64,000 nucleotides of DNA from Bacteroidota bacterium. Lineage in GTDB: Bacteria > Bacteroidota > Bacteroidia > B-17B0 > Aurantibacillaceae. The notes under the pieces were generated by a model. It saw only the letters and a list, made by a program, of their open reading frames with translations. It made no database searches and was not told the DNA's origin. Below, one piece after another: positions 1 through 64,000 of the stretch. The position numbers were made by a program, and so were the translations under genes. The first letter of the stretch is position 1. Every line of letters begins with the position of its first letter. The stretch spans positions 1 to 64,000 of the forward strand of contig JAJNBG010000022.1 of assembly GCA_021155905.1 (NCBI GenBank), in the 5' to 3' direction.

Positions 1-93
1 TTTAAAATTCTTAGCGGTCTCTAAAATTAATTCAATATCGTTTTTAGTGATATACTTAATTCCTAATAGATGATTGACGCTTAAGTTGCTCAT
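1..93 (-). CDS. pyrB: Aspartate carbamoyltransferase, N-terminal fragment (3' end off the left edge)
   Basis: Reading the minus strand from the ATG at 93 gives 31 codons, open to the window edge. They contain SVNHLLGIKYIT followed by a helix ending ETAKNFK, the usual N-terminus of bacterial aspartate transcarbamoylase catalytic chains. The enzyme joins carbamoyl phosphate and aspartate in the second step of pyrimidine synthesis. The start lies only 3 bases after the stop of the DinB gene, and pyrR lies one gene further upstream, so the pyr context supports the call. The carbamoyl-phosphate-binding motifs and active site fall outside the window. Identification rests on the N-terminus and the context. 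Confidence 0.85.
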   Translation of the reverse strand, partial: MSNLSVNHLLGIKYITKNDIELILETAKNFK

Positions 94-96
94 AGT

Positions 97-603
97 TTAT
101 AAATATCTTTCTTTAATAACGTTTACATGATGCTGCGCATGGCCGCAAATAAAATATCCGATGGATAAAACATTCGTTTCGCCGGATGCCATATTTCCCT
201 TCAACAATAATTGTTTTTCAGCTAACTGCTTAAACATCAAAATCGTAGACAGCCTTACTGAATCAAACTCATCCATCAATAACTGCATATTGGTTTCAGT
301 AAGATTTGCATTTGCTGCGTATAAATTTTCATCAAATCCAGGCAATAATTGAGAGTCACCTCTTGCAAAACGTAAAGCTCTGTAGCTTAAAATCCGTTCG
401 GTATCTATGATATGATTAATCACCTGCTTTACGGTCCATTTTCCTTCATCATAAAAATGATTGACTTTTAAGCGAGGGATGGATTCAATAAAATCCAAGG
501 TAGACTGATGATTAGACTTTAAAGCAGAAATAATGTCTGTTTCCGGAATCAAATCAATGTACTTCAGGAAATAAGGAATATGATCTTTTACTAATGGTCT
601 CAT
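97..603 (-). CDS. DinB-like four-helix-bundle protein (putative metal-dependent)
   Basis: The 168-residue protein fits the DinB/YfiT superfamily: a helical bundle with metal-binding histidines at H64 (in VINHIIDTE) and H155/H158/H159 (GHAQHHVNVI), a spacing typical of the family's three-His site. Members include thiol transferases and damage-inducible proteins of unknown substrate, so the reaction cannot be named. It lies between pyrR and pyrB, 3 bases upstream of the pyrB start, and is probably cotranscribed with them. A palindromic repeat unit sits in the 69-base gap between pyrR and this gene. Why a DinB protein belongs in a pyrimidine operon is not apparent. Confidence 0.8.
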   Translation of the reverse strand: MRPLVKDHIPYFLKYIDLIPETDIISALKSNHQSTLDFIESIPRLKVNHFYDEGKWTVKQVINHIIDTERILSYRALRFARGDSQLLPGFDENLYAANANLTETNMQLLMDEFDSVRLSTILMFKQLAEKQLLLKGNMASGETNVLSIGYFICGHAQHHVNVIKERYL

Positions 604-623
604 TTGTTATCGTGTTTCAAATT

Positions 624-648
624 GTTCTCGACTTCGCTCGAACTGACA
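624..648. repeat. Dispersed palindromic repeat unit, copy 1
   Basis: The unit reads GTTCTCGACTTCGCTCGAAC followed by TGACA. It has an imperfect palindromic core TCGA-N6-TCGA. Close copies recur in both orientations at 8112-8136, 8156-8180, 16010-16028, 43847-43872 and 56382-56406, always between genes. This copy sits inside the pyrR-dinB gap, apparently within a transcript. Confidence 0.8.
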
Positions 649-672
649 AGCAAAATCTATCCTTATTATATT

Positions 673-1203
673 CTATTTATCTATTAATGTTACTCTGTCT
701 TTTCCGTCGGTCTCTTTCCAATCCACTTTTACGTTTTGTGTTTCAATAGAATCGATAATTAAACCGGTATATTTTGCCTGGATAGGAACATGGCGACTGA
801 ATCTTCTGTCGACCAGAACCAATAACTCCACATCATTTGGTCTTCCGAAGGCGAGCATGGCATCTAAACCTGCACGGATCGTTCTGCCTGTAAACAACAC
901 GTCATCCACCAGGATCACATTTTTTTCCTCAATAATAAAATTAATATTGGTGCTGTTTGGTATTAATTCTTTTTTACGAAAATCGTCGCGGTAAAAGGTA
1001 ATGTCCAGATCACCGCAATTCACTTTTTTCTTTAAAATGCCTTCCAGCAATTTTTGAATACGATGAGCCAAATAAATACCTCTTGGCTGTAAGCCAATGA
1101 TAACGGTATTACTAAAATCGTTGTGAACTTCTATTAACTGATAGCAAAGGCGGGTAAGAGTAACTTCTAATTGTTTATTTTCTAATAAAACTTCACGCCC
1201 CAA
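673..1203 (-). CDS. pyrR: Bifunctional pyr operon regulator / uracil phosphoribosyltransferase PyrR
   Basis: The 176-residue length is normal for PyrR. The PRPP-binding loop VILVDDVLFTGRTIRAG is intact, with the acidic pair DD and the TGRT turn. An IIGLQPRGIYLA segment and the RRFSRHVPI region also match the family. PyrR makes UMP from uracil and PRPP and in Gram-positives attenuates pyr mRNA; whether it regulates RNA in Bacteroidota is uncertain, and I did not find a clear PyrR-binding hairpin. The only start giving this N-terminus is TTG at 1203. The gene follows purA by 14 bases and precedes dinB and pyrB, forming a purine/pyrimidine cluster. Confidence 0.93.
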   Translation of the reverse strand: MGREVLLENKQLEVTLTRLCYQLIEVHNDFSNTVIIGLQPRGIYLAHRIQKLLEGILKKKVNCGDLDITFYRDDFRKKELIPNSTNINFIIEEKNVILVDDVLFTGRTIRAGLDAMLAFGRPNDVELLVLVDRRFSRHVPIQAKYTGLIIDSIETQNVKVDWKETDGKDRVTLIDK

Positions 1204-1217
1204 AAAAGGAACATAAG

Positions 1218-2489
1218 TTATGACATAAAAATAGTCTGTGTTCTGTCAGGACCAATAGAAACAATACTGATAGGAACTTCTACCAATTTCTCAATATATT
1301 TCACATAATCGATCAATTCTTTAGGCAAAGTACTTTTCTCAGTCATTTTAGTCAGGTCCACATTCCAGCCCTTCACTTCTTCATAAACAGGAGTAACATC
1401 TGAAGGTTCAATGCTGTATGGTAAATAATCGATTTTTTCACCTTTGTGCATATAATGAGTACACACCTGTAACGTATCAAAGTCAGATAAAATATCAGCC
1501 TTCATCATCATTAATTCCGTTACGCCGTTAATAGCGATGGCATATTTCAAAGCAGGAATATCTAACCAGCCACAACGACGGGGACGTCCTGTTGTTGCTC
1601 CGAATTCACGCCCGATCTGGCGCATCTTCTCTCCTACTTCATTATCCAGTTCGGTTGGAAAAGGACCACTACCAACACGTGTACAGTATGCTTTAAAAAT
1701 TCCAATTACATTACCGATACGGTTAGGAGCAATTCCCAATCCATTACAGGCACCGGCACAAATCGTATTGGAAGAAGTTACAAACGGGTATGAACCAAAA
1801 TCAATATCCAGTAAAGATCCCTGAGCACCTTCTGCTAATATTTTTTGTCCTTTTTTGATTGCGTCATTGATGAAATGTTCGCTATCAATAAACTTTAATT
1901 TTTTTAATTCTTCAATCGCAGCGAAGAATGGCCCCTCCAGTTCGGTTAAGCTATATTCGTATTTATGGAACTCAAGAATTTGCTTGTGTTTTTCCACAAG
2001 CGCCTTGTATTTCTCTTTAAAATCAGGACTTTCAATATCTCCAACGCGCAAACCATTACGGCCGGTTTTGTCCATATAAGTTGGGCCAATACCTTTTAAA
2101 GTAGAACCAATCTTATCTTTTCCTTTCGCTGCTTCGCTGGCCGCGTCAATTAGACGATGTGTAGGTAAAATTAAGTGAGCGCGTTTACTGATGACCAGTT
2201 TTTTGTTCACATCCACACCCATGGCTGTCAAAGCATCAATTTCCTTTTTGAAGATAACAGGATCAATCACAACGCCATTTCCAACCACATTTAAAGCTGT
2301 GGGATGGAAAATACCACTCGGAATAGTATGCAATACATGTTTAATACCGTTAAATTCTAAGGTATGTCCTGCATTCGGACCACCCTGGAAACGAGCGATG
2401 ATATCATACTTCGGAGTTAATACATCTACGATTTTTCCTTTTCCTTCGTCGCCCCATTGAAGGCCTAATAGTACATCTGCTTTGATCAT
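1218..2489 (-). CDS. purA: Adenylosuccinate synthetase
   Basis: The 423-residue protein begins with the GTP-binding P-loop GDEGKGK at residues 13-19 (LLGLQWGDEGKGKIVDVL), followed by the NAGHT segment holding a catalytic histidine. Further PurA landmarks are KGIGPTYMDKTGRNG, EGAQGSLLDIDFGSYPFVTSS, the switch loop TTGRPRRCGWLD and the C-terminal SIGPDRTQTI. It condenses IMP with aspartate, using GTP, as the first committed step to AMP. Length and all catalytic segments are complete. It is the first gene of the minus-strand cluster purA-pyrR-dinB-pyrB. Confidence 0.98.
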   Translation of the reverse strand: MIKADVLLGLQWGDEGKGKIVDVLTPKYDIIARFQGGPNAGHTLEFNGIKHVLHTIPSGIFHPTALNVVGNGVVIDPVIFKKEIDALTAMGVDVNKKLVISKRAHLILPTHRLIDAASEAAKGKDKIGSTLKGIGPTYMDKTGRNGLRVGDIESPDFKEKYKALVEKHKQILEFHKYEYSLTELEGPFFAAIEELKKLKFIDSEHFINDAIKKGQKILAEGAQGSLLDIDFGSYPFVTSSNTICAGACNGLGIAPNRIGNVIGIFKAYCTRVGSGPFPTELDNEVGEKMRQIGREFGATTGRPRRCGWLDIPALKYAIAINGVTELMMMKADILSDFDTLQVCTHYMHKGEKIDYLPYSIEPSDVTPVYEEVKGWNVDLTKMTEKSTLPKELIDYVKYIEKLVEVPISIVSIGPDRTQTIFMS

Positions 2490-2574
2490 AATTTTACACT
2501 TTTTTTGAAAGCCTTCAAATAGAGTCGAAGCTACTTAGAAACAAGAACCAAGTCGCTAATATGAAAAAACTAAA

Positions 2575-3984
2575 TTATCCTTTTATTATTTTCCTTGTAA
2601 TTGATTTGCCATCTGGATAAACGATTTTCAACAAATAAACACCGTCACTGTAGCTTTTTATATCAACAGATTGTTTTCCGGAATCGATTTGTTGTTCTAA
2701 AATAATCTCACCTAGTAAATTTGTGATTGTCAATTCTGCATCATTTTTAAGATCAATTACAAAAATTCCATTGTTTGGATTTGGATAAATACTAAATTCA
2801 TCGGTATGCAGATTTTCTTTTAAACCCTGAAGTACATTATTTACCTCGATTAAAGAACTAACGGGATATCTTCCGTTTATACTGTCAAAATCATGTTTTT
2901 TTACATATGAGTTTGTTGAATAATTATACTGAAATATAACTCCATAATTATTTGCACCACCATATGAAGTCATACCATATAGATTTCCATCAGATGCTTG
3001 AAATAAAGATCCTTTAGGATAACTTCCATCTGATCCATCAAAATCATATATTTTCGTAAAAATATTATTGACTGGATCATACTTAAATATAACGCCAAAG
3101 TCGTTTAGTCCTCCACTTTCAGTCATACCATATAGATTTCCATCAGTAGCTTTTGCTAAAGAACCTGTGGGGGACTTTCCATTTGAAGAGCTGATACTGA
3201 AATCAAATTTTTGAGTGTATGTTAAAGAAACCGGATCAAAATGAAATAATATACCTCCGGGTGATGTATCGCCGCTATAATAGGTCAATGCGTATAGCAT
3301 GCCATTTGCCGCCTCAACAAATGTACCCGTTGGACTAGTCCCGCCACTAGAAATTCCATCGAAGAAATACAGGAAGCTAAGGATATTGCTTAACGGATCG
3401 TATCTGAATAAAGTGCCATCATAGTTAGCTGTCGATGGGGTTGACCCATAAAGTTTACCATCTGAAGCCTGATATAACGTGCCTATTGGATTCGATCCAT
3501 TTTGTTGGTCATTAAAATCAAACTTATTTGCATAGCTATTTGTAACTGGATTATATTCAAATAACTCTCCGCCATTATTAACTCCGCCAAAACTTGTCAT
3601 TCCATATATTTTTCCGTTAGATGCTTGCATTAACCCTCCTTTTGCATCTTGTCCATCTATTAATTGGTCAAAGGCTTTTTTTACAAGGTAAACATTTGAA
3701 TTTAAGTCATATTGAAATAAAGTGCCAGAATAATTTGAACCCCAATAAGTAACCATGCCATAAAGTTTTCCATCATTTGCAAGCATTACTGATCCTTGTG
3801 GAGCAACTCCACTAGTTGAATCATTGAAATCGAATTTCTTAGTATAAACATTTGTGATAGGATTATAGCTGAATAAGACACCATAATTGCTATTTCCACC
3901 GGATGGTGTCATGCCCCATAATTCAATTTGAGCATATGTAGTTGTATGTATTAAAAAAAGGCAAACAAATACTAAATATTTCAT
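2575..3984 (-). CDS. T9SS cargo protein with seven GloVer-type tandem repeats
   Basis: The 469-residue protein starts with a signal peptide (MKYLVFVCLFLIHTTTYAQ). It then carries about seven ~52-residue repeats, each with a G(V/T)LF-x-Y(D/N)P core, a KKFDF strand and an (A/E)(S/A)DGKLYGMT signature. These match the GloVer tandem repeat (TIGR03803-like); seven blades suggest a beta-propeller (inference). The last ~75 residues form a T9SS type-A sorting domain: IYPNPNNGIFVIDL, a central NLLGEI strand, SYSDGVYLLKI and a basic end. It is therefore expected to be exported by Sec, secreted by T9SS and released or fixed to the surface after cleavage of the sorting domain. Its ligand is unknown and it stands alone. 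Confidence 0.88.
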   Translation of the reverse strand: MKYLVFVCLFLIHTTTYAQIELWGMTPSGGNSNYGVLFSYNPITNVYTKKFDFNDSTSGVAPQGSVMLANDGKLYGMVTYWGSNYSGTLFQYDLNSNVYLVKKAFDQLIDGQDAKGGLMQASNGKIYGMTSFGGVNNGGELFEYNPVTNSYANKFDFNDQQNGSNPIGTLYQASDGKLYGSTPSTANYDGTLFRYDPLSNILSFLYFFDGISSGGTSPTGTFVEAANGMLYALTYYSGDTSPGGILFHFDPVSLTYTQKFDFSISSSNGKSPTGSLAKATDGNLYGMTESGGLNDFGVIFKYDPVNNIFTKIYDFDGSDGSYPKGSLFQASDGNLYGMTSYGGANNYGVIFQYNYSTNSYVKKHDFDSINGRYPVSSLIEVNNVLQGLKENLHTDEFSIYPNPNNGIFVIDLKNDAELTITNLLGEIILEQQIDSGKQSVDIKSYSDGVYLLKIVYPDGKSITRKIIKG

Positions 3985-4033
3985 GTAGAACGTTAATTAA
4001 AAAAAGCAAATATAATGATTGTAATGTTAATGA

Positions 4034-4795
4034 CTAAATGTCAATCTCCAATCCATCATAAGCCAGCTCAATAAAAGAAGGCAGTTCTTTTGACACTTCT
4101 TCATGCAAACCCAATTGGTGAGAAATATGCGTGAAATAGGCTTTTTCAGGATTGAATTCTTTCATCAGATCGATTGCCTGCTGGAATGTATAATGCGATA
4201 CATGTTCTTCCTTACGAAGCGCATTGATCACAATAATTTTCGAGCCTCTTATTTTTTGCTTCTCATGCTCATTAATAAAATTCGCATCGGTGATATAGGT
4301 GAAATCTTTAATACGATAAGCTTTAACCGGCAATTTATAATGAACCACATCAATCGGCAATAACTCAATATCATTAATTTTCAGATGATTATCAGTTACG
4401 GTGTGCAGATCTATTTCAGGAATTCCGGGGTACTTTTCCTCCGAGAAAATATAGGCAAACTCTCTTTTCAATGCCTGCTGAACTCTTTCGGTAGCATACA
4501 CGGGCATGCGCATTCTATTGAAAAAATTGAAGGCTTTTACTTCATCCAATCCTGCAATATGATCCTTATGTTCGTGTGTAAAAACAACAGCGTCCAGTGT
4601 TTTAATCTTTTTTCTTAACATCTGTTGCCTGAAGTCTGGACCGGAATCAATAACCACTTTTGTTGTATCACTTTCAATTAAAATAGAAGTTCTTAAGCGG
4701 TTGTCCTTAGGGTTTTTAGAATGGCATACGGAACATTCGCAACAAATAATTGGAACGCCCTGTGATGTGCCGGTGCCTAAAAATGTAACCTTCAT
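4034..4795 (-). CDS. MBL-fold metallo-hydrolase, PhnP-like
   Basis: The 253-residue protein is a metallo-beta-lactamase-fold phosphodiesterase-like enzyme. It opens with the FLGTGTSQGVP strand typical of the PhnP/RNase-Z-like subgroup, has a cysteine cluster (C18, C19, C21, C24) matching the PhnP structural zinc site, and carries the active-site motif HEHKDH at residues 74-79. A late metal histidine lies in YFTHISHQLG. PhnP acts on cyclic phosphodiesters, but Bacteroidota homologues are uncharacterised, so no substrate is claimed. Its stop-side neighbour is the rhomboid gene, whose stop is 2 bases before this start, so the two are likely cotranscribed in the order rhomboid then hydrolase. Confidence 0.88.
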   Translation of the reverse strand: MKVTFLGTGTSQGVPIICCECSVCHSKNPKDNRLRTSILIESDTTKVVIDSGPDFRQQMLRKKIKTLDAVVFTHEHKDHIAGLDEVKAFNFFNRMRMPVYATERVQQALKREFAYIFSEEKYPGIPEIDLHTVTDNHLKINDIELLPIDVVHYKLPVKAYRIKDFTYITDANFINEHEKQKIRGSKIIVINALRKEEHVSHYTFQQAIDLMKEFNPEKAYFTHISHQLGLHEEVSKELPSFIELAYDGLEIDI

Positions 4796-4797
4796 TT

Positions 4798-5442
4798 TTA
4801 ATGATTATTAATTAATCTAAGATAAACATCCTGGTTTAGTAATCCTAAAATTAGCGTAAATAAAACACCAAACATGGCACCCCAAAAATGGGCCTCATGC
4901 CCTATCCGATCCACCGAATCATTACCGGTATTTCGTTTACTCAAATAATAACTGATACCTAAATATAAAACACCAAATACCCATGCCGGCATCGGTATAA
5001 AAAAGAATCCCAATTGCGACAAAGGTGAACAGGTAATGAAACTAAAAATCAGCGCATTGACTGCACCACTTGCGCCTAATGATGTATAATCTTCGTAGTT
5101 TTTGTTTTTAAAATATTCAGAAATGGAAGACGCATAAATAGAACCGGTATACATCAAAATGAAAAAGGCATTTCCCATTTTATAATCCGGCTCGCCTATG
5201 TCTCCCAATAACAATGGCAAAACCTGCTTTTCCACAATTGGCCCAAACATCCATAAAGCATACATATTGAATGCCAGGTGAATAAAATCACCATGCAAAA
5301 ATGCATGACTTAAAAAACGATAATGCTGATTGAAATGATTAATAGAAAAAGGATGAAATATATACTTATACTTTATATCATGATTATTCATGGCATACAA
5401 AGAAAATCCAACAGTAAGAATTAATATAGCGTAGGTTATCAT
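4798..5442 (-). CDS. Rhomboid-family intramembrane serine protease
   Basis: The 214-residue protein has six predicted hydrophobic segments and the rhomboid catalytic dyad: Ser125 in LGASGAVNALIF and His184 in GHEAHFWGAMFG. The HAFLHGDFIHLAFNMYALW region is the conserved second-helix/loop block with the HxxxN-type asparagine. Rhomboids cleave substrates within the membrane; the substrate here is unknown. All catalytic elements are present, so the enzyme should be active. It lies 2 bases upstream of the MBL hydrolase, a likely two-gene transcript. Confidence 0.93.
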   Translation of the reverse strand: MITYAILILTVGFSLYAMNNHDIKYKYIFHPFSINHFNQHYRFLSHAFLHGDFIHLAFNMYALWMFGPIVEKQVLPLLLGDIGEPDYKMGNAFFILMYTGSIYASSISEYFKNKNYEDYTSLGASGAVNALIFSFITCSPLSQLGFFFIPMPAWVFGVLYLGISYYLSKRNTGNDSVDRIGHEAHFWGAMFGVLFTLILGLLNQDVYLRLINNH

Positions 5443-5515
5443 AAAGTCAGATTAAAAATGTTTGCTAATATACACAACAGCATGTTCAGGAATTGTATAT
5501 TATAACAGATTAAAT

Positions 5516-5800
5516 TTATATTCCCTGCAGGCTCCAGGCTTGTGGTTTATCATCAAACAAAATCTTTGTTTTGGCCCATACTCCTTCAAATAGTTCTGAT
5601 TTCCGATATGCTTCCAGATATTCCGGAGAATCCCAGATACTTAAGGTGAAAAAAACACAAGGATTGCTGATATCCTGTAGTAATTCTACATGTTGACAAC
5701 CTTCCATTGCCGCAATTAAACTTTTGCTTGAATTAAAAATATCCTTGAAGCGTTCAATAGAGTCACTTTTAAATGTCATTTTTACAAATCTCTTAATCAT
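5516..5800 (-). CDS. Antibiotic-biosynthesis-monooxygenase (ABM) family protein
   Basis: I chose the ATG at 5800 (MIKRFVKMTF), giving 94 residues; a longer reading adds four residues without support. The sequence has the ABM ferredoxin-like layout: an RFVKMTF first strand, an acidic helix with a FKDIFNSSK core, CQHVELLQD, then CVFFTLSIWDSPEYLEAYRKSELF, as in small heme-degrading or quinol monooxygenase-like proteins. No catalytic residues can be assigned, and many members have no known activity. The start overlaps the end of the upstream SAM-hydroxide adenosyltransferase gene by 8 bases, so translation is probably coupled. Confidence 0.8.
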   Translation of the reverse strand: MIKRFVKMTFKSDSIERFKDIFNSSKSLIAAMEGCQHVELLQDISNPCVFFTLSIWDSPEYLEAYRKSELFEGVWAKTKILFDDKPQAWSLQGI

Positions 5801-6611
5801 ATATATCCACAATTATTCTGTCTATTTTATACTTGTTCAACAAGTTCGGTTTCATGGCAACCTTATTGGCAGACTGGCCCAAAAGGGATATTTCCAGTAA
5901 ATCCATAGAATTAAAGAAACACACCACATCTCCAATCTTGACATCATCATAAGTATTATGAAGTTTGGTCACATTATAAGACGGCAATGCAATTGAAAAA
6001 CGTTTATTTCCTATCTGATTTTCGAATTCCTGTTTAGTAATACTGGTGATTAAATTACCAAAATCGTCTTCATATAATACCATTCCCTGTAAATTACTTG
6101 GCGTTGAAAAACTTTCAAAAGCATACAACTTGCAATAATCACCTGTCTCCGAACTGAATTCCTCCAGTGGCACTTGATTGATAATTTTGCTGGCGACCTC
6201 TGTGAAAATATCCCTTAAATAAAATGAATGCTGGCGATCGTTATCAAAGTACAACTGATAAACAGGCTCGTTAAATGTTTTATCCAATAAGGTTAAAACG
6301 CCATTATCCGGACAAATAATATACTGCCCTTTGTACTTTGATAGCAGGTAGCGGGTATTATCAATTGCCAGATTACTAATGGTTTCGGAAGAGTTTAAAA
6401 ACTTTATTGCAAACAAATGAATCGTGTTCTCAGGGAAATATGGCAAGGCGCTTCTTAAAGCAAAAGCTCCCTCATTATGCGCATGTGGGTTTACATCGCA
6501 AGCCAGATCAACAATTTTTGCGGTAGGCTGTTTTCCGTATAATACACCTTTTACCATTGCCAAATAAGGGTCGCGGTAACCCAAATCCGTTGTAATGGTA
6601 ATGATAGACAT
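5793..6611 (-). CDS. SAM hydroxide adenosyltransferase (DUF62)
   Basis: The 272-residue protein matches the fluorinase/DUF62 superfamily: ITITTDLGYRDPYLAMVKG at the N-terminus, a VNPHAHNEGAFALRSALPYFP block, YIICPDNGVLTLL and the C-terminal-domain strand VLYEDDFGNLITSI. Family members hydrolyse S-adenosylmethionine to adenosine and methionine, using a hydroxide in place of the halide used by fluorinases. Which halide or hydroxide it prefers cannot be read directly, but the hydroxide form is by far the more common. It overlaps the ABM gene by 8 bases and is divergent from phoH. Confidence 0.9.
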   Translation of the reverse strand: MSIITITTDLGYRDPYLAMVKGVLYGKQPTAKIVDLACDVNPHAHNEGAFALRSALPYFPENTIHLFAIKFLNSSETISNLAIDNTRYLLSKYKGQYIICPDNGVLTLLDKTFNEPVYQLYFDNDRQHSFYLRDIFTEVASKIINQVPLEEFSSETGDYCKLYAFESFSTPSNLQGMVLYEDDFGNLITSITKQEFENQIGNKRFSIALPSYNVTKLHNTYDDVKIGDVVCFFNSMDLLEISLLGQSANKVAMKPNLLNKYKIDRIIVDIYD

Positions 6612-6718
6612 ATTGAAAACTTTATTTATTTAACTCAAAAGTAAGTAATAAATTAGGCTCACTTTTTGACTAAAAAAGTATTTGATTAACACGATTATTA
6701 ACATAAATACTAAGGACC

Positions 6719-7678
6719 TTGATAGAGAAAACAATTACATTGGATAGCGTTGAACCTGTTGAAATATATGGTGTAAATGATGTGAAGCTCAACGTGATAA
6801 AAAAATATTTCCCTAAACTTAAAATCATTGCCCGTGGATATTCGATAAAAGTTCTGGGTGAAGCTGAAGACATAGCATTTTTCGAAAAAAAACTGACAAT
6901 GATGGTAGATTATTACCACAAAAATGGGCTACTTACAGACACCGTTATCGAACGGCTCTTAGGGCAAACAGGGGATAATCTATTGCATGCAAAGGAGGAA
7001 GCCACAGGGTCAGACATCATCGTGTTTGGAAATAATGGCCTGGTGATTAAAGCCCGTACCGACAATCAAAGGAAAATGATGCAGTCGGTAGCTAAAAGCG
7101 ATATGTTATTTGCGGTTGGGCCAGCAGGAACCGGAAAGACCTATACGGCAGTAGCATTAGCTGTAAGAGCTTTGAAAAACAAGGAAGTGAAACGAATCAT
7201 TTTAACCCGTCCCGCTGTAGAAGCCGGTGAAAACCTAGGTTTTTTACCAGGTGATTTAAAAGAAAAGCTGGATCCGTATATGCAGCCTTTATACGATGCA
7301 TTATATGATATGATTCCATTGGATAAATTAAACCAATATATTGAAGCAAAAATAATTCAGATTGCACCCCTCGCTTTTATGCGCGGAAGAACCCTGGACA
7401 ATGCGTTTGTCATCCTGGATGAAGCACAAAATACCACAGAGAGCCAGATGAAAATGTTTTTAACCCGAATGGGCGCTAATGCGAAATTTATTATCACCGG
7501 TGACATGACGCAAATCGATTTACCAAGGCATCAGACGTCGGGATTAGCTCAGGCTGTTCGTTTACTAAGGAAAACAGAAGGAATTGATATCGTTGAGTTA
7601 ACTACCATCGATGTCATAAGGCACCGACTGGTGAAAGCGATCATTGAAAAATACGAAGCGGACAGCATTAAGAAGTAA
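6719..7678 (+). CDS. phoH: PhoH-family ATPase
   Basis: The 319-residue protein has an N-terminal KH-like segment (residues ~1-110) and the PhoH ATPase domain. Walker A is GPAGTGKT at residues 134-141, followed by RPAVEAGENLGFLPGDLKEK, the family-specific loop, and Walker B in FVILDEAQNTT. MKMFLTRMGANAKFIITGD and the basic C-terminus complete the family pattern. The start is TTG (6719); a leucine-coded start is common for this family in Bacteroidota, and no ATG upstream is in frame. PhoH proteins are linked to RNA metabolism and stress, but the precise role here is unknown. It is divergently placed from the SAM-hydroxide adenosyltransferase gene. Confidence 0.95.
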   Translation: MIEKTITLDSVEPVEIYGVNDVKLNVIKKYFPKLKIIARGYSIKVLGEAEDIAFFEKKLTMMVDYYHKNGLLTDTVIERLLGQTGDNLLHAKEEATGSDIIVFGNNGLVIKARTDNQRKMMQSVAKSDMLFAVGPAGTGKTYTAVALAVRALKNKEVKRIILTRPAVEAGENLGFLPGDLKEKLDPYMQPLYDALYDMIPLDKLNQYIEAKIIQIAPLAFMRGRTLDNAFVILDEAQNTTESQMKMFLTRMGANAKFIITGDMTQIDLPRHQTSGLAQAVRLLRKTEGIDIVELTTIDVIRHRLVKAIIEKYEADSIKK

Positions 7679-7770
7679 AAAGGGATTAAAGATTGTTAAT
7701 TGCAAATTCCTTTTCTATTTAAAAATCAACAAATCCTGTATCTTTAAGCCTATATCTTTTACCTATAAAA

Positions 7771-8097
7771 ATGACTTTACAGCAAGCGCAGCAACAAGTA
7801 GATAACTGGATCAAACAATATGGAGTCCGTTATTTCAGTGAACTAACCAATATGGCCATGTTGACGGAAGAAGTTGGTGAGGTGGCCCGTATTATTGCGC
7901 GCCGATACGGGGAACAAAGCGAAAAAGAATCAGACAAAAACAAGGATCTTGGAGATGAAATAGCAGACGTGCTTTTTGTACTTATCTGTTTAGCTAACCA
8001 AACCGGTGTTAATCTGGAAGAGGCTTTGAAAAGAAATCTCGATAAAAAAACAAGCAGGGATTCGGAAAGACATATTAATAACGAGAAGTTGAAATAA
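7771..8097 (+). CDS. Small MazG-type nucleotide pyrophosphohydrolase
   Basis: The 108-residue single-domain protein has the alpha-helical MazG/NTP-PPase core: EEVGEVAR at residues 31-38 supplies the metal-binding EExxE-type acidic residues, and DLGDEIADVLFVLICLA supplies the second ExxD motif. Such proteins hydrolyse (d)NTPs or modified nucleotides to monophosphates. A second, two-domain MazG is encoded at 52293-53066, so the genome carries both the short and long forms. A possible promoter box TATCTTTA lies near 7740, close to the Bacteroidota -7 consensus. Confidence 0.9.
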   Translation: MTLQQAQQQVDNWIKQYGVRYFSELTNMAMLTEEVGEVARIIARRYGEQSEKESDKNKDLGDEIADVLFVLICLANQTGVNLEEALKRNLDKKTSRDSERHINNEKLK

Positions 8098-8111
8098 TCA
8101 TTATAAACACC

Positions 8112-8180
8112 TGTCTGTTCGAGCGAAGTCAAGAACCAATACAAGAATACACAAAGTTTCTCGGCTCGTTCGAAGTGACA
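8112..8180. repeat. Facing pair of palindromic repeat units, copies 2 and 3
   Basis: Two copies of the dispersed unit face each other: TGTCTGTTCGAGCGAAGTC at 8112-8130 (continuing to 8136) and TTCTCGGCTCGTTCGAAGTG at 8158-8177 (within 8156-8180). The arms can pair imperfectly into a ~70-base hairpin. The pair sits just after the mazG stop and could end transcription, but it has no clean U tract. Confidence 0.75.
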
Positions 8181-8221
8181 ATACCAATTTTAAATATTTT
8201 TTTTAATTAAAAAATTAAACC

Positions 8222-9358
8222 TTGTCAAAAGCCCTTTCTATTTTTTTCATTTGCTTTTTCAATCAATTATTTTCTCAGAATAGTTTGATCCATGTTGACG
8301 AGGCAAACAAGGATATTGGCGTTCAGGAAAATATTTACAAAATAAAAGCGGATTATATCATTCAGAATAATCAATCGAAAAATCTTTATTTGCTAAGGGC
8401 TGATGCATTAAAGGGAATGACCATTCATGCCTCAAAGAAAACCATAAAACCAAACGACACGACTTTAATCGTCGTTGAATTCACTCCTCAACAAACAGGC
8501 AAATTCAGTGAAGTTGTGAACCTGGTAACCAGTGCCGATGGCCTTCCGTTTAAACTAACCTTGTCAGGGAACATAAAATCTATTAAAACAGATGATAAAA
8601 CCGCGTGCTTTTATTTCAAAAAACCAAGCAATTCAGGAATTAAAAGCGCGGAACCGATTGTTGTCGTGGAATCTGACAAACCACGCGATGTCTCCAATAA
8701 AATGCCTGACCATACTATCAATACCGAAGTTACAGTACCTGCAACTCCTGCTGAGGAACCAAAAAAAATCAAACAAAAAAATGATAATCTGTTGGATGAG
8801 ACTCTATACAAACCAAATAATATTATTTTTTTAGTGGATGTGTCAAACTCCATGAAAGACACGAGTAAATTGAAAATCATGCAGTATGCGCTGCACGAAC
8901 TTATTGAGGTGTTAAGACCCAGTGACCGCGTCACCTTCATTAGTTATGCCGATTCAGTAAAAGTACTGATAGACGGAGCAACCGGGAGCAATAAAAAAGA
9001 ATTGAATGCCGTGGTAGATAAATTGAAGGCAAAAGGCTTGACCAAAGGAAATAAAGCCATTCTATTCAGCCTCGATGTTGCCGTTAAAAATTATATCCCC
9101 AACGGGAATAACCAGATCATCCTGGCTACAGATGGGAAATTCCGCTTCTATCCGGATGATCAAAAGTTATATAAGACCAAACAAGGGGATAAACTAATCA
9201 GGCTTTCCACCATGGCATTTGGAAATGATAAAGACGCAATGAAAAACCTGAAAGAAATAGCTGAAATCGGTGACGGTAGTTTTATCCATATCAAAAGCAG
9301 GTCAAAAGCGAAAGAACAACTTTTGGAAGAAATCAAAGAAAACAGTTTGATCCATTAA
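8222..9358 (+). CDS. Exported VWA-domain protein with N-terminal ASH/DUF1573-like domain
   Basis: The 378-residue protein starts at TTG (8222) with a signal peptide ending LFSQ. Residues ~25-125 form an Ig-like domain resembling DUF1573/ASH (KKTIKPNDTTLIVVEFTPQ, then EVVNLVTSADGLPFKLTLSG). After a linker, residues ~198-375 form a von Willebrand A domain with the MIDAS motif DVSNSMKD, a downstream TKGNKA threonine region and ILATDGKF. It probably binds protein partners through a metal ion in the periplasm or at the surface. There is no T9SS sorting domain and no lipobox. It is monocistronic. The function is unknown beyond domain content. Confidence 0.82.
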   Translation: MSKALSIFFICFFNQLFSQNSLIHVDEANKDIGVQENIYKIKADYIIQNNQSKNLYLLRADALKGMTIHASKKTIKPNDTTLIVVEFTPQQTGKFSEVVNLVTSADGLPFKLTLSGNIKSIKTDDKTACFYFKKPSNSGIKSAEPIVVVESDKPRDVSNKMPDHTINTEVTVPATPAEEPKKIKQKNDNLLDETLYKPNNIIFLVDVSNSMKDTSKLKIMQYALHELIEVLRPSDRVTFISYADSVKVLIDGATGSNKKELNAVVDKLKAKGLTKGNKAILFSLDVAVKNYIPNGNNQIILATDGKFRFYPDDQKLYKTKQGDKLIRLSTMAFGNDKDAMKNLKEIAEIGDGSFIHIKSRSKAKEQLLEEIKENSLIH

Positions 9359-9433
9359 GGTTATTATTTATTCCAATTTTTGGGTCTTATTTTACCAAAA
9401 ATCAGATTACAGTCATACTTTGATAAAAAAAAT

Positions 9434-9441
9434 TATCTTTG
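9434..9441 (+). promoter_or_regulatory. Putative -7 promoter box (TAnnTTTG) of the 9462 gene
   Basis: TATCTTTG matches the Bacteroidota -7 consensus TAnnTTTG exactly and lies 20 bases before the ATG at 9462. No convincing -33 TTTG at the usual 17-21 base spacing was found. Confidence 0.55.
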
Positions 9442-9461
9442 AATAAATAAAACTTAATCAT

Positions 9462-10517
9462 ATGAAAAAACTCTACTTTATTGGACTTTCGATGTTTGCC
9501 CTTTTTCAATCAAATGCACAAACATCTTATACTTTAACACAGACAAATTCCGAACCTGTAATAGGTGATGCTTATCTGCCAAGGCTTATCGATACAACCA
9601 CTGCTCTCCCTATGAATATCTCCGGAAGCAGTGTCACTTGGAATTTGACAGGTCTTGTCGATTCATTGGCTACTGATAGCAATAAATATATCGACCCGTC
9701 AGCTGATGCAAATTCAGGCAATTATCCCGGAGTAACCATCGTTCAATCTTCCCCAACTAATATTGCTTATTTTAAATCATCAATGAATCAGTATGAATTA
9801 CTGGGAATGGACATTACCTTTAATGGAATGACCGCAAATGTAAATTATAATACAAATTCTGCCCTATTGGCTCAATATCCAATGAGCATGGGATATTCAA
9901 ACACCGATTCGGTAAAGGGTGCTATTACCATATCCACGTTTGCCGGAACTTTTATTGGAACCATTTCCACGACAGCAGACGGTACCGGTACTTTAAATTT
10001 AAACGGCATGTCCAGTTTTTCAAATTGTTTGAGATTAAAAACAGTTCAACACATAGATTTTTCTCTCATGGGTGGTCTCGAAACAGGAACCATGGACCAG
10101 GTGATTTATAATTACTATAGTAGTTTTTCCAAATTTCCCGTTTTAACAGTCAATTATAATCATGTCATGGCAGGTGGCGTTTTTGCCGTTGATGATACCC
10201 TGTTTAATATGAGTACACTATCTTCTGTGGTGATTGGTGTGAAAGAAAATAAATTAAATGATATCATTTTTAAGGCTTATCCAAACCCTGCTAACAACGA
10301 AATTAATCTGTATTTTGTATTAGTTAAGGACGAATCTTATTCATTTGAAGTTATAAACACTCTTGGACAGGTTGTCAAAACGGTTTCTATGCCAAATCTA
10401 CACGCTGGTATGTACAATGAAACAATTAATACCTCTGATTTAAGTTCAGGCGTTTATACCATTAAAGTAAATGGTAAATCGTCTCAGGGAACTGAAAAAC
10501 TGGTTATTCAAAAATAG
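9462..10517 (+). CDS. T9SS type-A sorting-domain protein, otherwise unknown
   Basis: The 351-residue protein has a signal peptide (cleavage near SNAQT) and a C-terminal T9SS type-A domain starting around residue 270: FKAYPNPANNEINLYF, SFEVINTLGQVVKTV, LSSGVYTIKV and a lysine-rich end. The central ~240 residues are threonine/serine/asparagine-rich beta structure with no motif I recognise. It is probably secreted and may be surface-attached. A strong bidirectional terminator follows immediately, and an upstream -7 box makes it a single-gene unit. Confidence 0.85.
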   Translation: MKKLYFIGLSMFALFQSNAQTSYTLTQTNSEPVIGDAYLPRLIDTTTALPMNISGSSVTWNLTGLVDSLATDSNKYIDPSADANSGNYPGVTIVQSSPTNIAYFKSSMNQYELLGMDITFNGMTANVNYNTNSALLAQYPMSMGYSNTDSVKGAITISTFAGTFIGTISTTADGTGTLNLNGMSSFSNCLRLKTVQHIDFSLMGGLETGTMDQVIYNYYSSFSKFPVLTVNYNHVMAGGVFAVDDTLFNMSTLSSVVIGVKENKLNDIIFKAYPNPANNEINLYFVLVKDESYSFEVINTLGQVVKTVSMPNLHAGMYNETINTSDLSSGVYTIKVNGKSSQGTEKLVIQK

Positions 10518-10537
10518 TTTTATATCTTTTAAAAGAA

Positions 10538-10563
10538 AACGCCTTAAAATAATTTAAGGCGTT
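10538..10563. terminator. Bidirectional intrinsic terminator
   Basis: A perfect 11-bp stem AACGCCTTAAA / TTTAAGGCGTT with an ATAA loop is followed by a T run on the plus strand and preceded by an A-rich run, so it can end both the plus-strand cargo gene (stop 10517) and the minus-strand pseudouridine synthase gene (stop 10574). Confidence 0.9.
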
Positions 10564-10573
10564 TTTTTATGAT

Positions 10574-11242
10574 TTAGATTTTGTACTCCCTGAATTCACC
10601 CGGTTTCAAATCGCCTAAATGAATGGTATCAATTCGTACCCGAATTAGCCGGGCCACCAGATAACCCAATGCTTTACACATACGGCGGATTTGCCGGTTT
10701 TTTCCTTCTGTTAAAATGATTCGAAACTCAAAATCTGATATTTTTTCAAGCACGCAGGGTTTGGTTTTGCAAATCATAATATCCACGCCCCTACTCATTT
10801 CAGTAATGAATTCATCGGTGATGGGTTTATTAACCGTCACGATATATTCTTTTTCTTTATCCTTAATCGGACTGGATAAACTTTGAATGTACTTTCCATC
10901 ATTGGACAATAACAATAAACCTTCCGATTCTTTATCCAATCTACCTGCGTAACCAAGGTGCTTTTCAAATTTAAATACGGTCCGTAAATTGTCGGCGATG
11001 GCTTCATTATTAGTTGTTTCAATACCCCTTGGTTTATATAGGGCGATGTAGGTAAAAGGTGTATTGGGTTTTAACAATTTATCATCCAGGTATATTTCCC
11101 AGGTTTCATCAAACTCAATGTTCTCTATAATAACAGAACCATTCACTTTCAGTTTACGGTTCTCAATGGCACGAATAGCTTCCTTGTTTGTGAAGCCTAA
11201 ACTATGTACGAGGTAATATTTAATATTGAGTCTAAAGCTCAC
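10574..11242 (-). CDS. RNA pseudouridine synthase, RsuA/RluB/RluF type
   Basis: The 222-residue protein has an N-terminal S4 domain (LVHSLGFTNKEAIRAIENRKLKVNG) and the catalytic domain with the RsuA-family motif GRLDKESEGLLLLSNDG, whose aspartate is the nucleophile. KPRGIETT and EGKNRQIRRMCKALGY are further family landmarks. It isomerises uridine in rRNA; the KALGYLVARLIRVRID end is most like RluF, but the target site cannot be read from sequence. The reading starts at GTG (11242). It shares the terminator at 10538-10563 with its convergent neighbour. Confidence 0.9.
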   Translation of the reverse strand: MSFRLNIKYYLVHSLGFTNKEAIRAIENRKLKVNGSVIIENIEFDETWEIYLDDKLLKPNTPFTYIALYKPRGIETTNNEAIADNLRTVFKFEKHLGYAGRLDKESEGLLLLSNDGKYIQSLSSPIKDKEKEYIVTVNKPITDEFITEMSRGVDIMICKTKPCVLEKISDFEFRIILTEGKNRQIRRMCKALGYLVARLIRVRIDTIHLGDLKPGEFREYKI

Positions 11243-11318
11243 GTTGCTGGTATTTCCGGCAATGTTATCTTTTTTTCTTTAAACCACACAAAAATTACCC
11301 CAATTCGGCATTATTTCT

Positions 11319-11326
11319 TAAGTTTG
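11319..11326 (+). promoter_or_regulatory. Putative -7 box of the wbp cluster
   Basis: TAAGTTTG matches TAnnTTTG and lies 16 bases before the wbpD ATG at 11343, leaving a leader of roughly 10 bases. No clear -33 element is seen. Confidence 0.5.
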
Positions 11327-11342
11327 TTGGTCTAAATAAACT

Positions 11343-11921
11343 ATGGAAAAAACTTACTTTGCCCATCCTTCAGCGATTATAGATGAAGGATGCCGGATTG
11401 GAAAAGGCACTAAAATATGGCATTTTAGCCATATCATGCCGGACTGTACTTTAGGTGAAAACTGCAATATCGGGCAAAATGTGGTAGTCTCGCCGGGCGT
11501 TGTTCTTGGAAAAAATGTGAAGGTTCAAAACAATGTTTCGATTTATACCGGGGTAATCTGTGATGATGATGTGTTTTTGGGCCCATCCATGGTTTTTACA
11601 AATGTCATTAATCCACGCAGTGCTGTTAATCGCAAATCTGAATATGCCAAAACACACGTTGGCAAAGGAGCCAGTATTGGTGCTAATGCTACCATTGTTT
11701 GTGGACACGACATTGGAGAATATGCATTTATCGGTGCAGGTGCGGTTGTTACCAAAACGATTCCGGCATTTGCTTTGGTGGTCGGAAATCCATCCCGCCA
11801 GATTGGATGGATGAGTGAGTATGGGCACCGTTTGGAATTTGATAGCAATGGGAATGCTTCCTGTCAGGAAAGCAGCCAGACCTACAAATTAGAAAATAAT
11901 GCTGTAAAAAGAATTTCTTAA
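11343..11921 (+). CDS. wbpD: UDP-2-acetamido-3-amino-glucuronate N-acetyltransferase (WbpD/WlbB-like)
   Basis: The 192-residue protein is a left-handed beta-helix acyltransferase with a run of hexapeptide repeats from residue ~15 (GKGTKIWHFSHIMPDCTLG) to ~150. The WHFSHIM and SVYTG-like segments and the VFTNVINPRSAVNRK loop closely resemble WbpD/WlbB, which acetylates the 3-amino group of UDP-GlcNAc3NA. The C-terminal GNPSRQIGWMSEYG is also characteristic. It starts a tight three-gene cluster with wbpB (1-base gap) and wbpA. The aminotransferase WbpE that should make its substrate is not in this window. Confidence 0.88.
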   Translation: MEKTYFAHPSAIIDEGCRIGKGTKIWHFSHIMPDCTLGENCNIGQNVVVSPGVVLGKNVKVQNNVSIYTGVICDDDVFLGPSMVFTNVINPRSAVNRKSEYAKTHVGKGASIGANATIVCGHDIGEYAFIGAGAVVTKTIPAFALVVGNPSRQIGWMSEYGHRLEFDSNGNASCQESSQTYKLENNAVKRIS

Positions 11922-11922
11922 A

Positions 11923-12954
11923 ATGACAAAAATAAAATTCGGAGTATTTGGTCAGGGCCATATTGGAAAACGTCATGCTGAAATGGTTCGTCGGAATCCA
12001 AATTGTGAGTTAGTTGCCATTTGCGATATTGCTCCAAAAGATAAATTAGGCCTCGGCAATCTGCAGGAAAAATTCTACAATTCCGTTGATGATTTATTAA
12101 TAAACCATCCTGAAATTGAGGTTATTAATGTTTGTACCCCTAATGGTTTACATGCAGAACATTCATTAAAAGCTTTGCAGGCCAACAAGCATGTGGTAGT
12201 TGAAAAACCAATGGCCTTAAGCAAGGCTGATTGTGAAAAAATTATCTACAAAGCGCTGGATCAAAGTAAAACTGTTTTCTGCGTGATGCAAAACCGTTAT
12301 TCTCCTCCAAGTGTATGGTTGAAAGAAATGGTGGAAAAGAAAACGATAGGCGACGTATATATGGTTCAGTTAAATTGTTACTGGAACCGTGATGAGCGTT
12401 ACTATAAAGCAGGTGGTTGGAAAGGAACGCAGGATTTAGACGGTGGAACTTTGTTCACACAATTCTCTCATTGGATCGACATCATGTATTGGTTATTTGG
12501 AGATATTAAAGACATTCAGGCAAAATTTGCCGATTTTAATCATCAAAATTCAACGGCTTTTGAAGATAGTGGTTTTGTGAGTTTTAATTTCGTGAATGGC
12601 GGGATGGGAAGTATCAACTACTCTACTGCCGTATGGGATAAAAATCTGGAATCTTCCTTAACCATTGTTGGAAGTAAAGGTAGCATTAAGGTTGGCGGCC
12701 AGTATATGGACCAGGTGGATGTATGTAATATCAAAGACTATACAATGCCTGTTCTAGAAGAAACAAATCCTGCCAATGATTATGGCGCTTATAAAGGCTC
12801 TGCTAATAACCACCATAATGTCATCGAAAATGTTGTTGATACCATTACCGGGAAAACAAAAATTACGACCAATGCTTTAGAAGGATTAAAAGTAGTAGAC
12901 ATTATTGAGCGCATTTACCAATTGCGTCCTGAATCAGTATTAAAAAATAAATAA
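11923..12954 (+). CDS. wbpB: UDP-2-acetamido-2-deoxyglucuronate 3-dehydrogenase (WbpB/WlbA-like, Gfo/Idh/MocA)
   Basis: The 343-residue oxidoreductase has a Rossmann start FGVFGQGHIGKRHAEMV and the Gfo/Idh/MocA signature EKPMALSKADCE, whose lysine is catalytic. CVMQNRYSPPSVWLKE, YWNRDERYYKAGGWKGT and the DGGTLFTQFSHWID helix with its histidine match WbpB/WlbA. The enzyme oxidises C3 of UDP-GlcNAcA, the step before transamination. It lies 1 base after wbpD and 14 bases before wbpA. In Porphyromonas gingivalis, wbpB is needed for the linking sugar on T9SS cargo, which may be relevant given the cargo genes here (inference). Confidence 0.88.
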   Translation: MTKIKFGVFGQGHIGKRHAEMVRRNPNCELVAICDIAPKDKLGLGNLQEKFYNSVDDLLINHPEIEVINVCTPNGLHAEHSLKALQANKHVVVEKPMALSKADCEKIIYKALDQSKTVFCVMQNRYSPPSVWLKEMVEKKTIGDVYMVQLNCYWNRDERYYKAGGWKGTQDLDGGTLFTQFSHWIDIMYWLFGDIKDIQAKFADFNHQNSTAFEDSGFVSFNFVNGGMGSINYSTAVWDKNLESSLTIVGSKGSIKVGGQYMDQVDVCNIKDYTMPVLEETNPANDYGAYKGSANNHHNVIENVVDTITGKTKITTNALEGLKVVDIIERIYQLRPESVLKNK

Positions 12955-12968
12955 GATATTTAAAAATT

Positions 12969-14261
12969 ATGGGAATCTATAAAGACATCATTGACAAGAA
13001 AGCTACAGTAGCGGTTATTGGTTTAGGATATGTTGGTTTACCAATTGCCCTTGCATTTGCAAAAAAAGTAAAAGTTATCGGATTTGACATCAACGCCAAG
13101 CGCGTGGACATGATGAACAGGGGTATTGATCCAAGCAATGAATTGACAAAGAAGGATTTTGCAGGTTCAGACATCACGTTTACTCATAAACTGGAAGATT
13201 TAAAGAAGGCTAAATTCTTTATTATTGCGGTACCTACCCCAATCGATGAACACAATTTACCTGATTTAAAACCATTGATTGGCGCTTCTACCACTGTTGG
13301 CAAAGTGCTTAAAAAAGGAGATTATGTTGTGTATGAATCTACCGTTTATCCAGGTTGTACCGAAGATGATTGCATTCCGATTTTAGAACGTGAATCAAAA
13401 TTAAAATTCGTGAAGGATTTTAAAGTAGGTTACTCACCTGAACGGATCAATCCGGGTGATAAAGAACATACCATCACTAAGATCTTAAAAATTGTGTCAG
13501 GTTGCGATAAAGAAAGTTTAGAGGAAATTGCCAAGACCTATGAAATTATTGTAGAGCCTGGTACACATCGCGCCTCCAGCATTAAAGTAGCCGAGGCAGC
13601 CAAGATCATTGAAAACACTCAGCGTGATGTGAATATTGCTTTAATGAACGAGTTATCGATCATCTTCAACAAAATGAACATTAATACGTATGACGTATTG
13701 GAAGCTGCCGGAACCAAATGGAATTTCCTGAAATTCTTCCCAGGATTAGTGGGTGGACATTGCATTGGTGTAGACCCATATTATTTAACTTATAAAGCTG
13801 AATCCTTAGGGTATCATGCCAGAGTCATTAATAGCGGGCGTTATGTGAATGATAGCATGGGCTTTTATGTAGCAAAAAACTGCGTGAAGAAAATTATTGC
13901 TGCCGGAAAAAACATTTCCAAATCAAAAGTATTGATTATGGGCGCTACATTTAAGGAAGACGTGAGTGATATCCGAAACAGTAAAGTAGCGGATATCGTG
14001 AAAGAACTAAAATCCTTTGGTGTTAAAGTTGAGATTGTTGACCCGCATGCCGATAGTAATGAATTAAAACATGAATATGGTTTTGGTTTAAACAAACTGG
14101 CGAAAGGGTATGACGGCGTTATTGTTGCTGTAAATCATAAAGAATACAAAACACTTGACGAAAAATTCTTTAAATCCATTTTATCTCCAAAAGGTGTAAT
14201 GGTTGATATCAAAGGAATGTATAAGAACAAAATGAAAGGCTTAACTTATTGGAGCCTGTAA
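12969..14261 (+). CDS. wbpA: UDP-N-acetylglucosamine 6-dehydrogenase-type nucleotide-sugar dehydrogenase (WbpA/TviB-like)
   Basis: The 430-residue protein has the NAD-binding start VIGLGYVGLPIALAFA, the VPTPIDEHNLPDL and ESTVYPGCTE loops, KVAEAAKIIENTQRDVNIALMNE, and the catalytic Cys265 in GGHCIGVDPYY. ATFKEDVSDIRNSKV and the C-terminal VDIKGMYK complete the UDP-sugar dehydrogenase family. The INEL/ENTQRD variant is the TviB/WbpA/WbpO branch that oxidises UDP-N-acetylhexosamines at C6. With wbpD and wbpB it supplies the first, second and fourth steps to UDP-GlcNAc(3NAc)A. A hairpin follows 2 bases after the stop. Confidence 0.9.
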   Translation: MGIYKDIIDKKATVAVIGLGYVGLPIALAFAKKVKVIGFDINAKRVDMMNRGIDPSNELTKKDFAGSDITFTHKLEDLKKAKFFIIAVPTPIDEHNLPDLKPLIGASTTVGKVLKKGDYVVYESTVYPGCTEDDCIPILERESKLKFVKDFKVGYSPERINPGDKEHTITKILKIVSGCDKESLEEIAKTYEIIVEPGTHRASSIKVAEAAKIIENTQRDVNIALMNELSIIFNKMNINTYDVLEAAGTKWNFLKFFPGLVGGHCIGVDPYYLTYKAESLGYHARVINSGRYVNDSMGFYVAKNCVKKIIAAGKNISKSKVLIMGATFKEDVSDIRNSKVADIVKELKSFGVKVEIVDPHADSNELKHEYGFGLNKLAKGYDGVIVAVNHKEYKTLDEKFFKSILSPKGVMVDIKGMYKNKMKGLTYWSL

Positions 14262-14262
14262 T

Positions 14263-14317
14263 GTTAGATTTAAGAAGCGAGATTTAAGATTTCAATTCTT
14301 TCTTCTTAAATCTTAAC
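14263..14317. repeat. GATTTAAGA-type inverted repeat / hairpin
   Basis: GTTAGATTTAAGAAG (14263-14277) pairs with CTTCTTAAATCTTAAC (14302-14317) with one bulged base; an extra GATTTAAGA lies in the loop at 14281-14289. It fills the wbpA-queE gap. It may act as a weak terminator or be a copy of an intergenic repeat. Confidence 0.7.
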
Positions 14318-14328
14318 TCTTAAATTAA

Positions 14329-14982
14329 ATGAACTATAAATTAAGCGGGTTAAATCCTGAACAACAGATACAATTGAACGATGGCAAATTATTGCCATTA
14401 ATGGAAGAGTTCTATACCATCCAGGGAGAAGGCTTTAACACCGGAAAAGCAGCTTATTTTATCAGGATCGGTGGATGTGATGTGGGATGCCATTGGTGTG
14501 ATGTGAAAGAAAGCTGGGATGCCAGTTTACACCCATTAACCACGACCGAAACAATTTTAGAACATGTTTTAGAAAGTAAAACACCGGCCGTTGTTGTAAC
14601 CGGCGGAGAACCCCTGATATACAATCTGGTTTATTTAACCGGTCTTTTAAAACAACACCAAATCCAAACCTATATTGAAACATCAGGCGCTTATCCTTTA
14701 AGCGGTTCCTGGGACTGGATCTGTCTGTCGCCAAAAAAAACCATGCTTCCTAAAGAAGAAAATTATAAAGCGGCTCACGAATTAAAAATCATTGTTTTTA
14801 ATAAACATGATTTTATCTGGGCGGAAGAACAGGCTTCAAAAGTTGGCAAAGACTGTTTTTTATATTTACAGCCTGAATGGAGCAAACGAAACGAAATCAC
14901 TACATTGATTGTTGAATATGTAAAGCAGAATCCCCGTTGGATGATATCCCTGCAGACTCATAAATACATTGACATTCCGTAA
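14329..14982 (+). CDS. queE: 7-carboxy-7-deazaguanine synthase
   Basis: The 217-residue radical-SAM enzyme has EEFYTIQGEGFNTGKAAYFIR at the N-terminus and the cluster-binding cysteines C50, C54 and C57 in GGCDVGCHWCD, the CX3CX2C form used by many QueE proteins. VVTGGEPLIYN binds SAM. The short length matches the compact QueE group. It converts 6-carboxytetrahydropterin to 7-carboxy-7-deazaguanine in queuosine synthesis. Other queuosine genes are not in view. It is followed after 10 bases by the 2-hydroxyacid dehydrogenase gene. Confidence 0.93.
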   Translation: MNYKLSGLNPEQQIQLNDGKLLPLMEEFYTIQGEGFNTGKAAYFIRIGGCDVGCHWCDVKESWDASLHPLTTTETILEHVLESKTPAVVVTGGEPLIYNLVYLTGLLKQHQIQTYIETSGAYPLSGSWDWICLSPKKTMLPKEENYKAAHELKIIVFNKHDFIWAEEQASKVGKDCFLYLQPEWSKRNEITTLIVEYVKQNPRWMISLQTHKYIDIP

Positions 14983-14992
14983 TTCCTTTACG

Positions 14993-15943
14993 ATGAAAAA
15001 AATCCTTTGCATAGACTCAAACCATGATGTACTTCATGAAATGCTTATGCAATCAGGTTTTGAATGTGATCTCTTTTGGAATAAAACGAAAGAAGAATTA
15101 GTCCAATTGATTCCTTCTTATGACGGCATCGTGATTCGTAGTAAATTTAAAATTACCAAAGACATTCTTGATTCCGCACCAAAATTAAAGGTCATTGGAC
15201 GTGTCGGTGCGGGCATGGAAAACATAGATGTAGAATATGCTAACAGCAAAGGAATTGTTTGCGTGAGCGCACCGGAGGGAAACCGGGATGCTGTTGGCGA
15301 ACAGGCCCTTGGCATGCTGTTAATGCTTTTAAATAATTTGAAACGGGCAGATCAGGAAGTAAGAAACGGAATCTGGAAACGTGCCGAAAACAGAGGTCAT
15401 GAGATCAGTGGAAAAACAATTGGAATTATAGGTTACGGGAACATGGGTTCAGCTTTTGCAAAAAAACTGATGGGTTTTGATTGTACCATTCTGGTTCACG
15501 ATAAATATAAAACCAATCTCAGCAATAATTACCTAACAGAATCAACCCTGGAGAGAATATTCCTGGAAGCAGATATTGTCAGTATCCATCTTCCTTTAAA
15601 CGCTGAAACCAATTATTACATCAATGACGAGTTTATCTCTTCGTTCAAAAAGAATATCTATATTATCAACACAGCTCGAGGCAAATGCCTGAATACGTCT
15701 GACCTGGTGAAACACATGAGAAGCGGAAAAGTTATTGGAGCTTGCCTCGACGTATTGGAATACGAGTCCGTTTCCTTTGAAAACCTGGACACTTCCACCC
15801 TACCCGAGCCTATGCAATACCTGCTAAAAAGTGAACAGGTGATTTTAACTCCACACATTGCCGGCTGGACACATGAATCCAACTACAAAATGAGTAAGGT
15901 TATCGCGGAAAAAATGATTCAAACTCTAAATCAAAACGTCTAG
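14993..15943 (+). CDS. D-2-hydroxyacid dehydrogenase (3-phosphoglycerate dehydrogenase-like)
   Basis: I place the start at the ATG at 14993 (MKKILCIDSNHD), just after the queE stop, giving 316 residues. The NAD fold is clear: GKTIGIIGYGNMGSAFAKKL with GxGxxG, INTARGKCLNT with the arginine, the GACLDVLEYES region and the catalytic histidine in TPHIAGWTHES. IRSKFKITKDILDSAPKLKVIGR and VGAGMENID are typical of SerA/GyaR relatives. There is no ACT domain, so it is the short, non-regulated form. SerA activity (serine synthesis) is the best guess, but glyoxylate or hydroxypyruvate reduction cannot be excluded. Confidence 0.85.
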   Translation: MKKILCIDSNHDVLHEMLMQSGFECDLFWNKTKEELVQLIPSYDGIVIRSKFKITKDILDSAPKLKVIGRVGAGMENIDVEYANSKGIVCVSAPEGNRDAVGEQALGMLLMLLNNLKRADQEVRNGIWKRAENRGHEISGKTIGIIGYGNMGSAFAKKLMGFDCTILVHDKYKTNLSNNYLTESTLERIFLEADIVSIHLPLNAETNYYINDEFISSFKKNIYIINTARGKCLNTSDLVKHMRSGKVIGACLDVLEYESVSFENLDTSTLPEPMQYLLKSEQVILTPHIAGWTHESNYKMSKVIAEKMIQTLNQNV

Positions 15944-15973
15944 GGTATGCTCTCATATTTTTTAGTACTAAAA

Positions 15974-16028
15974 CCCTGAATCGAGTTCAGGGTGACATTA
16001 GAATGCCAATTCGAGCGAAGTCGAGAAC
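15974..16028. repeat. Two intergenic palindromic repeats (CCCTGAA hairpin and repeat copy 4)
   Basis: CCCTGAATCGAGTTCAGGG (15974-15992) forms a 7-bp stem with a TCGAG loop. It resembles, in opposite orientation, the GCTGAACTTGATTCAACATC unit at 35114-35133. TTCGAGCGAAGTCGAGAAC at 16010-16028 is an exact reverse-orientation copy of the dispersed unit at 624. Both lie between two convergent genes. Confidence 0.75.
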
Positions 16029-16042
16029 ATTTCTGGAAATAA

Positions 16043-17029
16043 TTACTTTTCAATCACCAAACGCTCAACCAATTTTTGATTATCGATAACTAATGTCACG
16101 AGATAAATCCCGTTTGATAACTCATTTAAATTAACCGGGATTCTGTAATGTCCTTCATATTGCTTGATTACATCAGAAACTGTTCTGAGTACGATACCAC
16201 TCACGTTTGTAATATCAATTTTAACATCTGACCTCCTGTTAAGCTCGTATGTGATAGTGAATTCCCCATTAGCCGGGTTAGGATAGATACCAAAAGCTGC
16301 GGTTTTTGAAATTGTATTTTCTGTTGTCGTCTTACTGCCAATATTCGATGTCGTATCCTTTTGACCAATAACTGAATCCGTTTTTTCCACATACGGCATG
16401 ATCATCTGTCCCCCAATCATTTCCTCTTGTACAAGTGTCGTTACAACATTTGTCGGTACTTCCTCACATTTCTTTTCTTCAAGCATTAACCCACCATCCA
16501 CATACTCCTCAACATAAGCAATATCACCGGTCATCATACCTTCGACAAACCCTTCTTCAACAATTACCGTGTCCTCAAAGACTGGTCTTTGCAAAGAATC
16601 ATGAATTTGAAATGATGGAGAACCCATGGCATATAATTGCTCTATTGGTTCTTCATTTTTCGGAACTTCAAAACCAATATCACCAAGGGTATGTCCCTGT
16701 TCATCTTTGCAGCTAAACAGAAATGAACCAAAAACTAAAAATACGGCAATCACAAAAGCTTTACTGAGACTGATATTTTTTGGCAGGTCATTTAAATTAA
16801 CCTTTATGTTTAATGGACGATTGACCTGGCTCTTTTTAAAATGCCCACAAACCTTTTGTTCTTTATATTCCAATAAAATGTCCGTGATCTCATCATCGGT
16901 CTTATTGGAAAAATCAAAAACTGCTTTGCTACAGGAACTACAGAATTTACCTTTGGTATCCGGCTGCATGCTATTCCAGTCTTCGTGGCAAGGTTCCGGA
17001 ATACGAATAATTAAATTTGGAGTTTTCAT
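16043..17029 (-). CDS. Membrane protein with cytoplasmic four-Cys module and C-terminal T9SS sorting domain
   Basis: From the ATG at 17029 the product is 328 residues. It has no ordinary signal peptide. Residues 1-90 hold Cys14, Cys30, Cys33 and Cys61 (FCSSCSKAVFDFS, VCGHF), a putative metal-binding module seen in other Bacteroidota proteins. Residues ~90-106 are a single membrane segment ending FLFSC. An acidic low-complexity region follows, and the last ~75 residues are a T9SS type-A sorting domain (FGIYPNPANGEFTITYEL, IDITNVSGIVLRTV, LSNGIYLVTLV). A cytoplasmic N-terminus with a periplasmic sorting domain is topologically odd. A longer start at 17086 adds 19 residues without support. Confidence 0.72.
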   Translation of the reverse strand: MKTPNLIIRIPEPCHEDWNSMQPDTKGKFCSSCSKAVFDFSNKTDDEITDILLEYKEQKVCGHFKKSQVNRPLNIKVNLNDLPKNISLSKAFVIAVFLVFGSFLFSCKDEQGHTLGDIGFEVPKNEEPIEQLYAMGSPSFQIHDSLQRPVFEDTVIVEEGFVEGMMTGDIAYVEEYVDGGLMLEEKKCEEVPTNVVTTLVQEEMIGGQMIMPYVEKTDSVIGQKDTTSNIGSKTTTENTISKTAAFGIYPNPANGEFTITYELNRRSDVKIDITNVSGIVLRTVSDVIKQYEGHYRIPVNLNELSNGIYLVTLVIDNQKLVERLVIEK

Positions 17030-17218
17030 AATTAAGGATTTATAGGTTAGACACAAGAAACTGCATTTTTCCATAAACAATTTCAAAACAAATCTATAAC
17101 CAGCAGAATTATAAAAGATACGGCAATTGGTAAGTGGTAGGAACGAATTAATAAGTGGCTATGAAATCATGGATTGACTAACCGACTAAATCATAAATAT
17201 TTTTTATATTTATCATTC

Positions 17219-17869
17219 ATGAAAAAGTTTAACATTCATATTTTCTTTGCATTTATTATTGTTCTAAGCAGCTGCGCCACCAAACTGCCCGTTGAAAAAG
17301 GATTATTTAAAGAAACTAATTTGGTAGAATTAGTTAAACTGGATTCCACGATTCATTTGGATATACGCTATGCCACACCAAATAATTTTGCAAAGCAGGC
17401 AGTTTACAAAGAAGCCCGCGCCTTTTTGCAAAAAGATGCAGCAGAATCGCTGAAAAGAATCAATGCGTCACTTAAACCTCTGGGTTATGGCCTGTTGGTA
17501 TTTGATGGTTACCGCCCCTGGGATGTCACGAAACTGTTTTATGATATCACGTCTAAAGAAAATAAAAAGTTTGTAGCAGATCCAAAAGAAGGTTCCCGTC
17601 ATAACCGGGGATGTGCAATTGATGTGAGTTTGTATGATTTACAAACAGGGAAAGAAATACCAATGCCAGGTGTTTACGATGAAATGACGGAGCGTTCATA
17701 CGTTGATTATACCGGAGGAACGGAAGAACAAAAAAAAACACGCAATTTGTTAATTGAAAAAATGCAGGCAGAAGGATTTACTGTTTACAAATACGAATGG
17801 TGGCATTTCGACTATAAGGACTGGCAATTATACAGAATCACCAATAAAGCGTTCTCTGAAATAAATTAA
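17219..17869 (+). CDS. D-Ala-D-Ala dipeptidase-like lipoprotein (VanX / M15D)
   Basis: I place the start at the ATG at 17219, giving 216 residues and a lipoprotein signal with lipobox VLSSC (Cys19). The peptidase domain matches VanX/DdpX: LDIRYATPNNFAKQAVY, FDGYRPWDVTKLFYD, the zinc ligands His and Asp in SRHNRGCAIDVSLYD, and the catalytic Glu and zinc His in YEWWHFDY. It should cleave D-Ala-D-Ala or related dipeptides, so its likely job is peptidoglycan dipeptide recycling rather than glycopeptide resistance, since no vanH/vanA genes are nearby. All catalytic residues are present. It is 20 bases upstream of a SpoIIE phosphatase gene. Confidence 0.9.
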   Translation: MKKFNIHIFFAFIIVLSSCATKLPVEKGLFKETNLVELVKLDSTIHLDIRYATPNNFAKQAVYKEARAFLQKDAAESLKRINASLKPLGYGLLVFDGYRPWDVTKLFYDITSKENKKFVADPKEGSRHNRGCAIDVSLYDLQTGKEIPMPGVYDEMTERSYVDYTGGTEEQKKTRNLLIEKMQAEGFTVYKYEWWHFDYKDWQLYRITNKAFSEIN

Positions 17870-17889
17870 TAATTTAGAGATATATAATA

Positions 17890-19278
17890 ATGGGGAAAAT
17901 TTCACAGATCTGGGAAGGCCTTTCAAGAAACGGTCTTCGCGAAGAGGAAGGAATCATGCAATTCAGGGAAGTTATTTTTCTGAATAAGATCCTCATTATT
18001 TCACCTTTAATTATCATTTTTCAAATCCCCATAGAGATTGCGTTAAACGGTTTTAAAGCGCTGTCACTGGACCTGATGTTCCTGGCATTAATGCTGATCC
18101 CGATTTTTCTCCAACGTTTCCGTTATTTCTGGATTGCCAAATTGTATTGTGTGATTATCAGCCATACTTTTATTGTGATTGCCGGTACAATGGTTGGAAA
18201 GGGAATAAATAATCATGTTACAATTATCCCATTGCTTCTTTTTGGAATGATACTTTTCAAAAAAGGACGTGATAGAATATTTGTCTTATTAATTTCTACT
18301 TTATCCTATTTTATACTTAATTATTTACATGAAGCAATTACTCCCGTTTATGACATCACTGAAGAAAATAAACAGAATTTTACGATTATTTTTTATGTCT
18401 TAGCCCTGATCGTTACATTTTTATGTGGGTTTTACTTTCTAAATATTAACAAGGATTTCGAAGAGCTGATTGAGAAACAAAAAGAGAGCCTGGAAGAAAA
18501 AAATAAAGAAGTTAAAGATTCTATCACTTATGCAAAACGTATCCAGTTGTCTATTCTTCCAAATGAGAACCAGATAAAAGAAATCATACCAAACTCTTTT
18601 ATCACATACATTCCTAAAGACATCGTTTCCGGAGATTTTTACTGGACTCAAACAGTTAAAAATTTATTTTTTATTGCGGCTGCCGATAGCACAGGACATG
18701 GTGTTCCCGGAGCGATGGTTTCTGTAATCTGCAGCAATGCTTTAAACAGATCTGTCAAAGAATTTGGCATTACGGAAACAGGAAAGATACTTGACAAAAC
18801 ACGGGAGCTGATTTTAGAAACTTTTGCAAAAAGTGGCAGTGACGTCAAAGATGGTATGGATATTTCCTTATTATGTCTGGATAAGGATAATCAAAAAATA
18901 TACTGGAGCGGCGCTAACAATCCATTGTGGTATATTCGCCGCACTGTCAGTTCGGAAGACGTTGAGAACAATGAGCTAATCGAAATAAAAGCAGACAAAC
19001 AACCTGTTGGCAAGACGGATAACCCAAAACCTTTTACAACTCATCAATTAGATTACAAAACAAATACAAGCTTTTATTTATTTACGGATGGATTTGCTGA
19101 TCAGTTTGGTGGACCAAAAGGAAAAAAATTCAAATACAAACAGCTCGCTGAACTCATGGTTAACAAAAACACTAAGTCTATGGAAGAACAGGAGAAAACG
19201 CTGACTGAAGCTTTTTTTAACTGGAAAGGTGATTTGGAGCAAGTAGACGACATCTGTATTATCGGCATTCGTATTTAA
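17890..19278 (+). CDS. Membrane PP2C-type (SpoIIE-like) serine phosphatase
   Basis: The 462-residue protein has about six hydrophobic segments in residues 30-190, a coiled coil at ~193-215, a DSITYAKRIQLSILP linker and a SpoIIE domain (~230-462). Metal-binding acidic motifs include VSGDFYW, AADSTGHGVPGAMVS and the late FTDGFADQFGG and DDICIIGI. SpoIIE-type phosphatases typically dephosphorylate STAS-domain anti-sigma-factor antagonists. Two STAS-like proteins are encoded 0.7-1.5 kb downstream on the other strand (19943-20791), a plausible but unproven partner set. No sensor domain other than the membrane region is visible. Confidence 0.9.
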   Translation: MGKISQIWEGLSRNGLREEEGIMQFREVIFLNKILIISPLIIIFQIPIEIALNGFKALSLDLMFLALMLIPIFLQRFRYFWIAKLYCVIISHTFIVIAGTMVGKGINNHVTIIPLLLFGMILFKKGRDRIFVLLISTLSYFILNYLHEAITPVYDITEENKQNFTIIFYVLALIVTFLCGFYFLNINKDFEELIEKQKESLEEKNKEVKDSITYAKRIQLSILPNENQIKEIIPNSFITYIPKDIVSGDFYWTQTVKNLFFIAAADSTGHGVPGAMVSVICSNALNRSVKEFGITETGKILDKTRELILETFAKSGSDVKDGMDISLLCLDKDNQKIYWSGANNPLWYIRRTVSSEDVENNELIEIKADKQPVGKTDNPKPFTTHQLDYKTNTSFYLFTDGFADQFGGPKGKKFKYKQLAELMVNKNTKSMEEQEKTLTEAFFNWKGDLEQVDDICIIGIRI

Positions 19279-19340
19279 AATATGTCTGATCCGATTCAAT
19301 CATCTGGTCTGTATTTTAGAAATTAAATCCCGAAACTAAT

Positions 19341-19372
19341 TTTGTCTATCTCGCTACTTGGTAGTATCTTGC
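19341..19372 (+). promoter_or_regulatory. Promoter of efp
   Basis: TTTG at 19341-19344 and TATCTTGC at 19365-19372 are separated by 20 bases, matching the Bacteroidota -33/-7 layout. The ATG of efp lies 18 bases after the -7 box. Confidence 0.7.
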
Positions 19373-19390
19373 CGCCTCAAAACACTAATT

Positions 19391-19942
19391 ATGGCTACAA
19401 CATCTGATCTTTCAAGAAACGCATTTATAAGATACAATAACGAATTACTTCAGGTATTGGATTACGACCATATTACCCCCGGAAAAGGCAATGCCATATA
19501 CTCCTGCAAATGCCGTAATGTTGAAACCGGTAAACAAAGTGAAGTTCGTTTTCGCTCGGGTGAAAAAGTGGACCTGATCAGGGTGGATGAATATGAAATG
19601 CAATACCTTTTTACGGAAGGAGATTTTTTGGTTTGCATGAACCAGGAAACCTATGATCAAATGCATATTCCTAAAATTTTATTTGCTGATAGTATCCAGT
19701 TCTTACAGGAAGGAATGGTATTGAAAATACGTTTTGATGAAAACGACAAACCTTTAAATGGCTCTTTACCTCAATACATTGAGCTCGAAGTAACATACAC
19801 AGAAGAAGGTGTAAAAGGAAAATCGGTAAAAACAGCAGAGGTTGGAAATGGAATTAAGATCCAGGTTCCAATTTTTGTGGTTATCGGTGATAAATTGAAG
19901 ATCAATACCGAGACTGGCGAATACGTTGAACGGGTGAAGTAA
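19391..19942 (+). CDS. efp: Translation elongation factor P
   Basis: From the ATG at 19391 the protein has 183 residues, normal for EF-P. The N-terminal KOW-like domain carries the tip loop ITPGKGNAIYSCKCRN with a lysine at the position that enters the ribosomal peptidyl-transferase site; the two following OB domains end in FVVIGDKLKINTETGEYVERV. EF-P rescues ribosomes stalled at proline runs. No modification enzyme (EpmA, EarP or others) is in the window. A longer reading from 19358 would run into the promoter and is rejected. Its stop directly abuts the stop of the convergent STAS-like gene, with no terminator between. Confidence 0.96.
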   Translation: MATTSDLSRNAFIRYNNELLQVLDYDHITPGKGNAIYSCKCRNVETGKQSEVRFRSGEKVDLIRVDEYEMQYLFTEGDFLVCMNQETYDQMHIPKILFADSIQFLQEGMVLKIRFDENDKPLNGSLPQYIELEVTYTEEGVKGKSVKTAEVGNGIKIQVPIFVVIGDKLKINTETGEYVERVK

Positions 19943-20380
19943 TTAATACATCAGGGTTTTGGATTTTTTGTTTTGGGATAAAATTTCTTTCCCAATATTC
20001 GATTTCCTGATCTCATCTATCCATTCCAAAGCAGTGCTTTCCGAATTAAAAGTTTTAGTAGGAACGTTTGGCTTATTAAATTTAACATAGGCGTTAATAA
20101 TAAATCGTATCGGCAGTGATTTAAGACAAATCGCGTTTGCTATTATTCCTGTGGAAGCAATGTTTTCTGCCACATATTCCCTGACTTCAGAAGTCGCTGT
20201 AAAGCTCTCGTTAGTTTGAGTCAATAAATAAAATTTTTTGCCTGCAGTTAACTGTTTGATAGCGTTTAGTAATTCACCAGCTTCCTTTATCTCAAAATCA
20301 ATATCATCAAAGAGTCTCACTTTTACGACATCTTCACTTTCTATTGAAAGATCAGCACAACTGATAGTTATTTTTTCCAT
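19943..20380 (-). CDS. STAS-like (DUF7793-type) protein A
   Basis: This 145-residue cytoplasmic protein has alternating strands and helices of a STAS/SpoIIAA-like fold (inference from pattern: strand VVKVRLFDDIDF, AGELLNAIKQLTAGKKFYLLTQ, SEVREYVAENIA, IANAICLKSLPIRFIINAYV, NKPNVPTKTFNSESTALEWI). It is a paralogue of the neighbouring gene at 20402: both share the order 'charged strand, helix, long helix, IxxxFxxFxK-x-VPxKxF, (A/S)(T)EEA-x-WL'. No obvious phosphorylatable serine motif could be assigned. It lies 21 bases downstream of the second paralogue and is probably cotranscribed. Confidence 0.65.
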   Translation of the reverse strand: MEKITISCADLSIESEDVVKVRLFDDIDFEIKEAGELLNAIKQLTAGKKFYLLTQTNESFTATSEVREYVAENIASTGIIANAICLKSLPIRFIINAYVKFNKPNVPTKTFNSESTALEWIDEIRKSNIGKEILSQNKKSKTLMY

Positions 20381-20401
20381 CGTTAATTTTGAATTTCAAA
20401 T

Positions 20402-20761
20402 TTATACTCTGAACGTTCTTAACCAATTCCTGGCAGCTTCTTCTGTCGCAAACATTTTAAAAGGCACCAACTGTTTATAAAAGGAATTGAAAAAATTCAC
20501 TACCAGTCTAACGGCTAAAGAATCACTGATTATGGCGGCTGCTATAAAATAATTAACACCATTTTTTGCAGCGAAAGCCCTTGCATCAGCAGTCATTGAA
20601 CCGTCCCTTGCGTTAATCAGTTCCAGTACTTTATTATGAGGGCCAATTCCTAATGCTTTATAGGCCTCAAAACAGGATTCTACTTCTTCCAGATCCAATT
20701 CTGCACCCTCATCAGGTTTTAAGACTAAAATACCTTCTTCATCGAACCAGATTTCACTCAT
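20402..20761 (-). CDS. STAS-like (DUF7793-type) protein B
   Basis: I favour the ATG at 20761 (MSEIWFDEEGILVL, 119 residues); an ATG at 20791 would add ten residues. The protein has DEEGILVLKPDEGAELDLEEV, a helix, NKVLELINARDGSMTADARAFAA, IAAAIISDSLAVRLVVNFF and the VPFKMFATEEAARNWL end. SMTADARAF resembles the region of STAS proteins where a regulatory serine sits (inference). It is upstream of its paralogue in the same orientation. Function unknown; SpoIIE phosphatases in the window are candidate partners. Confidence 0.65.
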   Translation of the reverse strand: MSEIWFDEEGILVLKPDEGAELDLEEVESCFEAYKALGIGPHNKVLELINARDGSMTADARAFAAKNGVNYFIAAAIISDSLAVRLVVNFFNSFYKQLVPFKMFATEEAARNWLRTFRV

Positions 20762-20864
20762 TTTTGTCCGTATTTTATCAACTGCTATCATAAAATAAAT
20801 AAGTTCTTTAGAAAATAAAATAAGCCTAACTTAAATTTATGAAATATATTTCCGGATTCAAAGA

Positions 20865-20890
20865 TTATTTAATAACGAGTTATTAAATAA
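20865..20890. repeat. Perfect 12-bp inverted repeat with 2-base loop
   Basis: TTATTTAATAAC (20865-20876) and GTTATTAAATAA (20879-20890) are exact reverse complements separated by GA. The palindrome lies 5 bases after the stop of the minus-strand helicase gene. It could be a terminator-like hairpin or a protein-binding site. Confidence 0.75.
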
Positions 20891-20895
20891 AAGTC

Positions 20896-23214
20896 TTAAT
20901 CCTTTTTTAAAAATTTTTGGGTGGCCAACGCAAAACGTATTTCCGAATAAGAATAATCATCCCCTAGTGCCTGTTTCAAAGGAGTTAATAAATTTTCTCC
21001 CTCCATTTTTTTTGATTGTTCAATGATTTCTCTGAATTTATCATCTGAGACAAACTGAGATACCGGTATCATTCCAAGACTCACATAATAGGCCAAATGA
21101 CTTTCAATTGTCGTTAACGCAAAGCCCCTTTCATTAGCAATTTCAAAAGCAGTTTTTCCTTTTTTATATAAAGAGAAGCTGGCTTCTTTTGTGTCGGGCT
21201 TTTTGCTTTTCGGCTCCTTTACTTTTTTTGAAGCCGGTTTTTCAGATACTTTCTTCCCCGTCTTTTTAAACGATTTCCGCTCTTCAAAAGCAGCCTTCTC
21301 AGCAATTGCAATGGATTGTCTCACCATTTCCAATCGTTCAAGTTGATTCGCATTTTGCTTCAGTTGCTGTTTATTAAATTCCTGGTTATTCAATACATTA
21401 TTAATAACCGTTGATACTTTATCCAGTTGCTGCAAGTGTTTATAAAATAAACCCTCCAGCTCCAACAATTCTTCTACATAAGTTTTTATCTGCTTCTCCT
21501 CTTTCAACAATTCAATAAACATCAGTATAGATTTCGCCAGGTCCTTTAACACAGGATAAAAATAATTCCTGGCAGCTGTGTGTCGTGCATGAACGGTGCG
21601 AAGGTAATCCGAAGCCTTTCCTTCAAAGATCTGCATTAACTGATTACTGAACTTATCTGCATTTATTTTCAAAGGCTCAAACGTACTCAGAAGTTCTTCG
21701 GCCCAGGTTTGGTGTTTTTGTTTATTGGAGCGGTTCTCCGACATGGTATAGCTTGCCACATGAGATTTCAGACTACTGTATAGCCAGACAAAATCATACG
21801 CTCTTAAAACATAGGCTTTTAAAAAGAAAACGGTTTCCTGATCGATCAATTGCTTAACCTCTTCGTTTTTCGGTTTGTTGTCTGCATATTCAACCAGTGT
21901 TTTATCCTGTGAAATCGCATTGAATTGTATCGGCTCTGTTAACACTAACCCATCCAATGATTTCAACCTCGATAAAGCCACATACACCTGACCAGGCGCA
22001 AAAGCGCGGTTAATGTCCAGGATTGCTTTTTCAAACGTTAAGCCTTGGCTTTTATGAACGGTGATCGCCCAGGCGAGTTTAATTGGGAATTGAACAAAGG
22101 TGCCAATATCTGTTTCGTCAATCTCATTGGTTACCGGGTTCAATTCATATTTGATATTTCGCCATTGATAAGTCTCCAGAAAAAAGGGCTTGGTGCCATC
22201 CCTGAAATCAATCTCAATACTTTTATCAGTTAAAGCAGATACAACTCCTATTTTCCCGTTAAAAAATTGCTGTTTACCGCTCACATCATTTTTAATAAAC
22301 ATGATCTGTGCTCCCATTTTCAATTCCAGGGTTGAATCAACAGGATACGCATATTCACTAAACTCACCTTCAATCACCGCATGAAAAAAATACGACTTTC
22401 CCTTTAAATCCTGTAAAGCCGTTTTATTCAGTGTATCTGCTTTTTGATTATGTGTGGTTAAGGTAATCACGTTTAAAGCCGATGTACTATCAAAATTCGG
22501 TTTGTGGTATGTATTCAATAAATCGATATCAGCTTTTGTGACTTTATTGTTCCTCAGGTTATTGAGCAGGTCAATAAACGTAGAATCCGACTGCCTGTAT
22601 ATTTTATCCAGCTCAATGTATACCGGTTTCTCGTTTTTCAGCACCTGGGCATCGAAAAAATAAATGCTCTTATAATAGTTTCTTAATACCTGCCATTCTT
22701 CCTCCTTAACTACCGGCGGCAACTGCATTAAATCACCAATAAATAATACCTGCACTCCGCCAAATGGCTTATGTTGCTGGCGGCGAATACTTTTTAAAAC
22801 AAAATCAATCGTATCCAATAAATCAGCCCTCAACATGCTCACTTCATCGATAATCAGAAGCTCAAGTTCCTGCAGTAATTTCCGTTTCTGGTCACGCATA
22901 TTCAGATGCTTAACCATGGTGTAAGGCGTGTTTATTTTTACCTGGAGGTTGTCATGTTTAAAACTACTATCCGGGACAAATAAACCGAAAGGCACACCGA
23001 ATTGTGAATGAATGGTGACACCGCCTGCATTGATGGCTGCTATTCCTGTCGGTGCAACGATGATGGCATTTTTGTGGGTATGCTCGATGATATTTCTCAA
23101 AAATGTAGTTTTGCCCGTTCCTGCTTTCCCTGTTAAGAAAACCGGCTTATTGGTTTGATTGATACATCTTGCGGCTAGCTCAGCAGGACTAAGGTTTATG
23201 AGAGAATTATCCAT
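20896..23214 (-). CDS. PIF1/RecD-like DNA helicase with C-terminal helix-turn-helix domain
   Basis: The 772-residue superfamily-1B helicase has Walker A GKAGTGKTTFLR (around residue 30), Walker B LLIIDEVSMLRADLLD, GDLMQLPPV, the late helicase motif AITVHKSQGLTFEKAI and VYVALSRLKSLDGLVLT. Residues ~450-650 are helical with coiled-coil propensity. A lysine-rich linker (~655-690) leads to a C-terminal HTH (YKKGKTAFEIANERGF then TTIESHLAYYVSLGM) like the RQC-type wHTH in Bacteroidota helicases. It should unwind DNA 5'-to-3', possibly at G-quadruplex or stalled-fork structures as other PIF1 proteins do. It is monocistronic and divergent from the ABC fusion gene. Confidence 0.92.
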   Translation of the reverse strand: MDNSLINLSPAELAARCINQTNKPVFLTGKAGTGKTTFLRNIIEHTHKNAIIVAPTGIAAINAGGVTIHSQFGVPFGLFVPDSSFKHDNLQVKINTPYTMVKHLNMRDQKRKLLQELELLIIDEVSMLRADLLDTIDFVLKSIRRQQHKPFGGVQVLFIGDLMQLPPVVKEEEWQVLRNYYKSIYFFDAQVLKNEKPVYIELDKIYRQSDSTFIDLLNNLRNNKVTKADIDLLNTYHKPNFDSTSALNVITLTTHNQKADTLNKTALQDLKGKSYFFHAVIEGEFSEYAYPVDSTLELKMGAQIMFIKNDVSGKQQFFNGKIGVVSALTDKSIEIDFRDGTKPFFLETYQWRNIKYELNPVTNEIDETDIGTFVQFPIKLAWAITVHKSQGLTFEKAILDINRAFAPGQVYVALSRLKSLDGLVLTEPIQFNAISQDKTLVEYADNKPKNEEVKQLIDQETVFFLKAYVLRAYDFVWLYSSLKSHVASYTMSENRSNKQKHQTWAEELLSTFEPLKINADKFSNQLMQIFEGKASDYLRTVHARHTAARNYFYPVLKDLAKSILMFIELLKEEKQIKTYVEELLELEGLFYKHLQQLDKVSTVINNVLNNQEFNKQQLKQNANQLERLEMVRQSIAIAEKAAFEERKSFKKTGKKVSEKPASKKVKEPKSKKPDTKEASFSLYKKGKTAFEIANERGFALTTIESHLAYYVSLGMIPVSQFVSDDKFREIIEQSKKMEGENLLTPLKQALGDDYSYSEIRFALATQKFLKKD

Positions 23215-23258
23215 TTGATAACGTAAAATTAATCCTTTTATAAAATATTCCGGCGAAA

Positions 23259-23289
23259 TTTGTTAAATAGTTAATATTTAGTATCTTGC
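23259..23289 (+). promoter_or_regulatory. Promoter of the TerB-ABCG fusion gene
   Basis: TTTG (23259-23262) and TATCTTGC (23282-23289) are spaced by 19 bases, the expected Bacteroidota -33/-7 arrangement, and lie upstream of the ATG at 23327. Confidence 0.7.
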
Positions 23290-23326
23290 TTGCTTAATGT
23301 GTAACAATTACTTTAATTAAAATACT

Positions 23327-26300
23327 ATGAGTGAACGAATACTTAGAGCCTTAATGCAAATGTTTGCCATCATCGCCAAAGTTGATGGAATTAGCAACAC
23401 AGGTCGTTCTATTGTTGAGTCTTTCTTAAAACAACAGTTAAATAAAGAGCAGGTTGAGAAATACCTGGTTATTTTTGATGAGTTTATTGAAGCGCAGCAG
23501 GCAGGTTCTAAGAAGAAAGATGGTTCGGCAAAACGTACCTCTTTAAATTCCGTTAAAGTATTAAAGATCTGTACTCAAATCAACCAGGAGCTGGAACAGC
23601 CTCAAAAAGTCATCGTTTTAATTCGTTTATTGGAATTCATTTACTCTTCTGACGAAATTTCTGAACAGGAGAATGAGTTTGTAGTGACCGTGGCTGATAC
23701 CTTTAACATTTCTATTGAGGAGTTTAACCAATTAAGAGCCTTTGTTGAAGATACAGCGGAAAAGATTCCGAATACACCAAATATCCTGGTAATTAACAAT
23801 AAAGAAAACGGATACGGAAATAGCTGCAAGCACATTTACTGCGACACATTAACGTCTGACGTCCGCGTGATCCAGATCGACAGCGTGGGCATGTATGCGC
23901 TTCGTATCTACGGCAACATAGAGCTTCAATTAAACGGGCAGGGAATTTCCAAAGACCGTATCCATATTTTAACTCCTGGTTCATCCTTGAGAAATTCGAG
24001 GGTTAAGCCAATTTACTACAGTGATATCATCGGACGTTTCTTAGCCGATAGTTCTAAGGCCCGTATTTCATTTGAAGCAAAAAATATTGAATATAAATTT
24101 AAAGGTGGGAAATTAGGTCTCCGTAACATCAATATCCGTGAAGAAAGTGGGAAGCTGATCGGTATCATGGGAGGTTCAGGAGCCGGAAAATCTACCTTAC
24201 TGAATGTTTTAAATGGTGTTGAGGTTCCGAGCGGGGGACAGGTTTTAATTAACGGAAAAAACATTCACGTTGAGAAAAAATTTGTAGAAGGTGTAATCGG
24301 GCATGTGACGCAGGATGACTTGTTAATCGAAGAGTTAACTGTTTACCAGAACCTGTTTTACAATGCCAAATTATGTTTCGGGAATTTAACCGATGAAGAG
24401 ATCGCTAAAAAATGCCATTCCTTATTGGCTGATTTAGGTTTGTCTGAAACAAAAGAACTAAAAGTAGGTTCGCCTTTGGAAAAAACAATTTCCGGTGGAC
24501 AGCGTAAACGTTTGAATATAGGATTAGAGTTAATCCGTGAACCTTCTGTTTTATATGTGGATGAACCTACTTCCGGTTTATCGTCCCGTGACTCGGAAAA
24601 CATCATGGACCTTTTAAAGGAATTATCTCTAAAAGGTAAACTGATCTTCGTCGTGATTCATCAGCCATCATCAGATATTTTTAAAATGTTTGATAAGCTT
24701 CAGATCCTGGATGTCGGCGGATACCCGATTTATTATGGAAATCCCGTTGATGCTGTGTCATATTTTAAAACATTGGTACAACATGTGAATGCAGAAGAAA
24801 GCGAATGCTGGAACTGCGGTAATGTAAATCCCGAACTGATTTTCAATATCATTGAAAGTAAAGTATTGGATGAATACGGAAACTTAACCCATAACCGAAA
24901 AACCAGTCCGAGTGAATGGAATAAAAGTTATGTTGAAAAAATTGAATCTACAATAGGAGATATCAAACATCAGGATGAGATCCCGGAAGCGATATTTAAA
25001 ATACCAAATGCCTTTAAGCAGTTTAAAGTTTTCATTACCAGAGATGTAAAAAGCAAGCTCACCAATACACAGTATTTATTGATCAACTTTATTGAAGCGC
25101 CTTTACTGGCATTTATCCTCGCTTATTTGATCCGCTTTTACAATGCCGATGCTGATAACACCAAAGGTTATATTTACCGTGAAAATGAGAACATGCCGGC
25201 TTACATGTTCATGTCGGTGGTAGTAGCTTTATTTATCGGCTTAACCGTTTCTGCTGAGGAGATCATCCGTGACCGCAAAATCCGGAAGCGTGAATCATTC
25301 TTAAACCTAAGCAAAGGCAGTTATCTGTGGAGCAAGATCATCATCATGTTTGTGTTATCCGCTATTCAAACCTTAACCTTCGTCATCGTTGGAAATTCAA
25401 TTTTGGATGTTAACGGAATGCTGGCAGATTACTGGATGGTGTTGTTTACCGCTTCCTGCTTTGCAAATATGCTGGGCCTGAATATTTCCAGCGCATTTAA
25501 CAGTGCTGTTACGATTTATATTTTAATTCCATTTTTAATTATCCCACAGTTATTATTAGCCGGTGTGGTAGTAAAATTCGATAAATTAAATCCTACACTT
25601 GCAAAACAAGGCGGTGTGCCATTAGCAGGTGAAATCATGGCCAGCCGTTGGGCGTTTGAGGCATTAGCCGTAAATCAGTTTAAAGCCAACAAATACCAGA
25701 GAAATTACTACAAATTTGATAAAGCAATCAGCATTGCTTCATACAAGAAAGTGTACTGGATTCCGAAACTTCAGAATAAAATGACAAAGATCGAAGGTTC
25801 TATGTTAAAAGCTGACGTTAATAAAAAAGAACTGGAGAGAGACTTTTCTTTATTGAAAAATGAATTGCTGAAAGAACAGGCGTTCCTGAAAAATAAATAC
25901 AAATTTGATGGCATCAACCAGTTAAACCCTAAAGAATACACTCCTGCTATAGCTTCTTCCTTAAAACAGTTTCTTGCAAAAATTAATGAACACTATATTA
26001 ATTTTGAAAATAAAGCAAGGAAACAGGAAGATGAAGTAACCCAAAAACTGATCAAAGAGTTGGGAAATGATAAATTTATTGCTCTTAAAGATGATTATAC
26101 CAATGAGGCTCTCGATCAGTTCATGCTCAACAGTAATGATTTGGGGGACAGATGTCTGGAACATGAAGGGAAATTAATTCAGCGAATTGAACCCATCTAC
26201 CTCGATCCTATAGAATCTAATTTAGGCGCGGCTCATTTTTATGCACCCAATAAAAGGTTCATGGGTAAATTATTTCCTACTTATTGGTTCAATATCTCTG

Positions 26301-26401
26301 TAATCTGGTTAATGAGCTTATCATTAATGATTATGCTTTATTTTGATGTCTTCAAAAGGATTCTGGACTTTTTAGGAAATATCAACTTTAAGAAAAAGTA
26401 G
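23327..26401 (+). CDS. TerB-like / FHA-like / ABCG-type transporter fusion protein
   Basis: The 1024-residue polypeptide starts with a helical TerB-like region (1-150; MQMFAIIAKVDGISNTGRS, LLEFIYSSDEISEQENEFV). A ~100-residue beta region (160-240) recalls an FHA module but lacks a clear FHA motif. The ABC domain (245-470) has Walker A GGSGAGKST, signature TISGGQRKRL, Walker B VLYVDEPTSGLSS and H-loop VIHQPSSD, all of ABCG type. After WNCGNVNP, several membrane segments form an ABC2-type permease (~590-780), interrupted by a ~200-residue helical charged insert (~785-975) before the last membrane segment near residue 1000. It probably exports or reorganises lipid-like or surface material; substrate unknown. 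Confidence 0.85.
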   Translation: MSERILRALMQMFAIIAKVDGISNTGRSIVESFLKQQLNKEQVEKYLVIFDEFIEAQQAGSKKKDGSAKRTSLNSVKVLKICTQINQELEQPQKVIVLIRLLEFIYSSDEISEQENEFVVTVADTFNISIEEFNQLRAFVEDTAEKIPNTPNILVINNKENGYGNSCKHIYCDTLTSDVRVIQIDSVGMYALRIYGNIELQLNGQGISKDRIHILTPGSSLRNSRVKPIYYSDIIGRFLADSSKARISFEAKNIEYKFKGGKLGLRNINIREESGKLIGIMGGSGAGKSTLLNVLNGVEVPSGGQVLINGKNIHVEKKFVEGVIGHVTQDDLLIEELTVYQNLFYNAKLCFGNLTDEEIAKKCHSLLADLGLSETKELKVGSPLEKTISGGQRKRLNIGLELIREPSVLYVDEPTSGLSSRDSENIMDLLKELSLKGKLIFVVIHQPSSDIFKMFDKLQILDVGGYPIYYGNPVDAVSYFKTLVQHVNAEESECWNCGNVNPELIFNIIESKVLDEYGNLTHNRKTSPSEWNKSYVEKIESTIGDIKHQDEIPEAIFKIPNAFKQFKVFITRDVKSKLTNTQYLLINFIEAPLLAFILAYLIRFYNADADNTKGYIYRENENMPAYMFMSVVVALFIGLTVSAEEIIRDRKIRKRESFLNLSKGSYLWSKIIIMFVLSAIQTLTFVIVGNSILDVNGMLADYWMVLFTASCFANMLGLNISSAFNSAVTIYILIPFLIIPQLLLAGVVVKFDKLNPTLAKQGGVPLAGEIMASRWAFEALAVNQFKANKYQRNYYKFDKAISIASYKKVYWIPKLQNKMTKIEGSMLKADVNKKELERDFSLLKNELLKEQAFLKNKYKFDGINQLNPKEYTPAIASSLKQFLAKINEHYINFENKARKQEDEVTQKLIKELGNDKFIALKDDYTNEALDQFMLNSNDLGDRCLEHEGKLIQRIEPIYLDPIESNLGAAHFYAPNKRFMGKLFPTYWFNISVIWLMSLSLMIMLYFDVFKRILDFLGNINFKKK

Positions 26402-26497
26402 TGAAGGGACTTGAAAGACTGAAGAGACTAAAGAGAGAAAAGGGACTATAAGTCCCTTAAGTCTATTCAATCCCTGTAATCCCTTCAGTCCCTTTTA
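26402..26497. repeat. Purine/pyrimidine imperfect long inverted repeat
   Basis: The left half is purine-rich with repeated GGGACT/AGACT/GAGACT units; the right half is its approximate reverse complement. The centre AAGGGACTATAAGTCCCTT (26440-26458) is an 8-bp perfect stem with a 3-base loop, and outer GAAGGGACTT pairs with TTCAGTCCCTT-like sequence. It fills the gap between the ABC fusion and bamD and may end transcription. Confidence 0.65.
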
Positions 26498-26547
26498 TTA
26501 ACTAACTTTCTTTAACAAAATTAAAACACCTGTTTCGCTAAAAAACA

Positions 26548-26555
26548 TATCTTTG
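26548..26555 (+). promoter_or_regulatory. Putative -7 box overlapping the upstream TTG of bamD
   Basis: TATCTTTG is an exact TAnnTTTG match. It overlaps the earliest possible TTG start (26553), which argues that translation begins at the next TTG (26562) or that another promoter is used. Confidence 0.5.
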
Positions 26556-26561
26556 ACACTC

Positions 26562-27362
26562 TTGAAAAAACTAGCCATATATTTTATTATTATCGGTGCT
26601 GTAGCCTTAACAAGCTGCGACGGTTATAACCGATTATTGAAAAGTTCCAATTACGAACTGAAACTGGAAAGAGCACAACAGTATTATGCAAAAGGCAATT
26701 ATGTGAAAGCCACAGCCTTATTTGAAGAGTTGATTCCGGTTTATAAAGGAACAGATAAAGCAGAAGAGATTTATTATTACTTTTCTTATTGTAATTATTA
26801 CCAGGGAGATTATGCCCTTTCTCAGTACCATTTTAAAAACTATTTCAGAAGTTTCCCGATGGGTAAACACGCTGAAGAATGTTTATTCATGAATGCCTAT
26901 TGCTATTATTTAAATTCTCCTATTTATAAATTAGACCAGACGGACACTAAAAATGCTATGGCTGAATTACAGAATTTTATTGATCTGTACCCGGAAAGTT
27001 CCAGAATTGACTCCTGCAATAAGATCAACGACATTTTGAGAGGTAAACTAGAACAAAAAGAACGCGATATCACAAACCAGTATTTTAATATTGGCGACTA
27101 CAAAGCTGCCATTGCGTCGAGTATTAACTTTGTAAAGGATTTCCCTGAATCGAATTATATTGACGAAATCATGTATACCATGATTGATTCATATTACCTT
27201 CTAGCCATCAACAGTCTGGAAACCAAAAAGTTAGAAAGATTAAATTTAGCTATGGAAAGTTATTTAAAATTAGTAGATTTGTACCCTAAAAGCAGTTATT
27301 TGCCCAAAGCAGAATCTGTTTATGAGAGTTGTGTGAAAATAAAAAGTAATCTTAATCAATAA
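26562..27362 (+). CDS. bamD: Outer-membrane assembly lipoprotein BamD
   Basis: From TTG at 26562 the protein has 266 residues and a lipoprotein signal MKKLAIYFIIIGAVALTSC (Cys19). The mature part is a TPR/Sel1-like superhelix typical of BamD: LLKSSNYELKLERAQQYYAKGNY, KAEEIYYYFSYCNYYQGDYALS, FRSFPMGKHAEECLFMNAYCYY and LQNFIDLYPESS. BamD anchors BamA for beta-barrel insertion into the outer membrane. It is followed after 4 bases by rpoZ, then coaBC and the DUF4835 gene, an order familiar from other Bacteroidota. The alternative TTG at 26553 would overlap a promoter box. Confidence 0.9.
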   Translation: MKKLAIYFIIIGAVALTSCDGYNRLLKSSNYELKLERAQQYYAKGNYVKATALFEELIPVYKGTDKAEEIYYYFSYCNYYQGDYALSQYHFKNYFRSFPMGKHAEECLFMNAYCYYLNSPIYKLDQTDTKNAMAELQNFIDLYPESSRIDSCNKINDILRGKLEQKERDITNQYFNIGDYKAAIASSINFVKDFPESNYIDEIMYTMIDSYYLLAINSLETKKLERLNLAMESYLKLVDLYPKSSYLPKAESVYESCVKIKSNLNQ

Positions 27363-27366
27363 TCAA

Positions 27367-27696
27367 ATGGATTTTAAAAAAACAAACGCAGAGCCAAGTA
27401 CCGTAACACGTGATATCAGAAGATTTGATGGTCCTACAGGGAATATTTATGAATCAATTTCTATTATCTCTAAACGTGCTAACCAGATCAGCTCTGAAAT
27501 GAAAGAAGAATTATCAGCTAAATTAGCTGAATTCGCAAGTCATTCTGATAACCTGGAAGAGATCTTTGAAAACAGAGAACAAATTGAAATTTCTAAATTT
27601 TACGAAAAATTACCTAAGCCATCTTTGATTTCTATCAATGAGTTCTTAGAAGATAAAACATATTACAGAAACCCTGCTAAAGAACAGGCAAAATAG
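27367..27696 (+). CDS. rpoZ: RNA polymerase omega subunit-like protein
   Basis: This 109-residue protein has the Bacteroidota omega pattern: TVTRDIRRFDGPTGNIYESISIISKRANQI, where NIYESI..ISKRA.QI corresponds to the conserved N-terminal helices of omega, then a helical ELSAKLAEFASHSDNLEEIFENRE stretch. Omega binds beta-prime and helps polymerase assembly. Length is larger than the E. coli protein, as is usual in this phylum. It is 4 bases after bamD and is followed by a terminator-like hairpin. Confidence 0.85.
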   Translation: MDFKKTNAEPSTVTRDIRRFDGPTGNIYESISIISKRANQISSEMKEELSAKLAEFASHSDNLEEIFENREQIEISKFYEKLPKPSLISINEFLEDKTYYRNPAKEQAK

Positions 27697-27720
27697 TTTT
27701 TTGTATTAGACCATTTAATA

Positions 27721-27750
27721 AAACCCATCCTCCTTTTGGCAGATGGGTTT
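27721..27750 (+). terminator. Intrinsic terminator after rpoZ
   Basis: AAACCCATC (27721-27729) pairs with GATGGGTTT (27742-27750), followed by TTAATTTA. The hairpin lies just before the coaBC ATG (27760), so termination must be partial or coaBC has its own promoter. Confidence 0.7.
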
Positions 27751-27759
27751 TTAATTTAT

Positions 27760-28965
27760 ATGTCGTTAAAAAATAAACATATTCTCTTAGGAATCACCGG
27801 TGGTATTGCTGCTTATAAATGTGCTCATTTAGTACGTTTGCTCATTAAAGAAGGTGCAGTGGTTAAAGTGGTCATGACCAAAGCGGCGGAAGAATTTGTT
27901 ACAGCAAAAACCTTGTCGGTCCTGAGTAAGAACGAAGTAGTCACTGATTTTTTTGATTCCAATAATAGCTGGAATAATCATGTGGCATTGGCCGAGTGGG
28001 CTGATGCAATTATTATTGCACCACTGACAGCGAATACGCTGGCGAAATTTGCGAGCGGCCTGTGTGATAATATCGTGACTGCCTGTTATCTTTCAGCACG
28101 TAGTAAAGTATTTGTTGCGCCTGCCATGGACCTCGATATGTACCAGCATCCGACCACAAAACAAAATTTCGATACCCTGCGTAAAAATGAAAATCTGATC
28201 ATTCCTGCTGAGAGCGGTGAATTGGCCAGTGGTTTATCCGGAGAGGGCCGTATGGCCGAACCCGAACATATCATTGAATTTGTGAACCAGTACTTTGCAA
28301 ATGCTCTGCCTTTAACCGGGAAAAAAGTATTGGTAAATGCCGGCCCCACGTATGAAGCAATTGACCCGGTAAGATTTATCGGTAACCGCTCTTCCGGAAA
28401 AATGGGAGTTGCCCTGGCAGACGAATTTGCAAAAGCAGGCGCAGAGGTGACATTGGTACTGGGCCCTTCTCATCAAAAACCCCAGGAAAGATCAGTCACA
28501 GTCATTGCCGTTGAAAGTGCCGAGGAAATGCTGAATGCATGCCAGAAACATTTTGAAGCGACGGACATTGCCATTTTTTCTGCTGCAGTGGCGGATTATA
28601 AACCTAAAACAGTGGCCGCTTCGAAAATCAAAAAACTGGAGAATGAACTTTCCCTTGACCTGGTAAAAACCGTTGACGTGTTGGCAACCCTTGGCAAACA
28701 GAAAAAACATCAACTTTTGGCAGGATTTGCATTGGAGACAGATCACGTCGTTGAATACGCGACAGAAAAGATAGCCAAAAAAAATCTTGATTTTATTGTC
28801 GCTAATTCTGCAACTGAATCTGGCAGCGGCTTTGGTGTTGATACCAACAAAATAACTATTATTGATAAACACAATAAATTGTATAATTTTGAGTTAAAAA
28901 GCAAGCAGGATGTCGCAAAGGACATTGTACGTTTTGCCATTAATTATTTGAAAACACATGAGTAA
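27760..28965 (+). CDS. coaBC: Phosphopantothenoylcysteine decarboxylase / phosphopantothenate-cysteine ligase
   Basis: From the ATG at 27760 the bifunctional protein has 401 residues. The N-terminal flavoprotein CoaC domain shows ILLGITGGIAAYKCAHLVR, the catalytic His in NNHVALAEWAD, and APAMDLDMYQHP with the substrate-clamp region. The CoaB domain begins at KKVLVNAGPTYEAIDPVRFI with GNRSSGKMG, followed by AAVADYKPK. It makes 4'-phosphopantetheine from phosphopantothenate and cysteine for coenzyme A. Its end overlaps the start of the DUF4835 gene by 8 bases, indicating cotranscription. An earlier TTG (27736) lies inside the terminator hairpin and is rejected. Confidence 0.96.
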   Translation: MSLKNKHILLGITGGIAAYKCAHLVRLLIKEGAVVKVVMTKAAEEFVTAKTLSVLSKNEVVTDFFDSNNSWNNHVALAEWADAIIIAPLTANTLAKFASGLCDNIVTACYLSARSKVFVAPAMDLDMYQHPTTKQNFDTLRKNENLIIPAESGELASGLSGEGRMAEPEHIIEFVNQYFANALPLTGKKVLVNAGPTYEAIDPVRFIGNRSSGKMGVALADEFAKAGAEVTLVLGPSHQKPQERSVTVIAVESAEEMLNACQKHFEATDIAIFSAAVADYKPKTVAASKIKKLENELSLDLVKTVDVLATLGKQKKHQLLAGFALETDHVVEYATEKIAKKNLDFIVANSATESGSGFGVDTNKITIIDKHNKLYNFELKSKQDVAKDIVRFAINYLKTHE

Positions 28966-29857
28966 GTACATATATCTTCTTCTTTTTTGTATTAATGGGC
29001 GTTTTCTGTTTTCACAGGAATTAAATTGCCAGGTCAGCGTGGTTTCTCCTCAAATTCAGGGAACGACGGAAAAACAAATTTTTGAGCAACTTCAAAAGTC
29101 CATTTTTGAATTCATGAATAACACCAAATGGACCAAAGATAATTTTACAACCTCTGAACGGATAGACTGTTCCATACTCATCAACGTTACTCAAAAAGCA
29201 GGAACAGACGATTACAGGGCCACTATTCAAATTCAAAGCAGAAGGCCTGTTTTTAAAAGTTCTTATTTTTCCCCGACCTTCAATTATATCGATGAAAATT
29301 TTGCTTTCCGTTATCAACAGTTCCAGCAGTTAGAATTTAATTTAAACACGTTCTCTAATAATATTACTTCAGTGCTTGCCTATTATGCTTATGTCATAAT
29401 CGCTAACGATTACGATACGTATTCTAATCTCGGCGGAACAGAATATTTTCAAAAGGCACAATTGGTTGTTTCTAACGCACAAAGTGCAGCGGAAAGCGGA
29501 TGGAAATCATTTGAGAGCAATAAAAACCGTTACTGGATCGTTGAAAATGCATTGCAACCGGTCTTTCAGCCAATCCGCGAATGCATGTACAAATACCATC
29601 GTTTGGGTTTAGACATCATGAATGAAAAACCAGATGAAGGAAGAAAAGAAATTTTAAAATCAACGGAACTTTTATTGGGTGTTTACAAAAACAGGCCCGC
29701 TTCCTTTATTATGGAATTATTTTTTGACGCTAAAACCGACGAATTAGTCAATATCTTTTCTAAAGGTTTTCCCGATGAAAAGGCAAAGATCGTTGAAACC
29801 CTGACAACGGTTGATCCTGCCAACTCCACTAAATACTTTAAAATATCCGGTAACTAA
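28958..29857 (+). CDS. porD: DUF4835 protein, probably T9SS protein PorD
   Basis: The 299-residue protein has a signal peptide (cleaved near LFSQ) and matches the DUF4835 family in length and landmarks: ELNCQVSVVSPQIQGTTEKQIFEQLQKSIFEFMN (an N-terminal strand-helix), RIDCSILINVTQ, NTFSNNITSVLAYYAYVIIANDYDTYSNLGG and a helical C-terminal half. I recall that this family is now labelled PorD, a type IX secretion system protein of unknown mechanism; I cannot confirm it here. The coaBC-DUF4835 order is conserved in the phylum, usually followed by recN, which is absent here. It overlaps coaBC by 8 bases. Confidence 0.75.
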   Translation: MSKYIYLLLFCINGRFLFSQELNCQVSVVSPQIQGTTEKQIFEQLQKSIFEFMNNTKWTKDNFTTSERIDCSILINVTQKAGTDDYRATIQIQSRRPVFKSSYFSPTFNYIDENFAFRYQQFQQLEFNLNTFSNNITSVLAYYAYVIIANDYDTYSNLGGTEYFQKAQLVVSNAQSAAESGWKSFESNKNRYWIVENALQPVFQPIRECMYKYHRLGLDIMNEKPDEGRKEILKSTELLLGVYKNRPASFIMELFFDAKTDELVNIFSKGFPDEKAKIVETLTTVDPANSTKYFKISGN

Positions 29858-29886
29858 TTTTTAACAATTAAATCATACTAACCGGA

Positions 29887-29915
29887 TTTGATTTAGAATA
29901 GTTTTACTAGTTTTG
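29887..29915 (+). promoter_or_regulatory. Promoter of the DUF3078 gene
   Basis: TTTG (29887-29890) and TAGTTTTG (29908-29915) are spaced by 17 bases. The ATG lies 21 bases further on (29937). The upstream in-frame TTG at 29913 falls in the -7 box and is not a start. Confidence 0.65.
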
Positions 29916-29936
29916 CCCTCTTATATTTCAAATTCT

Positions 29937-30920
29937 ATGAAAAAAATTTTATTTTCAGTTTGCTTGTTTTTTCTTGCCTTTTCAGGCATTGCCCAGGATG
30001 ATAAATCAGAGGCCATCAAACTTGTAGAAAATACGCTTGCTGTTAAAGACATTACTGTTGATTCAGCTAAATTCTGGAAAACAGGGGGCGTTATTTCTCT
30101 GAACGGACAACAGGTATCGCTTACCAATTGGTCAGCCGGTGGCAATAATTCAATATCATTAGCCGGGCTGGTAAATGTGTTTGCCAAATACAAAAAGGGT
30201 AAAATTAACTGGGAGACAAATTTGGATTTAGGTTATGGCGTGATTAACCAGGGTAATGCAAAAAAATGGTGGAAGAATGATGATAAAATTCAATTCTCTA
30301 CAAAGTTTGGGAGAGAGTTAAAACAACACTGGTACCTTGCTACACTGGCTGATTTCAGGACGCAATTCACCAACGGATACAATTACCCGAATGACTCGGT
30401 TTACATTTCAAAATTTATGGCTCCGGCTTATGGACTAGCAGCAATTGGGTTCGACTATAAACCCAATGATAATTTTTCTTTATTGATTTCTCCTGCCACC
30501 GGTAAATTCACTTATGTGATTGATGATAGCCTGGCTAAATACGGAGCATTTGGAGTACAGAAAGAAATCAGAGATAGCGATGGCAGAATTACCCAGCGTT
30601 ACTTAACACATCGTGAAGAATTCGGAGCCTATTTGAAAATGCAATACCAGACAAAAGTAATGGAGAACGTTACCTTCCTGACTATTTTGGAGCTATTCTC
30701 TAACTATTTTCATAACCCCGGAAATATTGATGTGAACTGGTCGACACTTACAACCTTAAAGGTTAACAAATATATCTCTGCTACCTTAACTACTCAATTG
30801 ATATATGATGATGATATTAAAGTATTAAGAACCAGTGGAGATCAAAAAGGAACAACCGGACCTGATGTGCAATTCAAACAAGTACTCGGCGTTGGATTCA
30901 CTTACAATTTTAAGCATTAA
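29937..30920 (+). CDS. DUF3078 protein, predicted outer-membrane beta-barrel
   Basis: From the ATG at 29937 the product has 327 residues with a signal peptide ending SGIAQ. The body matches DUF3078: WKTGGVISLNGQQVSLTNWSAGG, KINWETNLDLGYGVINQG, DDKIQFSTKFGRELKQHWY, followed by many amphipathic strands with aromatic ends (FGAYLKMQYQ, VTFLTILELFSNYFHNPGN) and the terminal VGVGFTYNFKH with an aromatic-rich final strand. This looks like a ~12-strand porin-like barrel (inference). Its function in Bacteroidota is unknown. It has its own promoter and a bidirectional terminator. Confidence 0.85.
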   Translation: MKKILFSVCLFFLAFSGIAQDDKSEAIKLVENTLAVKDITVDSAKFWKTGGVISLNGQQVSLTNWSAGGNNSISLAGLVNVFAKYKKGKINWETNLDLGYGVINQGNAKKWWKNDDKIQFSTKFGRELKQHWYLATLADFRTQFTNGYNYPNDSVYISKFMAPAYGLAAIGFDYKPNDNFSLLISPATGKFTYVIDDSLAKYGAFGVQKEIRDSDGRITQRYLTHREEFGAYLKMQYQTKVMENVTFLTILELFSNYFHNPGNIDVNWSTLTTLKVNKYISATLTTQLIYDDDIKVLRTSGDQKGTTGPDVQFKQVLGVGFTYNFKH

Positions 30921-30950
30921 CAACCAGCCGAAATTAAAGTATTAAAACAA

Positions 30951-30979
30951 AAATCCCCGCTAAAAACTAGCGGGGATTT
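30951..30979. terminator. Bidirectional terminator between the DUF3078 gene and porX
   Basis: A 12-bp perfect stem AAATCCCCGCTA / TAGCGGGGATTT with an AAAAC loop and flanking A and T runs serves both convergent genes. Confidence 0.92.
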
Positions 30980-30995
30980 TTTATTTATTCAATAT

Positions 30996-32552
30996 TTATT
31001 TGGCAGTTAATGTAATATAAGGAATAATCATTTCCTCCAGGCTCACACCTCCGTGCTGGAAGGTGTTTTTATAATATTGCACATAGTGATTAAAGTTATT
31101 CGGGTACGCAAAGAACTTGTCTTCCCTGGCAAAAATATAACGTGTGCTAACATTTTGTTTCGGTAAAAAAGCATCCGCCGGATTTTTAATCTCAAATACT
31201 TCTTTCGGATTATAATCCAATGCCCTACCCTGCTTATAACGCAAATTGGTATTCACAGTCTTATCGCCGACAACCTTGGTTGGCTCTTTGACATGAACCG
31301 TTCCATGGTCCGTTGTAATAACCATCTTTGCACCTTTGGAGGCAATGAATTTGATCATTTCCAGCAAGGGAGAGTGTTCAAACCACGAAACTGTAAGGCT
31401 TCTGTAAGCCGGTTCATCATCAGCCAGTTCCCGGATCATTTCCAGTTCAGTACGCGCATGACTCAGCATATCCACAAAATTATAAACGATCACATTTAAC
31501 TTATTATTCATTAAGTTACTCATGTTCTCAGATAATTTTTTTCCTGCCGCGAAATTAGTGATCTTGTTATAGCTCGTTTTGATATCCTTACCCAAACGTT
31601 TGATCTGCGCATTTAAAAAATCTTCCTCATGCATATTTTTTCCGCCTTCATCTTCATCATTCTTCCACCAGTCGGGATGGCGTTTCTCCATCTCGCTTGG
31701 TAACAAACCCGAAAATAAAGCATTGCGGGCGTATTGCGTGGCAGAAGGCAAGATACTGAAGAACAGTTCCTCGTTCTCCACTTTAAAATAATCCTGGATG
31801 ATCGGTTGGATCATTTTCCATTGGTCATAACGCAGGTTATCGATCACCACTAAAAATGTACAGGTATTATTATCAAAATGGTTAAAGAATTTATTTTTTA
31901 ATAAGGTATGGCTCATCGTTGGCACATTCGTATTAGAACCATTCAACCAGCTGACGTAATTCTTTTCAATGAACTTAAAGAACTGCAGGTTGGCGTCAGC
32001 TTTCTGCATTTTTAAAACTTCCAGCATACCTTTGTCCTGGTTCTTGTCAATCTCCAGTTCCCAGTACACAATTTTTTTAAATACTTCCTGCCATTCCTGC
32101 CAGCTGAGGTTATCTGATAAGGTCATGCCTATTTCCCTGAATTCTTTACGATACTCGGTATTTGTTTTTTCAGACACCAAACGTTTATTATCCAATGCTT
32201 TTTTAAGCGACAATAAAATCTGGTTCGGATTCACCGGCTTGATGAGGTAATCGGCTATTTTGCTACCGATGGCATCTTCCATGATATACTCCTCCTCGCT
32301 CTTGGTAATCATAATCACCGGCAAATCGGATTTTAATTGTTTGATCTTGGTTAGTGCTTCCAACCCGGAAATACCGGGCATGTTTTCATCCAGCAATACA
32401 GCTGATAAATCATTGTTCTCTTTCACAATGTCAATGGCTTCATCTCCGCTCAACGCAGTAATGATCTCATAACCTTTGCTGTTTAAAAATAAAATGTGTG
32501 GTTTTAGCAGGTCAATTTCGTCGTCTGCCCAAAGAATATTTATTTTGTCCAT
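30996..32552 (-). CDS. porX: T9SS response regulator PorX (receiver plus PglZ domain)
   Basis: The 518-residue protein has an N-terminal receiver domain with acidic D10/D11, phosphoacceptor Asp55 (AVLLDENMPG) and the lysine in YLIKPVNP. A helical linker (120-200) follows, then a PglZ alkaline-phosphatase-like domain: FLVVIDNLRYDQW, candidate nucleophile Thr272 in PSATQYARN, VIVYNFVDMLSHA and VITTDHGTVHV. This is the architecture of PorX, which with PorY and SigP controls T9SS genes; published PorX proteins act as phosphodiesterases on oligonucleotides. All recognisable catalytic residues are kept. It is alone and convergent with the DUF3078 gene. Confidence 0.92.
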   Translation of the reverse strand: MDKINILWADDEIDLLKPHILFLNSKGYEIITALSGDEAIDIVKENNDLSAVLLDENMPGISGLEALTKIKQLKSDLPVIMITKSEEEYIMEDAIGSKIADYLIKPVNPNQILLSLKKALDNKRLVSEKTNTEYRKEFREIGMTLSDNLSWQEWQEVFKKIVYWELEIDKNQDKGMLEVLKMQKADANLQFFKFIEKNYVSWLNGSNTNVPTMSHTLLKNKFFNHFDNNTCTFLVVIDNLRYDQWKMIQPIIQDYFKVENEELFFSILPSATQYARNALFSGLLPSEMEKRHPDWWKNDEDEGGKNMHEEDFLNAQIKRLGKDIKTSYNKITNFAAGKKLSENMSNLMNNKLNVIVYNFVDMLSHARTELEMIRELADDEPAYRSLTVSWFEHSPLLEMIKFIASKGAKMVITTDHGTVHVKEPTKVVGDKTVNTNLRYKQGRALDYNPKEVFEIKNPADAFLPKQNVSTRYIFAREDKFFAYPNNFNHYVQYYKNTFQHGGVSLEEMIIPYITLTAK

Positions 32553-32602
32553 AAAATCAGTTTAATTAGATACGTTCAGATCCGGTTTTTATTGTGGCAA
32601 TA

Positions 32603-33301
32603 TTAACTATTTATTGCTGCAAAAGCATTACATACAAACAAGCCTGCTGTCTCAGTTCTTAACCGGCTTTCTCCCAGGGAAACCGGCAGGTAGCCCGATG
32701 TTAGCGCCAATGTGATTTCATCCTTGCTAAAATCACCTTCCGGGCCAATCAGCATGCTGAATTTTTTTTGAGTGCTGATATAATTTTTGAGCGACTGTTT
32801 ATTGTCTTTTTCGCAATGCGCGATCAGCTTGATATTGGATGTATTTGTTTTTATAAACTCTTTAAAATCTACCAGGGAATTCAATTTCGGGATATAAGCC
32901 TGCTGGCTTTGCTTCACAGCCGCTTCTGCTACTTTTTTTAAGCGATCATCTTTAATAACAGTACGTTCCGAATTCTTGCATTTGATGAACGAGATTTCAT
33001 CAATCCCTATCTCCACTGCCTTTTCCACAAACCATTCGATGCGTTCTATGTTTTTAGTGGGCGCAATCGCCACATGAAGGGTATAATTCCTCGAAGGTTT
33101 CACGGTTTCTTTTTCGCTGAGAGAAACAGCGCATTGTTTGGCATGAGCTGCTTCAATCTTACCAATCGCAATGGTTCCTTTTCCGTCAATGACACGAATG
33201 GTATCCCCTACCTTATGCCTCAAAACTTTGACGCAATGCAGGGATTCGTCTTCGTTTAGAATGGCCGCATTATTTTGTATAATTCCGAAGAAAGTGTTCA
33301 T
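32603..33301 (-). CDS. rsmE: 16S rRNA (uracil1498-N3)-methyltransferase
   Basis: The 232-residue protein has the N-terminal PUA-like region (HCVKVLRHKVGDTIRVIDGKG) and a SPOUT methyltransferase domain with the trefoil-knot signatures MLIGPEGDFSKDEI and SLGESRLRTETAGLF that bind SAM. KAVEIGIDEISFIKCKNSER and AAVKQSQQAYIPKL are classic RsmE segments. It methylates U1498 of 16S rRNA. It is divergent from the AcpH gene; the gap between them carries a long ATACGAAT-type hairpin. Confidence 0.95.
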   Translation of the reverse strand: MNTFFGIIQNNAAILNEDESLHCVKVLRHKVGDTIRVIDGKGTIAIGKIEAAHAKQCAVSLSEKETVKPSRNYTLHVAIAPTKNIERIEWFVEKAVEIGIDEISFIKCKNSERTVIKDDRLKKVAEAAVKQSQQAYIPKLNSLVDFKEFIKTNTSNIKLIAHCEKDNKQSLKNYISTQKKFSMLIGPEGDFSKDEITLALTSGYLPVSLGESRLRTETAGLFVCNAFAAINS

Positions 33302-33340
33302 AGTTTATTGGAAAATAAGATTACGAATATACAAATGATA

Positions 33341-33411
33341 ATTACGAATCCATACGAATATACGAATCTGTGTTCATCAACGATTCGTATATTCGTATTA
33401 TGATTCGTAAT
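33341..33411. repeat. Long hairpin built of ATACGAAT repeats
   Basis: A perfect 17-bp inverted repeat, ATACGAATATACGAATC (33352-33368) with GATTCGTATATTCGTAT (33382-33398), is flanked by a second pair ATTACGAATC (33341-33350) / GATTCGTAAT (33402-33411). The arms are made of direct TACGAAT units, and one more TTACGAATATAC copy lies at 33321-33332. It sits in the shared upstream region of rsmE and acpH. Confidence 0.8.
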
Positions 33412-33436
33412 CACTAATTTTTTAAATAACAACAAC

Positions 33437-34027
33437 TTGAATTATCTGGCCCATAGTTACCTGTCCTACAAAAACCCGGAGCTGATCATCGGCAACTTTA
33501 TTGCGGACTCTATCCAGGGAAACCGATTTGAAGGTTTAACAGAAGGGATGGTTAGCGGGATTCGTTTGCACCGAAAAATTGATACGTTCACGGATTCGCA
33601 CCCTGTTTATCTGACGAGCAAGCACCGTTTCAGCAAGGAATTTGATAAATACAGCGGGGTTTTAATGGACATTATCTATGATCATTACCTCGCCAAAAAT
33701 TTCCATTTATACTCAGAGCTGAGCCTCCAGGAGTATGCCACCTCCGTTTACCTTTTGCTGGAAGATCATTATCAGTATTTACCGGAACACGCCAAACGTT
33801 TTTATGGTTATATGACCGAACGAAATATACTTTTTCATTATTCCTCCCTGGACGGTATTGAAAGCGTTTTAACCCACCTGAGCCATAGGATACGAAACCG
33901 TTTTGAGCTGCAAAAAGCTGTTCCCATTTTAGAAAAAGAATACCTGGAAATCGAAGAGGAATTTTTCCTGTTTTTTGATGATTTGCAGGCATTTTGCAAA
34001 ATCCAGCCCGAGCTTTCAGGTTTATAA
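33437..34027 (+). CDS. Acyl-carrier-protein phosphodiesterase-like protein (AcpH family)
   Basis: The 196-residue protein begins at TTG (33437) with MNYLAHSYLSYKNPELIIGNFIADSIQGN, matching the conserved N-terminus of AcpH (NYLAHAHLS..GNFLGDFVKG), including the HD-like His and Asp residues. GIRLHRKIDTFTDSHPV and the MDIIYDHYLAKNF motif supply further metal ligands, and HLSHRIRNRF ends the core. E. coli AcpH removes the phosphopantetheine arm from ACP, but many homologues are untested. No alternative start gives the conserved first residues. Confidence 0.85.
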   Translation: MNYLAHSYLSYKNPELIIGNFIADSIQGNRFEGLTEGMVSGIRLHRKIDTFTDSHPVYLTSKHRFSKEFDKYSGVLMDIIYDHYLAKNFHLYSELSLQEYATSVYLLLEDHYQYLPEHAKRFYGYMTERNILFHYSSLDGIESVLTHLSHRIRNRFELQKAVPILEKEYLEIEEEFFLFFDDLQAFCKIQPELSGL

Positions 34028-34055
34028 ATTCCTGTTTTATATTGATTCTAATTAG

Positions 34056-34063
34056 TACTTTTG
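34056..34063 (+). promoter_or_regulatory. Putative -7 box of the ferredoxin reductase gene
   Basis: TACTTTTG fits TAnnTTTG and lies 29 bases before the ATG at 34093. A long upstream extension of the reading frame through this box is unlikely to be translated. Confidence 0.5.
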
Positions 34064-34092
34064 CAACACATTTTTTTGAGAAATTTACCGAA

Positions 34093-35103
34093 ATGATTAC
34101 AACCGATTTAGCCATTATAGGAGCGGGCCCTGTGGGACTGTTCGCCATCTTTGAAGCAGGATTATTAAAAATGCGTTGCCATTTAATTGACTATTTGCCG
34201 CAGGCGGGCGGACAATTATCTGAGATCTATCCTAAAAAACCCATTTACGATATTCCCGGCTACCCGAGTGTGTTAGCGCAGGAATTAATTGACAACTTAA
34301 TAAAACAGGCCGAGCCTTTTCACCCCACTTATACTTTTGGCGAGCGTATTGAAACTCTTGAAAAACGTGGTGACCGTGACTTTTTACTGACCACCAATTT
34401 GGGCACGCAAATCCATGCTAAAGTAGTTGTGATTGCCGGAGGACTGGGTTGCTTTGAACCCCGCAAACCTGAAGTTTCCGGATTGGCACAATTTGAAAAT
34501 GGAAAAGGAATCAATTACATGATCCTGGACCCGGAAAAATACAGAGGGCAACGCATGGTGATTGCAGGTGGTGGCGACAGTGCATTGGACTGGGCCATTT
34601 TTTTAAGCGAAGTTTGTTCTGAATTAACCTTGGTACACAGAAGTGAGTCTTTCAGGGGAGCACCTGACAGCGTGAATAAAGTCATGAAACTGGCGGAAGA
34701 AGGAAAGATCAAATTATTCCTGAATACCAATTTACAAACGGTAAACGGAAAAGAACACCTGGAAACCGTCTCAATGGTAAATACCAAGACTCACGAGTTG
34801 CAGGTGATACATACCGACCATTTAATTCCTTTATTCGGTTTAAGTCCTAAATTGGGGCCCATTGAGAATTTCGGGTTAAATATTGATAAGAGCGCCATTG
34901 AGGTGAATACGGATGATTATTCCACTAACATTGAAGGTATTTACGCGATTGGTGATATCAATACCTATAAAAACAAACTGAAACTGATCCTTTGTGGTTT
35001 CCATGAAGCTGCCTTAATGAGTCATAGCGCTTACAAATACATTAACCCGGGCGTGAAGTATACCATGAAGTATACGACCGTACAAGGCGTGAATGAGTTT
35101 TAG
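34093..35103 (+). CDS. Ferredoxin-NADP(+) reductase, thioredoxin-reductase-like
   Basis: The 336-residue flavoprotein has an FAD-binding GAGPVGLFAIFEAGL (from residue 9), the LPQAGGQLSEIYPKKPIYDIPG block, a second dinucleotide motif VIAGGGDSALDWA for NADPH and GIYAIGDINTYKNKLKLI near the end. It lacks the CxxC redox pair of thioredoxin reductase, as expected for this FNR type. It passes electrons between NADPH and ferredoxin; a 2Fe-2S ferredoxin is encoded 1.7 kb away (36821). The ATG at 34093 gives the standard start. Confidence 0.93.
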   Translation: MITTDLAIIGAGPVGLFAIFEAGLLKMRCHLIDYLPQAGGQLSEIYPKKPIYDIPGYPSVLAQELIDNLIKQAEPFHPTYTFGERIETLEKRGDRDFLLTTNLGTQIHAKVVVIAGGLGCFEPRKPEVSGLAQFENGKGINYMILDPEKYRGQRMVIAGGGDSALDWAIFLSEVCSELTLVHRSESFRGAPDSVNKVMKLAEEGKIKLFLNTNLQTVNGKEHLETVSMVNTKTHELQVIHTDHLIPLFGLSPKLGPIENFGLNIDKSAIEVNTDDYSTNIEGIYAIGDINTYKNKLKLILCGFHEAALMSHSAYKYINPGVKYTMKYTTVQGVNEF

Positions 35104-35110
35104 TTATTAG

Positions 35111-35140
35111 TCATGCTGAACTTGATTCAACATCTCTAAG
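35111..35140. repeat. Palindromic intergenic repeat unit (GCTGAACTTGATTCAACATC)
   Basis: The unit can form a short TGAA/TTCA stem and resembles, in opposite orientation, the hairpin at 15974-15992. It lies just before the terminator. Confidence 0.5.
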
Positions 35141-35160
35141 ACCCTGAAACAAAAAACAAA

Positions 35161-35187
35161 AAATCCCTTCAGTTTCTGAAGGGATTT
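35161..35187. terminator. Bidirectional terminator
   Basis: AAATCCCTTCAG (35161-35172) and CTGAAGGGATTT (35176-35187) form a 12-bp stem with a TTT loop; A and T runs flank it. It serves the convergent reductase gene and the choice-of-anchor-L gene. Confidence 0.92.
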
Positions 35188-35210
35188 TTTTATATCAGAT
35201 GTTTTTTTGT

Positions 35211-36734
35211 TTAATCCATTTTCACAAACTTCCTGTAGAAAGTAGACTGTTCTGTTTTAAACTCAATCGTGTAAACACCGCTATTTAACTGGTTACAATT
35301 AATATAACCAGCATTTACTGGTACCACTAATTGCCGGCCATTTTGATCATACACCTTAATATGGTCAAACTTAAATTCCGAGGTAAAATATAATTTTGAA
35401 TTTACCGGGTTAGGATAAACAGCGACCGATTTCTCCGGTTCTGAAAGGGAATTAATTCCGGTACACAAAGAAACTGATACAGTAGACACTGATGAAGCAC
35501 TGCAGCCATTGACATCTTCGTAGTTAACAGTATAGGTCGTTGAGGCCGTTGGGGTGCAAACCACGCTTGGTATATTATCCGCACTTAAAAATGTATTTGG
35601 TGTCCAGGTGTAACTACCCGCACCTGCCATGGCCGTCAACGTTGTAGTCTCGCCTGTGCATAAAATACCACCCGGGTTTGATGTCACAGAAAAAGAAGGA
35701 ACATTGAAATTAACGTTCACTACCTGAGATAAATAAATACCTGAACATAACGTTGAGTCCTGGTAACTTAAAGTGTAAGAGCTTGAACCGGTCGGGTTGG
35801 CAATAACAGTTTGTCCGGAAGTACTGGCAAGGTTTCCGTTAGCAGAGCTGGTCCAGCTATAGGTTCCACTGGAATAACCACCGCCTGCTGTTAAGGTTAC
35901 CGATTGCATTGAGCAAAGCGTATTCGTAGATGCCGTAGCATTGATGGTACTGGTATTGGTACAGGAAATCCCGTTAAAATCTAAAAAAACACCGGAATCA
36001 AATGAACCATCCGCGTCATCCCAGACTCCTACGGTCATGGTATATTGCTGGCATGGAGTTACCAGGGTACTGGCCGTAAGCACAGTCGTGCATCCATCAT
36101 AAGAAAGCCCGGGAGGATTTGCAATATAATAGGCGCAGTTCTTACATGGCCCGGTATTACTGGTTCCGTTGTTTACATTTTGAATGGACACGGGCGTCGT
36201 TGTTCCGGGTAAGGTCGCAATATTAGACTGGTTAAAATTTCCACCGGCAGGATTGGGCCCGCTAATCACAAAACCAAACACATCATTATACGTCCCCACT
36301 GAATATTCAGGATATTCCTCAGAAGCAAATACATAATTGATGCTTAACGTTGAACACGAAGGAGTGACTAAAAAATTTATATAACAGCCATCATATGTTG
36401 TTCCTCCTGACAGTGCATTTCCCAAAGGAGAACCGGCTGCGCTGGCATTGTAACTCAGATTATTAGCAGTTGTATTTGGCCCTGCAATATTAGATGCAGT
36501 TCCGGTGGTCAGTAATATACCTGAATTTAAATTTCCTCCTAAAGCCGCTGCCCCATTATTAAAAGTAGCATAACCACCCGCCGGGCAGGTAATTGTCAAT
36601 CCTGAAACCAATATCCCATTTCCCTGCAACAGGTTTTGCATTTGAGCAATGGTCGGGTTAATACTTGTGGTAATTTGAGCTGATACAATTTGCATGGCTA
36701 TACAAAGAACAAGAAGGAGTATTTTTTTTATCAT
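35211..36734 (-). CDS. T9SS cargo protein with choice-of-anchor-L domain
   Basis: The 507-residue protein has a signal peptide (to VSAQ). Residues ~20-255 match the choice-of-anchor-L domain: LVSGLTITCPAGGYATFNNG, GILLTTGTASNIAGPN, STLSINYVFASEEYPEYSVG, DVFGFVISGPNP and GVWDDADGSFDSGVFLD. One or two Ig/PKD-like modules follow (~260-420; CSMQSVTLTAGGGYSSGTYSW, TTLTAMAGAGSYTWTP), and the last ~75 residues are a T9SS type-A sorting domain (VAVYPNPVNSKLYFT, IKVYDQNGRQLV, LNSGVYTIEFK). It is probably a secreted adhesin-like protein. It has a bidirectional terminator at its 3' end. Confidence 0.9.
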   Translation of the reverse strand: MIKKILLLVLCIAMQIVSAQITTSINPTIAQMQNLLQGNGILVSGLTITCPAGGYATFNNGAAALGGNLNSGILLTTGTASNIAGPNTTANNLSYNASAAGSPLGNALSGGTTYDGCYINFLVTPSCSTLSINYVFASEEYPEYSVGTYNDVFGFVISGPNPAGGNFNQSNIATLPGTTTPVSIQNVNNGTSNTGPCKNCAYYIANPPGLSYDGCTTVLTASTLVTPCQQYTMTVGVWDDADGSFDSGVFLDFNGISCTNTSTINATASTNTLCSMQSVTLTAGGGYSSGTYSWTSSANGNLASTSGQTVIANPTGSSSYTLSYQDSTLCSGIYLSQVVNVNFNVPSFSVTSNPGGILCTGETTTLTAMAGAGSYTWTPNTFLSADNIPSVVCTPTASTTYTVNYEDVNGCSASSVSTVSVSLCTGINSLSEPEKSVAVYPNPVNSKLYFTSEFKFDHIKVYDQNGRQLVVPVNAGYINCNQLNSGVYTIEFKTEQSTFYRKFVKMD

Positions 36735-36808
36735 ATAAGGGTTATTTATTTAAATGTATAGAGATTTTACGGGTTTACAAAAAAATTCCAGTATTTGATC
36801 AGATTTTT

Positions 36809-36816
36809 TAATTTTG
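36809..36816 (+). promoter_or_regulatory. -7 box placed for a leaderless ferredoxin mRNA
   Basis: TAATTTTG ends only 4 bases before the ATG at 36821. With transcription starting about 5-7 bases after such boxes, the message would begin at or near the start codon. No standard-spaced -33 element is clear. Confidence 0.5.
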
Positions 36817-36820
36817 CACC

Positions 36821-37147
36821 ATGACAGATATAAAGATCAATATTCAGAATCCGGATCAAACCATTACTACACTGGAAGCACCAACCGACATGGGGCTTAG
36901 CTTAATGGAATTTTTAAAAGGAAATGAATATGATATTTTAGCCACCTGTGGCGGCATGGCTTTATGTGCTACCTGCCACGTGAGCGTGATCAGCGGCTTC
37001 GATCAGTTGACGGAGATCACAGATGATGAATATGCCATGCTGGATACCTTGCCAAACATCACCGATACTTCCCGATTAAGTTGCCAGTTGAAATTAGCGG
37101 ATAATATGGATAATATCACCGTTAAGATTATGGGTGACGGCAATTAA
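36821..37147 (+). CDS. 2Fe-2S ferredoxin, adrenodoxin type
   Basis: The 108-residue protein has cluster ligands C43, C49 and C52 in ATCGGMALCATCHVSV and C88 in SRLSCQLKL, the CX5CX2C...C spacing of vertebrate-type ferredoxins. ISGFDQLTEITDDEYAML is the acidic partner-binding helix. Such ferredoxins serve P450s, dioxygenases or Fe-S assembly; the FNR-type reductase at 34093 is a plausible electron donor. It stands alone, with a -7 box ending 4 bases before its ATG. Confidence 0.93.
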   Translation: MTDIKINIQNPDQTITTLEAPTDMGLSLMEFLKGNEYDILATCGGMALCATCHVSVISGFDQLTEITDDEYAMLDTLPNITDTSRLSCQLKLADNMDNITVKIMGDGN

Positions 37148-37168
37148 GATTAACTAAGAATATTAGAT

Positions 37169-37698
37169 GATACTTTTTGCGATCCCGATAGCTATCGGGA
37201 GTATCCAAAAGCTTTTTATCTTACTTTTTTCCTTGATGAAAAAAGTAACAAAAAATTCAAGTCAAAACGATGTCCCCGCGCTCTTTGTATTTATAAGATT
37301 CGCAACCAAAAGAGAACTAAAGCTCTTTTGGGCTCATCTAATAAATACAAATTCACAGCAACTCGGCGCCGCGTTTTGACAGGCCCACGCTCCGTCCTAT
37401 CGGAAATTTTATAGCAGCATTGGATGAGTCATGTAAACCTCCGATTGAGTGTTTTTTATTCAGTCAGAGGTGCAATACATCTATATCTCACGAGAGAATT
37501 TAAAACATCGAATGATGAAATGGCCTATTAAAATTTAGCGTAAAAATCAAGCGGTATCAAAAGCTGGAGCATGTGTGCAGATGGTTTGGGCTGTTCGCGA
37601 AGCGCTTTCAAAGCATCAGCTTGATGCCGCGCAGATTTTAGCTAAATTTTAATAAGCCTTGATTTTTTTGTTAACTTTATCGGGATCGCAAAAGTATC
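37169..37698. repeat. ~530-base structured element with terminal inverted repeats, non-coding
   Basis: The ends 37169-37190 and 37678-37698 are inverted copies (GATACTTTTTGCGATCCC versus GATACTTTTGCGATCCC on the other strand, continuing GATA). Inside are the 18-base perfect palindrome 37183-37200, an 11-bp stem 37221-37231/37238-37248, a nested triple stem (37261-37269/37372-37380; 37284-37294/37341-37351; 37306-37314/37323-37331), a stem 37438-37448/37460-37470, and a long terminal hairpin (37522-37540/37641-37658 and 37551-37566/37617-37630). No convincing gene lies in it. It accounts for nearly all of the 572-base gap 37148-37719. It may be a MITE-like element, a structured RNA, or both. 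Confidence 0.8.
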
Positions 37699-37719
37699 GA
37701 TGAAAAAATAAACTTTTTA

Positions 37720-39825
37720 TTAAACCCGGATACCAATAATGAGCACGTCATCAACCTGCTCTAGCATCCCCTTCCATGACTCGAAACGATCCGCAAGGAT
37801 CGCAGATTGCTCTTCCATTGGCAGCTGTTTATTTTCTTCCAGGATATCTTTGAGTTGTTTGTATTTAAATTTCTTTCCTTTCTCTCCGCCAAACTGATCA
37901 GCGTAGCCATCCGAAAACAGGTACACCAGGTCGTTTCTGTGTAACTGAATAGTCTTGGAGGTAAAGGTTTGAATCTGCTCTTCCACAAAAGCTCCAACCG
38001 GAAATTTATCTGCACTAATTTGCAGTAGCTCATCATCCTTAATGAGGTAAATCGGATTATTGGCTCCTGCGTAATTCAGCTCTAATGTTTTAGTATTCAA
38101 TACACACAAAGAAATATCCATTCCGTCCTTCACAGAGGACTCCTGGTAAGTCTGATGAAGGGCGACGATCAATTGATTGTTCACATAATTTAAAATGTCT
38201 GCAGGATCGTTCAGGTCTTTTTCCAGAACTGCCTTGTTCAATAAATTATAATTCACGATGGAGATAAGGGCACCCGGTACACCATGCCCCGTACAATCAG
38301 CAGCGGCCACAAACACCAAATCCCCTTTCTGTTCAATCCAGTAAAAATCACCACTTAAAATATCCTTAGGTTTGTAAAAGACAAATGACTGCGGCAACAA
38401 TGACTGCCATTGCTTTTCCGGCGGCAGGATAGCACTTTGAATTCGCTCAGCATAACGGATACTATCTGTAATGTCTTTGTTCTGTTCCTCCACAATATGT
38501 TTTTGGTTCTCTACCGTTTGTTTCTGTTCTTCGATGATCTTGTTCTTTTCTTCCAGAGCAATGTTCACCTTTTGTTTTTGCTTCAATCCCCTGAAAACAA
38601 AAAACACCAGCACACATAAAATAGAGGCGGCAATAATAAAAATGGTTTTGATGAAAGATTCACTCTTGACTTTCAAATTCAATAATTCATTTTCCTGCTG
38701 CTTTTTTTCGGAAGCAAATTTAGTTTGCATTTCCGCGGTGATTTCTGCCTGGTCTTTATTATACAAAGTGTCCTTTAAGCTCCAGCATTCCACACTGTAA
38801 TCCACGGCCTTTTTATAGTCACCCATATCACGGTGCAATAAGGTCAGGTTTTCCAGGCACAATATTTTTTTGGACAGAGAATTTAATTCAATCGCCAGTT
38901 CATGAGCTTTGTCATAATACTCTTTCGCCTTTGGATAATCTTTCTTATCGTAATAGATGGATCCAATATTATTACAGGAAGGAAAACTGCTTTTTTTATC
39001 GCCCATTTCCATATAAATCTGGTATGCTTCCTGAAAATGCTGCAGGGCTCTATTAGTGTCCTGCATGCCATAATAAATGGCGCCCAGGTTATTTAAAGAT
39101 GTGCCCTCGCCTTTTTTATTACCGACTTTCCGTTTTAATTCCAATGAAATTTCAAGGTATTCTATAGCCTTTTTATAATTGCCCTGGTTGGAATAAATAT
39201 TCCCCAGGTTGGTATAACAACTGGCTTCGGAAACGATGTCATTGGTTTCTTTAGCAAGGACCATGGCTTTATTATAAAACTCAATGGCTTGGGGTTCGTT
39301 GCGGGTATCCTCGTATAGTAAACCAAGATTGATGTAGAGTCCGGCCAATCCGTCTTTATAATTATTTTTCTCAAAGATCGTGAGCGCTTCGCTGTAATGT
39401 GTTAACGCGGCATCGAGTTCATCCGTTTTATAAGCGACTTTTCCAAGCCCTTCATAAGCTTCAGCCATCCCGTTGGACTGTTTGTTTTTATCATAATGGG
39501 ATAAGGCTTCAATGAAGTTCGATTTAGCCAGGCTGTATTCTGATAATAAATAATTGATCTCCCCTTCAATGCCAAAAGCATTAGCGATGCCTTCCTCGTA
39601 TTTGGCTTTTTCAGAGAAAGCTTTCGCAGAATTTACCAGCTCCATGGCTTTATCCAAATCCTTGGTGAGGTAATATTTGGAAAGGTTTATCAAGGCATCT
39701 GCTTTTTGTTCATTCGTTACCGCCTGCTGTAATTTTTTATGCAGCGCCAGTGAATCTGCTCTTGAAAAGAGAGAAAGGCCAGCAAAGAGAATACAGCTTA
39801 TAAAAAGTAAACAGCGGTTGAACAT
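37720..39825 (-). CDS. TPR-containing membrane SpoIIE-type phosphatase
   Basis: The 701-residue protein has a signal peptide, about seven TPRs (~30-350, with repeats like AIEFYNKAMVLAKETND and ASCYTNLGNIYSNQGNYKKAIEYLE), a membrane segment (~390-412), a coiled coil (~415-460), the DSIRYAERIQSAILP linker and a SpoIIE/PP2C domain (~470-701) with LSGDFYW, AADCTGHGVPGALIS, FSDGYADQFGG and DDVLIIGI. Periplasmic TPRs probably sense a partner and control the cytoplasmic phosphatase. Its C-terminal half is closely related to the phosphatase at 17890, and its whole layout to the truncated protein at 42348. Confidence 0.92.
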   Translation of the reverse strand: MFNRCLLFISCILFAGLSLFSRADSLALHKKLQQAVTNEQKADALINLSKYYLTKDLDKAMELVNSAKAFSEKAKYEEGIANAFGIEGEINYLLSEYSLAKSNFIEALSHYDKNKQSNGMAEAYEGLGKVAYKTDELDAALTHYSEALTIFEKNNYKDGLAGLYINLGLLYEDTRNEPQAIEFYNKAMVLAKETNDIVSEASCYTNLGNIYSNQGNYKKAIEYLEISLELKRKVGNKKGEGTSLNNLGAIYYGMQDTNRALQHFQEAYQIYMEMGDKKSSFPSCNNIGSIYYDKKDYPKAKEYYDKAHELAIELNSLSKKILCLENLTLLHRDMGDYKKAVDYSVECWSLKDTLYNKDQAEITAEMQTKFASEKKQQENELLNLKVKSESFIKTIFIIAASILCVLVFFVFRGLKQKQKVNIALEEKNKIIEEQKQTVENQKHIVEEQNKDITDSIRYAERIQSAILPPEKQWQSLLPQSFVFYKPKDILSGDFYWIEQKGDLVFVAAADCTGHGVPGALISIVNYNLLNKAVLEKDLNDPADILNYVNNQLIVALHQTYQESSVKDGMDISLCVLNTKTLELNYAGANNPIYLIKDDELLQISADKFPVGAFVEEQIQTFTSKTIQLHRNDLVYLFSDGYADQFGGEKGKKFKYKQLKDILEENKQLPMEEQSAILADRFESWKGMLEQVDDVLIIGIRV

Positions 39826-39873
39826 AAAATATGAAACAAGATAGAAATAATATCTGAGAATGGAAAAATCTAC

Positions 39874-40569
39874 CTAGTTCCTCTTCACTATTACGCTTTC
39901 CACCGGACTCATCAGGCCTACGTTATCATTGCCCATTACATACATGGCTTTGTAGTTCCATTCAGTTAAGCTATTGTCTGATGGCAAAGTGGCCAGATCC
40001 AGGTAATCGAAGATCAGCAAACGGTTCAGGAGTACAAAACCTTTTCCGTCTTTCCGATCCACAAACAGGTCAAGGGCCTCAGCTATTCCTTTACTACATT
40101 TGATGCGCGGATAGCCAGCCTCCATGTATATTTTGAGCCTTGGCTGAAGCGTTGATGTATCTGTTTTGGAGTTGGGGGAAATAATCCCCAGGTCAGCACC
40201 CATGTTGGTGGTGTAATGGATGCTGGCCTTGATACGCTGTACCAGTTTACTGATCCGGTCGAAGATGCCCTCCGGTACCGCAGCCGGCTGGTTGGATAAA
40301 AGGTGAATGACCGGCAACGGGCCAAGGTGTTGCTGACTAGAGGCATGCTTCATCATGCGTTTATAGGATGTAACCTGCATTAAAGATTGTTTCAATTGTT
40401 CATGGAGGTTCATGAGATAGCTAAATGCAGCGGCATCGTTTTGCACGGAACTGACTTCGGCGGCACTCACACCAATCATAGAGGCATATAAAGGCAATTT
40501 CAAAGAAAAATTATGGATCCAGATCATCTTATCGTTATCCGCGTTAGGAATAAAAGTAATCGCTTTCAT
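39874..40569 (-). CDS. Hypothetical Bacteroidota protein
   Basis: I do not recognise a named family in this 231-residue protein. It has no signal peptide. The N-terminal ~110 residues are helical (MIWIHNFSLKLPLYASMIGVSAAEVSSVQNDAAAF), the middle carries VIHLLSNQPAAVPEGIFDRISKLVQRIKAS, and residues ~145-231 look like a small beta-sandwich (PRLKIYMEAGYPRIKCSKG, LTEWNYKAMYVMGND, VGLMSPVESVIVKR), reminiscent of Ig/fibronectin-like ends. Similar proteins are frequent in environmental Bacteroidota, often monocistronic. Proline and leucine content looks normal; no catalytic motif was found. Confidence 0.65.
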   Translation of the reverse strand: MKAITFIPNADNDKMIWIHNFSLKLPLYASMIGVSAAEVSSVQNDAAAFSYLMNLHEQLKQSLMQVTSYKRMMKHASSQQHLGPLPVIHLLSNQPAAVPEGIFDRISKLVQRIKASIHYTTNMGADLGIISPNSKTDTSTLQPRLKIYMEAGYPRIKCSKGIAEALDLFVDRKDGKGFVLLNRLLIFDYLDLATLPSDNSLTEWNYKAMYVMGNDNVGLMSPVESVIVKRN

Positions 40570-41128
40570 GGCTTCAGGTATTTTTATGGTTTTATTATCT
40601 GTTATTCATAACGTACCACAAATCGCCTATATTATTTAAGTACTTGTTAAGAAATGCAAATTAGTGGCCACTGGTTATTAAGTAATTGTTACGGATTTAT
40701 AATTCGCCGTATTAGCCTTTCTACTCATCAGCACCGGATAACGAGTGCTTATTCAGGATATAATTAAAATCAACTCTTGCTGATGAGCATCGGAACAGGA
40801 AATAAAATTAATCATCAACCGATGATGATTAATGAAAAATAGAATCCGGCTGATCGTTTTATTTTCGTGATTACGCATGAATGCTTCTCCCCCAATCATC
40901 ATTCAATTCTGATAAATGAAAAAACAAAGCAGGGTGATTAGTAAGCTATTATGAGAGTGCGCCCATAAGATTTTGGATCGGAAAAATCATTCTTGGAATA
41001 AAACAGACTATTGTCGGCGTTACAAAACAATAGACGTGCAACATCATGTATGCATTTTTACAAGTTTTTGTTTTCAAAAACGCAGTATCTTTAACTATAT
41101 CTTCCATTATAGAAATCAAAAGGTAATT
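40570..41128. other. 559-base gene-free region with candidate hairpins
   Basis: No gene was found here. Three inverted repeats are visible: CTCATCAGCA (40724-40733) / TGCTGATGAG (40778-40787), ATTAATCATC (40807-40816) / GATGATTAAT (40824-40833), and CTATTGT (41008-41014) / ACAATAG (41027-41033). A TATCTTTA box near 41089 may be the -7 element of the OmpA-like gene. An upstream extension of that gene's frame to 40973 lacks any sign of coding. Confidence 0.55.
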
Positions 41129-42259
41129 ATGATCAGAACTATCTTCGCATTATTCATCCTTATCAGTTCATTGGGATTTTCCCAAAAGGCCTTTGTCTAT
41201 TTTAAATTTAACAAACACGATCTGAGCCAAAAAGGAAAAGAAACCATCGACAGTGTTCTTAAAATTTCCAACATTGAAAAAATATACTTACAAGGCCACT
41301 GCGATTCCATTGGAAGTCATAACTATAATGATTTGCTTTCTACCAAACGAGTAAATGAGGTAAGGGCTTATATCCTTTCCAAAAATTTTCCTGAGAGTCT
41401 TATTGAGATCAAATGTTTAGGTAAACGTGTGGCACTCAATAAAAACATGAATGAGCAGGAACGGGCCCTGAACCGCAGAGTTGAAATAGAAATGGTATTG
41501 AAACCCACTGTGGTTGCTAAACCCAAAGACACGGTTAAGACTGTTTCGAAAACACCGGTTGCCAAAAATGAAATTGAAGTAATGATCAATGGGATTATAC
41601 TTAATGAGAAGAAAGAACCATTAATCGCGGAGGTGACCTTAAGTGATAAAAACGGCAATGAACTTAAAACTGTACAAAGTGGCAAGGACGGCAAATACAA
41701 TTTTAAAGCGGTATTGAATAAAAAGGAAGATTACAACTTAACCTTTTACAATGATTCTTCTTTTGTGAGTGCGAAGCAGATCAATGCCTCCAATCCACGC
41801 ATGCCTTATAAAAACCTAAGAACGATTCTTCCAATTCTAAAAGGGGGCACCAACTATGTGTTGGAAAATCTCAATTTTGAAGGTGATACCTCGCAGTTAA
41901 TAGCTGCCTCCCTACCCTCCCTGGAGGCTTTGTATAAAGTGATGAAGAAAAACAAACAGCTGGTCATTCGCATCGAGGGCCATGTGAATTTCCCACATCA
42001 CTGGGGTAATCCAAAAGGTATTAAAGCTAAATCACATCGTTATGTTCCGCCCGGAATGAATTACGAGCAGTTCAATCAGTGGCTGTCAGACGACAGGGCT
42101 AAGGCTGTTTACACATACCTGGTTAAGAAAGGCGTTGATCCTAACCGCATGTCCACCATTGGTTACGGTGCTAGCAAAATGCTATTTCCTAATACCCAAT
42201 CAGAAACAGAAATGGCACTAAACCGCCGCGTGGAAATCAGCGTCATTTCTGTTAAGTAA
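41129..42259 (+). CDS. Double OmpA-domain protein with intervening carboxypeptidase-regulatory-like domain
   Basis: From the ATG at 41129 the product has 376 residues and a signal peptide (SLGFSQK). The first OmpA-like domain covers ~20-125 (VYFKFNKHDLSQKGKETID, GHCDSIGSHNYNDLLSTKRV, EQERALNRRVEIEM), a carboxypeptidase-D-regulatory-like beta domain ~140-215 (INGIILNEKKEPLIAEVTLS, GKDGKYNFKA) and a second OmpA domain ~245-376 (LNFEGDTSQLI, IEGHVNFPHHW, STIGYGASKMLFPNT, MALNRRVEIS). OmpA domains bind peptidoglycan, so it is likely a periplasmic or outer-membrane-associated wall-binding protein. A 65-residue longer reading upstream has no coding support. Confidence 0.88.
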   Translation: MIRTIFALFILISSLGFSQKAFVYFKFNKHDLSQKGKETIDSVLKISNIEKIYLQGHCDSIGSHNYNDLLSTKRVNEVRAYILSKNFPESLIEIKCLGKRVALNKNMNEQERALNRRVEIEMVLKPTVVAKPKDTVKTVSKTPVAKNEIEVMINGIILNEKKEPLIAEVTLSDKNGNELKTVQSGKDGKYNFKAVLNKKEDYNLTFYNDSSFVSAKQINASNPRMPYKNLRTILPILKGGTNYVLENLNFEGDTSQLIAASLPSLEALYKVMKKNKQLVIRIEGHVNFPHHWGNPKGIKAKSHRYVPPGMNYEQFNQWLSDDRAKAVYTYLVKKGVDPNRMSTIGYGASKMLFPNTQSETEMALNRRVEISVISVK

Positions 42260-42347
42260 AAACAAGAATTGCGATTTAAGCGGTTCTTTTCTCACACCTT
42301 GAACTATTTCATTTTGAATATGTGTGCAAAACGTTTAGTTTTACTTT

Positions 42348-43838
42348 ATGTTTCGCTTCTTTGTCATAATATTCTTTTTAATAAGTTTTCATCTAAATGC
42401 ACAGGATCATATCCTGGACTCATTAAAAAAGGCACTAACAACCGCCAAACACGATACTGTCAAAATTGCCATCCTTTCTGAACTCGAAGAAATGTGTGAG
42501 GTAGAAGATATCCCTCTTTATGCTGAAAGCAATATTGTGTTATGCGAAAAAGGATTATCTGCCAGGCCCGTTGGAATACCACAGTCCTTTTACCTTTCAC
42601 ACATGGCAAGAGCTTTAAACAATATTGGTTTTCTTGGCCAGGTTCAAGGCAACAGCGAAAAAGCGTTGATTTATTTCCTGAAAAGCCTGACGATCCTAAA
42701 AAAAATAAATGACAAACAAGGAATTGCAATGGCGTTAAATAATATTGGCTCCGTGTACGATAAGCAGGGAGATGTCTCAAAAGCTCTTGAATATTCACAC
42801 CAGAGCTTAAAAATCAGGGAAGAAATTAAAGACAAAACCGGGGTTGCGCAATCCCTGAACAATATTGGCCAGCTTTATAATTACCAGGGAGATAACGAAA
42901 AAGCCCTCGAATATTATTTAAAGAGCTTAAAAATCCAGGAAGAGATTGATGAACAGATTGGAATGGCTTATTCGCTTAACAACATCGGGATTATTTACAA
43001 TCAACAAAATAATATTCCTAAAGCGCTGGAGTATTATAACCGAAGCCTTACGATCCAGGAAAAGATCAATGATAAAGAAGGAATGACGCAATCCCTGAAC
43101 AATATTGGCAATATTTATATTAACCTCGGAGAATACCAAAAAGGAATCGATCATTTTTTGAAGTGCCTGAAAATCTCCGAAGAGGCAAACCTAAAAGACA
43201 GGCTCTCTTACGTCACTAACAGCCTTGCATCGGCAATGATGCAGAATGGGCAGCTGAAGCAAGCGACAGAATTTGCTAACCGGAGCATGTCAACAGCGAA
43301 AGAACTTGGTTACCCTGAAAACATTAAACGCTCAGCGGCAACATTAAAGGAAATATATAGAAAACAAAACTTGTTCAGGGAAGCTCTTCAGATGTATGAA
43401 CTGGAAATTCAAATGCAAGACAGCATCAACAATGCGGAAACCAAAAAAATTGCCATGCGGAAGCAATTTCAGTACCAGTATGAAAAGCAAGCTGCGGCAG
43501 ACAGCGTAAAACATACAGAAGAGCAGAAGGTAAAAAATGCATTACTGGCTGCCCAGCAATCCCAACTCCGACAGGAAAGGACTCAGCGCTTCGCCTTGTA
43601 TGGAGGATTAGCACTGGTAATTATCTTTGCAGGATTTGTCGTTAGCCGTTATCGTATCAGCCAAAAACAAAAAGCGGTTATCCAGGAACAAAAAGTCCAG
43701 GTCGATCAGGCTTACGAAAAACTTCAGGAAAAAAATAAAGAGGTTACAGATAGCATCAAATACGCCCGGAAAATCCAACAGGCTTTGATTACCCCGGAAA
43801 AATATATTGACCAACAATTGAATCGATTGATTAAGTAA
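42348..43838 (+). CDS. TPR sensor protein that ends where a SpoIIE phosphatase domain would start
   Basis: The 496-residue protein has a signal peptide, about seven TPRs (~85-330; repeats such as AQSLNNIGQLYNYQGDNEKA), a coiled coil, one membrane segment (~415-435) and a second coiled coil. It then has KEVTDSIKYARKIQQAL, equivalent to KDITDSIRYAERIQSAIL of the phosphatase at 37720, and stops 17 residues later, before any PP2C motif. No reading frame after the stop continues the domain. It may be an inactive sensor relic or a regulator lacking its output domain. A palindromic repeat unit begins 9 bases after the stop. Confidence 0.85.
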   Translation: MFRFFVIIFFLISFHLNAQDHILDSLKKALTTAKHDTVKIAILSELEEMCEVEDIPLYAESNIVLCEKGLSARPVGIPQSFYLSHMARALNNIGFLGQVQGNSEKALIYFLKSLTILKKINDKQGIAMALNNIGSVYDKQGDVSKALEYSHQSLKIREEIKDKTGVAQSLNNIGQLYNYQGDNEKALEYYLKSLKIQEEIDEQIGMAYSLNNIGIIYNQQNNIPKALEYYNRSLTIQEKINDKEGMTQSLNNIGNIYINLGEYQKGIDHFLKCLKISEEANLKDRLSYVTNSLASAMMQNGQLKQATEFANRSMSTAKELGYPENIKRSAATLKEIYRKQNLFREALQMYELEIQMQDSINNAETKKIAMRKQFQYQYEKQAAADSVKHTEEQKVKNALLAAQQSQLRQERTQRFALYGGLALVIIFAGFVVSRYRISQKQKAVIQEQKVQVDQAYEKLQEKNKEVTDSIKYARKIQQALITPEKYIDQQLNRLIK

Positions 43839-43846
43839 TTTTTATC

Positions 43847-43872
43847 GGTTCCCGACTTCGCCCGACCTGACA
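43847..43872. repeat. Divergent palindromic repeat unit, copy 5
   Basis: GGTTCCCGACTTCGCCCGAC followed by CTGACA matches the dispersed unit with several substitutions. It lies 9 bases after the stop of the truncated TPR protein. Confidence 0.6.
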
Positions 43873-43893
43873 TCTCTCTCACTATTCATTAGA

Positions 43894-44808
43894 TCATAAA
43901 TCCTTCATCAGGGTTTTGTAAAGCTCGATCATTCCTTCGATGTCTTTCTTATGCACTTTTTCATCAGGCGTGTGAACGAATTGTTCAGCGGCTCCCACGA
44001 AGCACCAGTCCCAAACATTCTCCGCCATTTGTAGTTCTTTCGCATCACTTCCACCCGATCCTTCAACTTCTAACTGATGTGGTAATTTATGTTTTCGTGC
44101 TATCTCAATAATCCGGTTAATATAACTGCGGCGAGGAATTAAACTGTCACGCATACTGATCACTGGGCCTTTAGCAGGAAACACACCGTCAGAAATCCAG
44201 GAAATATCAGAAATTAATGCCTGAGATATATTGTAGTTGTCCACTAAATATTTTTGCAGGTAACACACGCTGCCTCCACCATGCTCTTCCCAGGTACTGA
44301 AGACAATCACACCATCCTTTAGAGTCTCCGCTACTTTCAGCGCGTTAAAACAACCCAAACGGTTATCCATATAACAGCACTGCACATACTCTTTATCTTC
44401 TCTCCAGTTTGGTTTAAAAACCAATTCCGTTCCTGTATCAAAATTTCGTTTGGCTTTGTACTCCAACGTTTCCTTTACAATATCAAGGGTCGCTTCACAT
44501 TTACCTTTACAGTCGCTTCCAACTAATTCATAACCTTTCTCCAACCGCGGCCCTCCGATCTTCACCAGTTGTTTTCCGTAACGTACGGTAAAACCAATAC
44601 TATCAGTATGAGCAAAAATAGCGGTGCGTGGCTTGCCAAATACCAGTATAATATTATCCTGGAATCCTTTCCCATGAATAACCTTAGGTTTATGCTTCCA
44701 GTTCTTTTGTTCTTTCTTGATATAGTCCAGTAAAAATTCTTTCATTCCTACTTCGTTTCCGCTTGGTGAATGAATGGCGCACATTGTTTTTAGTATTGAT
44801 AAATCCAT
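43894..44808 (-). CDS. M42-type (glutamyl) aminopeptidase
   Basis: The 304-residue protein has M42 metal-site residues in order: His67/Asp69 (FAHTDSIGF), Asp148 (CCYMDNRLGCFNALKV), Glu174/Glu175 (STWEEHGGGS, where M42 normally has EExG), Asp201 (SDISW) and His279 (FVHTPDEKVH). SGGSDAKELQ is the family's late loop. M42 enzymes form large tetrahedral complexes and trim peptides in the cytoplasm; no signal peptide is present. It is shorter than typical M42 proteins, but all ligands are in place. It is separated from soxB by a repeat element. Confidence 0.85.
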   Translation of the reverse strand: MDLSILKTMCAIHSPSGNEVGMKEFLLDYIKKEQKNWKHKPKVIHGKGFQDNIILVFGKPRTAIFAHTDSIGFTVRYGKQLVKIGGPRLEKGYELVGSDCKGKCEATLDIVKETLEYKAKRNFDTGTELVFKPNWREDKEYVQCCYMDNRLGCFNALKVAETLKDGVIVFSTWEEHGGGSVCYLQKYLVDNYNISQALISDISWISDGVFPAKGPVISMRDSLIPRRSYINRIIEIARKHKLPHQLEVEGSGGSDAKELQMAENVWDWCFVGAAEQFVHTPDEKVHKKDIEGMIELYKTLMKDL

Positions 44809-44892
44809 TTTAATAGTTATGAATGTTGTTTATGAGTTGAAGTATTAAAAGTAATTAATGTACAGTAAATATCTATAGTATTAATAAAAGAT

Positions 44893-44996
44893 TTTTGGGC
44901 GTGCCAACGCGAAGGAACAGGCGTTGTCCGGCTATCGCTGCAATCTTTTGCCGGAGGCAGGCAAAAGGATTTCCGCTTGCATCCCTCACGCGGGTA
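44893..44996. repeat. Structured intergenic repeat element abutting soxB
   Basis: The stretch starts TTTTGGGCGTGCCAACGC and ends near CATCCCTCACGCGGG. It holds two stems: AACGC / GCGTT (44906-44925) and CTTTTGCC (44945-44952) / GGCAAAAG (44960-44967). It is GC-richer than its surroundings and ends 3 bases before the stop codon of the SoxB-like gene. I recall similar sequence widely scattered in Bacteroidota genomes but cannot confirm it here. Confidence 0.65.
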
Positions 44997-44998
44997 CC

Positions 44999-46786
44999 TT
45001 ATCTGAATTGATAATTCACTCCTCCCAACACCTGGGTCAACAGATCTGCAGGAGCATCAGTTGCAATAGCACGTCCTTCAATTTTTGGTGCAACAGGAGA
45101 AAATTCAGCTAAATAGGCCTCCAATACATCATGTAATAATACATTTTGAGAAACGGGGTTATGGACATTTCTCATGCGGCAAAGCATATTATCGGGGTCA
45201 CCTTCTCTTTCACAGGCCGCCATGGTATATGTTTTTTCGGGATCGAGAAGTTCATTTTTAATGCATACTTCCTTGACACGTTTTCCTTTTTCGTTACCAA
45301 TGGTAAAGGTTACCTGCATACCATTAAAGCGAACGAACCAACCACCAAATCTTTTCTTGGCATCTTTTGAAAACGCATTCTCCAATTCCTGCTCTAACCA
45401 ATTTAATATTTGTTTTCCTTTTACATCTGCCGTTTTAACTTCCGAATTGACCGGTAACATACTCCACAAATAATCACGGGTAATATCAGCCAATCCTGTT
45501 TTTGGATCAGGAACCAATGGCGGACAAAACCTGAAACCATTTGAAACGGCTATATCTGTTTTCATTCTCCACATCACCGCATCCGTAATTAAGTTGTCCA
45601 TCGGCGTTTCAATAATGTAATAACGCAGTAACGGTGTTTTGGTTTGTCCCAATACCTCTTCCAATAGTTTTTTGTAAGGTCTTTTAGCTTTTTCCACCAG
45701 GCCTTTCATTTCAGGATCTTCATGGTATTTTTCCGGATCAACATCCAGTAACTGATAAACTTCTTCTTTGATCTTCCCTTTTTCAATAACGATATCGAGC
45801 TTGCCAATAAAAGAACCAAACGCTCCCGGCTCTGTTACTTTTGAAAATTTACCCTGGATAGGCTCACGAACCCGTTCATGTGTATCGGCACCTAAGATAT
45901 AATCAACACCCTGCGCGCATTCTAAATCAGATAAATGAATCTGTTGGGCAAGGCCCATGTGCGATATCACAAAGACCATGGAGCAGCCTCTTTCTTCCCG
46001 TAAAATTTTCACATATTTTGCCAGACTTTTTTCCGGTTTTGTAAACTGAATACCTTTCGAATAATCCGGCGATTGACGAATTGGTGTTAAAGGATCATTA
46101 TAACCAATAAAACCAATACGTGTACCTCCCAGGTTAAAAATCTGAAATGGGGGAAACAACAGATCATGTTCTTTATCATCCTTATGAAACATATTAGCGC
46201 AAACTTTTGCGGCGCTATAACTGTTCATATCATACATCATCATATCCTTACCATAGGCAACTTCCCAATTGCCTGGCAGTACAAGATCGTAATTTAATTT
46301 ATTGGCCAATGGTACTATGGCAGTACCCTGAGTTAAAGATGCCATCGCGCTTCCCTGGAAACAATCTCCACCATCCACTAATAAAGTATTCAAAGGATTT
46401 TGTTTTCGCAGCTCTGTTACCATTGTCTTCAAGGTGGCAAACCCTCCCCTCTTTTTGAAAACAGGTTTCCCGTTCTCCATGAAAAATTCATCATGAATAT
46501 CTAATTGACCGTGTATATCGGATGTATGTAAAATAGTAAATCGTTGTGCTTTGCCATTAATGATGGCAGGATTCTTTACGATCTCTTTTATCTTTGTTTC
46601 ATTATCATCCTGTAACCAGTATGCCAATGCCGGCCCAAGTCCCAGGCCAACCAAACTCATTCCGGCGTACTTTAAAAAATCGCGACGGTCGCTATCTTTC
46701 CCGGCTTTTGTTTCAATTGCATTTTCAACCGGTTCGTGTTTACAGCTGCAGTTACAGTTAGGATTGGTACAATTCTCGTCGCTCAT
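44999..46786 (-). CDS. soxB: SoxB-like Tat-exported dimetal hydrolase
   Basis: The 595-residue protein has a Cys-rich N-terminus (CTNPNCNCSC) and a twin-arginine signal DRRDFLKYAG (Arg34/Arg35), so it is folded before export to the periplasm. The metallophosphoesterase part has TSDIHG (88-93), DGGDCFQGS (138-146), GNWE (172-175) and ISHMGL; the tryptophan in GNWE, where 5'-nucleotidases have GNHE, is a SoxB hallmark. The C-terminal part (~400-595) is of 5'-nucleotidase type. SoxB hydrolyses cysteine-S-thiosulfonate on the SoxYZ carrier, releasing sulfate. It is the last gene of tsdA-yeeE-yedE-soxB. SoxYZ is not in view, so a nucleotidase-like role stays possible. Confidence 0.78.
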   Translation of the reverse strand: MSDENCTNPNCNCSCKHEPVENAIETKAGKDSDRRDFLKYAGMSLVGLGLGPALAYWLQDDNETKIKEIVKNPAIINGKAQRFTILHTSDIHGQLDIHDEFFMENGKPVFKKRGGFATLKTMVTELRKQNPLNTLLVDGGDCFQGSAMASLTQGTAIVPLANKLNYDLVLPGNWEVAYGKDMMMYDMNSYSAAKVCANMFHKDDKEHDLLFPPFQIFNLGGTRIGFIGYNDPLTPIRQSPDYSKGIQFTKPEKSLAKYVKILREERGCSMVFVISHMGLAQQIHLSDLECAQGVDYILGADTHERVREPIQGKFSKVTEPGAFGSFIGKLDIVIEKGKIKEEVYQLLDVDPEKYHEDPEMKGLVEKAKRPYKKLLEEVLGQTKTPLLRYYIIETPMDNLITDAVMWRMKTDIAVSNGFRFCPPLVPDPKTGLADITRDYLWSMLPVNSEVKTADVKGKQILNWLEQELENAFSKDAKKRFGGWFVRFNGMQVTFTIGNEKGKRVKEVCIKNELLDPEKTYTMAACEREGDPDNMLCRMRNVHNPVSQNVLLHDVLEAYLAEFSPVAPKIEGRAIATDAPADLLTQVLGGVNYQFR

Positions 46787-46850
46787 ATTTTTATTTACAA
46801 TTTATTTATTCAAAAATCTTTTGTTATGTAATCAAAAAACAGTTCAGGGA

Positions 46851-47264
46851 TTAATGAGAAAGTTTATCTTTTAGTAAACCATAAATATAGGTTCCAAAAA
46901 CCGCACTCAATAAAATGACAATAAATACTCCATAACCACTGCCAATAAGCGCGTACATTGGCCCCGGGCACGCACCTGTCATTGCCCAGCCCAGGCCAAA
47001 AATAATCGCACCAAAGATATTGCCTTTATGAAATATTTTAGGAGCAATATTTATTTCTTCACCGGCAACCGATTTGATCCTGTATTTCTTGATCAGCCAA
47101 ACAGAAATTATTCCCACAACAATGGCAGTGCAAATAATACCGTACATGTGAAAGGATTGAAAACGGAACATTTCCTGGATACGAAACCAGGATGTTACTT
47201 CGGCTTTAATTAAAATAATTCCGAACAGAATACCCAACAGGATGAATTTTATATTTTTTTTCAT
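46851..47264 (-). CDS. YeeE/YedE family protein, half-size (DUF6691 type)
   Basis: This 137-residue membrane protein has four hydrophobic segments and the motif GLGWAMTGACPGPMYALIGSG, in which the cysteine and glycine pattern matches the sulfur-compound channel family YeeE/YedE (TsuA). It pairs with the larger half next door, as commonly found when the YeeE fold is split over two genes. Characterised TsuA imports thiosulfate through a relay of cysteines. It begins 17 bases after the stop of the other half and precedes soxB by 64 bases. Confidence 0.85.
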   Translation of the reverse strand: MKKNIKFILLGILFGIILIKAEVTSWFRIQEMFRFQSFHMYGIICTAIVVGIISVWLIKKYRIKSVAGEEINIAPKIFHKGNIFGAIIFGLGWAMTGACPGPMYALIGSGYGVFIVILLSAVFGTYIYGLLKDKLSH

Positions 47265-47281
47265 TAATTAAATTTTTAAGA

Positions 47282-47842
47282 TTAAAGATTCATGATGTAA
47301 GGGAGGATCAGCCAGGTCATTAATAAACCACCGGCAAAGAAGCAACAGGTAGCAACAAGAGAAGGCCATTGTAAATTAGAGAGGCCCATAATTGCATGAC
47401 CTGAGGTACAACCTCCTGCCCATCGGGTTCCGAAGCCAACAAAAAAACCACCCACAACCATTAATATGAATCCTTTTAAAGTGAGTAGCGCCTTGAAATT
47501 AAAAATATCAGTAGGTATTAATCCCGAGTAATTCTTAACTCCCATTTGGTTCATGCTCTCAACAGCAGATTCAGTTAGTTGAACAGGCTCAGGATTTTGC
47601 CAGAAATATCCGGCAATTAATCCGCCAATCGCCACACCAAATACGAACATAAGATTCCATGATTCCTGTTTCCAATCGTATTTAAAGAACGTTAATTTTG
47701 TTGGAGTACAGGCTGCGCAAATATGCCTGAGGGTTGAAGAAACACCAAAAGATTTATTACCGATAATTAATAAAGCGGGTACCATTAAACCGATAAGAAT
47801 GCCGGAAACATACCAGGGCCAGGGTTGCGTTAGAATACTCAT
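47282..47842 (-). CDS. YeeE/YedE family sulfur-compound transporter, half-size
   Basis: The 186-residue protein has about five membrane segments, with [16 protein letters not shown] near residue 35-50 and the hallmark [22 protein letters not shown] near residue 140, whose cysteine lines the pore in TsuA-like channels. It probably moves thiosulfate or a related sulfur species across the inner membrane together with the adjacent half protein. It lies 16 bases after tsdA, strongly suggesting one transcript. Direction of transport cannot be read from the sequence. Confidence 0.87.
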
Positions 47843-47858
47843 AATTGATTTGTTTAGA

Positions 47859-48956
47859 TTATTTTTCTTTTTTCTGTTTCTTTATTATTGCTGCAATCGG
47901 CCCAAAAGGTCCGTACTTATGTTGAGCTTCGCTAAAGCCATCTGTATAGAGACCGAATGGATGATCAAACGGTTTTTCACTGATCTTAGGCCAGTCTTGA
48001 GAAATATCTTTTTTAGGACGTGGTTGCGAATTCACAAAGGCGGCTACATCCCAGGCTTCTTCATCCGATAGTTGCGGACTATTATGCATCACTCCCTGCG
48101 GCATATTGTATTTAACAAACTTCGCAAAACTCCCCAGACGGTACAAACCGGCGCCATCATTATAACTTTGCGGACCCCAAAGAGGAGGATAAGTAAAAGT
48201 AGTTTTTTCAGCGTTCAGCAATCCTTCTCCATTGGCCTGGTGACAGGACTGGCATTTTTCAACATACACACTCTGACCTTTATGAGGATCTGCGGCACGT
48301 TCTAAAAAAGCCAGTTCTTTTAAGCCTGAGCCTGCCGGTTTTTTTCCTTTGGGTACATCTTTCCCGATCCATTTGATATAAGCTACAATAGCCTGCATTT
48401 CTTTGGAAAGTGTATCAATAGCTTTGCCATTTAAGCTGCGCTCAAAACAATCATTCACCCGCTTGTAAATATTTTCAATGCTTCCTGAACGAGCCCTGTA
48501 CTTAGGATAAGTAGCAGCCACAGCACTGTAATTATTTCCAAACACAGTAGTACCCGCATTTAAATGACAGTTCTGGCAATTCATGCCGTTAGTGGAATTT
48601 TTAAAGACCTTTCCATTCGGGCCGTAATACAAAGCGGTATGAGCAACCAATTCTTTACCATACAACACCATTTCCTTTTCAGTGGCAGCCAATGATAATT
48701 CATCCGGGGCTTTCCAATAGTTGGTGGTATCAATTTGTTTTAATGCTTCCTGTTTAGCAGCATCCGTAAAGTTTCCGTTTGAATCAGCCTGAGGAATAGC
48801 AACCTTTGGTTTTTCGGCAGGAGTATAATCAGGCAGGTAATTATATAATAAAACGGAAAGAACAACAATGATAAAGATCAAAGCAATGATTGCATTGATC
48901 AGCTTTGAAATAACTTCAGTAAGATTATTTTGATCTTTATTTTGTTCTTCTGTCAT
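47859..48956 (-). CDS. tsdA: TsdA-like diheme thiosulfate dehydrogenase, membrane-anchored
   Basis: The 365-residue protein has an N-terminal membrane anchor (residues ~20-41) in place of a cleaved signal peptide. Two c-type hemes are bound: C127xxC130H131 ([15 protein letters not shown]) and C235xxC238H239 ([12 protein letters not shown]). Cys170 in [11 protein letters not shown] corresponds to the cysteine that ligates heme 1 in TsdA, a very unusual His/Cys pair, and FVKYNMPQG supplies a candidate Met for heme 2. [19 protein letters not shown] is strongly TsdA-like. TsdA oxidises thiosulfate to tetrathionate or runs the reverse reaction. It is the first gene of the sulfur operon. Confidence 0.88.
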
Positions 48957-49020
48957 TTATAGCTCCAGGCCAACCCGTTTAATAATACTTATAAGAAATT
49001 TTACTTTATAAGTTTATACA

Positions 49021-49054
49021 TCCTCCGTCCTGCGGACACCTCCTTCAAAGGAGG
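49021..49054. repeat. CCTCC-type palindromic repeat
   Basis: Nested inverted repeats TCCTCCGTCC ... GGAC and CCTCCTT (49039-49045) / AAGGAGG (49048-49054) lie between dapA and tsdA; a T-rich stretch follows on the plus strand. Probably another dispersed intergenic repeat. Confidence 0.6.
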
Positions 49055-49134
49055 AATTTTTGCGTTTTTTCAGATTCTGCAATTCCCTCTTTGAAGAAAG
49101 TGCCTGAAAGGCGGGAAATGTTGTTCTGATAATA

Positions 49135-50013
49135 TTAATAAGCTATTTTCTTTAACTTCGCTTTCACTGTATCATTAGGTTCAACCAATGGTAAACGAAC
49201 GTTGGCCAGAGTAATCTTTTTTTGCGCTAATACTACTTTTACGCCACCCGGGTTTCCGTCCGCAAATAATTGCTCGGTGATCTCCATCAGTTTATAATGT
49301 AATTTTTGCGCGGTTTTTAAATCATGCACCAAAGCCGATCGAACCATATCACTGAAATCTTTCGGATAAGCATTAGCCACCACAGAGATTACGCCATCTC
49401 CACCGCTGGCGATGATTGGTAATGTTAGATTATCATCACCACTAATGATCAGGAAATTATCCGGGCGATGCTTGATGATCTTCATGATCTGCTCCATATT
49501 ACCACTCGCTTCTTTCACGGCAATGATGTTCTTAAATTCAGTGGCCAAACGAATGGTGGTATCCCATGAAATATTGGAAGCTGTTCTTCCCGGTACATTG
49601 TATAATATGATCGGCAAAGGGCTTGCTTTTGAGATAGCTTTGTAATGCTGGTAAATACCTTCCTGTGACGGTTTGTTATAATAAGGCGAAACAGAAAGGA
49701 TCGCATCAAAATCAGATAATTTATCTTTTTTCAATTGTTCCACAATTTCAGCGGTATTGTTACCCCCAACTCCTAAAACTAACGGTAAGCGTTTTTTATT
49801 GGTTTTAACAATGTGCGCAATCACCTGTTCTTTTTCTTCCTTCGATAAGGTCGCCGTTTCACCGGTAGTACCCATCACGACAATGTACTCTACCCTACCT
49901 TTTATGAGGTGTTCTACTAATTTAGTTAATGCCGGAAAATCAATGGCTCCTTTTGACGTAAACGGAGTGACAATGGCAACTCCCGTACCTGTAAAATTTA
50001 ATGCTTGCTTCAT
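49135..50013 (-). CDS. dapA: 4-hydroxy-tetrahydrodipicolinate synthase
   Basis: The 292-residue TIM-barrel protein has GTGVAIVTPF at the N-terminus, VMGTTGETATLSKEE with the substrate-binding threonines, VSPYYNKPSQEGIYQHYKAIS with the catalytic tyrosine, YNVPGRTASN, the Schiff-base lysine in IIAVKEASGNMEQI and LIISGDDNLTLP. It condenses pyruvate with aspartate semialdehyde at the head of the lysine/diaminopimelate pathway. Length and all active-site residues are normal. The gene overlaps the upstream DUF6913 gene by 4 bases, an arrangement frequent in the phylum. Confidence 0.97.
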   Translation of the reverse strand: MKQALNFTGTGVAIVTPFTSKGAIDFPALTKLVEHLIKGRVEYIVVMGTTGETATLSKEEKEQVIAHIVKTNKKRLPLVLGVGGNNTAEIVEQLKKDKLSDFDAILSVSPYYNKPSQEGIYQHYKAISKASPLPIILYNVPGRTASNISWDTTIRLATEFKNIIAVKEASGNMEQIMKIIKHRPDNFLIISGDDNLTLPIIASGGDGVISVVANAYPKDFSDMVRSALVHDLKTAQKLHYKLMEITEQLFADGNPGGVKVVLAQKKITLANVRLPLVEPNDTVKAKLKKIAY

Positions 50014-50528
50014 TTGGTTGTTGGTTTAATCATATTCAAATATACTATTACTTGTTTTAAGTAATCCGAACTATTCAATGTTTTATCACTATTTATTGTC
50101 ATTTCAAACGCCCCGTTTTGAAAACTTCCTATTTTACATTTGGCAGGGACCAGTTTACTAAGAGCAAAAGCTTTTACCTGTTTTGCTTCACCAAGGTTAA
50201 TTAACACATCTATTGGTTTGGAAGATAATTTATGAATCACATCGTCCTTTGGCAAACCAAAAAGTGTAAATTGTTTTTTATCCAAAATCAAATGGTTAAA
50301 ATCCGGCCGAGGAGCATGCTCCGGTTTGCCTTCAAAAATAATGGCGACCAGAACATGAATGTTATCTTTTTTACAAACATTGATGAAATCCACACAATTG
50401 CTCAACTGATGGTCATAAGCAATTAATACAACACTGGATAGCTGGCTCCAGTTTAAAAATTGCTTAGCACTTTTGGTTGTTTCTTTTTTGGAGATCAGCC
50501 AATTTGAAATATGTTGTATAAATGACAC
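50010..50528 (-). CDS. DUF6913-type protein linked to dapA
   Basis: The 172-residue protein begins at GTG (50528). It has a small Rossmann-like pattern (VVLIAYDHQLSNCVDFINVCK, VLVAIIFEGKPEHA, FTLFGLPKDDVIHKL, IDVLINLGEA, KCKIGSFQNGAFEMTI). It matches my memory of the DUF6913 family, small Bacteroidota proteins encoded next to dapA. The function is unknown; conserved coupling to dapA (4-base overlap) hints at a role in lysine or cell-wall synthesis (inference). No signal peptide or membrane segment is present. Confidence 0.75.
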   Translation of the reverse strand: MSFIQHISNWLISKKETTKSAKQFLNWSQLSSVVLIAYDHQLSNCVDFINVCKKDNIHVLVAIIFEGKPEHAPRPDFNHLILDKKQFTLFGLPKDDVIHKLSSKPIDVLINLGEAKQVKAFALSKLVPAKCKIGSFQNGAFEMTINSDKTLNSSDYLKQVIVYLNMIKPTTK

Positions 50529-50646
50529 GTTACAGGATATGCAAACAAAAATACAAAACAGCCAAGGAAAATGCTATTCCGGCGAATAAAATAAAGAGTG
50601 GGCATAGGGTTGCATTAATTTGCAATTGTAACTAAAACTATATCCT

Positions 50647-52260
50647 ATGAAAAAACTGTACTCACTCCTCCTGGTTCTTATATTTTTATCCGGAAAACAT
50701 TATGCGCAAACCATTCAATGGGCAACAACCGAGAACGGCCCTAACACCGCAAAAAAAATATTCTGTGACAAAGACAGTAATGTTTATATATACGGGAACA
50801 AAGCACTGGCCGGGATAGATCCATACACCTTTTCACCAGATACGAGCGGCTCATACCTTGAAAAATTTTCGGCACAGGGAAACCTTGTACTCTACAAACG
50901 CTGGAACGGGATTCGTTTTTATATCCAGGATTATATTTATGATGGGAACCAGTCATTCTATTTCACTGGTTTCTTTGCAGGAAGCTTTACGATAGATGGC
51001 ATAACAATAACCAGCAAGGGAAATCTTGACGGGATGATCGGGAAAATGAACACGAATGGAACTATTTTATGGATCAACACATTTGGAAGCAGCCAAAGAG
51101 AAATTGGGCAGGGAATCTGTTTAAACAGTGCAAAAACTAGTCTTATTATTACAGGCAGCACGACAGATAGCCTTGTAGTGAATAATACTTACATTGACAA
51201 AAGCACACAAAGTGCGTTGGTGGCAAAATTTTCCCTGAGCGGAATACTACAGTCCCATAAGCTACATGATTTCCTGCCACAAAGAGATAATGTGTACGGA
51301 ACTGAAGAAGGATTAGGAAATGTTGGAAAAGAAATTAAATGTGACATGGCTGGCAATTATTACATTCTTACCGATCGGGAAGGTAAACACCCACCCTGCT
51401 GTTCAAGTGATACATTAGATGCTGCACTTGAAGGAAGGTATGTTACAAAATTAAATGCAAGCCTTGATACAATCTGGTCACATTATGTGATTGGTCCTAA
51501 CTGTTATTATGGCTGGGAATCTCATGGCCTGGCTGTATCTGCTAATGGCGATCCTTATATTACGGGATACTGTTCCAGTCATTATGGTGGGACCGGCTTT
51601 GTTGACAGGTTAAACCAGAATACCGGCGTAGTTGCCTGGAATGAGGATCGCACGGATGGTGGCTTCGGTGACATTACCACAGAAGGAAATAACCTGTTTA
51701 CCTGTGGCACAGACAGCGCAAATTATTGTCCTTGTCCTGATTCACACCAAGGCTACCAAACCCTGAAAAAATTTGACCAAAGTAATACGATGGTACAACT
51801 GATGAAATTCAATGGATCTAAATATGAAGACTTACGTTTTGATAATATAACAAGAGACGGGTTTGGTGATACATACCTTCTCGGGACTTTTTATTCATCT
51901 ATGACAGTAATTGGAACTGACACACTCTACTCGTCTTTTCCAGCGTCGCAAGGCCGTTTTGTGATGAAACTGAGTGATAACGCAACCTCCACTGCTATAG
52001 CCCGTAATGAATCCGGCACTTCATTCTATGTTTACCCCAACCCCTCGAATGGAATTGTGGAGATTCATTATTCAGGAAACGGAAATGAAAATGCCCGGTT
52101 TAATGTGGTGGATATAATGGGTAGAACCATTCATTCGGACATGCTTCCAAAAGGAACGAACACCAAAACAATTGATCTCAGTAAAGAGGCGAAAGGCCTT
52201 TACATGATCGAGGTATTTTCAGAAAAGGGAAAAAATTATAAAAAGCTGGTTATAGAATAA
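50647..52260 (+). CDS. T9SS cargo protein with SBBP-like beta-propeller repeats
   Basis: The 537-residue protein has a signal peptide (KHYAQT). Its body has repeated FCDKDSNVYIYG, GKMNTNGTILWINTFG, NYYILTDREG and GDPYITGYCS-type units typical of SBBP (YTV-like) beta-propellers of Bacteroidota surface proteins. Several cysteine pairs (HPPCCSSD, NYCPCPDS) suggest disulfides. The last ~80 residues are a T9SS type-A sorting domain: FYVYPNPSNGIVEIHYS, FNVVDIMGRTIHSD, AKGLYMIEVFS and a KKLVIE end. It is presumably secreted or surface-bound. A terminator follows directly. Confidence 0.88.
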   Translation: MKKLYSLLLVLIFLSGKHYAQTIQWATTENGPNTAKKIFCDKDSNVYIYGNKALAGIDPYTFSPDTSGSYLEKFSAQGNLVLYKRWNGIRFYIQDYIYDGNQSFYFTGFFAGSFTIDGITITSKGNLDGMIGKMNTNGTILWINTFGSSQREIGQGICLNSAKTSLIITGSTTDSLVVNNTYIDKSTQSALVAKFSLSGILQSHKLHDFLPQRDNVYGTEEGLGNVGKEIKCDMAGNYYILTDREGKHPPCCSSDTLDAALEGRYVTKLNASLDTIWSHYVIGPNCYYGWESHGLAVSANGDPYITGYCSSHYGGTGFVDRLNQNTGVVAWNEDRTDGGFGDITTEGNNLFTCGTDSANYCPCPDSHQGYQTLKKFDQSNTMVQLMKFNGSKYEDLRFDNITRDGFGDTYLLGTFYSSMTVIGTDTLYSSFPASQGRFVMKLSDNATSTAIARNESGTSFYVYPNPSNGIVEIHYSGNGNENARFNVVDIMGRTIHSDMLPKGTNTKTIDLSKEAKGLYMIEVFSEKGKNYKKLVIE

Positions 52261-52263
52261 ACA

Positions 52264-52293
52264 AAAAAGGGGTTAGAAAACTAACCCCTTTTT
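52264..52293. terminator. Bidirectional terminator
   Basis: AAAAAGGGGTTAG / CTAACCCCTTTTT is a 13-bp perfect stem with an AAAA loop. The right arm touches the stop codon of the minus-strand mazG gene, so it serves both convergent genes. Confidence 0.92.
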
Positions 52294-53066
52294 TACTTTC
52301 CTTCTTTGGTCTTGGCTTCGTTCCAGAACTTATCCATTTCTTCCAAAGTCGATTCTTCCAGGGTTTTGCCCTGGGCTTTGATTTTTTGTTCCATGTAATT
52401 GAAACGGAAGATGAATTTCTTATTAGTCTTTTCTAAAGCATCCTCCGGATTTATTTTTAAATAACGTGCGTAATTAATGAGAGAAAACAAAACGTCACCA
52501 AACTCCGCTTCCAGTTTTTCCTGGCTTCCGTTCTTCACTTCTTCGTGGAACTCACCCAGCTCTTCCTGTACCTTTTCCCACACTTGCTCCGGCCTGTCCC
52601 AGTCAAAACCAATCGCGCGCGCTTTATCCTGGATGCGCAAAGCTTTTAATAACGACGGCATGCTGTTGGGTACACCGGATAAGGCTCCTTTATCTCCCTC
52701 TTTTTGCTTGAGTTTTTCCCAGTTCGTAGTTACTTCTTCTGCTCCGGAAACTTTTACATCTCCATAAATATGCGGATGACGAAAGATCATTTTTTCACAC
52801 AAAGAATTAATGACATCGGTAATATTAAAATCATTGGTCTCACTTCCGATCTTTGCATAAAAAACCAGGTGCAATAAAATATCACCGATCTCTTTTTTAA
52901 TCTCATTTGGGTCTTTCTTTAAAATCGCATCACTCAACTCATAAGTTTCTTCGATGGTCAAATGCCTTAAAGATTCCATGGTCTGCTTCTGATCCCAGGG
53001 GCATTTGGCACGCAAATCATCCATGATATTCAGCAAACGTTCAAAGGCTACTAATCGCTCGTCCAT
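52293..53066 (-). CDS. mazG: Nucleoside triphosphate pyrophosphohydrolase MazG (two-domain)
   Basis: The 257-residue protein has the tandem MazG layout. The N-terminal domain has CPWDQKQTMESLRHLTIEETYEL, the EExxE-type motif and EIGDILLHLVFYAKIG; the C-terminal domain has KVQEELGEFHEEV and EAEFGDVLFSLINYARYL. It hydrolyses NTPs to NMPs and pyrophosphate, with roles in ppGpp control and clearing aberrant nucleotides. It lies 1 base after the kynurenine monooxygenase gene. The genome also has a short form at 7771. Confidence 0.95.
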   Translation of the reverse strand: MDERLVAFERLLNIMDDLRAKCPWDQKQTMESLRHLTIEETYELSDAILKKDPNEIKKEIGDILLHLVFYAKIGSETNDFNITDVINSLCEKMIFRHPHIYGDVKVSGAEEVTTNWEKLKQKEGDKGALSGVPNSMPSLLKALRIQDKARAIGFDWDRPEQVWEKVQEELGEFHEEVKNGSQEKLEAEFGDVLFSLINYARYLKINPEDALEKTNKKFIFRFNYMEQKIKAQGKTLEESTLEEMDKFWNEAKTKEGK

Positions 53067-53067
53067 C

Positions 53068-54417
53068 TTATAATGATTTTAAAATCGCATTCTCTACTTC
53101 AGTACTATCCCATTTATTTTCAATATCCGGCATCATCATAATCTTATCCATAATGGCCTGTTGTTTGTTACCGGCTATCAATGCCTCGCTATAGCGGATA
53201 GACGGCGTATAAGTCACCATACTGTATAACGGAATCCATTTCTCAGGATGTTTGGCGCTGAAATGTGCTTCGATTTTCTTCTGAAGTAAAAAGGTTTTAT
53301 CAGCCGTTTTATCACGCATTTCAATAAAGTTGGCAATGGCTAAATCGGCGATAGCGTCACCATCGGGCTTGCGTAATGTTTCATATTCTTTCAAACAGGC
53401 GGCATTTAAATCACCATGTTTTTCCATTAATTCATTCAACACCACGCAATCTTCAAAACCACAATTCATTCCCTGTCCGTAAAAAGGCACAATGGCATGA
53501 GCCGCATCACCAATCAATGCTATTTTTTCATCCCATACCCATGGCTTGCATTTCACGGTTACCAAGCTGGACGTAGGATTCGCAAAATAGTCTTCCAACA
53601 AGGTTGGCATTAAAGGAACCGCATCAGGAAATTCCTGTTTAAAAAATGCCAGGACTTCTTCTTTTGTTTTTAAAGCCTCAAAGGAAACTTTTCCTTCCAT
53701 CTGGAAAAACAAGGTGCAGGTGAAGCTGCCATCCATGTTCGGCAGGGCAATCATCATAAAACTACCGCGTGGCCAGATATGCAAACAATTCTTTTCAATC
53801 AGGTGTTCCCCATTTGCTCCTGCCGGAATCACCAGTTCTTTATAACCACAGTCAATATAAAACTGCTGGTAATCAAAACGATCTGACTGCAATTGCATCT
53901 GGGTACGCACCGCACTAAACGCCCCGTCTGAACCTAAAATAAAATCTGATTTAACGTGCGAAGTGGTATCGGTGTTTGTATTATGAAAAAATAATTCGTT
54001 TGTTCTACGATCTATTTTATCACATCTCTCTTCAAAATGAATTTTCACATTTGGCTGTTGTTCTGCCAAATCCATTAAACGCATATTGATACCGCCACGG
54101 GATACAGAGTAAATGGCCTGATTATCTTTTCCGTAAGCCTGGTACGTAGATGACCCGTCTTTCATATGAATAGAACGACCATACATGGGAATGGCGATTT
54201 TTTTGATTTCATCCGCAATGCCAACTCCTTCCAGTCCTCTCCACCCCCTATCACTTAAAGCTAAATTAATAGAACGGCCTGCAATGATATCTGCCTCGCG
54301 CATATCAGGGCGGCGTTCATAAATATCAACTTTATGTCCTCGCTTCGCTAAATAAATGGAAACCAGGGAACCAACCAACCCGGCACCTACAACTGTAATA
54401 TTTTTTTTTGAACTCAT
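53068..54417 (-). CDS. kmo: Kynurenine 3-monooxygenase
   Basis: The 449-residue flavoprotein has the FAD-binding VVGAGLVGSLVSIYLAKRGH (residues ~9-28) and the kynurenine-monooxygenase hallmark GRSINLALSDRGWRGLEGVG, SVSRGGINMRLMDLAE and the second FAD motif ALIGDAAHAIVPFYGQGMNCGFEDC. YSMVTYTPSIRYSEAL is also typical. It hydroxylates kynurenine with NADPH and oxygen in tryptophan breakdown, often toward quinolinate/NAD in Bacteroidota. Other pathway genes are not in the window. It overlaps the DUF1801 gene by 4 bases and precedes mazG by 1 base. Confidence 0.95.
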   Translation of the reverse strand: MSSKKNITVVGAGLVGSLVSIYLAKRGHKVDIYERRPDMREADIIAGRSINLALSDRGWRGLEGVGIADEIKKIAIPMYGRSIHMKDGSSTYQAYGKDNQAIYSVSRGGINMRLMDLAEQQPNVKIHFEERCDKIDRRTNELFFHNTNTDTTSHVKSDFILGSDGAFSAVRTQMQLQSDRFDYQQFYIDCGYKELVIPAGANGEHLIEKNCLHIWPRGSFMMIALPNMDGSFTCTLFFQMEGKVSFEALKTKEEVLAFFKQEFPDAVPLMPTLLEDYFANPTSSLVTVKCKPWVWDEKIALIGDAAHAIVPFYGQGMNCGFEDCVVLNELMEKHGDLNAACLKEYETLRKPDGDAIADLAIANFIEMRDKTADKTFLLQKKIEAHFSAKHPEKWIPLYSMVTYTPSIRYSEALIAGNKQQAIMDKIMMMPDIENKWDSTEVENAILKSL

Positions 54418-55082
54418 TTTTTTAATGTTACTTTTTTATACTTATCATGCATCATTTGTTTGGATGCCAGTTTTTCAATGGCCTGACCAATCCGTTTCAA
54501 ACGTGTTTCTTCTTTCTTGGCATCTGTGATCCACATCATGTACTCTTTGCGATGAGAATAGGCTAAAGATTCAAAGTAGGTAAACACTTTAGCGGACTTA
54601 AAACTTTTTTTTACATCGTCGGGGATTTCTACTGTTTTGTCTTTCGCCGCTATAATCTTTATCCCTTTTCTATTATTGTCGATCGCTTCAAACAACAATT
54701 CAAGAATGGATTCTTCGTCAATTTGTTTCACATCGGTGAAAGTAAGATGCCTGTTGTGAACATTACCGGGATTTTGTTGCAGGATCTTTTTCGGATCTTT
54801 CAATAATGCTCCCTGAAAAAAAGTAAGGGCCGCGTGTTTTTTAAATCCCCAGAATCCACATACCATACCATCCAGGTAATAATTAGGTCCCCATTTCCAG
54901 TCCTCGATCATGTCAGGATCGGCACTCAAAATAATCTTCCGAAGTTTCCTGCAAATTTTCTGCGCAAAGGGTTCCATTTGAGAAATTCCCTCATCGATTA
55001 AAGCAGGCGCATCCGGATTATGTTTTACTTTTGCGATATTAAATGTAGATTTGGTTGTGCTTAAAAAACTGGAAGTAAACAT
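54414..55082 (-). CDS. DUF1801 / YdeI-like protein
   Basis: From the ATG at 55082 the protein has 222 residues. The N-terminal DUF1801 domain shows MEPFAQKICRKLRKIILSAD, IEDWKWGPNYYLDGMVCGFW and FKKHAALTFFQGALL (helix plus the (K/E)WG-x-x-YY signature); the C-terminal part with KIIAAKDKTVEIPDDVKKSF, AYSHRKEYMMWITDAKKEETR matches YdeI/OmpD-associated proteins. Its function is unknown. It starts a three-gene operon with kmo (ATGA overlap) and mazG. Its first ~26 bases overlap the 5' end of the divergent tilS gene, so one of the two starts may be wrong. Confidence 0.82.
   Translation of the reverse strand: MFTSSFLSTTKSTFNIAKVKHNPDAPALIDEGISQMEPFAQKICRKLRKIILSADPDMIEDWKWGPNYYLDGMVCGFWGFKKHAALTFFQGALLKDPKKILQQNPGNVHNRHLTFTDVKQIDEESILELLFEAIDNNRKGIKIIAAKDKTVEIPDDVKKSFKSAKVFTYFESLAYSHRKEYMMWITDAKKEETRLKRIGQAIEKLASKQMMHDKYKKVTLKK
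55026..55033 (+). promoter_or_regulatory. Putative -7 box of tilS
   Basis: TACTTTTG matches TAnnTTTG and lies 23 bases before the GTG start at 55057, inside the coding region of the divergent DUF1801 gene. Confidence 0.5.
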
Positions 55083-56379
55083 ACATAAAAACGCCTTATT
55101 TAACAAAACTGATAAGCTATTAGTTGCTTTCAGTGGTGGCGTGGATTCAGTCGTTTTAGCCGATCTGCTGAAAAAGAGTAGCTACCAAATTGAGCTGGCA
55201 CATTGTAATTTTCAGTTACGGGGAAAAGAGGCAAAAGATGATACAGAATTCTGCAGAAGTTATGCAGAATCCATCGGTGTTCCTTTTCATGTTATGTATT
55301 TTGACACCAAGGATTACGCAGCTCAACATCATTTGTCTATTCAAATGGCAGCGCGCGACCTGCGTTATAACTGGTTCAAATCATTAAAGGAACAATATGG
55401 TTTTGACTATATTTTAACTGCTCATCATGGGAGTGATAATGTGGAAACCTTATTGGTGAATCTTATTAGAGGGACCGGTATCAAAGGTTTACAGGGAATT
55501 CCGGAGAAGCAAAATCATATGGTGAGGCCTTTACTATTTGCTACTAAAGAAGAGATCAGGGAATACGCCGCCAAACAAAAACTGGCCTTCAGGGAAGACA
55601 GCAGCAATCAAGAAGTAAAGTATAAACGAAATTTCATCCGCCATCAAATCGTACCCGGACTTAAAATATTAAACCCGGCTATCGAAGAAACAATTCATAC
55701 TTCTATACAGTTTTTCAAACAATCCTCTGAGATCATTGCAGAATATGCGCAACAAGAATATCAGCGTATTTGCAAAGAAGAGAACGACCAATTATTCATT
55801 GATATTAATTTAATCATCAAGGAAAAACAAAAAGAAACCTTATTGTTCGAATGGCTATATCCTAAGCAGTTTAAAACCACGCAGATTCAACAATTAAGTG
55901 AAGCTCTTTTGAGCGAAAATCATACCGGCAAACAATTTTCGTCGGCCACCCATCAATTAGTGATTGACCGAAAATACATCATTGTAAAGAAACGTGATAT
56001 TGAGAATAAGGTCAGTGAATATACCATCACGTCTTTAACCGACACGGGACATTTACCGATTTCCCTTGTTTTTGAAGAAGCCCATGATCTCATTTTTTCT
56101 AAAGATCCAAATACAATCAGCATTCCCTATTCGGCAAATTTATTTCCCCTGAAACTAAGACGATGGAAAGCAGGTGACAAATTTAAACCCTTTGGTATGA
56201 CAGGTTTTAAGAAACTGAGCGATTTTTTCAAAGACAAAAAATTATCACTTTTTGAAAAAGAAAATGTGTGGATCCTTGAAAATAAGGAACACATTCTTTG
56301 GATAGTCGGTTATCGAATGGATGACCGGTGTAAAGCTGTTGACGGTGAAGAGAAATTATTAAAGATTTCTGTTGATTAA
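55057..56379 (+). CDS. tilS: tRNA(Ile)-lysidine synthase
   Basis: Starting at GTG 55057 (MLKKLEVNIHK) the protein has 440 residues. The PP-loop ATPase motif SGGVDS is at residues 26-31, followed by LAHCNFQLRGKEAKDDTEFCR, TAHHGSDNVETLLVNLIRGTG and REDSSNQEVKYKRNFIRH, all TilS landmarks. The C-terminal domain has PLKLRRWKAGDKFKPFGMTGFKKLSDFFKD. It converts C34 of the CAU-anticodon tRNA-Ile to lysidine, an essential step. A TTG at 55051 is an alternative start. The 5' end overlaps the divergent DUF1801 gene. Confidence 0.96.
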   Translation: MLKKLEVNIHKNALFNKTDKLLVAFSGGVDSVVLADLLKKSSYQIELAHCNFQLRGKEAKDDTEFCRSYAESIGVPFHVMYFDTKDYAAQHHLSIQMAARDLRYNWFKSLKEQYGFDYILTAHHGSDNVETLLVNLIRGTGIKGLQGIPEKQNHMVRPLLFATKEEIREYAAKQKLAFREDSSNQEVKYKRNFIRHQIVPGLKILNPAIEETIHTSIQFFKQSSEIIAEYAQQEYQRICKEENDQLFIDINLIIKEKQKETLLFEWLYPKQFKTTQIQQLSEALLSENHTGKQFSSATHQLVIDRKYIIVKKRDIENKVSEYTITSLTDTGHLPISLVFEEAHDLIFSKDPNTISIPYSANLFPLKLRRWKAGDKFKPFGMTGFKKLSDFFKDKKLSLFEKENVWILENKEHILWIVGYRMDDRCKAVDGEEKLLKISVD

Positions 56380-56381
56380 AG

Positions 56382-56406
56382 CTTCTCGACTTCGCTCGAA
56401 GTGACA
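56382..56406. repeat. Dispersed palindromic repeat unit, copy 6
   Basis: CTTCTCGACTTCGCTCGAAG followed by TGACA, in the same orientation as copy 1, lies 2 bases after the tilS stop between two convergent genes and may contribute to termination. Confidence 0.75.
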
Positions 56407-56424
56407 TGAAACAACATAATATTC

Positions 56425-57390
56425 TTACTTCTTCAAAAAGCGTCGATCCGTCAGTGACATTAAAAATGCTTCCAGATCCAGTTTTTCCTGTTCAGTTAGT
56501 CTCAATGGCTTGGACAGCAAAGTATCACGGTTTACTGAGTTAGAAACAATTTTGTCGGGCTGATCATAGTAGTCGATCACTTCCCTTAAGGTTTTAAACA
56601 TGCCATTATGCATGTATGGTTTTGTGATTTCAATATTTCTCAAGCCCGGCACTTTAAAACTTCCGATATCCTTTGGATCACGACTGATAATATATCGCCC
56701 GCTGTCATTCAGATCCTTCCCATTAAATAAACCAATGTTTTTAAAATCGTCATTAGTAAAATCCGGCCCAAAATGACAATCAAAACATTTTCCCTTCTCA
56801 TTAAAAATAATTTGTCCGCGTTTAGCAGAGGCCGAAAATAAAGTGGTATCGGTTTCATTATTATACAAATCAAAAGCTGATTGGTTCGTTTCGAGTGTCC
56901 TTTCAAAAGCTGCGATTGCCTCCACCAGGTTCTGTTTATTGGCCGGTGTACCAAAGACTTTAATAAAAAAAGCACGGTACTGCTTATGATTATTTAATTT
57001 TCTAACAATCACCGATAAGGGAATATCCATTTCCACGGGATTCTCCATTGGACCTCCAGCCTGGTCCTCCAGGGTTTCACTTCGTCCGTCATGGAAATAA
57101 AAGTTCCGTGCAGACATATTCATGGAGCTTGGCGTATTCCTTCCTCCTTTGATACTATCCACCCCAAAACTAAAAGGTACATTATCGGCAAAAGCAAATT
57201 GAGGTTTATGACAGGAGGCACAACTAATCTGCTCTCCTCTCGACAGAATGGAATCATGGAAAAGAAGCTCACCCAATTCTTCAACTGAAGCCGGTTCCTT
57301 CAATATTTTTTCTTGTTTTTGGTCATTTCTACAGGAGTTCAGGCCAAAAATTATAAACAATAAAAAGAAAGCAATTTTAATGATATTCAT
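56425..57390 (-). CDS. Diheme cytochrome-c peroxidase lipoprotein
   Basis: From the ATG at 57390 the protein has 321 residues with lipobox FGLNSC (Cys20), so it is anchored in a membrane facing the periplasm. The two heme sites are ISCASCHKPQFAFAD and CFDCHFGPDF, and GRNTPSSMNMSARNFYFHDGR, GGPMENPVEM and PGLRNIEITKPYMHNG match the CCP/MauG family. It should reduce hydrogen peroxide with electrons from a small cytochrome, though MauG-like oxidations are possible. It stands alone, convergent with tilS. A slightly longer GTG reading from 57396 is less likely. Confidence 0.9.
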   Translation of the reverse strand: MNIIKIAFFLLFIIFGLNSCRNDQKQEKILKEPASVEELGELLFHDSILSRGEQISCASCHKPQFAFADNVPFSFGVDSIKGGRNTPSSMNMSARNFYFHDGRSETLEDQAGGPMENPVEMDIPLSVIVRKLNNHKQYRAFFIKVFGTPANKQNLVEAIAAFERTLETNQSAFDLYNNETDTTLFSASAKRGQIIFNEKGKCFDCHFGPDFTNDDFKNIGLFNGKDLNDSGRYIISRDPKDIGSFKVPGLRNIEITKPYMHNGMFKTLREVIDYYDQPDKIVSNSVNRDTLLSKPLRLTEQEKLDLEAFLMSLTDRRFLKK

Positions 57391-57540
57391 AAACACAAAT
57401 ATAATTTTTAATATGGTTTCTTTAAGACTTCAAAAGCTGATAAAACTCAGTTCAATGACATCGATGGAGATTAAAAAAAACCGATTGATGGAGGAATAAA
57501 CCTTTTATGTATAAAATAGCCACAACTCCATAAAAATGAT

Positions 57541-57548
57541 ATTTTTGT
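57541..57548 (+). promoter_or_regulatory. -7 box placed for a leaderless CPBP protease mRNA
   Basis: TATTTTTG is an exact TAnnTTTG match ending 5 bases before the ATG at 57554. It would place the transcription start at or beside the start codon. Confidence 0.5.
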
Positions 57549-57553
57549 ATAGT

Positions 57554-58534
57554 ATGGAAGATAACCTCATAACGGAACCTAAAAACGTCAATCCTTTTCC
57601 CTTTAGCAATCTTTTTTTATTAAAAGGTTATGTCACCGGTAAAAACGATTTCTGGCGTTATTTGTTGGGAATTGTGGCAGCCTTCCTGGGATACTTGTCT
57701 TTCCAGCTGATCATGATGATTCCCTTATTAACAGCAGCTTTAAATAACGGAGTGAGTATGGGAGAAATTACCAAAAACCCAAATCTGTTGTTTAATCCGG
57801 AAGTTGTTGGTCTTAACAAATCCCTGTTACTGGCATTAATGATGGGTATGTTCGTGTTCACCCTTTTGTTCTTGTGGCTGGCAATCAGGTTTATTCAACA
57901 AAAGACATTAACTTCTATTATTACGGGTTTTGAGAAGATACGCTGGAGCCGCTACTTTTTTTCTTTTAGTCTTTGGGGTACATTGATTACAATTCTTACT
58001 GTCAGCACCTATCTCATTTCACCCCAGGACATTGAAATCCGGTTTAATGCCAGCCAGTTTTTTATTTTATTAATTGTTGCGGTTATTTTCATTCCTATTC
58101 AAACTGCTACCGAAGAACTCATTTTCAGAGGTTACCTAATGCAGGGATTGGCTTTATTATTTAAAAACGGAATTATGCCGTTAATCATTACGTCCATTCT
58201 GTTTGGCTTAATGCATGCGTCAAATCCTGAGGCGAAAGCCCATGGTTTAATGATCATGATGCCCTATTATATTTTCTTTGGTGCCTTTTTAGCCACACTA
58301 ACGTTATTGGACCAGGGATCAGAGTTAGCATTAGGTATTCACTGCGCTAATAACTTATTTTCAAGCTTGCTGGTTTGTTCTAAAAATTCAGTGCTGCAAA
58401 CAGATTCCATATTTTATACAACGGTTGAAAATCCCGGATCTGAATTTTTGGTCTGGGTGATCTTAGCCTCAATTTGCTTTTTTATTTTATACAAGAAATA
58501 CAAACTCTCTAACTGGAAATTAATAATCCGTTAA
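57554..58534 (+). CDS. CPBP-family (CAAX-like) intramembrane metalloprotease
   Basis: From the ATG at 57554 the protein has 326 residues and about eight membrane segments. The Abi/CAAX protease motifs are present: EELIFRGYLMQG (EExxxR), FGLMHASNPE (FxxxH) and LGIHCANNLF (HxxxN-type). These residues coordinate the metal and form the active site in related prenyl-protein proteases. The substrate is unknown. It is 12 bases upstream of the M61 peptidase gene. A TTTG-type promoter box ends 5 bases before the ATG. Confidence 0.92.
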   Translation: MEDNLITEPKNVNPFPFSNLFLLKGYVTGKNDFWRYLLGIVAAFLGYLSFQLIMMIPLLTAALNNGVSMGEITKNPNLLFNPEVVGLNKSLLLALMMGMFVFTLLFLWLAIRFIQQKTLTSIITGFEKIRWSRYFFSFSLWGTLITILTVSTYLISPQDIEIRFNASQFFILLIVAVIFIPIQTATEELIFRGYLMQGLALLFKNGIMPLIITSILFGLMHASNPEAKAHGLMIMMPYYIFFGAFLATLTLLDQGSELALGIHCANNLFSSLLVCSKNSVLQTDSIFYTTVENPGSEFLVWVILASICFFILYKKYKLSNWKLIIR

Positions 58535-58546
58535 TCAACTATTTTT

Positions 58547-60391
58547 ATGAAGAACTTTCTTTTTTCAATATCCTCCCTGTTTTTTATTGGCAATGCATTT
58601 GCGGATGGAGATTACCATTACTATGTTGATTTGACAGTAGTAAAAGAAGATAAACTGACCATCAAACTCACTCCTCCGGACATAACCGAAAACGAAACAG
58701 TCTTCATGTTTCCGTCTATGGTACCGGGAACTTACGATATTTATAATTTCGGGAGATTTGTATCCAATTTTAAAGCAGAAGGAAAAAACGGACAAACCAT
58801 TAAAATTGAGGTGCTGGATAAAAACTCCTATAAACTATCTCCCGCTAACGCCATTAAAGAAATTACTTACGACGTAGAAGATACCTGGGATACGGACATC
58901 AAAGAAAAAGTGGTTTTTGAACCGGGAGGTTCCAACATCGAGGAAGGAAAAAACTTTTGTTTAAATACCCACTGTTTCTTCGGATATTTTAAAAACAAAC
59001 TTGAATCGAAGTTTATTTTAGAAGTTACCAAGCCAAAAGGTTTTTATGCTTCAACAAGCATGACTGACCTCAAAAGCGGAGACACCAAAGATGTTATTTC
59101 GATTTTAAATTATCACAATCTCGTGGATTCACCGATTATGTACACACAACCTGATACCACCACCATCCAGATCGGTAAATCACAGGTTCTGATTTCTGTC
59201 TTTTCGCCAAACAGGGTAATTACTTCTGATTTTATTGCGCGTAATCTTCACGAATTATTACTTGCACAAGCTGAATATCTTGGAGGAGAACTGCCTATTG
59301 ATAAATACGCGTTCTTATTTTATTTCACGGATAAAATGTCTTTAAGCGGGTCCTCCGGTGCATTGGAACACTCCTACTCTTCCTTTTATTTTTTACCCGA
59401 AGCAGATACCCTGGCCATTGCACAGGAAGTAAGAGATGTAGCGGCACATGAATTCTTTCACATTGTTACACCTCTAAATATACATTCCAAAGAGATCGGT
59501 GAGTTTGATTTTAATAACCCTCAGATGAGTAAACACCTTTGGTTGTATGAAGGCTTAACAGAATATGCAGCCCATCACATGCAGGTGAAGACCGGACTAA
59601 TAGAATTCGATGCTTTTTTCGAGGTCATGGTTACCAAAATGCAGAACGCCAGGGAGAATTACAATGATACCGTTCCTTTTACCGTAATGAGTAAATATGC
59701 ATTGGATAAGTATAAAAAACAATATAATAATGTTTATGAAAAAGGCGCTCTGATAGGAATGTGTATGGACATTATGCTGCGCTATTACAGTAATGGTAAT
59801 TATGGAACACAGGAACTCATGAAAGACCTGTCCAAGAAATACGGAAAAACAACCTCATTTAATGATGATGATTTATTTACTGATATCGAAAAACTGACTT
59901 ATAAAGAGGTTCGCTACTTTTTAGACAATTATGTAGCAGGTCCAAAGCCTTTGCCTTTTAAGGAAGTATTTGCAATGGTTGGCTTAAATTATATTGACAA
60001 AAGGATAGAAGAAAAAATTACATTGGGCGGCATATCGGTTGGTTACAATCCTACAACCAATCACCTGGTGGTTGTAAACATTGATAAACTAGACGAATTC
60101 GGAAAGAAATTAAAATTTAAAGAAGAAGATGAAATCGTGACGTTTAATAACCGGAAGTTGACCCTCGATAATATGAAAGATGTTTTGGGCGGTTTTATGC
60201 AAAATGCCAAAACTGGAGATAAGCTGGTAATTGAAGTTTTAAGAAAAGATAAAAAAGGAAACGAAACTATCAAAGAGCTCAAAGCAAAAGTAAAACCGGT
60301 TAAGGTAACAGAAACTGACATCATCGAGGTTAACGAAAAAGCCACTGAACAACAGTTGAATGCCAGAAAAGCCTGGTTGGGAATTAATTAA
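58547..60391 (+). CDS. M61-family aminopeptidase with PDZ domain
   Basis: The 614-residue protein has a signal peptide ending NAFA. The N-terminal beta domain (~20-190; LTPPDITENETVFMFPSMVPG) precedes the catalytic domain with HEFFH (His301, Glu302, His305; AAHEFFHIVTPLNIHS) and the third zinc ligand in WLYEGLTEYAAHH. SGSSGALEHSYSS is a typical M61 segment. The C-terminal ~90 residues form a PDZ-like domain (KFKEEDEIVTFNNRKLT, AKTGDKLVIEVLRKD). Family members are glycyl aminopeptidases of the periplasm. It lies 2 bases before the sensor kinase gene. Confidence 0.93.
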   Translation: MKNFLFSISSLFFIGNAFADGDYHYYVDLTVVKEDKLTIKLTPPDITENETVFMFPSMVPGTYDIYNFGRFVSNFKAEGKNGQTIKIEVLDKNSYKLSPANAIKEITYDVEDTWDTDIKEKVVFEPGGSNIEEGKNFCLNTHCFFGYFKNKLESKFILEVTKPKGFYASTSMTDLKSGDTKDVISILNYHNLVDSPIMYTQPDTTTIQIGKSQVLISVFSPNRVITSDFIARNLHELLLAQAEYLGGELPIDKYAFLFYFTDKMSLSGSSGALEHSYSSFYFLPEADTLAIAQEVRDVAAHEFFHIVTPLNIHSKEIGEFDFNNPQMSKHLWLYEGLTEYAAHHMQVKTGLIEFDAFFEVMVTKMQNARENYNDTVPFTVMSKYALDKYKKQYNNVYEKGALIGMCMDIMLRYYSNGNYGTQELMKDLSKKYGKTTSFNDDDLFTDIEKLTYKEVRYFLDNYVAGPKPLPFKEVFAMVGLNYIDKRIEEKITLGGISVGYNPTTNHLVVVNIDKLDEFGKKLKFKEEDEIVTFNNRKLTLDNMKDVLGGFMQNAKTGDKLVIEVLRKDKKGNETIKELKAKVKPVKVTETDIIEVNEKATEQQLNARKAWLGIN

Positions 60392-60393
60392 TA

Positions 60394-61422
60394 ATGGCGA
60401 ATAAGAAAAATATTTATTGGACCTGCCAGGTTGGGGGATGGACTTTTTTCGCAGCCCTTAATTTGTTTTTTTTTAAACTAAGCTATAGCACCAATGTTAA
60501 AGATATTTTAAACTACCTGATCTGGCTTCCGGTTGGTATTACCATTACCCATCTCTTCAGATACCTTGTACTGAAGTTTAATGTATTGCGTTACAGTATC
60601 TTCTACCAGATCCCAATCGTTGTTATTTCTGGTTTCATTAATGCTTTTTTGTTTTTTGCGTTAACAATAGGTATTGCAAAAGGGCTCGGGATCATCACTT
60701 ATAAAATCGACGTGGTGGCGGCTGTTTCAAATATTTTAAGCCTCACCGTAATTTTTGTTTTCTGGTCACTCATTTATTTTGGATTTCATTTCTTTGATAA
60801 CTATAAAAAAACTGAGATCCAGAATCTTAAACTGGAAGCCAATACCAAAGAAGTAGAACTTAATAAATTAAAATCCCAGTTAAATCCGCACTTCATGTTC
60901 AACAGCATGAATAGTATCCGCGCTTTGGTTGATGAAGACCCAAAGAAAGCGAAAGTGGCCATCACGCAGCTATCTAATATTCTGAGGAACACCCTGATGA
61001 TGCATAAAAATAAATACATCACCCTGGAAGAAGAATTGGTGTTGGTGAAAGATTACCTGGAGCTGGAGCATATTCGTTTTGAAGAGCGCTTATGTTTTTT
61101 CTTCGATATTGACCCGACTACCTTATCTCTGAATGTTCCACCGATGATGATACAAACGCTAGTTGAAAATGGAATCAAACATGGTATCAGCAAATACCCG
61201 GAAGGAGGATCCATCTCTATTAATACAAAAAAATTAGAAAATACTTTCCTGATCGAAATCATCAATACCGGTCAGCTTCAATTGAATAATAAATCAGATT
61301 CTGGTTTTGGAGTTGAAAATACTATGAACCGACTGGAATTGTTATTTGGCAGCAAAGCATCTTTTTCATTGAAAAACCTGGATAACAAAAATGTGATCAG
61401 TAAGATCATTATTAAAACTTAA
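60394..61422 (+). CDS. LytS/YehU-type sensor histidine kinase
   Basis: The 342-residue protein has four hydrophobic segments (~10-135) and a cytoplasmic kinase part. The His_kinase motif LKSQLNPHFMFNSMNSIRAL contains the phosphoacceptor histidine, and the ATPase domain has VPPMMIQTLVENGIKHGIS (N-box) and SGFGVENTMNRLELLFG (G-box). This is the membrane-kinase family that pairs with LytTR response regulators, and the next gene, 24 bases on, is such a regulator. The signal sensed is unknown. Confidence 0.94.
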   Translation: MANKKNIYWTCQVGGWTFFAALNLFFFKLSYSTNVKDILNYLIWLPVGITITHLFRYLVLKFNVLRYSIFYQIPIVVISGFINAFLFFALTIGIAKGLGIITYKIDVVAAVSNILSLTVIFVFWSLIYFGFHFFDNYKKTEIQNLKLEANTKEVELNKLKSQLNPHFMFNSMNSIRALVDEDPKKAKVAITQLSNILRNTLMMHKNKYITLEEELVLVKDYLELEHIRFEERLCFFFDIDPTTLSLNVPPMMIQTLVENGIKHGISKYPEGGSISINTKKLENTFLIEIINTGQLQLNNKSDSGFGVENTMNRLELLFGSKASFSLKNLDNKNVISKIIIKT

Positions 61423-61446
61423 AACAATTTATTTAAAAAATTAATT

Positions 61447-62160
61447 ATGAAAGCTATAATCATTGATGACGAGCGTTTGGCGAGACAGGAACTAAAAAAC
61501 CTTTTAGCAGCCCATAAAGAAATTGAAGTCATTGCAGAATGCAACAATGCTCAGTCTGCCAAAGAAAAAATTGCAGAATTAAACCCTGATGTTATTTTCC
61601 TGGACATTCAAATGCCCGGAAAAACAGGATTGGAGCTGATTGAAGAAGTTTCTGCATTACCCGATGTGGTATTTGTAACCGCCTATGATGAGTATGCCAT
61701 TAAAGCATTCGAGGTAAACGCTTACGATTACCTGTTGAAACCTGTTTCTCCGGAACGTTTGGCCGAAACCATTAAAAAGTTAACCCTTAAAGAAAGTTCA
61801 GAGAAAAAAGAAAATACGACACCATTAACAGAGAATGACCAGGTGTTTATTAAGGATGGTGAAAAAACATGGTTTGTTCGCCTGAGCAATATCCGCTTAT
61901 TTGAAAGCGAAGGAAATTATGTGCGTGTTTATTTCGAGAATTTCCGTCCTTTAATTTTGAGAAGCTTAAATAGCCTCGAAGAACGATTGGATGAGAAAAC
62001 TTTTTTCAGGGCAAGCCGGAAGCACATCGTTAATCTGAGCTGGGTGGAAAGTATTGAAACATGGTTTAACGGCGGATTAATGGTAAAATTAAAAGGTGGA
62101 CAGGAAATCGAAATTTCCCGACGCCAAGCTGTTAAATTAAAGGATATGATGAGTTTATAA
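61447..62160 (+). CDS. LytTR-family response regulator
   Basis: The 237-residue protein has a receiver domain with DDE near residue 7-9, phosphoacceptor Asp in VIFLDIQMPGKTGLELI, the threonine-like VTAYDEYA and the lysine in YLLKPVSPERL. The C-terminal LytTR DNA-binding domain carries FESEGNYVRVYF, SLNSLEERLDE and FRASRKHIVNLSWVESIE. It follows the LytS kinase gene by 24 bases, so the pair is one two-component system. No LytTR-type direct repeats were found upstream of genes here. Confidence 0.95.
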   Translation: MKAIIIDDERLARQELKNLLAAHKEIEVIAECNNAQSAKEKIAELNPDVIFLDIQMPGKTGLELIEEVSALPDVVFVTAYDEYAIKAFEVNAYDYLLKPVSPERLAETIKKLTLKESSEKKENTTPLTENDQVFIKDGEKTWFVRLSNIRLFESEGNYVRVYFENFRPLILRSLNSLEERLDEKTFFRASRKHIVNLSWVESIETWFNGGLMVKLKGGQEIEISRRQAVKLKDMMSL

Positions 62161-62172
62161 GGCTCAAAACCT

Positions 62173-62180
62173 TAAATTTG
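62173..62180 (+). promoter_or_regulatory. -7 box placed for a leaderless mRNA of the 62185 gene
   Basis: TAAATTTG matches TAnnTTTG and ends 4 bases before the ATG at 62185, in the 24-base gap after the LytTR regulator gene. The -33 element is unclear. Confidence 0.45.
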
Positions 62181-62184
62181 CAAA

Positions 62185-62733
62185 ATGAAAAATAATAAAG
62201 ATCACAACACCGACGATTTATTACCGGAAGATTTAAAAGGAGATATCGTACCGGAAATCGATCCGACAAAACTCTTCGATGAAAAAGAATATTCCACCAT
62301 TATTATTGGTTCGGAAGGCATGTCAAAAAAAGACGTTAATAACGCTGACCTGATCACAATTTTAATAAGCGCCCGCTCAACCAGGGAGGAAAAAGATGAA
62401 GCATTAATTCAGCTAAAAGAAAATAAAGCTCAGGCATTTATTATCAGTGCTATTACTAAAACCAAAAAACCGGAACATAAAGCCTTAATTGTAGCGGCTT
62501 GCTGGGAAACCGGATTGGATTTCAGTAAGGATTATCTTTTCTTTATTGACCTGATTTGTTCTTCGGATTTCCTTGTATCTTTTGAAGCCTTTACCGTTAT
62601 ACAGGAAATGGAAGCGGAAATTGATGAAGCCACTCTAAAACAATCACTTGACAAATTACAAAAAGTGAAAGACCCGGGTGTAAGTGTCTCTGACGCGATT
62701 CATTTAATAGAGCAAAAATTAAATTCTCATTAA
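62185..62733 (+). CDS. Hypothetical helical (HEAT-like) cytoplasmic protein
   Basis: The 182-residue protein is acidic at the N-terminus (DDLLPEDLKGDIVPEIDPTK) and then wholly helical, with pairs of short amphipathic helices (DALIQLKENKAQAFIISAITK, HKALIVAACWETGLDFSKD, FEAFTVIQEMEAEID) resembling HEAT/ARM repeats. No signal peptide, membrane segment or catalytic motif was found. It follows the two-component genes and directly precedes a small exported protein (no gap between stop and start), so the last two are probably translated from one message. Function unknown. Confidence 0.65.
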   Translation: MKNNKDHNTDDLLPEDLKGDIVPEIDPTKLFDEKEYSTIIIGSEGMSKKDVNNADLITILISARSTREEKDEALIQLKENKAQAFIISAITKTKKPEHKALIVAACWETGLDFSKDYLFFIDLICSSDFLVSFEAFTVIQEMEAEIDEATLKQSLDKLQKVKDPGVSVSDAIHLIEQKLNSH

Positions 62734-63162
62734 GTGAAAAAACTTTTATTAAAAACCATTTTATTTATTTCAGTGTCTTTTACCACAGGTTTGTTTTCAC
62801 AGGAGACAAGCGAAGTAAAATCCATTAAAGTAAAAAAGGAAAAATTATTTATCAAAGCCGCGTTCGACGATACAGAATTTAAAGTCATCGCTTTTGATGT
62901 ATACGGAAATCCTCACGAACAGGCTATAAAATCTTTTTCTATCTTCTACAAGGATGGGAAAACCTCTTACCAGGCGCCGGTAGAAGGGAATACATTTCCA
63001 AAAAAGACCATAGATTTTCTAACCAAAAAAAAGAAGGAAGCTACCAAAATTTGCTTGACTAATCTAAAGGCAGAGGATAAAGATGGACACATCGAAGATC
63101 TGCCTGACCTGTGTGACATTGTCATCTTTCCGGACTGCAAAAAAGTAAATAAATCGCGTTAA
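62734..63162 (+). CDS. Small exported protein with a GldM C-terminal-like strand pattern
   Basis: The 142-residue protein starts at GTG immediately after the preceding stop codon. It has a signal peptide (to LFSQ). The mature part, about 110 residues, is beta-rich: KLFIKAAFDDTEFKVIAFDVYG, IKSFSIFYKDGKTSYQAPVEG, then KTIDFLTKKKKEATKICLTNLKAEDKDGHIEDLP. The last part resembles the terminal domain of GldM (a helix before a strand, then an (K)DG-x-I/V-x-x-L turn), which is a T9SS motor component. The similarity is from memory and weak. Two cysteines (ICLTN, FPDCKK) may bond. Confidence 0.6.
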   Translation: MKKLLLKTILFISVSFTTGLFSQETSEVKSIKVKKEKLFIKAAFDDTEFKVIAFDVYGNPHEQAIKSFSIFYKDGKTSYQAPVEGNTFPKKTIDFLTKKKKEATKICLTNLKAEDKDGHIEDLPDLCDIVIFPDCKKVNKSR

Positions 63163-63163
63163 T

Positions 63164-63676
63164 TTATTGCTGAGAAATCACTAATAATTCTTTTTCAATT
63201 CCAAGCTCTTTTAATTTTTGCCTGATTTCTTTGATCGTCACTTCATCAAAATTCTTTTGCCGCGAAATCACATCATATCCTTCTTTTGTAAATAATGTCT
63301 TCTCAAAATGGATCACCTTCCAGGTATCATTTTGAAATAAAATTTCCCATTTACTTCTAAACAGAAACAATAATCCTTTTCCTTTCCATAAAAACCGCGT
63401 GGCCTGATCATTTAAAGGTGTATCGAACCCTTTGATCACTTTTTGTTTTTCATTCTGATAATAAGAAACCACATCCATCAGTCCCACTCGTTTCCGCTTT
63501 GTTTGAATAGTATAATTAAACCTGGGATTCAGTTTATTGCCCTTTAACCACATATTAAAATTACTCATATTAACATGCCAGGTGCCTTCCAGCGAAGATA
63601 ACGCAGTTTGGGATGATAGTAAATTGGAATTCATGGAAAACATAAGCAATAAGATTGTTATACTTCTAAAACTCAT
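63164..63676 (-). CDS. Small exported lipocalin-like protein, unknown
   Basis: The 170-residue protein has a signal peptide (near LLSSQ) followed by SSLEGTWHVNMSNFNMWLKG, a GTWxV opening like lipocalin-type beta barrels, then alternating strands (FNYTIQTKRKRVGLMDVVSYYQ, GLLFLFRSKWEILFQND, TWKVIHFEKTLFTKEG). The end is helical and charged. I do not recognise a named family; a lipocalin or DUF-type barrel is plausible. It is convergent with the preceding exported gene, whose stop is 1 base away, and shares no visible terminator with it. Confidence 0.6.
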   Translation of the reverse strand: MSFRSITILLLMFSMNSNLLSSQTALSSLEGTWHVNMSNFNMWLKGNKLNPRFNYTIQTKRKRVGLMDVVSYYQNEKQKVIKGFDTPLNDQATRFLWKGKGLLFLFRSKWEILFQNDTWKVIHFEKTLFTKEGYDVISRQKNFDEVTIKEIRQKLKELGIEKELLVISQQ

Positions 63677-63701
63677 GGGTAGGAAATCTTAAGTAAACAA
63701 A

Positions 63702-63730
63702 AAAAGCAATAAATTTCTTTTATTGCTTTT
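63702..63730 (-). terminator. Terminator of the MORN-repeat gene, overlapping its stop
   Basis: AAAAGCAATAAA (63702-63713) pairs with TTTATTGCTTTT (63719-63730); on the minus strand a T-rich run follows. The stem includes the last codons of the gene that ends at 63720. Confidence 0.75.
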
Positions 63731-64000
63731 CACCATTATGATAATTCTCGGTTTTAATGGTTCCCCCTTTTTCATCGTAATAAGTCCACGTGCCTTCCTT
63801 CTGGTAATCGCCAAGCTCTTTTCTAAAGATCATGGAACCTTCTTCTTTAACACGACCGGTAGAATAAAATTCTTTTTTAATGTATTTTTTTGATTTTTTA
63901 TCTACCAGTTCAAACATGGATTCCGGTAAACCGTTTTCAAAGTATGAATTGCGTTTAAAAAGGTATTCAATGTTTTTATCATTTTCTTCTACATATTCAG
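63720..64000 (-). CDS. MORN/YwqK-type repeat protein, C-terminal fragment (5' end off the right edge)
   Basis: The minus-strand frame is open to the window edge and gives at least 92 residues; the ATG at 63917 is internal because codons for NSYFENGLPESM precede it in frame. The repeats are KKYIKKEFYSTGRVKEEGSM, KEGTWTYYDEKGGTIKTENY and an earlier YFENGLPESMF, the Y-x-x-G-(K/R)-x-x-E-G-(T/E)-W-x-x-Y pattern of MORN/YwqK-like proteins. YwqK is called a toxin-antitoxin component in Bacillus, but most such repeats in Bacteroidota have unknown roles. Truncated by the window, so length and N-terminus are unknown. Confidence 0.75.
   Translation of the reverse strand, partial: EYVEENDKNIEYLFKRNSYFENGLPESMFELVDKKSKKYIKKEFYSTGRVKEEGSMIFRKELGDYQKEGTWTYYDEKGGTIKTENYHNGEKQ

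Follow-up and report, generated by a model that had tools for sequence, protein, structure and literature searches.

The protein encoded on the minus strand at positions 16043 to 17029 of the window (the whole 64,000-nucleotide stretch of DNA that was analyzed) probably carries a cleavable signal whose cytoplasmic extension is a conserved module with four cysteines. It is proposed to be a Sec precursor with a signal peptide whose N-terminal region is unusually long and folded. Residues 1-85 would form a small four-cysteine module that remains in the cytoplasm, residues 88-106 would act as the h-region, and LFSC107 would be the lipobox. Once C107 was lipidated and signal peptidase II had cut before it, the mature product would be a 222-residue lipoprotein, a disordered linker followed by a T9SS sorting domain; the module would stay behind in the inner membrane, joined to the stub of the signal peptide. 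Numerous other exported Bacteroidota proteins appear to begin in the same way, with a site for either signal peptidase I (SPI) or signal peptidase II. It is uncommon, however, for a signal peptide to be preceded by a folded domain, and this counts against the proposal.

The open reading frame begins with ATG and encodes 328 amino acids. An alternative TTG codon 57 bases upstream would give a product of 347 residues. A methionine is present at the position of the ATG-coded residue, or no more than four residues from it, in all 18 aligned orthologs, but this agreement lends the start little weight because a script took the nearest methionine ahead of the motif in each of them. The N-terminal module (residues 1-85, positions 16775-17029) contains C14, C30, C33 and C61 in the arrangement CX15CX2CX27C, with the signature PCHExW..M / G.FC..C.K.V.DF / CG.F...Q, and presumably faces the cytoplasm. 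The only hydrophobic segment spans residues ~88-106 (positions 16712-16768), is modeled by AlphaFold as a helix at 88-105, and is taken to be a Sec signal peptide's h-region. It ends in the LFSC motif (residues 104-107, positions 16709-16720), where signal peptidase II is predicted to cut before C107. The mature region that follows (residues 108-245, positions 16295-16708) evolves rapidly and is mostly predicted to be disordered. The T9SS type A C-terminal sorting domain occupies residues 246-328 (positions 16046-16294), all on the same strand.

The sorting domain is recognized by Pfam family PF18962 at residues 248-326 (E 6.3e-13, 49.3 bits against a cut-off of 27) and by NCBIfam model TIGR04183 (E 1.4e-10, 41 bits against a cut-off of 23). 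Pfam finds nothing else above its cut-offs in the protein, and the NCBIfam matches all fall in the same C-terminal part. An AlphaFold model built on an alignment of 26 sequences contains a small module at about residues 11-70 (block pLDDT 70-83), a disordered stretch at 125-243, in which every residue but one has a pLDDT below 50 (125-137 and 139-243), and a sorting domain of seven strands at 251-328 (block-mean pLDDT 93-97). Foldseek matches this last domain to the T9SS substrate domains 8glk_D and 8qb1_A (NucA and mirolase) and also to the DUF3244 protein 4g5a_A, all with E values below 1e-3. The four cysteines, the one membrane segment and the T9SS sorting domain reported in the initial annotation are thus confirmed. 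Its further statement, the lack of a Sec signal peptide, is correct for the first ~80 residues; further in, a signal-peptide-like segment with a cleavage motif, as judged by motif, lies at residues 88-107 behind the module.

The protein resembles T9SS type A cargo in the sequence and fold of its sorting domain and in the presence of the translocon gene SprA in its genome (TIGR04189, 2414 bits against a cut-off of 200). The same genome (4.06 Mb) encodes at least 150 PF18962 domains, 150 having been scored of 222 candidates. Most of the other cargo of this genome with its start in view carries a short SPI-type signal, however, whereas the signal of the window protein is internal, sits behind the cysteine module and is of lipoprotein type. 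By rule, 39 of 51 other sorting-domain proteins whose start is in view have an SPI signal with Gln, seven have a hydrophobic start with no motif, three have neither and two have lipobox-like matches. This set derives from 70 loci with 67 open reading frames found, and is biased towards signal peptides because start methionines were chosen to favor a hydrophobic start. Both lipobox-like matches (L144 and L177) have an AQ site a few residues further on and are read better as SPI signals than as lipoboxes, so a lipidated cargo would be an exception among the T9SS cargo of this genome. All T9SS effectors are said to have an N-terminal Sec signal in passages of PMC10202324 and PMC12618676.

Representatives of SprA are found in all 42 module-bearing genomes that were searched (18 relatives with orthologs and 24 from a phylum sample). 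In the full phylum sample of 296 genomes, 229 have an SprA match, and a comparison of the two lists by eye places all 42 module-positive genomes among them; 187 of the 254 module-negative genomes match as well. Among the SprA-negative genomes listed, 17 of 20 belong to one family. This co-occurrence is not counted as evidence of a link between module and T9SS, because lineage confounds it.

Cleavage after the membrane segment is predicted from the motif at its end. The 18 close orthologs comprise the window protein and L004-L020, the best 19 matches less the frameshifted L003, and the boundary was drawn after it was seen that the following matches, L021-L031, have no sorting domain. LFSC occurs in 17 of these orthologs and LVSC in one, such that L104, S106 and C107 are invariant. 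C107 is kept although residues 108-120, immediately after it, have a mean pairwise identity of 29%. Like a Bacteroidota lipoprotein, the protein has a hydrophobic segment ending in LFSC and then a polar start. Unlike the usual member of that group, whose n-region is short, it has ~87 residues with a cysteine module before the h-region, and it ends in a T9SS sorting domain.

Cleavage motifs occur throughout the module family. Under a strict rule, they are found in 136 of 147 module proteins, as 73 lipoboxes and 63 SPI-type sites with Gln at +1, and in 56 of 61 representatives that are non-redundant at 60% identity; a loose rule finds a site in 141 of 147. The site is absent from 11 proteins by the strict rule and from six by the loose one. 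Two sets of internal hydrophobic segments served as controls. In unrelated six-frame open reading frames, some of them surely spurious, 2 of 83 segments match under the strict rule and 6 of 83 under the loose one; in non-overlapping longest open reading frames, the counts are 15 of 229 and 21 of 229. Compared at a single hydrophobicity cut-off, 47 of 50 representatives but 2 of 83 control segments have a site (Fisher p 9e-30). At control rates of 2-7% (strict) and 7-9% (loose) a single match means little, and the weight lies in the family-wide count. An earlier version of the rule, applied to 151 proteins, gave 72 lipoboxes, 65 SPI sites, 12 proteins with none and two too short. It was altered after LMNC and LVNC had been seen, and the strict and loose rules were then applied alike to family and controls. 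The reduction from 151 to 147 proteins removed three rows that had no cysteine spacing or were too short and one more below the hydrophobicity floor.

The module profile (A2) by which the family proteins were found does not include the cleavage site. Neighboring paralogs can exchange one type of site for the other at the same place, as in LFGCAQ and LFGHAQ (L025 and L026). The Bacteroidetes Q-rule, as set out in part of PMC5837995, expects Gln at +1 of signal peptidase I substrates, and the agreement of the family sites with it counts in favor of cleavage. Among the 33 members with a sorting domain, the loose rule finds 26 lipoboxes, seven SPI-type sites and no protein lacking a site. The CKDE sequence of the window protein fits a minimal K-(D/E)2 surface export pattern (given in part of PMC5080379), but the pattern occurs in just 2 of 72 lipobox members, and a reading of CKDE as a surface export signal was dropped on that count.

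A plain membrane anchor would need no cleavage motif at the end of its hydrophobic segment, so the family-wide motifs argue that the segment is an h-region and the module an extension of the n-region. This bears on a different reading in which the protein stays uncleaved in the inner membrane: its helix would be a signal anchor, its periplasmic sorting domain would bait or sense the T9SS, and its cysteine module would report secretion status. The topology and the cytoplasmic cysteine module fit such an arrangement, and PorA of Porphyromonas gingivalis (PMC7712824, in part) is a precedent for a regulatory role of a sorting-domain protein in the T9SS. Like the window protein, PorA is a small sorting-domain protein with a non-standard route. 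It has a 27-residue signal sequence, however, and the passages on it in PMC7712824 speak of neither a cytoplasmic module nor a lipobox. PorA is a precedent for regulation and not for the layout seen here. The uncleaved reading also has to contend with the excess of cleavage motifs over both sets of control segments, with the presence of the module ahead of proteins that have SPI sites or that have no sorting domain, and with the absence of a recurrent partner gene beside the close orthologs. It appears very unlikely. A signal anchor that carries a lipobox by chance is possible, and the sorting domain may be used for some other purpose. The initial annotation had offered cleavage after the helix, noting that FLFSC recalls a lipobox, and tethering in the inner membrane as alternatives, beside another use of the sorting domain; the first is favored by the invariant residues and the family counts, which weigh against the second. 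The conclusion that the protein is membrane-tethered with no Sec signal peptide is probably wrong, and with the predicted cleavage a membrane-tethered T9SS cargo probably ceases to be a puzzle.

The module is widespread among the Bacteroidota. Two copies are found in the window genome (93.9% complete), and matches occur in 53 of 100 genomes comprising this one and 99 relatives. In the phylum sample, at least 42 of 296 genomes, its own included, have a match, a lower bound since at most 18 candidates were scored per genome. A scan of species genomes, with a pattern that itself contained C14 and its surroundings, returned 521 relatives; the best 80 of these (L033-L112) were kept and include named Flavobacterium, Tenacibaculum, Kordia, Chryseobacterium, Polaribacter and Aquimarina records. 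Spacing like CX15CX2CX27C is retained in 148 of 151 profile matches before any cysteine filter, and the exceptions include L122, which is cut by a contig end, and L138, a short open reading frame. The rows of alignments A1-A5 were filtered for this spacing, so cysteine invariance in them is by construction. Tandem module proteins are frequent (L029, L068, L070, L083, L108, L115 and L117), and one genome, G034, has 14 module matches.

All 18 close orthologs have the module, the segment and the sorting domain. The combination put forward in the initial annotation does not extend to the family at large, in which most members lack the sorting domain. After the module, Pfam finds PF18962 in 29 of 93 members, CarbopepD_reg_2 in 20, TonB_C in 16, Plug in seven and CHU_C in two, with several domains possible per protein; the 93 are 95 extracted members less the frameshifted L033 and L041, which is at a contig end. 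These domains belong to exported or envelope proteins. Some shorter lipobox members of 200-214 amino acids (L023, L064, L069 and L098) have no sorting domain and a layout near that of the window protein. The motif [M/L/K]G[D/E/G/K][V/I]x[V/Y] recurs in mature parts (for example, in L022, L025, L028 and L060), with 161 matches in 126 proteins compared to 30 expected from shuffles, for a pattern chosen after the sequences had been read and for mature parts of up to 220 residues.

Within the 18 orthologs, mean pairwise identity is 68% in the module (residues 8-72), 72% in the h-region, 44% in the sorting domain and 21% in the linker (121-245). Crude dN/dS values from overlapping pairs, several with dS above 1, are 0.00-0.07 for the module in five pairs, a sixth not being computable because its synonymous sites are saturated, and 0.12-0.31 for the mature part including the sorting domain in five pairs. 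The module, which would be discarded, is thus kept better than the cargo and is among the best-kept parts of the protein. In the nearest orthologous locus (L033, positions 4001-5100, the same gene as L003), the module has 86% identity and is followed by a frameshift before the h-region. The lipobox and sorting domain continue past it in another frame, as would result from an assembly error or from decay.

Selection at the protein level also means that the module is translated. The exported protein might instead start from an internal site with a normal signal peptide, the module being a minor or separate product, and a methionine within 22 residues before the h-region is indeed available in 30 of 148 family proteins. 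The other 118, the window protein included, have no methionine there (GTG and TTG were not counted), and the module keeps its frame and is conserved at the protein level, which makes a downstream start exceedingly improbable.

The module matches no described domain convincingly. In Pfam, the window module scores 14.5 bits with an unrelated family whose cut-off is 25, and in NCBIfam it has no match. For 67 members of the family, the best E values are 0.0021 in Pfam and 0.003 in NCBIfam, spread over 19 and nine unrelated families, respectively. Profile searches of PDB sequences give HMG boxes as best matches (E 0.02 over ~20 residues), which were taken as chance. Modeled alone, the module has modest confidence (mean pLDDT 68). 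Its best Foldseek match has an E value of 3.6, and VIA-align on the Foldseek list gives one chain at Z 2.6, which is not usable; with so weak a model, a missing fold match is no sign of a new fold. One scan confirmed no viral relatives, and no description of the module was found in the open PMC literature. The four-cysteine module is undescribed.

Genes beside the module offer no obvious partner. Neither the neighbor clusters of 80 loci nor Pfam searches of 141 immediate neighbors, in a screen confined to proteins of 90 to 700 amino acids, identified a recurrent partner gene beside the close orthologs. One cluster occurs beside eight close orthologs and L100; it holds unlike proteins, most of which end like sorting domains where ends or starts were looked at, and is taken as joined by that domain. 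A divergent gene for an M15 peptidase (window positions 17216-17869) is common to the window and L033 neighborhoods. At mostly flavobacterial loci, genes for a cytidine-type deaminase (PF00383, 14 of 141 immediate neighbors) and for 1-deoxyxylulose-5-phosphate synthase (PF13292, 13 of 141) adjoin the module gene, for example at L058, L061, L063, L071, L072, L074, L079, L083, L086, L091 and L106.

A further reading is regulated proteolysis of the kind described for RsiV of Bacillus subtilis, in which signal peptidase makes the first cut (PMC6066255, in part). By analogy, signal peptidase would be the site-1 protease, and a site-2 protease would free the module to act on a regulator, with the exported half serving as sensor or merely as trigger. 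RsiV has the same order of parts, a cytoplasmic domain, one helix, a signal peptidase site and an exported domain (again from part of PMC6066255), as does the window protein in its presumed topology, and the better conservation of the module than of the cargo counts in its favor. However, the 25 most frequent of 101 Pfam families in the 141 neighbors include neither a sigma nor an anti-sigma family, and no sigma factor was seen by eye among the 14 largest neighbor clusters. The module has four cysteines and no Pfam match to an anti-sigma domain, and the 521 relatives have unlike exported parts, where one module for many cargoes suggests a shared partner rather than many specific ones. We regard such a pathway as rather unlikely.

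The placement of one module before very different cargoes suggests a role in some step that all of them share. Under the signal-peptide-extension reading, this step would be targeting, insertion or processing at the Sec translocon, and the module would place it under metal- or redox-dependent control. Conservation of the cysteines is what suggests metal binding, for which the initial annotation had named zinc as a candidate. Such control is a tentative proposal, and we put it forward as possible rather than as likely. A more elaborate scheme, which is distinctly unlikely, combines two ideas. Cleavage by signal peptidase followed by intramembrane proteolysis of the stub could release a cytoplasmic fragment that binds metal, and every exported protein of the family would thereby report its own export; in addition, a T9SS-tailed lipobox member could span the outer-membrane translocon, anchored by its lipid at one end and carrying the sorting domain at the other.

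Additions to signal peptides have been described elsewhere. The ESPR of autotransporters is an extended signal peptide, and additions of this type are short peptides. The module resembles them, and the YSIRK/GXXS signals treated as extended signal peptides in part of PMC12004944, in being a conserved addition ahead of a Sec signal peptide. The addition in the window protein is a ~70-residue four-cysteine domain.

Signal peptides are usually short and disposable. If the proposed reading is correct, then in many exported proteins of the Bacteroidota the discarded piece would include a conserved cysteine domain that is kept better than the cargo. What is new is a conserved four-cysteine extension of signal peptides in this phylum, for which no name was found. 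Tools that read only protein starts may call such proteins membrane-bound or cytoplasmic. If cleavage does occur, the set of exported and lipidated proteins of the phylum grows, and the module would provide a handle on export control. A lipobox on a T9SS cargo would likewise provide a test case for the use of the T9SS by lipidated proteins.

Follow-up and report, generated by a model that had tools for sequence, protein, structure and literature searches.

A dispersed, folding DNA repeat of Bacteroidota built as mosaic doublets of structured units

The 530-base element at positions 37169 to 37698 of the window, by which we mean the whole 64,000-nucleotide stretch of DNA analysed here, is a member of a dispersed family of structured DNA repeats that encode no protein. 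Paired, compensatory changes in its stems show that natural selection maintains the folds of parts of the element, and the family is real and apparently undescribed. A search of open-access papers for its exact repeat strings found none. We give an even chance to the reading that explains it best, namely that it is a non-autonomous, BIME/REPIN-like element of two head-to-head structured units that moves as folded single-stranded DNA. The folded single strand would then be recognised by its tip, internal loops and END hairpin, and mobilised in trans by an enzyme that would be neither a resident Y1 or Y2 HUH transposase nor a reverse transcriptase.

The element occupies a convergent intergenic gap, between the 3′ ends of two genes. 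It folds with an energy of -184 kcal/mol, whereas shuffled sequences average -121 (z = -11.05) and none of them folded as well as the real one; the opposite strand behaves similarly (z = -10.9). Rfam gave no hit at the gathering score, and nothing meaningful when E-values up to 5 were admitted. The sole reading frame within the element, 70 amino acids at 37167 to 37379, has no Pfam match and looks spurious, in agreement with the preliminary description of this DNA. The parts of the window copy and its neighbours are as follows.

36821 to 37147, plus strand: 2Fe-2S ferredoxin gene (fdx), left neighbour of the element
37169 to 37205: outermost hairpin on the left, GATACTTTTTGCGA-palindrome-GTATCC, with the short form GATACTTTTGCGAAAAGTATC in other copies
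37183 to 37200: 18-bp perfect palindrome TCCCGATAGCTATCGGGA, also at several other positions inside sister elements
37221 to 37248, minus strand: left END hairpin of 11 bp, TTACTTTTTTC[CTTGAT]GAAAAAAGTAA, with arms at 37221-37231 and 37238-37248 and the loop at 37232-37237
37256 to 37261, minus strand: left-END foot, reading CTTGAA on the minus strand and complementary to 5 bases of the END loop
37261 to 37385, minus strand: cassette A, a nested hairpin whose unit strand is minus, with the END on its outer (left) side
37386 to 37519: centre joining both units, holding a stem (37437-37441 with 37467-37471) and the shared CTR motif (37477-37499)
37520 to 37658, plus strand: cassette D, a long hairpin with tip GGGCTGTTCGCGAAGCGC, related to the wider tip CTGTTTGAGCGnAGCGAGTT
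37658 to 37663, plus strand: foot CTTGAT of the right END
37670 to 37678, plus strand: what is left of the right END hairpin after truncation, GTTAACTTT, from comparison with other D copies
37678 to 37698: inverted copy of the left terminus, TATCGGGATCGCAAAAGTATC, standing in place of the usual right END in the window copy
37720 to 39825, minus strand: TPR/SpoIIE protein gene, right neighbour of the element

Every stem that had been listed for this element is present: the 18-base palindrome, the 11-bp hairpin, the nested stem with its CCAAAAGAG/CTCTTTTGG tip, an ACCTC..GAGGT stem and a terminal hairpin of about 130 bases. The terminal inverted repeat of 21-22 bases fared less simply. It does exist in the window copy, where a perfect 16-bp repeat (37175-37190 with 37678-37693) lengthens to about 21-22 bases at the ends if one additional T is allowed, but the family as a whole does not end in this way: other D copies close on the right with the hairpin AACTTTTTGTATCAAGACAAAAAGTTAG, as sequence comparison indicates. 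In the window copy the right END breaks off after GTTAACTTT, and the left end recurs in inverted form in its place, which makes the terminal inverted repeat a peculiarity of this copy.

Comparison of copies revealed a common grammar of head-to-head units and five cassettes that the preliminary description had not brought out, nor had it noted the loop-foot pairing and the genomic clustering given below. Each unit, 125-200 bases long, consists of a long hairpin cassette with an END hairpin on its outer side, and two units lie head-to-head in a doublet, ENDs facing outward, such that an intact element reads outer hairpin, END hairpin, cassette, centre, cassette, END hairpin, outer hairpin. The outer ends of intact copies are themselves inverted (GATACTTTT...AAAAGTATC), and several elements begin at the apex of cassette A. 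Reading of the copies distinguished five cassette types, A to E, the window copy being an A+D doublet; the internal-loop motif of B and C was recognised by reading alone. A scripted count found about 23 intact two-cassette doublets in the genome to which the window belongs, among which 9 of the 10 possible mixed pairings occur and same-type pairings are absent (0 versus 4.7 expected, P=0.005), likely because they would be long near-perfect palindromes. Under the single-stranded DNA reading, template switching or recombination, taking place in the centre and ends that the units share, would generate chimeric doublets, and same-type doublets would be lost as long perfect palindromes.

Smaller palindromes were also observed within the copies. 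Cassettes B, C and D contain an inserted second hairpin, GCTGGCTCTTCGCTAAAAATGTT...AACGCTCAGCCC, which is small and has a palindromic core that varies (L031 6969-7256, L035 12905-13120, L040 1859-2122 and L041 14701-15000). Short perfect palindromes (TCCCGATAGCTATCGGGA, TCACGCCATGGCGTGA and TCCGCCAGCTGGCGGA) substitute short stem or loop stretches in different copies (L031, L034, L035, L039 and L041) and look like mini-palindromes that move independently.

The preliminary description had anticipated homologous copies elsewhere, and these proved numerous: 61 matching pieces were found in the same genome (4.06 Mb, 67 contigs), matches occur in 17 of 19 relatives of the genus, in numbers that differ greatly between species, and related parts extend across Bacteroidota. 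Within the genome, copies crowd onto about a dozen contigs, contig C6, for example, packing nine doublets into 42 kb, while 386 kb sampled from 20 stretches elsewhere held none. On contigs C6, C50, C19 and C16, they cluster in a few chromosomal regions with housekeeping neighbours such as pheS. In the relative G007, contig C21 carries direct-tandem doublets about 490 bases apart (L047, 116-1450), in the order A-E, A-E, then C-D.

Mobility of the element is well supported but indirect. Neither a transposition event nor an empty site in a close strain was observed. An element-free site, one of the checks proposed earlier, was found in the relative G003, where the orthologous fdx and SpoIIE genes are adjacent, their stop codons just a few bases apart; the flanks at this site are too diverged for a target duplication to be read, and loss of the element is also possible. 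The expected target duplications did not materialise. GAT stands on both sides of the window element and was not seen flanking the other intact copies compared, and comparison of flanks by eye found no duplication of at least 3 bases common to intact copies. A classic MITE, whose terminal inverted repeats a DDE transposase would use to move it, is not supported. While such an element would indeed be non-coding, intergenic and multi-copy, and the inverted outer ends of intact copies would suit it, the 21-22-base repeat is particular to the window copy, no target duplication is shared, many units in relatives have no outer hairpin, and the conserved structure far exceeds what ends need. We regard a DDE-moved MITE as improbable.

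Compensatory change in the stems was borne out by two cassettes. In cassette D, both partners have changed in 18 of 47 pairs, and 96% of cells are paired (23 D cassettes from the same and related genomes); the corresponding values for cassette A are 16 of 37 and 98% (18 cassettes). None of 500 shuffles reached the covariation score of either, and sliding the pairing partner abolished the signal in both. Between the covarying stems lie conserved tips and asymmetric internal loops. The END hairpin shows a further pairing, in that the six bases of its loop match those of a foot of equal length lying immediately upstream on the unit strand. Full 6-base loop-foot pairing is found in 59 of 85 distinct ENDs, in three covarying versions, CTTGAT/ATCAAG (36), CTTGAC/GTCAAG (12) and CTTGAA/TTCAAG (11), and ENDs of this kind number 35 in 296 kb of element-rich DNA versus 0 in 386 kb of other DNA from the same genome. 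If formed simultaneously, the loop-foot contact and the hairpin may make a pseudoknot; they may also be alternatives, the geometry being tight.

The wobble pairs carry information on strand. Counted on the unit strand across the five cassettes, paired columns with G-U number 28 and those with A-C 11 (P=0.009), and RNase P of the same genus, treated by the same method, gave 19 versus 8; this excess points to selection on one strand, as RNA or as single-stranded DNA, with which it is equally compatible. By cassette, the bias is clear in D (10:2), which supplies much of the signal, not significant in the other cassettes together (18:9, P=0.12) and absent in A alone (8:7). A duplex, strand-symmetric reading had been favoured by the few wobbles in a both-strand fold computed without G-U and by the 19 GT to 16 AC counted in single folds; it was overturned by a fairer count that allowed G-U on both strands.

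The main rival to movement as folded single-stranded DNA takes the units as structured RNAs, either 3′-end or terminator-like elements or a small-RNA family, which spread as repeats and were kept for the use of the RNA. The RNase P-like wobble bias fits this rival, as do the conserved tips and asymmetric loops between covarying stems and the enrichment of copies between convergent genes (12 of 28 versus 41 of 260, P=0.001), but a convergent bias is expected of any insertion that avoids promoters. Moreover, Rfam offers no match, promoter-like matches are not above chance, and one terminator-like match was found where shuffled sequences average 0.5, which is no clear excess. The opposite unit strands in mosaic doublets, the differences in copy number between species and the absence from the orthologous site look instead like mobile DNA. 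On balance, we consider the structured RNA unlikely, though it deserves serious attention.

Beyond the genus, END hairpins occur in many families of the phylum Bacteroidota. D-like units with the tip CTGTTTGAGCGnAGCGAGTT were found in 7 of 395 sampled genomes, in which a reversed control pattern of this tip gave zero matches; these units have different covarying stems, with an END following, and many units in relatives have no outer hairpin. The exact D tip has its named carriers among uncultured Bacteroidota MAGs. Seven tip-bearing units lie in 23 kb of the genome G277, 2-10 kb apart and six of them in one orientation, sharing a common core with sharp boundaries and unrelated flanks. A phylum-wide element class, neither REP nor MITE, is a further possibility, to which we would assign a little more weight than to the RNA rival and distinctly less than an even chance. 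Its unit would be a folded single strand defined by a conserved tip, asymmetric internal loops and END loop-foot pairing, moved by a recombinase new to such sites and built into two-cassette doublets in this genus.

We also weighed whether the copies could be by-products of palindrome instability, that is, hairpins copied and perfected by template switching during replication, with neither dedicated mobility nor function. Such a process could account for the nesting of palindromes, for junctions between elements at the apex of cassette A, for a right terminus that repeats the left one in inverted form and for the copy in G014 that lies inside a larger inverted repeat. It would not explain why the element is dispersed to many loci and has related units in other families, why unpaired motifs of the tip and loops are conserved, or why the wobble bias is strand-specific, and we hold this origin to be hardly likely.

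Movement as folded single-stranded DNA, the preferred reading, calls for a mobilising enzyme. Unlike REP and REPIN with their TnpA-REP (RAYT), the element has no detectable resident Y1 partner: Y1 (PF01797) was not detected in its own genome (G000, 94% complete), G007 or G277 (both 99%), although positive controls were, and none of the Y1 loci of relatives (L206-L217) contains a unit or an END. Given the incompleteness of the own genome, this absence is strong only together with the copy-bearing, Y1-free G007 and G277. Y2 (PF04986, IS91) was found in none of G000, G007, G277 and others, in a search for which 14 control genomes gave no signal and whose sensitivity is unproven apart from matches in G107, G378 and G014. 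RVT_1 reverse transcriptases were absent from G000, G003, G007, G009 and G258. RAYT, reverse transcriptase and IS91 were thus rejected as resident mobilisers, no Y1, RVT_1 or Y2 gene having been detected in the own genome; the mobilising enzyme could lie in the missing 6% or belong to another family. A phage or plasmid origin was likewise rejected, as plasmid and phage collections gave no match and the D tip was not found in viral contigs. In G014, a D-type unit and a second END were observed inside the larger inverted repeat (L232, 1610-2190, contig C4), which adjoins a decayed IS91-type (Y2) transposase fragment.

Among known systems, REP, BIME and REPIN sequences are intergenic and present in many copies, as singlets and inverted doublets, with a mosaic of a few motif types and single-strand structure (PMC6006769, PMC2817692, PMC3116915). 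The element shares their inverted doublets and mosaic organisation (23 doublets, 9 pairings) but has units of 125-200 bases versus the 20-40 of REP, and adds cassettes, tips and loop-foot pairing. Correia, ERIC, RUP and YPAL, which are small non-autonomous MITE-like repeats (PMC2229807), are similarly short, non-coding, dispersed, foldable and intergenic; in contrast to them, the element has two exchangeable cassettes drawn from five, a covariation-tested structure and phylum-wide relatives, and no target duplication was found. The BrickBuilt MITEs of Porphyromonas gingivalis (PMC5771137), likened by description and not by sequence, are also non-coding repeats of a Bacteroidota genome and sources of spurious small genes. 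Few dispersed folding repeats are known in bacteria, and the family would add a large, structurally rich one from a phylum whose repeats of this kind have been poorly described; it also dissociates folding repeats from resident Y1 transposases, to which they are commonly attributed. A class of intergenic sequence that is likely to be taken for small proteins in annotation finds an explanation here, and the family provides a natural setting for studying palindrome shuffling and tolerance.

Integron attC sites provide a last comparison. They resemble the units in their folded single strand, variable stems and conserved unpaired features, and the seven copies of G277, six of them same-oriented, recall them as well. 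Nevertheless, the outer RYYYAAC / GTTRRRY boxes were not seen by eye in the G277 units, and the genes between these copies run both ways. In this region (L199, 4228-13430; contig C2 of G277, about 317-326 kb), Fic, AAA/DUF234, AAA_14/DUF4143 and HTH genes alternate with units that share one orientation; two of the AAA genes resemble each other, and the layout is like that of a cassette array.
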